Shown here one piece after another: positions 1 through 17,321 of a stretch of 17,321 nt of DNA; position 1 is the stretch's first letter; every line of letters begins with the position of its first letter. Source of the DNA: Bremia lactucae (lineage: Eukaryota; Oomycota; Peronosporomycetes; Peronosporales; Peronosporaceae); assembly GCF_004359215.1 (NCBI RefSeq), contig NC_090613.1:5769656-5786976 (forward strand). The letters run 5' to 3'. Both the position numbers and the translations under genes were made by a program. The notes below the pieces were generated by a model. That model had not been told where the DNA came from. It saw nothing but the letters and a program-made list of their open reading frames with translations, and searched no databases.

Positions 1-573
1 GGTTGAGGCCCGAAATTTCGAGACCTCAGGGACTATGCTTGATACCCATTTGTTCCACAACTCTGAACTTAGGGGTAGCTTCAGAGTCCGTTGATCTGTA
101 AGAGATAGAAGCCTTTCTAAGATATATCCTCATGGGCACTAGCTGCCACTTGGTTGTGCAAAACATTGAATCCCTTGAACTAGGATTCATTAAATTTTAA
201 TAGCTTGTACGACGACTCCCTCTTCGCTAATTTAGAATATATTTTGGCCGCCAGTTTTAAACTGGCGGCAACCACATTTGTTACCCATAATAAATGGGAT
301 TTGATCAACTATTTTAAAAACATTACACTTGTGTAACGGTTGCTGGCTTTATCCTCGCTTCTCGCCTCCGTACTATTTAATGAGCCATTGGCATCCATCA
401 CTTCAGGTTCTTCGTTTTTGGTAAACCTCAGATTTGTTTGCACTTTCTCAGAAAAATCACGTGTAGAAACGGCGGATAAAACGGATACAAACCTGTTGTC
501 GAAACGGTTAAAATCTCTGTAGAGCGCTCCAAACTTGAATTTGCCTTAGACAAGGAAGAGCGTCTTAACTATA
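1..573. other. Gene-free left edge, rich in short inverted repeats
   Basis: No gene is supported here. Two plus-strand frames are open from the window edge to stops near 113-116, so the tail of a gene or element may enter from the left, but nothing in them is recognisable. Positions 61-336 carry five or more stem-loops (separate entry). The 8-mer TGTAACGG at 332-339 equals the first eight bases of the LTR at 16503, but the match stops there. A weak frame at 340-522 begins with TTG and has no ATG. The last 50 bp before 574 should be the GST 5' leader. Confidence 0.5.
61..336. repeat. Cluster of stem-loop-forming inverted repeats
   Basis: Read directly from the sequence. 61-86 has CTCTGAA/TTCAGAG arms extended by CT/AG with one bulged base. 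106-119 has 5-bp arms. 167-189 has TGAATCC/GGATTCA with a 9-base loop. 247-269 is a perfect 11-bp arm pair, GCCGCCAGTTT/AAACTGGCGGC, with one central base. 284-298 has CCCAT/ATGGG with a 5-base loop. 323-336 has TTACAC/GTGTAA with a 2-base loop. The density resembles that of the LTR-gag region at 16503-17313, so this may be the edge of a related element. Confidence 0.7.
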
Positions 574-1827
574 ATGTGTGCATTTCCATCGATCAAGCTA
601 ACCTACTTTAACATAGCGGGGGCAGCTGAAGCCAGTCGTCTGGCTTTTTACATTGGCAACGTGCCATTTGAAGACAAGCGACTTAGTAAAGCAGAATTCG
701 CGTCTGTCAAAGAAACGCTTCCTCTAGGTCAAGTGCCGGTCCTTGAAGTAGACGAGGAGGTGTTTACCCAGTCGCATGCTATCTTACGTTACGCCGGGCG
801 TCTAGGAGGACTGTATCCCGTGAGTGCGCCATACTTTGCCTTGAAAATCGATGAGCTCTTGCACGCCATGGGTGAAATCGAAGCGATGATGGTGGTATCG
901 TATCATGAAACAAACGTGGAGAAGAAAAAGGCGTTACGTGAGGAGTTAGCAACGGATATAATTCCTCGCTATGCCAAGATTTTTGAAGCCCGCCTTTCCA
1001 AGATGCAGCAAATCGCAGCTTTTCAGACGGAAAAGGTATTTATTCACGATGTAGCCATTTACAGTTGGATAAAGCCGATACGCGCTGGAAATATTGACGA
1101 CATTCCGTGCACGGTGTTTGATGGGTACAAGTTACTTAATGAAGCTTTTAATAAGGTCGCCAACCACCCTAAAGTAACCGAGTGGTACACGATACAGCAT
1201 TGTACCCCCAAGCTGAAGCTAACGTACATGCCCAAACCTGGTCGTGCAGAGCCTATTCGTCTTGCTTTCTTTATTGGAGGCGTCGAATTCGAAGACGAAC
1301 GCATTACTCGGGAGGAGATGCTGGCTCGCAAACCGTCGCTACCTTTTAACCAATTGCCCGTGCTTGAAGTGGACGGTGAAGTGATTGCTCAGTCGCTAGC
1401 AATTCTTCGCTATGCAGGGACACTAACTGGGTTGTATCCAGTAACTCACTCGATAATGGCATATCGTGTTGACGAATTGCTTGCAATTCTCGATGAACTG
1501 TGCAACTGTCCGCTCTGGGGAGCTTGTTTCCGTGAAAAGGACGCGAAAAAGCAATTGTCTATGCGTGCAACCTTAGTCAGCGGCGCTTTGGCAAAGGCGC
1601 TGAGCGGATTTGACAAAATAATTAAACGAAACAAGGGTCCGTATGCGGCAGGGCCGAAGCTTACTGTGGCCGATTTGGCCATTTACGGCTTGCTTCTTAC
1701 TTTTAAGAACGGTATGGCCGGTGTCGAGACAAATGTGGCGGATAATTTCGAGAATCTGCAGCGTGTGTTTAAGCTGGTAGCTGAACATCCAAAAGTAGTT
1801 GAATGGAACGCTTCGCACGGTCTGTAG
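574..1827 (+). CDS. Tandem-fused glutathione S-transferase (two GST units)
   Basis: A 417-residue protein made of two complete GST-like units, each a thioredoxin-fold N domain plus a helical C domain; a usual GST has about 200-220 residues. Unit 1 starts with KLTYFNIAGAAE (residues 8-19) and unit 2 with KLTYMPKPGRAE (215-226), giving a constant offset of 207. The Tyr at 11 and 218 sits where sigma/alpha-type GSTs carry the catalytic Tyr. Each unit has the cis-Pro (P55, P262) and the QS-x-AILRYAG glutathione-binding segment (S67, S274). The helical-domain N-cap Asp is at 159 (HDVAIY) and 367 (ADLAIYG). Unit 1 has Ala17 where unit 2 keeps Arg224 of the common GRAE motif. The expected role is cytosolic glutathione conjugation or peroxide detoxification. 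The ATG at 574 gives a standard GST N-terminus, and no intron is needed. Confidence 0.93.
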   Translation: MCAFPSIKLTYFNIAGAAEASRLAFYIGNVPFEDKRLSKAEFASVKETLPLGQVPVLEVDEEVFTQSHAILRYAGRLGGLYPVSAPYFALKIDELLHAMGEIEAMMVVSYHETNVEKKKALREELATDIIPRYAKIFEARLSKMQQIAAFQTEKVFIHDVAIYSWIKPIRAGNIDDIPCTVFDGYKLLNEAFNKVANHPKVTEWYTIQHCTPKLKLTYMPKPGRAEPIRLAFFIGGVEFEDERITREEMLARKPSLPFNQLPVLEVDGEVIAQSLAILRYAGTLTGLYPVTHSIMAYRVDELLAILDELCNCPLWGACFREKDAKKQLSMRATLVSGALAKALSGFDKIIKRNKGPYAAGPKLTVADLAIYGLLLTFKNGMAGVETNVADNFENLQRVFKLVAEHPKVVEWNASHGL

Positions 1828-3155
1828 TGGTTCTTTATGGTCAAGAAGTGACCTAAAATTTAGCTATAACGCTAGTAAAGTTAGCGACAACATCTGAATT
1901 TCAGGTTAGTTCGCTAGATAACAACTTTTAATGAGAAAAGCGACACACGTCAAATGGACTTAATGGGCGTGTAATATTAGGCACTTTGCCGTCACAACTC
2001 ACCTAGTAACTTTCTTCGAGCGATTACTTCTTTCTTAAGAAGATAGTGCCAAATTATCAATTTACTGTCCCTTCCCGGGTAAAGAAGCGTAGCAGAATTG
2101 AAAGATTCTAAATGTCATTGCTGTGATAAACCGAGCCAATTCGACCACTTACGTAGGCAACCGGTATAGGCAGGCACACACCCTTTTGGTATAGCCACAT
2201 CTCCTCCCCGTCTGTTTGTTTTAATTACATAGAAACGAAAGATTAAAATAGGGAACCGGTATAGGCGCACACCTCTTTTGGTATAACCTCACCCCCTCCC
2301 CGTCTGTTTGTCTTCATCAAATTAATTTACCAATCAAAAATTAACAGTTCCATTGTTCCGCTTTATCGTTAGTGTTAAAAATCGAAAAACGCAAGCCAAC
2401 CACCACCCACCCTCTTCATCATCAGCTTGACCCCAAAGACTAACTAACATGCATACGCAAGACCGCACCTCGGAAAAATACGCACTTTGCCCTTTATTAG
2501 ATGCCTTGCATGAATTTCGTGCTTCTCCGGCTGTTGTCGTTGTTTGCTGGTCAATGCTTTAACAATCGACGATCGGTATAGCAAGACTAGTATCCTTAAA
2601 AGTTAGAACATCTGGTGAGTAAGTGTGGCTGCAAATAAAGTAGATGGTTACATGAGATTCTACATCTCTCATTAAGTCGTTGTATCAAAGCCTCGCCTTG
2701 CAATAACGGATACGTAAAAGAGGTATTATATTGCTTGTAGCGATGCTCGTCCAACTCTTTAAATAAGTTTGTAGCCCCTTTATCGCTGCAGATATACCCG
2801 TCGTCATGACGTCGATTCGTACCGCATCAGGATGATTGATGTCCTCTCAGCCTCGCATTGTTAAACCATTCCAGCGTGGATGACTTGCTGTTTTTAGCGA
2901 ACGTGTCAAATGCCTGTGGTACTACGCAGATGGGAAGTCGTGGAATCCAATAAGAAATAATATCGCGCAGGACGATGACGATAAATAGGTATGACCGACG
3001 AATCCCCATCTGCTTATCACTATTATGTAATGGGATTTGCCAATCCGATAAGACGAAGAAAAGACTTTTCAAGATCACGTACTATTCGTTCACGTGTGCT
3101 GCATGCCGACAAATAGTAACTTTAGTCTTTTGGGCTCTTTTAAGTGCTCTTCAAT
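1828..3155. other. Intergenic region between GST and hydrolase genes
   Basis: No convincing gene is seen. The first part should be the GST 3' UTR and the last part the hydrolase promoter and leader. A pair of about 60-bp direct repeats lies at 2159-2311 (separate entry). Small hairpins are present, such as CTTCTT/AAGAAG near 2025-2042. A minus-strand frame at 2827-3078 and short open stretches at about 2660-2830 have no recognisable domains. Confidence 0.5.
2159..2311. repeat. Pair of ~60-bp imperfect direct repeats
   Basis: Unit 1 (2159-2219) and unit 2 (2254-2311) both begin AACCGGTATAGGC and both end CTCCCCGTCTGTTTGT, with a period of 95 bp. Each unit carries GGTATA twice, first as CCGGTATAGG and then as TTTTGGTATA. 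The copies differ by a 3-base gap and several substitutions. The repeats lie about 850-1000 bp upstream of the hydrolase start and downstream of the GST stop. They could be a tandem duplication or binding-site pairs; function is unknown. Confidence 0.75.
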
Positions 3156-4880
3156 ATGAGCTGTGAGGAAGAACTCGTTAACGTGCGTCCCTTAAATGAA
3201 GCACAGTCTAAATACAGATTATGCACGGCTTGGCGTCTCGCGGCTACCGCCGCTTTCGGTAGCCTGCTCGTCATCACTCAAGGGACCAATTCCACGCACC
3301 ACTTGCACGCACATATCGCCAAGCATCAAATTCTTCGCAACCTCCAAGAACAACCGGCACTTCGTTTAACTTTCGAGTTAAAGCGAAAAGCCATGTACGT
3401 CCACGGAGCTTCGACGTTCGATGTCATTGCGACTCCAGCACCAAAGCGCTCAATCAACGACAAGCGTATGGCATTCAACGGCATCGCGTCCTTTGTCAAG
3501 GAAGGTAATGTCCACGAATACTCTCTCGTCGACGGTATGTCGTATTATACGCATCGACCTAGTGGTCTTGCAGCATCCGTGGCCCAATCAACATGCCTGC
3601 CTGCAGGCACGATTCCTCCTATTGGAAGCGCTCTCGATGCCATTAAAAATGCCAGGACTTTTGTTCAAACAAGTGCAGATAATAGAAAGTGTCCGGATAG
3701 CTCTGTAATGCTGTTTGAATTTGCGGGTGAAGATTTTTTCTTATGTGCAGACCACTTTTGGGCTCCGAACGTCGGGTTCCAGATTTTTGGCAAGCACGTG
3801 GACATTCATGTAAAGTATGAACAGACTGTACCAGAGATTGTAGCTCCACGCGTGCCGACAGCGAGTATCAATGCTTGTAAACAAGTCTCGTTTGGTGATC
3901 GTGTCACCCCGTCGTTGCCATCGATGCTGACTCGTTCGCTCTCCGAATGGAGCCATCGGGCGCTTCGCGCCGAATTTAATCTATTTAAAGATATGTGGGA
4001 CCTTGTCACGGATGAATCGTCTTGTAGCTGCAAGGGCGTGAAACGAGCTTGTGTCTTTGTTGCTGGATTGAGCTCGTATGTCGACCACGGTCTGACGGAT
4101 CAAGACATAACCAACTACTTTGGAAATGAGCTAAATGATCATTCGCCGTGTTGTTTAAGCCGACAGTATATTACACTGGCGACGAAGAAAAATTTCTGGG
4201 ACGACCCGGTCCTCCAACAACGGCTAGTCGACTTGACTGTGCAAGTTAGTGGTTCAAGTGATCCGACAAGTGGACTTATTAAAGACACAATCTTTGTAGG
4301 TCATTCCATGGCAAACCTCATTCTGGCGGGAGCGATTGCGAATGGCAAGGCTACGATTGATCCCTCGACGGCTTGGGTTGCTACAAGTGCTCCGATGGAA
4401 GGCAGTATGGGATCAAATTACATTCAAAGCTGGTGCGGCGATGACATTAGTATGGCTGAAGCCAAAGTTATTGATTTACTTGGAAATTGCCCTACGAATG
4501 CTGGTGAGATGTCGCTGGCGTATCAGAACAGTTCCCTCGCATCACACTTATTGAACGATGCTTACGTTGCTGCACAACAAGCATATGCTAGTAATGTGAC
4601 CGCGGTGATGTGCAGTAATAATTATATGGGTTTAGCGACCGTGAAGGCGGCAATTTACGCACTTGCGGGGGAATTGGTGCCTCATCATTCTTCGGAAAAT
4701 GATGGAATTGTAGAGTATTCAAGCTGTGCAATGGGTTTTCCTTTGGAATCTTTTGGGACTTCGTATAAAAGTGAACGCTACGTGACCGAGCTTAACCACG
4801 TAGACACGTCTTTTCGGAATGGCGACGGAGTTTTTGGCGACTCTCGAAAGCCTTTAAAATGGTTTGAATGTCTTTTATGA
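3156..4880 (+). CDS. Membrane-anchored or secreted alpha/beta-hydrolase-like protein
   Basis: 574 residues from the first ATG at 3156. The frame opens slightly earlier at a GTG (3144), but ATG is the expected eukaryotic start. An N-terminal basic/hydrophobic stretch (R27 and residues 28-40) could be a short type II signal anchor or a signal peptide. After a region of roughly 270 residues with no recognised domain, the C-terminal half looks like an alpha/beta hydrolase: a strand-turn CVFVAGLSSYVDHG, then the nucleophile elbow G382-H-S384-M-A-N. D516 (in ENDGIVEY) and H548 (in LNHVDTSF) follow in the order expected of a Ser-Asp-His triad. Many cysteines and N-x-S/T sites (NSS, NVT, NST) fit a secretory-pathway, disulfide-bonded ectodomain. 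The elbow is GHSMA rather than GxSxG. The substrate cannot be told; a lipase or esterase is possible. The gene converges on the helicase gene. Confidence 0.75.
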   Translation: MSCEEELVNVRPLNEAQSKYRLCTAWRLAATAAFGSLLVITQGTNSTHHLHAHIAKHQILRNLQEQPALRLTFELKRKAMYVHGASTFDVIATPAPKRSINDKRMAFNGIASFVKEGNVHEYSLVDGMSYYTHRPSGLAASVAQSTCLPAGTIPPIGSALDAIKNARTFVQTSADNRKCPDSSVMLFEFAGEDFFLCADHFWAPNVGFQIFGKHVDIHVKYEQTVPEIVAPRVPTASINACKQVSFGDRVTPSLPSMLTRSLSEWSHRALRAEFNLFKDMWDLVTDESSCSCKGVKRACVFVAGLSSYVDHGLTDQDITNYFGNELNDHSPCCLSRQYITLATKKNFWDDPVLQQRLVDLTVQVSGSSDPTSGLIKDTIFVGHSMANLILAGAIANGKATIDPSTAWVATSAPMEGSMGSNYIQSWCGDDISMAEAKVIDLLGNCPTNAGEMSLAYQNSSLASHLLNDAYVAAQQAYASNVTAVMCSNNYMGLATVKAAIYALAGELVPHHSSENDGIVEYSSCAMGFPLESFGTSYKSERYVTELNHVDTSFRNGDGVFGDSRKPLKWFECLL

Positions 4881-5585
4881 GGGAAACAGAGCAGGAAGTA
4901 TGGAATTATTAAAAGCAATGATAGCAATTTGTCAATGACTGCGATGAAGGGTAAGCGGATAATAACCGCTTCGGATACCAGGATGATAAGTGAAAACTTG
5001 ACGTTCTCGAAGTGACTGGCTGTATGTAGCTATAGTACAGCTCGTGCTGCCGCATCTCATGCGGCGAGACTGCATAAGGGAATGTCAAGAAAATGTTGCT
5101 ACTACCTGGATTAAAGCGACCTGAAGATGATAGTTTTATGTTACGAGACACTGACCTGTTAATAAGTAGCGTGACAAGTTAATTAAATTGTACAAATTCG
5201 TTTAATGTTACCTTGCAGTCAATAAAAGAAGGCTAAATAAAAACTCACTTGTCCAAAACCAATCGATTTTTTTTTCCTGGCTGCCGCTTATTTCTCAAGT
5301 TGAATGCTACTATCGTCGCATAGATTATGCGACGCTATAATATTTTCTCATTTATAGTGCTGGAAATGATAACTTGGTGCTCGACTGTGGTGCATTCAAT
5401 GCCTTTTCAACATAAAAACGAAATAATACTAATTCACGATGCTTCGCGTGGCTTTAAAAGCTTAGCGACGAAAAATGTAAATTATAAGTCGACTTAAGCT
5501 TTACGGCATTCCGTTGCTAATTTCACAAAACTATTTTAAACAAAGGCGCAATTTTAGCCATTTTTTTTTCTGTATAATCTAACAA
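4881..5585. other. Convergent intergenic region with two hairpins
   Basis: This lies between the 3' ends of the hydrolase (+) and helicase (-) genes, so it should hold both 3' UTRs. AATAAA at 5221-5226 could serve as a plus-strand poly(A) signal. T runs occur near 5267 and at 5561-5569. Two tight perfect hairpins are seen: 5049-5065 (GCCGCAT/ATGCGGC, loop CTC) and 5314-5334 (CGTCGCATA/TATGCGACG, loop GAT). No gene is supported. Confidence 0.55.
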
Positions 5586-8441
5586 TTAGCCTGCTCTTCC
5601 GACAGCCTTGGGCATCTTTTTCGATCGCGCGTCTTCAACATCCTTTGTCTTGTAATAATGAGGTGCCAATTCTGTAAGCCACTCCGACTTGATAGGAATA
5701 ACATTGCGCATATACTCCTTGGTCGTAAATGCCAATTCATGATACACCACCCACCGCGGAACTTCCTCGAGTTTAATAAGACACGAGCTCGGATGAATGT
5801 GCACGGATTGTGCCTTCTTCACAGTCTTGTAATGGCCCGAACTGTCCAACTTGGCAGTGTTGTAAAAGTAGCCCGCACAAATAGCCTTACGAAGTGGCTC
5901 GTGGTCACTGCGATTACTTGTACGCTCTAGCTCCACACGGTCGCAAAGGCCTTCGAGTTGTTCTCGAACATCCCGAGCAGTTTTTAACGACCGCATAATA
6001 ACAAAATTCTCGTACGTCCATTGCGTCGAGTAATTCGTCTCGACCCACTGATTATAGACATTCATTAAAGTAATGTGGTCTCCTCCGCCACCACGTGCGA
6101 AATTCAAACGAGCGTTATCAGCATGAACTGCCTTATCCTTTGGTCGATAGAAAATGGAATTATTAACACTTAACATGGCGCAAATTGTCATAACTTCTTC
6201 CACGCATCCAAATTTCTCCGACGCCAGTAGTGCTTTAGACATCATTGGATCCAGTGGAAACTCGGCCATACGACGACCAAGCTTGGTTAATTCTCCTAAG
6301 CCATTTAACGCACCAAGAGCGTATAGCTGTTCTAGTGACCGAATCAACGCCTTTTCGGGTGGAGGATCCATAAAGTCGAAATGGAGCAGGTCATTGATCC
6401 CTAGCGATTTCATTAGCAGTACTACACTCGCAAGATTAGTTCGCTGGATCTCGGGCACCGTATTCTCATCCAATTCGTTCTGGTATGACCACGCCGTGTA
6501 CAAACGAAAGCACATTCCTGGAGCCGTGCGTCCTGCTCGACCAGCACGCTGGTTGGCCATAGCTTGCGACACTGGCGCTACTAAAAGCGACTCCATGCCT
6601 GTCTGTGCATTGTAATTTGTCTGCTTGCAAAAGCCCGTGTCAATGACAAAGCAAATACCAGCAATTGTCAACGACGTCTCGGCAATATTCGTACTCAATA
6701 CGACCTTGCGAGCTCCTTCGGGTGTTGGCTCAAACACTTGCGCTTGCCGCTCGGACGGCAACGTCGCATAGATTGGTCGAATGAGCAACTCGCGGATTCG
6801 AGAGCCAAGGCCACGAGTTCGCTGGAGTAATATCTCTTCTGCCGTCTCAATCTCTTCTTGGCCAGTAAAAAACACGAGGATGTCGCCAAGTGGCTGAGTG
6901 ATGTGAATTTGCAATACCGTGACGATCGCAGCATCCAAATAATCGGCTTCCGGAGCTTTCGTGTACAAAATATCAACGGGGAACATACGTCCCGGGATTT
7001 TAAATATTGGCGCATCGTCAAAATACGCACTAAATTTGGCCGCGTCGAGCGTAGCACTGGCCACAATAATTTTAATATCATCTCGAAACCGCGCAATATC
7101 TTTGATTAATCCAAAGAGAATGTCAGTACTAAGTGTGCGTTCATGGGCTTCGTCAATGATCATGACGCTGTAGGATTTAAGATCCGGTTCCGTCAGAAAT
7201 TCACGCAAAAGCATTCCATCCGTCATGTATTTGATCACGGTCTTTTCGCTTGTGCAATCCTCAAAACGAATCGAGTAACCCACTTCGTTTCCTAGCTTGA
7301 CATTCATTTCCTGCGCCACTCGAGCTGCCACACTCATGGCCGCCACACGTCGTGGTTGTGTACACCCAATCATGCCGATTTCCGAGTATCCGACTTCATG
7401 AAGATATTGTGGAATTTGCGTTGTTTTGCCCGATCCAGTCTCGCCTTCAATAATAAGAATAGGATAATTGCGAATGGCCTCTAGCAACGACTCGCGATAG
7501 GGATAGACAGGCAATTGTTTCCTTCCTTCCTGCAAACTCATATGCTTGGCTCGTTCCATTTTTGTTCTCGCTTCTTGGACTTCTTTTTCACTAACATGAC
7601 GCCCTGCAAGCATTTGTTGAGATATGAATTCAATTTGATCATCAAATAGAAATTCGTCTTCTTCATGCAATTCTGTATCGTTTTGTATGACACTACGTCG
7701 ACTCGTCGCCATTTTAACTTGAGTATTTTCCCATATTTCTTGCTCGGTATGAAGCACCTCGTCTTCTTCATAGCGGTCCGTTAATAAATTCTCCTTCTTA
7801 CGGATACGATTGCCTTCATCATCGACTTCTTCATACGAATCAGGAATCTGATACCCTTCGACTTCTTCTTTCTGAGATCGTGCCTTGGCTGTCTTTAATA
7901 TTTGACGACTAAGTTCCACTTGTTGATGTTCCTTTTTCGATCGTTTAGCTGTTTCAAATAGCACGTCTTCATCTTGTAATTGAAACTCCAGCAGCTCTAA
8001 TTCTTTCTCTTCTCTTTTCTTCAAATATTCTTGTCGGCTAAAATTACGAAGTTCGCTTAACTTTTCATTCTGTTGAGCGTCAAGGGTCCCGCGCTTGGTA
8101 AGCTGCTCAATCTCGTCGCGTGTGAGCCCTTGCTGGCCTTCAGCCTCTACGTTCTTTCGCTTGCGTTTCGTACGTTCCTCATCGCGTTGGCGTAAGCGCT
8201 CGGCAAAGGCGTCACGCTCTTCACGGTCACGTAGTCGGTCGCGCTCATTCGGTGAGACATTGGCTTCATCTTCCGCTGCTTGCTCGTGTTTTGAGCGAAA
8301 AGTAGGAATAATGTCGACGTCAAGGTCCTGGTTAGTATCTTGAGAGCCAGGTGGAGGGTTATCGTCACTGTCTGAAGACCGACGACGGCGAGAGAAGCCA
8401 TCGGAGCGACGCGATTTGCGCGCAGGGGTGCCTCCAGCCAT
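5586..8441 (-). CDS. DHX16: DEAH-box pre-mRNA splicing RNA helicase, Prp2/DHX16 type
   Basis: A 951-residue uninterrupted frame. The core matches spliceosomal DEAH helicases closest to DHX16/Prp2, which use ATP to remodel the activated spliceosome before the first transesterification. Motifs seen: I GETGSGKT (333-340), Ia [10 protein letters not shown], Ib [18 protein letters not shown] (430-433), III SAT (462-464), [36 protein letters not shown] (631-638). Then come the winged-helix, ratchet (HA2) and OB-fold parts, with [14 protein letters not shown] and [15 protein letters not shown], as in DHX16. The first ~300 residues are a charged, Arg/Ser- and Glu/Lys-rich region predicted to be disordered or coiled coil. 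The folded N-terminal helical module of human DHX16 is not visible, and the upstream sequence does not supply it in frame. It shares its promoter region with the divergent gene at 8714. Confidence 0.96.
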
Positions 8442-8713
8442 GCGTCGGCAATTTTACCGAAATAGTGCGGCACAAATTTGACGAGCAATATTGTCGAAAT
8501 TCTGAAAATATGCTGTGATTATTGAATATTTACTCACTCGCGTGTTATATCCTTACTTGTGTTATCATCTCCTTCTAGGAATGCTATCAATAAACTTAGA
8601 ATTCCAAGATTTTTCTACCAATAAAAAAGCTCATAACGTCAAGACTGGCGATGGTAGGCCAAAAAAGGATCCCATCTCCGCATCACATCTAAAGAATAAT
8701 TTTTATCATAAGA
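8442..8713. promoter_or_regulatory. Bidirectional promoter interval
   Basis: The 272 bp between divergent start codons (helicase 8441, minus; lysine-rich gene 8714, plus) must contain both promoters and 5' leaders. The interval is AT-rich. No TATA box or clear oomycete initiator motif could be assigned with confidence. A GT...CTAG segment at about 8541-8580 could be a leader intron of the plus gene, but this is weak. Confidence 0.5.
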
Positions 8714-11052
8714 ATGGAAAGCGGGCGCGTGCGAGGCAAAGGCAAGAGAAGTAAGTCCAAGCGGAATAAAATGGCTACTGGTCCAAAGAAAGTAATGGAA
8801 AGTAGTTCAGAGGATCAGATCAATGCAATCTCTTCTAGCGCACAAGAGAAAGCATCGACTGTGTTCCACAAGCCTCTAATGTCCAAGTCCAAGCGGAAAC
8901 GTGTGAAAAAGGTAATTACGGCCGACTTTCCGCCTTTGAAAACGGCTCAAACCTTGTCAAACGTTAAAGTGGCTAGTGCTTCCTTGACGTCCGCTAAGAT
9001 GGTCGTGCAGACGCCTTCCGCTGCTTCAGTGAAGCCACATGTGGTATCTCTCACAGGCGTCAAGAAGAAAAAGAGGAAGCTAATTACCGTGGTGTTGAAA
9101 GAAGAAAAGGTGGCACATCGTACCGTTACAGATGATTTCATATCAAATGGACCGATACTCGAGGCTACAGAGTCGCCAGCCGTGACCAAGAAAAGGAAGA
9201 AAATTGCTGTGTTGAGTCACGTCAGTGCGTCGCCAGCTGCGGGTATAAAGCCAACGACTACGTCAGCAGTCGAACCATTTCATCTTGACAGTAAGAAGAC
9301 CGAGCGTTCTTTTAAAAATACCACGAAGAAGGCTGTCACCGCTCATGAGACGACAAGTCCACGTAAAAGTGTGAAGAAAGTTAAGATTGTAGCTTCCTCT
9401 TTAACGACAGCGTCATTAAATGATGCCAGTCAGGCTAACGTGAAAAAGCTGAAAGCAAATACTCAGCTCAAGCAGCAAGAAATGCAACAGTTTCAGGAAT
9501 TACAAACAAAAGCAAGTGACGCAAAAGCGCATGTACCTGGCAGCGATGAGGCCGAGACATTAGCATCCGATGCGAAAGAATCAATGCAAAATACGGAGAA
9601 TTTGAATCTAGAACTGCCATTAAGGCTGCATACTGCATCACCGATGATTTCGAAACCACAACCAATAACCTTAAGCAGCACAAAAAGGGACAAGTCGAAG
9701 ACAGACCATGGCACTTCTGCAACAATACTAACAAGTACGACGGAATTGATACTACCAAAGGTTTCGAACTCGACAATTTTGCCTAATCACGGCTCCAAGC
9801 GAAGGCTATCAATTGAACACGCTTTCGGAACTGCTTCTGACGAGACATTGCAACCATCTCCAAAGCGCATTGCTATTTCCAACATACGTAGTGATGGCAT
9901 AGATAACGTAGTGCCAGAGAGCGATACACCCAATTTGTCTGATGTCAATACAAATGAATCCCATGCGCTGGCAAAAAGAGAGGCTATGATCACGACACCA
10001 ACAAAATACTCGTCAACACAAATATCGCAAGCTACGACATATGAGTTCGATCATGCACTCCCTGTAAACCAGCCCTTCCACGCGAATCCACTGGAGGATA
10101 AAGCATCAATGACACTCACTCCCGAAAAAAAGGTGAATAGTGAGGAAAGTACTATCGCCAATGTAAAAGAGCTCCAAACGGCAGTCGAGTTTACGTCCGC
10201 TTCACCAAAAAAGTCGAGTCCTAGTTTTGCGAACAAGGACGTTTTTGAGAAGGTTGAGGCCGCAAAAAAGGTAGGCTTTAGCTTGAACAGCCAAACATGC
10301 GTGGAAAAAATGACAATGGATGCAGGAGATCCAAACATCCTTAGATCTTGTAAAAGCTCTGATTCGATACAAGCTACGACATCCACTCCAATGTGTCCGC
10401 AAGAGTCGTGGGGTGCATCGTTTGGCATGGCGCTCCCGAGCGAACATTCATCTACAGGGCTTCGAGAAGTGTCAACTACGCCGCTAAGCTCCTGGTTTCT
10501 TTCCAAAGGATGTGCTAATTTTGTGAAAAAAGTTGATTTCATGCATGACCCAAGTGACGACGACAAAATCGTTCGAAGCCAACATCTTGCCATTCCAAGT
10601 GGAGCTGAAAACTCTTTACCCAAACAAATAACTTCAAATTTAAAGAAGAACGCATTTTTGGAATCACTTGGGAATAATTCAAGTTGGCGAAGTTGGTATG
10701 GTGATGTAGATGTTCACAACATACTGGATCCTCCATTATCACATATTCCAGAGAAATTGCGAGTACACGACGCTTTATTGGTTAATCCTATTGAGCCAAC
10801 AATAAACACGAAAGTGACTGCGCCCTTGAATGAGACAAGTAATCTTGACTCGCTTGAGGCTGCTATTCGGTACGGAAACGCTTTTGTATGGTGTGCACAC
10901 GTCACTATATGATTATCTGATCGTCGCGTTTGATGTTGCAGACAAGAAAAGCAGCGAGGAATCACGTTCAGTCTGCAATTATTGATGATGCTACAAGGCA
11001 AGACTGTGTCAGGAAAGTCGCTCGAGGAGGAATACGAATTACCAAGTACTGA
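8714..11052 (+). CDS. Lysine-rich, probably nuclear protein of unknown function (two exons)
   Basis: Exons 8714-10885 and 10942-11052 give 760 residues; I do not recognise the family. The N-terminal third repeats short basic patches, each at a boundary with Ser/Thr-rich sequence: KGKRSKSKRNK (9-19), SKSKRKRVKK (57-66), KKKKRKL (117-123), TKKRKK (158-163) and a KSVKKVK patch near 220. These look like nuclear or nucleolar localisation signals. The middle (about 230-560) is Ser/Thr/Glu-rich low-complexity sequence, likely disordered. The C-terminal part (about 560-760) is less biased and may fold; it contains WFLSKGCANFVKKVDF, the segment SSWRSWYGDVD and the exon-2 tail ending GGIRITKY. The two-exon model is chosen because the splice is phase 0 and exon 2 runs 36 codons to a stop. 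Without splicing, the frame ends at 10912 after eight other residues. A chromatin, nucleolar or RNA-linked role is only a guess. Confidence 0.75.
10886..10941 (+). other. Predicted 56-bp spliceosomal intron
   Basis: The donor GTATGG (10886) and acceptor GATGTTGCAG (ending 10941) bracket 56 bp with a CTGAT branch-like motif near 10917. It falls exactly between codons (724 complete codons before it). Removing it keeps the frame open for 36 more codons to TGA at 11050-11052. Retention gives an early stop with the tail VWCAHVTI. Short GT-AG introns of this size fit oomycete genes. Confidence 0.72.
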
Positions 11053-11540
11053 ATGAGATCACCTCTTTCTGTAGAGTAGACTACATTAGTGGCGCATGGA
11101 AGGCGACAGTACTCACTTGATTTCTAAACTTTGAAGACTTAGGAAACGGAAGTGTGAGAGCAGACATCGAAAATAAATATTTATCTTTGTACGGATTAAG
11201 TGAAGCTAGGGATGGGAAAAAGTAATGACACTATAGATTGCATATGAGTGCGACGACATCTGTCCCCATTATCCAAATATTTTTATTGGCGCAATTGAAA
11301 AGACAACTATGTAAACGTGGCTTTCCACATTGATAGGTTGACGCTGGTCATTCATAGTTTTTAGATAAAAAAAATCATGCTGCCTCTTTCGGATCTGCGT
11401 CAAAGACACTATATGATGCACAATAGATAAATCGTGCGAATCAACTCACCTTGAAATCTCGATAATGCATATCGTTTAAAATCCACATCGTCCGTCTAAA
11501 GTTGCATATGCCCACTTCTCAACACACATTTAAAGATCTA
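11053..11540. other. Intergenic region, gene to retroelement boundary
   Basis: AT-rich and without a supported gene. The first part should be the 3' UTR of the lysine-rich gene; AATAAA within about 11170-11180 is a candidate poly(A) signal. GACACTATA occurs near 11226 and again near 11406. The lost 5' end of the LTR that begins at 11541 may lie in here but cannot be recognised. Confidence 0.45.
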
Positions 11541-11584
11541 GCTGGATAATATTTGGAGAAGTGCTGGATAATATTTGGAGAGTA
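11541..11584 (+). repeat. 22-bp tandem duplication at LTR edge
   Basis: GCTGGATAATATTTGGAGAA plus GT (11541-11562) is followed at once by GCTGGATAATATTTGGAG plus AGTA (11563-11584). The intact LTR at 16503 has the GATAATATTTGGAG block only once, so the duplication is specific to this copy. Confidence 0.85.
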
Positions 11585-11934
11585 TTACTTTACATAAAAT
11601 ATTCGGAAAGCTTATCCATTGGTAGATATATGCCATTGTATCTACTTTGCTCCGCGGGCCAGTCAGCACTGGACGCGCGCAAAGAGAGAGACAGATAAGG
11701 CTTTATTACATGTTTTGAAATACTATGTAATTAATTTAGTATTAAGTAGATAGAAATAGAAGAACTTAATTATATTAATACAGTTTACTTATAAACCTCT
11801 TTGAAGTAAGTGTTTTATAGAGTCTTCCTCTGCACTTACTAGTCTACGTGAAGTGACGTGAGGCACCACTCGCACTAAAGATGTGCGAAGTCGACTCGAA
11901 CAGAAGCAGTATAAGTCGGCAGTGCCGCGTTACA
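11541..11934 (+). repeat. 5'-truncated Ty3/gypsy LTR, older copy
   Basis: It aligns along its length with 16569-16951 in the same orientation. Shared blocks include GATAATATTTGGAG, CTTATCCAT, CAAAGAGAG, TATATTAATACAGTTT, GTCTTCCTCTGCAC, GAGGCACCACTC and the end CGTTACA. The TGTAACGGGG start is missing, so about 66 bp of the 5' end is lost or unrecognisable. A 22-bp tandem duplication (11541-11562, 11563-11584) sits at the broken edge. No primer-binding site follows; instead the sequence runs straight into a minus-strand pol end, so this LTR is not in its original context. Confidence 0.85.
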
Positions 11935-11945
11935 GGGATCGAAGT

Positions 11946-12640
11946 CTACAAACGGTCCACACTGCCTCCCCAGGATCTGTCGCTCTTCAACATAATCGTA
12001 ATTAAGACACTCCATTGGGCTCGCAGGTTATCGACTTTTTGTTGCTTCACGTACTCCCAAACAAGTGCGGGTACGTCGCGTCCCATACTTATAAGCGGTT
12101 CCCACAAGTCTTCGATGTCTGCAGTCCACGTCAGAAAACAAGAACATATCACTGTTTGGAGAATTGTATCGGTAGTCTTGGATCTGCTCAACCCCCTGTG
12201 CCCTCCAGGATTTCATCGGTGACGTTCATGCTGGCGTTGTAAGAGAAGTTGAGTCTTGTGCCGTGAACTTCATCAAATTCGCGTGTTATGAGATGCTCAA
12301 TCAGAAACAAGTACTCGCGTGTCTCGACGGTCCAACCCAGCGTACCATTAACTTGTAAGGACGAAGTCGCTCATCGACTCGAGACCAGAGTACAAAATTT
12401 CTAGCGCTGAAAGTTTCAATCGTGTCCTTCTTCGCCATCTTCTGCTTAAGACGTGTACTCTCTTTGCAAGCGGCTACTTCTCAATGTATACAGCGTTGAC
12501 TCGAAAAGCTTCCAACTTCTCATCAACTGCAACTAGATCAATGTGCATCAGCTTGCCTTTCGTCTGAACATTTCGCGGAAGCAGCGCCGTATCCAGCGGG
12601 TCGGTACTTGCAGCGTTGAACAACTCAATGAGTCCTCTCC
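11946..12640 (-). pseudogene. Integrase C-terminus and chromodomain (minus copy)
   Basis: Open stretches give KLMHIDLVAVDEKLEAF, a WVGP (GPF/Y-module-like) segment, EHLITREF-type sequence, and the chromodomain core TWTADIEDLWEPL followed by DVPALVWEYVKQQK. This is the C-terminal end expected of a chromovirus-type Ty3/gypsy integrase, used in the family to direct integration to chromatin. Stops and shifts interrupt it. It is nearly repeated, inverted, at 15880-16502. Confidence 0.8.
12027..12630 (-). repeat. Arm of a large inverted repeat (partner 15880-16502)
   Basis: The reverse complement of 12630-12027 matches 15880-16502 throughout. Anchors include GCAAGCTGATGCACATTGAT (12551-12532), AAGATGGCGAAGAAGG, ACAACGCCAGCATGAACG and GCAGACATCGAAGACT. 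The copies differ by many substitutions and small gaps. Homology ends on one side at GATAAC, exactly where the plus copy meets the LTR at 16503. Confidence 0.88.
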
Positions 12641-12708
12641 CACCCCAGTGATATGACTAGTGATTGGTTGAAGGAGGCTTGCACAAGAAGGATTAGATAC
12701 CTCCAGCT

Positions 12709-13260
12709 TTAAGTATCAATCTGGTTTTCGAGGAGTAGAACTTGCATGACCTGAAGTACGTCGCAGTTCAAGCGCTCAACTGTTCCGTTCAACCAAGGTG
12801 TATACACGGGCACAAACGTGTGTAATACCCTTCTGCGGTCACGCAAATTCTCCTCGAACGAGTTCTTGAAATAGCTGCCGTTGTCAGAAACCCACATGGA
12901 TGGCAGGACAATCCTTTTGCCTAGTCAAGCAATCACACGGCACTAAATCACAATGATGAGTCAACTCGTCTTCGAGGACGAGCAGGTAACGTGCACTTCC
13001 GTAAGAATCGCTTATGAATAAAAGATAAAATGCAACACCTCGTTGCGTGCCGGCGGCTCACAATGTTCGCTTCAGGTCGTTAAATTAATTGACTACCATT
13101 TACATACTTGCACAGCAGACAGGGTTCCACGACGAAATCATATACCAATTTCGCCATCGCTTTTATGCTATGTTTGTGGCGCAGCTGACGCATTATAATG
13201 GCCCCACCACGGCGCGCGTTCAAACCACAACGCGTGACAAGGAGCATGCGTGCTATAAGC
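12709..13260 (-). pseudogene. Integrase HHCC and DDE core, degraded
   Basis: An HHCC-like end, VEPCLLCKYVNG (about 13130-13095), is followed by ARYLLVLEDELTH (about 13000-12950) and then by the open frame 12897-12709. That frame starts MWVSDNGSYFKN and ends shortly after TPWLNGTVERLNCDV. The Asp at residue 5 and Glu at residue 41 are separated by exactly 35 residues, the D,D35E spacing of retroviral-type integrases. The first catalytic Asp, expected just after the HHCC domain, is not readable; the frame there is disrupted. Confidence 0.85.
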
Positions 13261-13574
13261 TACTTTGCTTGCTAATGTATCCCTACATGTTTCTTTAAAA
13301 AAAGAAACCCAGCATCTCCGTGCTCTGCAGATTCAGGAGCAGAGCGCCGGGAACGCTTTTGTGTTGCCACAACTTCATCACTTCATTGGAATTTACTCGA
13401 CTGTTGTTGCTCTTCAGGCGTACATGTCAGCCTAAGGCCCTCCAGCATAGCGTTGCTTCCGGCTGTGACCATTAAAATCTGCCTCCAATTTCGATTACAT
13501 CGATGCTGCAGGCTGGGCGAAGTTGGTACTCGACACTCGAAGCCAATTAGCTGCGCAGATGAGTTTCTGCAAAT

Positions 13575-14250
13575 CTACAGCAGTAGCTTGTAGCGGTAGA
13601 GAACAGAGTTCGGAAACACGCTGGTTATCGTGTCGCACCCCTTCCAGTCAATGAAGTGTCCACACCAAAATCTCTCTCGCGCATTTACACAGCTCTTTTG
13701 CGCGTTCAGCTTTGATCCATATTCCCGAGAAGAACATATGCAAAACAACTGTAAATTCATCTGCTGTCTTCAATATAGATCAATACATTTGTCTCCGATA
13801 CACTTATTGCATCAGATTGTGAAAATGAATGGAAGTATGCGTAGCACCTTGCGTAGACGTGTCCAAAGTGTTGTTCGTTACAAAACTGAAAAATTAACGA
13901 CAATCACCATGCAGCAAAGCTGCCGATACCCTTAGAAAGTTCAAAAGTTGCGAGAATCGAGCACCATAGACCTTCGCAATTATCACTATCCGGTTTGGCA
14001 TCGCGCCCGCAATCGGAATCGTGCGCTTATTGGTTCATCACTAGAAATTTGTGCAACAATATTCTTTGATAGCTCCTTTTTTCGATCTGGGCCCGCCGCA
14101 CACGCCAAGCGACCCTGATTGTTGTTAATACCAAGCTAAACTCTTCCAGTTGCTTACAGTATCCAGCGAGGAACTTCGTTTTCACTGTAGAGTATTATCG
14201 AGGTTTAGTTCCGTATGGCACAGCATTATCGACTAGAACCACTGGCCTCG
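13575..14250 (-). pseudogene. Reverse transcriptase, degraded
   Basis: Ordered minus-strand fragments: KTKFLAGYCKQLEEF (fingers), GAMPN and RVSAALLHGD (around the first catalytic region), TQGATHTSIHFHNLMQ (the PQG region), IYIED at about 13780-13766 where a functional RT has Y/F-x-D-D, DEFTVVLHMFF, and KLNAQK...RFWCGHFID (palm to thumb). ICAANWLR, near the RT/RNase H junction, follows at about 13570-13540. All frames are interrupted. The altered YxDD motif alone would inactivate it. Confidence 0.75.
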
Positions 14251-14471
14251 TGCAGAGTAATTTTGCGCAGTGTCTTCATCAAACTTCGCGGAAACTCGGG
14301 TTCCGACTTCAAACATTTTAAGTAGTATTAAATTATGGGTTTTTATACACCACATTCGGCATATCATCGTCATCGTCGTCAGGTGCAACCCTCCTAGAAT
14401 TCCAGTTTGATAGTTGGTCCACATTAATATATTTTTTTAATTTTAAGTTACATTTATAACAAGAAACTCAT

Positions 14472-14970
14472 CTAATCAATGTCATACAGCTGAACTTGAT
14501 GTACTCGAACAGGACAAGCTTCTATTAGGAGCTGCACATATACTTTTCGCTGCTCATGACACTCAGCAAGCCTGCCGTCAGCCACCTCAAGTAGTCAGCT
14601 CCTCTACAGCCGCGCGAGGACCCACTTTATCTAGCTCATTTAACATCCATCGAGTAAGCACGTTCCAGTCGGCGCTAGTATCTGCTCGGAATGGCACTTC
14701 GAGAACGTTGTTTAGAGAAACAACTCGCTCTTGAGGCGTACCTAACGATTGGATAGCTTTTGCTCGTAGCCGTTGGTTTTTGATGTCATTCATCCGCTGT
14801 GAAGCTGCTTTCTTGTCAATTTCGCTAGCTTTTGTGCAATTTTCAATGCAATGAGCTCCATTCCTTACGAGGCAGCCATCGTGTGGCGGCGCGCAAGGCT
14901 TCTCCGCTTCCCTCTTTATGGGCTGAGCAAGAACCTTGCAAGAGGCTTTTGCTGCTGTTTGTCCGAGGTT
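14472..14970 (-). pseudogene. Zinc knuckle and retropepsin-type protease, frameshifted
   Basis: One minus-strand frame (14970-14587, 127 residues) runs from a nucleocapsid zinc knuckle into a protease. The knuckle is GCLVRNGAHCIENC, matching C-x2-C-x3-H-x4-C except that the second Cys is Arg. The protease active site is VPFRADTSADW, where the usual D-T/S-G-A has Ser in place of Gly. After the stop, the next frame (14585-14472) continues with the flap-side half, VADGRLAECHEQ onward, so one frameshift divides the protease. Gag and protease in one frame is common in this element group. Confidence 0.72.
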
Positions 14971-15049
14971 TCATCTTATAGGCTGCCTTCTGACTAGTAC
15001 TGCTGATCTGGCCACGCGTCTTGTCCACCTTCTTAGGCTCCTGGCGAGC

Positions 15050-15640
15050 ATGTGATAATACTGCTGCTCGCTGACACGCTCTGTCAGAGCTTCATACAGC
15101 GTGACGTCATCTTATTAAAAGCAGGTTTCGCATTAACCAGGCATTCTATTTCTAGACTTAGCCTCTCGGGCGCAATTCACGTTACCATCATCATGCAGCG
15201 TTGCTTTATGCGCTCTGCGTACGTGATCTCATCGGCTCGGCCACTATGTAATCCTTCGGACTTGTCGAATTCTCAAAATAGCTCCAAATACGCACCTCAG
15301 TATCTCCAATATTGAAGTCCATCTTGAGCTGGTCGTGAAAGAGTACATTCGTGCTTGCGAGGTATATCAACGCGGTATGTATCAGGAATGTGACGATGTC
15401 GAAGCGACAAGCATTGCCACGTGATAGCCACCAGGGTCTTCATCTGTCAGTAGTCTACCTGCTTCTTCAAGACGAATCAAGCTAGGCGATCGAGGGTGCG
15501 TGGTTCGATCGAGTTACGGATGGAGGTGATACTGCGGTCGTACTATTTCCCCGTGACGGCACATCGGCTGCGAATCTTGGCTTCATACGGACGGCGTTGT
15601 TGCACCACAACGCCAGCGACGCCTGGTTCCAGGCGTTGAA
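15050..15640 (-). pseudogene. Gag capsid region, degraded
   Basis: Minus-strand fragments such as GDTEVRIWSYFEN, ERIKQRCMMMV and RVSEQQYYHMLAR occur in order but in shifting frames. They resemble the capsid part of oomycete Ty3/gypsy Gag proteins as I remember the family; no alignment was run. The N-terminal part (about 15640-15350) shows open pieces without a recognised motif. Hairpins remain at 15487-15511, 15593-15614 and 15619-15636. Confidence 0.55.
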
Positions 15641-15879
15641 CTTACAATGTGATTTATACTCATGTCGATATCACCATCATTACTTACTGTCATTATGTTC
15701 GTCGGGTTGGCTCCACGCCTTGCAGACCGATTTGTCTCACAGCTGTCGTCTCATTTTTTTCTTCTTTGCCGCGGATTCTAGTTTGTTTAGAAAGAATACT
15801 TTGTGGTTCAGTTAACATAAGGATGTAAATTGAATTGTGACTGCCTAAGCAAAAGATTAAACTGTGCATGAAAGCACCC
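15640..15879. other. Junction between the minus gag remnant and the plus pol fragment
   Basis: Opposed element pieces meet here and the breakpoint cannot be fixed by eye. The stretch contains a pyrimidine run (about 15750-15770) and short open frames on both strands that do not match either gag copy. It may hold lost gag N-terminal or leader sequence. Confidence 0.4.
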
Positions 15880-16502
15880 ATTGAGTTCACCGGCTTGCAG
15901 GTACCGACCCCGCGCTGCTCCCACAAAATGTGCAGACGAAAGACAAGCTGATGCACATTGATCTAGCTGCAATTAATGAGGAGTTAAAAGCTCTCCAAGA
16001 GAGTTAATGCTATATACATTGAGAGTATCCGACTGCAAAGAGAGAACATGGCTTTAGCAAGAGATGGCGAAGAAGGGCACGATTGAACTTTTCATCGCTA
16101 AAAATTGTGTATTATGGGCTCGATTCGATAAGCGACTTTGTGATAGCAAGTTGACAGTACGGGTTGGGCCGTACAGAGTCCCGATGCACGCGAGTACTTG
16201 TTCATGATCGAGCATCTCATAACAGGCGAATTGTTTGAAGTTGACGGCTCAAGACTCAACTTCTTTCACAACGCCAGCATGAACGTCACCGGTGAAATAC
16301 TGAAGGGCATATGAGGGCAAGGCATTGTTTTGGGGGTTAAGCAGATCCAAAACTACCGATACGATACGCTAACCACACAGTGAGATCTTCTTTTCCTGAC
16401 GTGGGCTGCAGACATCGAAGACTCGTGGGAACCGCTTACAAGTATTGTACGCGACGTACCCGCACTTGTTGAGAGTATGTTAAAGAACAAAAAGACGATA
16501 AC
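15880..16502 (+). pseudogene. Integrase tail and chromodomain fragment (plus copy)
   Basis: A plus-strand copy of the pol 3' end only: MAKKGTIELF, VLWARFDKRL, the GPYRV segment of the integrase GPF/Y module, and the chromodomain core ADIEDSWEPLTSI followed by RDVPALVESMLKNKK. Stops and frameshifts are present, for example near the TTGGGCCGTAC stretch. Upstream of about 15880 the match to the minus copy stops, so this is a fragment. It ends flush at the LTR start (16503). It is either the true 3' end of an element whose LTR this is, or old sequence into which the younger element inserted. Confidence 0.8.
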
Positions 16503-16951
16503 TGTAACGGGGTGTATCGTTACATGAAATTAACAATAAAAGATTGTTAATTAATATTATCCAAAAGGTAGATAATATTTGGAGGAAATTACTTTAAATA
16601 GTAATTTCCTGAATTCTTATCCATAAATAGGTATAGACCATTATGTCTATTTATTCCGCAGACTAATCAGCTGTAGAAGTAATCAAAGAGAGTTACGAGA
16701 TAAGATAGATAAGAATTCATTTACATGTTTAGTATTAGTTTATAGTTAAGACAACATTTACAAAGATAGATTAACAAAGACACTTAACTATATTAATACA
16801 GTTTTCATTTTACCCTTAAGTTAACTTGTCTTAAGGGAAGTCTTCCTCTGCACGTACAGTGTACGTTACTTAACGAGAGGCACCACTCACATCTGAAGCA
16901 GTGTGAAGTGGACTTGTACTGAAACAGTACAAGTCGCAGTGCCCCGTTACA
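16503..16951 (+). repeat. Well-preserved Ty3/gypsy LTR (449 bp)
   Basis: It starts TGTAACGGGG (16503-16512) and ends CCCCGTTACA (16942-16951), a perfect 10-bp terminal inverted repeat with canonical TG...CA ends. It aligns with the older LTR at 11541-11934 in the same orientation. A primer-binding-like site and an open gag frame follow, so it acts as a 5' LTR for an element continuing past the window. Upstream it abuts a pol tail in the same orientation, so it could also be that element's 3' LTR. Nearly the whole LTR is tiled by hairpins (separate entry). Confidence 0.92.
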
Positions 16952-16953
16952 CC

Positions 16954-16971
16954 TGGTAGCACTTTGTAGTC
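16954..16971 (+). other. Putative tRNA primer-binding site
   Basis: TGGTAGCACTTTG begins two bases after the LTR end. TGG complements the CCA tail of a tRNA, and TGGTAGC resembles primer-binding sites that use initiator tRNA-Met in other LTR elements. The tRNA cannot be confirmed without the organism's tRNA set. Confidence 0.55.
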
Positions 16972-17001
16972 CGTCCAAGGACCACATTTCCCACATTTAA
17001 C

Positions 17002-17321
17002 ATGGACATGTTAGATGGTAGTGGGAATACGCATCACGTTTCCCCTGAAAGCTACTCCTTTCTAAGTGATATAGAAAGGAGTGCGGTTGAACGAATGAGT
17101 TCATCCGTAGGAAACGATGCAATCCTGGCATTACTGTCCAACTTAGACAGAGATGCCCTCCATTCAACCGTCGCCAAGTTCATACAACATGAACTTGACG
17201 AGATGAAGGAAAAAGTAGCCTTGCTGAATCAGCAAGGCTCTCAACAGGCGGAACTGTTGAGATTACAACAGGTACAGACCCCTGTACCTGGGATGACGCA
17301 AACGCGTCGTCCCGAAACTCT
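17002..17321 (+). CDS. Gag N-terminus of the younger Ty3/gypsy element (partial, runs off the window)
   Basis: Open from ATG at 17002 to the window edge, 106 codons with no stop. It starts MDMLDGSGNTHHVSPESYSF; a second ATG is at 17008. Residues 63-95 (HELDEMKEKVALLNQQ, then Gln/Leu-rich sequence) look like a coiled coil, suiting the multimerising N-terminal part of Gag. The position, 50 bp after an LTR and just past a primer-binding-like site, is the main evidence for Gag; the sequence has no zinc knuckle yet. It does not visibly match the N-terminal part of the older minus-strand gag. The coding sequence is itself built of consecutive inverted repeats, with the start codon inside a TAACATG/CATGTTA hairpin. 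Confidence 0.72.
   Translation, partial: MDMLDGSGNTHHVSPESYSFLSDIERSAVERMSSSVGNDAILALLSNLDRDALHSTVAKFIQHELDEMKEKVALLNQQGSQQAELLRLQQVQTPVPGMTQTRRPET

What the first reader, a model, noticed from the sequence alone, without database searches (positions are those of the whole stretch)
16503..17313. LTR, leader and gag start are tiled end to end by about twenty hairpins
Nine perfect hairpins with 9-11 bp arms and loops of 3-9 bases lie within 811 bp, plus about eleven shorter or bulged ones, arranged one after another with little overlap. By hand, with equal base frequencies, the expected number of such 9-bp or longer arms is about 811 x 7 / 4^9, near 0.02. The pattern crosses from non-coding LTR into an open gag frame without change, so it is not a codon or promoter effect. 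It could be a packaging, translation or reverse-transcription architecture, a source of hairpin-derived small RNAs, or the product of repeated template-switch events that turn imperfect palindromes into perfect ones. I know of no LTR element described this way.
Basis: partly seen in the sequence, partly recalled or inferred. Interest (0 to 1): 0.88.

Follow-up and report, generated by a model that had tools for sequence, protein, structure and literature searches.

The report
Hairpin-tiled oomycete retrotransposon
A very abundant LTR retrotransposon in what is likely the lettuce downy mildew genome carries dense short hairpin-forming repeats through the control and protein-coding parts that could be read, denser than in any comparison sequence tested; selection likely maintains them, and they would keep the element's RNAs folded on themselves and may shield them from silencing.

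Summary
In 16503-17313 lie nine perfect hairpins (arms 9-11, loops 3-9) against 0.034 expected in dinucleotide shuffles, at most 2 in 500; mid-LTR and leader are weaker. The element is an abundant Ty3/gypsy retrotransposon of a downy mildew, probably Bremia lactucae. Wherever it could be read (gag, RT, an antisense ORF before the 3' LTR) the excess continues: synonymous-codon shuffles give z about -15 (gag), -11 to -12 (antisense ORF), -6 to -9 (RT) and about 0 for four host ORFs. Copia, LINE-like and two other gypsy families show little. Shared (lineage) variants at third codon positions are 2.3- to 3.8-fold rarer in stems, while private mutations are about equal: selection on the active lineage, not template switching, keeps the stems. 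A related family is also over-structured but with other stems. This is the signature of genome-scale ordered RNA structure, stronger than MS2 and than the viral maximum (23.4%) in passages I saw, with few G.U pairs and about equal on both strands. Function is inferred: most likely self-folding of sense and antisense transcripts, limiting duplexes and silencing.

The parts
16503..16951 (+). 5' LTR (TGTAACGGGG...CCCCGTTACA), 449 bp
   Evidence: termini read in the sequence; the same 449-bp unit recurs at 100% at L033 6059-6507, element orientation
16503..16524 (+). hairpin, arm 7, loop 8, at the LTR start
16528..16552 (+). hairpin, arm 10, loop 5
16553..16579 (+). hairpin, arm 9, loop 9
16583..16610 (+). 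hairpin, arm 11, loop 6; one pair is A-T here, T-A in 14 of 24 aligned rows and T.G in 6 (both sides changed)
16623..16654 (+). imperfect hairpin, 13-nt arms, 85% complementary
16741..16792 (+). 10-bp helix with 32-nt loop; one G-C pair is A-T in 4 of 24 rows
16813..16837 (+). hairpin, arm 8, loop 9
16911..16935 (+). hairpin, arm 11, loop 3
16952..17001 (+). leader between LTR and gag ATG
   Evidence: read from sequence
16994..17017 (+). hairpin across the gag start codon, arm 10 with one T.G, loop 4
17002..17321 (+). start of gag, open to the end of the window (an N run follows in this copy)
   Evidence: the 374-codon gag of copy L034 (531-1652) has Retrotrans_gag and Ty3_capsid
17054..17082 (+). 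hairpin, arm 11, loop 7
17082..17109 (+). imperfect hairpin, arm 11, two mismatches
17171..17201 (+). hairpin, arm 13 with one C.A, loop 5
17217..17239 (+). hairpin, arm 10, loop 3
17239..17262 (+). hairpin, arm 9, loop 6
17269..17290 (+). hairpin, arm 9, loop 4
17290..17313 (+). hairpin, arm 10 with one T.G, loop 4

Best explanation
The window ends in the LTR, leader and gag start of an abundant Ty3/gypsy retrotransposon whose readable DNA is largely laid out as consecutive short inverted repeats; selection on the active lineage likely maintains them, and they are predicted to keep the element's RNA and its antisense RNA or cDNA folded on themselves, which would limit sense-antisense duplexes and hence RNA silencing. 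Shown by computation: the density; its spread over LTR, gag, RT and antisense ORF; its near absence from four host ORFs and from the copia and LINE-like loci tested; the shortage of lineage variants in stems at synonymous sites; the change of stem positions between families; the low share of G.U pairs; and the similar folding of both strands. Inferred: that the RNAs fold this way in the cell, that antisense transcripts exist, and the link to silencing. The kind of structure is that of genome-scale ordered RNA structure in RNA viruses, here in a retrotransposon.
For: Nine perfect hairpins against 0.034 expected. Synonymous shuffles: gag z -14.3 to -16.0, antisense ORF -11.1 and -12.2, RT -6.4 to -9.0, four host ORFs between -1.1 and +0.4. 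Folding-energy excess in 300-nt windows: 49.3% (window), 57.6% (gag), 46.5% (3' end), 39.8% (RT); MS2 28.8%, host about 0. Stems conserved in the lineage: with L034 as reference, 23 shared variants at 197 paired third positions against 71 at 177 unpaired, singletons 0.64 and 0.57 per site (22 copies); same direction with each of the ten reference copies tried, 2.3- to 3.5-fold (p 1e-6 to 6e-4 for shared, 0.07 to 1 for singletons); antisense ORF 8 of 136 against 33 of 147 (11 copies). Structure weakens with private mutations (rho 0.47, p 0.02, 23 copies). Two families both have excess structure but share only 7 to 11 predicted RT pairs of 122-163. G.U is 1.5-4.5% of predicted pairs on either strand in five segments of the window's family outside RT, against 8.1 and 6.7% in MS2 and 7% in a host ORF. 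The antisense frame before the 3' LTR is coding by its pattern of change (unpaired shared variants 12 of 148, 13 of 144, 33 of 147 at codon positions 1, 2, 3), which implies antisense transcription.
Against: No RNA data: folding, antisense transcription and small RNAs were not measured. One-sided transitions in gag stems do not favour G.T over A.C (shared 12 against 17; all cells 192 against 257), which a sense-RNA constraint alone should produce; in the antisense ORF's own mRNA G.T leads 11 to 4 with L037 as reference, 5 to 4 up to 8 to 1 with the others, not significant. Compensated changes in gag are few (13 events in 288 pairs). In 7 of 32 variable gag stem pairs the commoner state among copies is not Watson-Crick, so some pairs are peculiar to L034's lineage. 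In the LTR the shortage of shared variants in stems is only a trend (8 of 162 against 29 of 287, p 0.07). In the RT domain alone perfect 8-bp hairpins (2) do not exceed the shuffle maximum (2), although the energy does. The related family A has folding excess but hardly any perfect hairpins (0-0.74 per kb). MS2 also folds almost equally on both strands (27 and 24%), so strand symmetry alone is not special. The RT's antisense fold reaches 6.5% G.U in L089.
Confidence: 0.45

Rival explanations
1. Mutational origin: the element's reverse transcriptase repeatedly snaps back or switches template at short inverted repeats, so that imperfect palindromes become perfect; the hairpins have no function.
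For: Stems are mostly Watson-Crick and similar on both strands; stem positions differ between families; the host ORFs, which are not reverse transcribed, lack them; template switching is a documented maker of hairpins (PMC8794818, passages); some stem pairs are peculiar to L034's lineage; 9 of 42 shared antisense-ORF sites are in linked clusters.
Against: Such homogenisation should leave the substitution rate in stems unchanged and make changes double-sided and clustered; instead lineage variants are 2.3- to 3.8-fold rarer in stems at third positions while private mutations are about equal, shared stem changes are mostly one-sided, and only 13 of 133 shared gag sites lie in linked clusters. 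The copia and LINE-like loci tested, also reverse transcribed, lack the pattern.
Confidence: 0.15
2. Sense-RNA compaction or packaging: many equivalent short hairpins condense the genomic RNA or bind the Gag nucleocapsid along its length.
For: Runs through the LTR, gag, RT and 3' parts read; Gag has a zinc-knuckle match just below Pfam's cut-off; RNA compaction is known for MS2-like phages (recalled).
Against: A sense-only constraint should tolerate G.U; G.U is scarce and G.T is not favoured over A.C; the antisense strand folds about equally.
Confidence: 0.2
3. Minus-strand cDNA structure: the stems act in single-stranded cDNA during reverse transcription.
For: Shared variants, read on the element's sense strand, give A.C 31 against G.T 18 (p 0.09), meaning wobble on the minus strand; in the LTR and three RT loci the antisense fold exceeds its shuffles by a little more than the sense fold does.
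Against: Not significant; the gag segments exceed their shuffles slightly more on the sense strand; strong template hairpins would be expected to slow reverse transcription (recalled).
Confidence: 0.1
4. A set of specific cis elements (dimerisation, frameshift, translation) that happen to be hairpins.
For: A hairpin spans the gag start codon (16994-17017).
Against: The excess is high through gag, RT and an antisense ORF, the leader itself is among the weaker parts, and pairs are not shared by a family with up to 67% identical RT.
Confidence: 0.05

Closest known systems
Genome-scale ordered RNA structure (GORS) of positive-strand RNA viruses (PMC7642675, PMC3950689; passages)
   Same: many consecutive local stem-loops through coding sequence, pair positions not conserved between relatives, paired sites less variable, large folding-energy excess over shuffles
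   Different: found in an LTR retrotransposon including its LTR; excess 46-58% (32-36% by the stricter formula) in 300-nt windows against a quoted viral maximum of 23.4% (that paper used 350-base fragments); few G.U pairs
MS2-type single-stranded RNA phage genomes
   Same: structured along coding RNA, on both strands
   Different: MS2 has 0.56 perfect 8-bp hairpins per kb and 29% excess; this element has 6-14 per kb and 48-72% in LTR, gag and 3' end, and 3.3-6.1 per kb and 33-44% around RT
Ty3/gypsy (Metaviridae) LTR retrotransposons, and Retand-type elements with antisense ORFs between pol and 3' LTR (PMC11963269, passages)
   Same: LTR, gag with Ty3 capsid, a protease-like motif (by eye), RT, antisense ORF before the 3' LTR
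   Different: the word 'hairpin' does not occur in that paper; the antisense product here has no Pfam match, theirs mostly carry TRP28
Template-switch hairpins (PMC8794818, passages)
   Same: perfect Watson-Crick stems
   Different: here stems are held by selection and change mostly by isolated substitutions

Membership tests
GORS | folding-energy excess over composition-matched shuffles, above the 3% threshold, along the sequence | tested here: met
   49.3% LTR-gag start, 57.6% gag, 46.5% 3' end, 39.8% RT; host about 0
GORS | consecutive local stem-loops through coding sequence | tested here: met
   in the parts read; much of pol is unread (N runs)
GORS | pairings not conserved between related genomes | tested here: met
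   7-11 shared of 122-163 RT pairs between families A and B, against 77-99% of the smaller set within families
GORS | paired sites less diverse than unpaired | tested here: met
   LTR alone p 0.07
GORS | the folded molecule is the RNA genome of an RNA virus | tested here: not met
   it is an LTR retrotransposon; folding in the cell not measured
Ty3/gypsy LTR retrotransposon | LTR with TG...CA ends repeated at the other end | tested here: met
   449-bp LTR repeated at 100% at L033 6059-6507
Ty3/gypsy LTR retrotransposon | Gag with retrotransposon capsid domain and zinc knuckle | tested here: met
   PF03732 1e-14, PF19259 2e-9; zinc knuckle 19.6 bits, just under its 20.8 cut-off
Ty3/gypsy LTR retrotransposon | RVT_1-type reverse transcriptase downstream of gag | tested here: met
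   RT family B lies 1.3-3.5 kb downstream on the same strand in four loci, by eye from the capped lists
Ty3/gypsy LTR retrotransposon | primer-binding site matching a tRNA | not tested
   sequence after the LTR begins CCTGGTAGCACTTT; no tRNA compared
Template-switch hairpins | multi-base linked changes that perfect a stem | tested here: not met
   linked clusters hold 13 of 133 shared gag sites and 9 of 42 in the antisense ORF; whether those few perfect a stem was not examined
Template-switch hairpins | double-sided change in stems at the neutral rate | tested here: not met

The most novel reading that the evidence does not exclude
A whole retrotransposon lineage has been selected so that both of its strands fold into chains of Watson-Crick hairpins: a two-strand ordered structure that lets convergent sense and antisense transcripts coexist without annealing into Dicer substrates, a structural escape from RNA silencing that may help explain how gypsy elements came to fill this genome.
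Probability: 0.3. Interest if true: 0.92.

Novelty: new variant of a known kind. Interest (0 to 1): 0.78.

Why it matters
Genome-scale ordered structure is known from RNA viruses and its purpose is debated. Finding it stronger in an LTR retrotransposon with very many copies in one genome gives a natural experiment: private mutations show neutral decay and shared ones show selection, so the constraint can be measured stem by stem. If it shields both transcripts from silencing, it is a new way for mobile elements to escape host control. It also warns that palindrome or hairpin scans in such genomes may be dominated by these elements.

Tried and rejected
Codon-usage or composition artefact: rejected by synonymous and dinucleotide shuffles. 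Promoter effect: rejected, since the excess runs through gag, RT and the antisense ORF. Genome-wide trait: rejected on the host ORFs and the three copia and three LINE-like loci tested ('LINE-like' is my label from the length of the RT match); random genomic stretches could not be fetched, so the host control is the window's own host part. Template switching: see rivals. Specific conserved elements. Sense-only RNA selection: not favoured by the G.T against A.C test, but not excluded. Linking gag to RT in one continuous copy failed; coordinates were used instead. A scan of viral contigs for gag relatives found nothing. [quoted passage not shown] In one search the row L035:2316-2767 was given in wrong coordinates and is used for no count. 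L018 was left out of the counts but kept. In one search, L032 and L033 gave only 289 bases and were dropped, leaving 11 sequences, and 'shared' means two or more copies there, three or more elsewhere.

Full report
WHAT IS THERE. The window is G000:C4:5769656-5786976 of a 115.93-Mb, 220-contig genome. Its last 819 bases are the 5' LTR (16503-16951), a 50-base leader and the first 106 codons of gag (from 17002). Size, gap content and the closest named gag relatives (Peronospora matthiolae, up to 82% over part of the protein and 69% over its whole length) fit the lettuce downy mildew Bremia lactucae, whose published assembly has 115 Mb of which 24 Mb are gaps and whose contig sequence is 58.6% gypsy (PMC6570648, passages); the species name is an inference. 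The element is very common: the gag protein drew 14,492 first-look candidates, of which 110 were scored, and the LTR-gag DNA 4,188, of which 40 were scored.

THE HAIRPINS ARE REAL. Nine perfect hairpins with arms of 9-11 and loops of 3-9 lie in 16503-17313. Dinucleotide-preserving shuffles give 0.034 on average, 2 at most in 500. Folding of 120-nt windows is at z -6.1 at the LTR start and -4.5 to -7.7 in gag; the windows from 15600 to 16499, before the element, lie between -1.1 and +1.9. Weak parts are 16620-16799 (z -0.5, -0.9) and 16920-17039 (-1.4).

THEY RUN ON. The density continues in the complete gag of copy L034 (531-1652) and just downstream of it, around the RT of the same family (L089, L090, L093: 4.7, 3.3 and 6.1 perfect 8-bp hairpins per kb) and in the 970 bp before the 3' LTR of copy L037 (12.4 per kb). 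That last region holds an open antisense frame of at least 283 residues. Shuffling synonymous codons while keeping the protein and codon counts gives z -14.3 to -16.0 in gag, -11.1 (its sense) and -12.2 in the antisense ORF, -6.4 to -9.0 in RT; four host ORFs in the window lie between -1.1 and +0.4. In the RT domain alone the count of perfect 8-bp hairpins (2) does not exceed the shuffle maximum (2), only the energy does. In 300-nt windows the folding energy exceeds shuffles by 49% (window), 58% (gag), 47% (3' end) and 40% (RT), against 29% for MS2 and about 0 for host; by the other common formula 32-36%, 28%, 22% and about 0. For viruses, passages of PMC7642675 give 15% for SARS-CoV-2 and 23.4% as the highest recorded, with 350-base fragments, and PMC3950689 lists 16% as its top transcript and 3% as threshold.

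WHICH ELEMENTS. Twenty RT loci of the same genome were folded. The window's family (B; L089, L090, L093) has an excess of 33-44%, gypsy family A (seven loci) 19-35%, families C (L086, L091) 8-14% and D (L085, L087) 2-7%; three LINE-like loci -2 to 4%, three copia loci 0.7-5.5%. Family A's excess is of energy: its perfect 8-bp hairpins are only 0-0.74 per kb. With synonymous shuffles family A gives z -4.6/-5.8, C -3.3/-2.0 and D +0.5/-2.2 for sense/antisense, one locus each. RT family B is tied to this gag because in four places RT B lies 1.3-3.5 kb downstream of gag on the same strand (C1:2166995/2164081, C21:42603/45029, C12:2766572/2769188, C1:12131437/12127433; found by eye in capped lists, with none seen for family A). 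By protein, A and B are 58-67% identical, B and C or D 64-75%, so structure does not simply follow the tree.

SELECTION OR MUTATION. I aligned 23 gag copies (L034 and 22 others, 86-96% identical to it) and took as stems only pairs predicted on both strands. Variants found in a single copy, which mostly arose after insertion, are about equally common in and out of stems (0.66 and 0.59 per site; third positions 0.64 and 0.57; second positions 0.74 and 0.53). Variants shared by three or more copies, which mark the active lineage, are scarce in stems: 23 at 197 paired third positions against 71 at 177 unpaired. The result holds with each of ten copies as the reference (2.3- to 3.5-fold; shared p 1e-6 to 6e-4; singletons p 0.07 to 1). 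The antisense ORF, with 11 copies, shows the same at its own third positions (8 of 136 against 33 of 147, p 7e-5); the LTR only a trend (8 of 162 against 29 of 287, p 0.07), and the leader and gag start too few variants to tell (1 of 187 against 5 of 183). Copies with more private mutations fold less well (rho 0.47, p 0.02). So the stems are kept by selection while the element is active and decay afterwards. A template-switch process would instead give double-sided, clustered changes at an unreduced rate; 13 of 133 shared gag sites and 9 of 42 in the antisense ORF fall in linked clusters. Changes on both sides exist in the LTR (the pair at alignment positions 85/104 is A-T in the window, T-A in 14 of 24 rows, T.G in 6; 243/286 is G-C, and A-T in 4), but in gag they are few (13 events in 288 pairs). 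In 7 of 32 variable gag stem pairs the commoner state among copies is not Watson-Crick, so some of L034's pairs are recent or its own.

NOT PARTICULAR HAIRPINS. Families A and B keep the same RT protein region and both have excess structure, yet 7 to 11 of 122-163 predicted pairs coincide (shifted controls average under 1, at most 5), while copies within a family share 77-99% of the smaller set. What is kept is the property, as described for coronaviruses.

BOTH STRANDS. Predicted pairs contain 1.5-4.5% G.U on either strand in LTR, gag and 3' segments (1.4-6.5% including the RT loci), against 8.1 and 6.7% in MS2 and 7% in a host ORF; the folding excess is similar on both strands, slightly higher on the sense strand in gag and on the antisense strand in LTR and RT (MS2 is also nearly symmetric, 27 and 24%). 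Among shared one-sided transitions in stems, read on the element's sense strand, G.T against A.C is 12 to 17 in gag, 4 to 11 in the antisense ORF and 2 to 3 in the LTR; together 18 to 31, p 0.09. A constraint on the sense RNA alone would favour G.T. The simplest reading is that pairing matters on both strands, or on DNA.

HOW IT MAY WORK (inferred). The antisense frame changes mostly at third positions (unpaired shared variants 12 of 148, 13 of 144, 33 of 147, ten copies chosen for lacking stops, plus L037) and has relatives in other downy mildews, so the element should make an antisense transcript that overlaps its own genomic RNA. Two such RNAs would normally pair into long duplexes and feed silencing. 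If each folds at once into 8-12-bp hairpins, too short for Dicer (recalled), pairing between them would be slowed and sites for siRNAs hidden. This fits the strictness of pairing, the spread over the parts read, the indifference to position and the likeness to ordered structure of viruses, which has been linked to escape from RNA sensing (PMC3950689, passages). It is not shown; RNA compaction for packaging is the main alternative.

NOVELTY. Ten searches of the open library (listings and abstract starts, with passages read in PMC6570648, PMC7642675, PMC3950689, PMC8794818 and PMC11963269) showed no description of such structure in an LTR retrotransposon; subscription papers are not covered.

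Noticed in passing
L037:8710-9558 (minus strand), and 137 scored genomic matches: An antisense ORF of at least 283 codons before the 3' LTR, without Pfam match, with relatives in other downy mildews; two of 80 database relatives are labelled RxLR effector or candidate, which may be a naming error for a retrotransposon gene.
   Followed up: partly
window 17321, and query base 819 in the copies: 24 of 30 loci meet N directly after the same base, and the first 370 internal bases are identical over full length in 26 of 30 while LTRs differ by up to 3.3%: likely collapsed repeats in the assembly rather than true identity.
   Followed up: partly
L006, after the element's first 819 bases (element orientation): Directly after a single N the sequence changes to another repeat that also holds near-perfect inverted repeats (GGATGACG...CGTCATCC); it recurs twice more within L035 at 93-95%.
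   Followed up: no
L082-L095: Gypsy families in this genome grade from strongly structured to unstructured, not in step with their RT relationships; a ready set for asking when the trait was gained or lost.
   Followed up: partly
window 574-1827, 5586-8441: Host genes beside the element: a tandem double glutathione S-transferase and a DEAH-type helicase with HA2 and OB domains.
   Followed up: no
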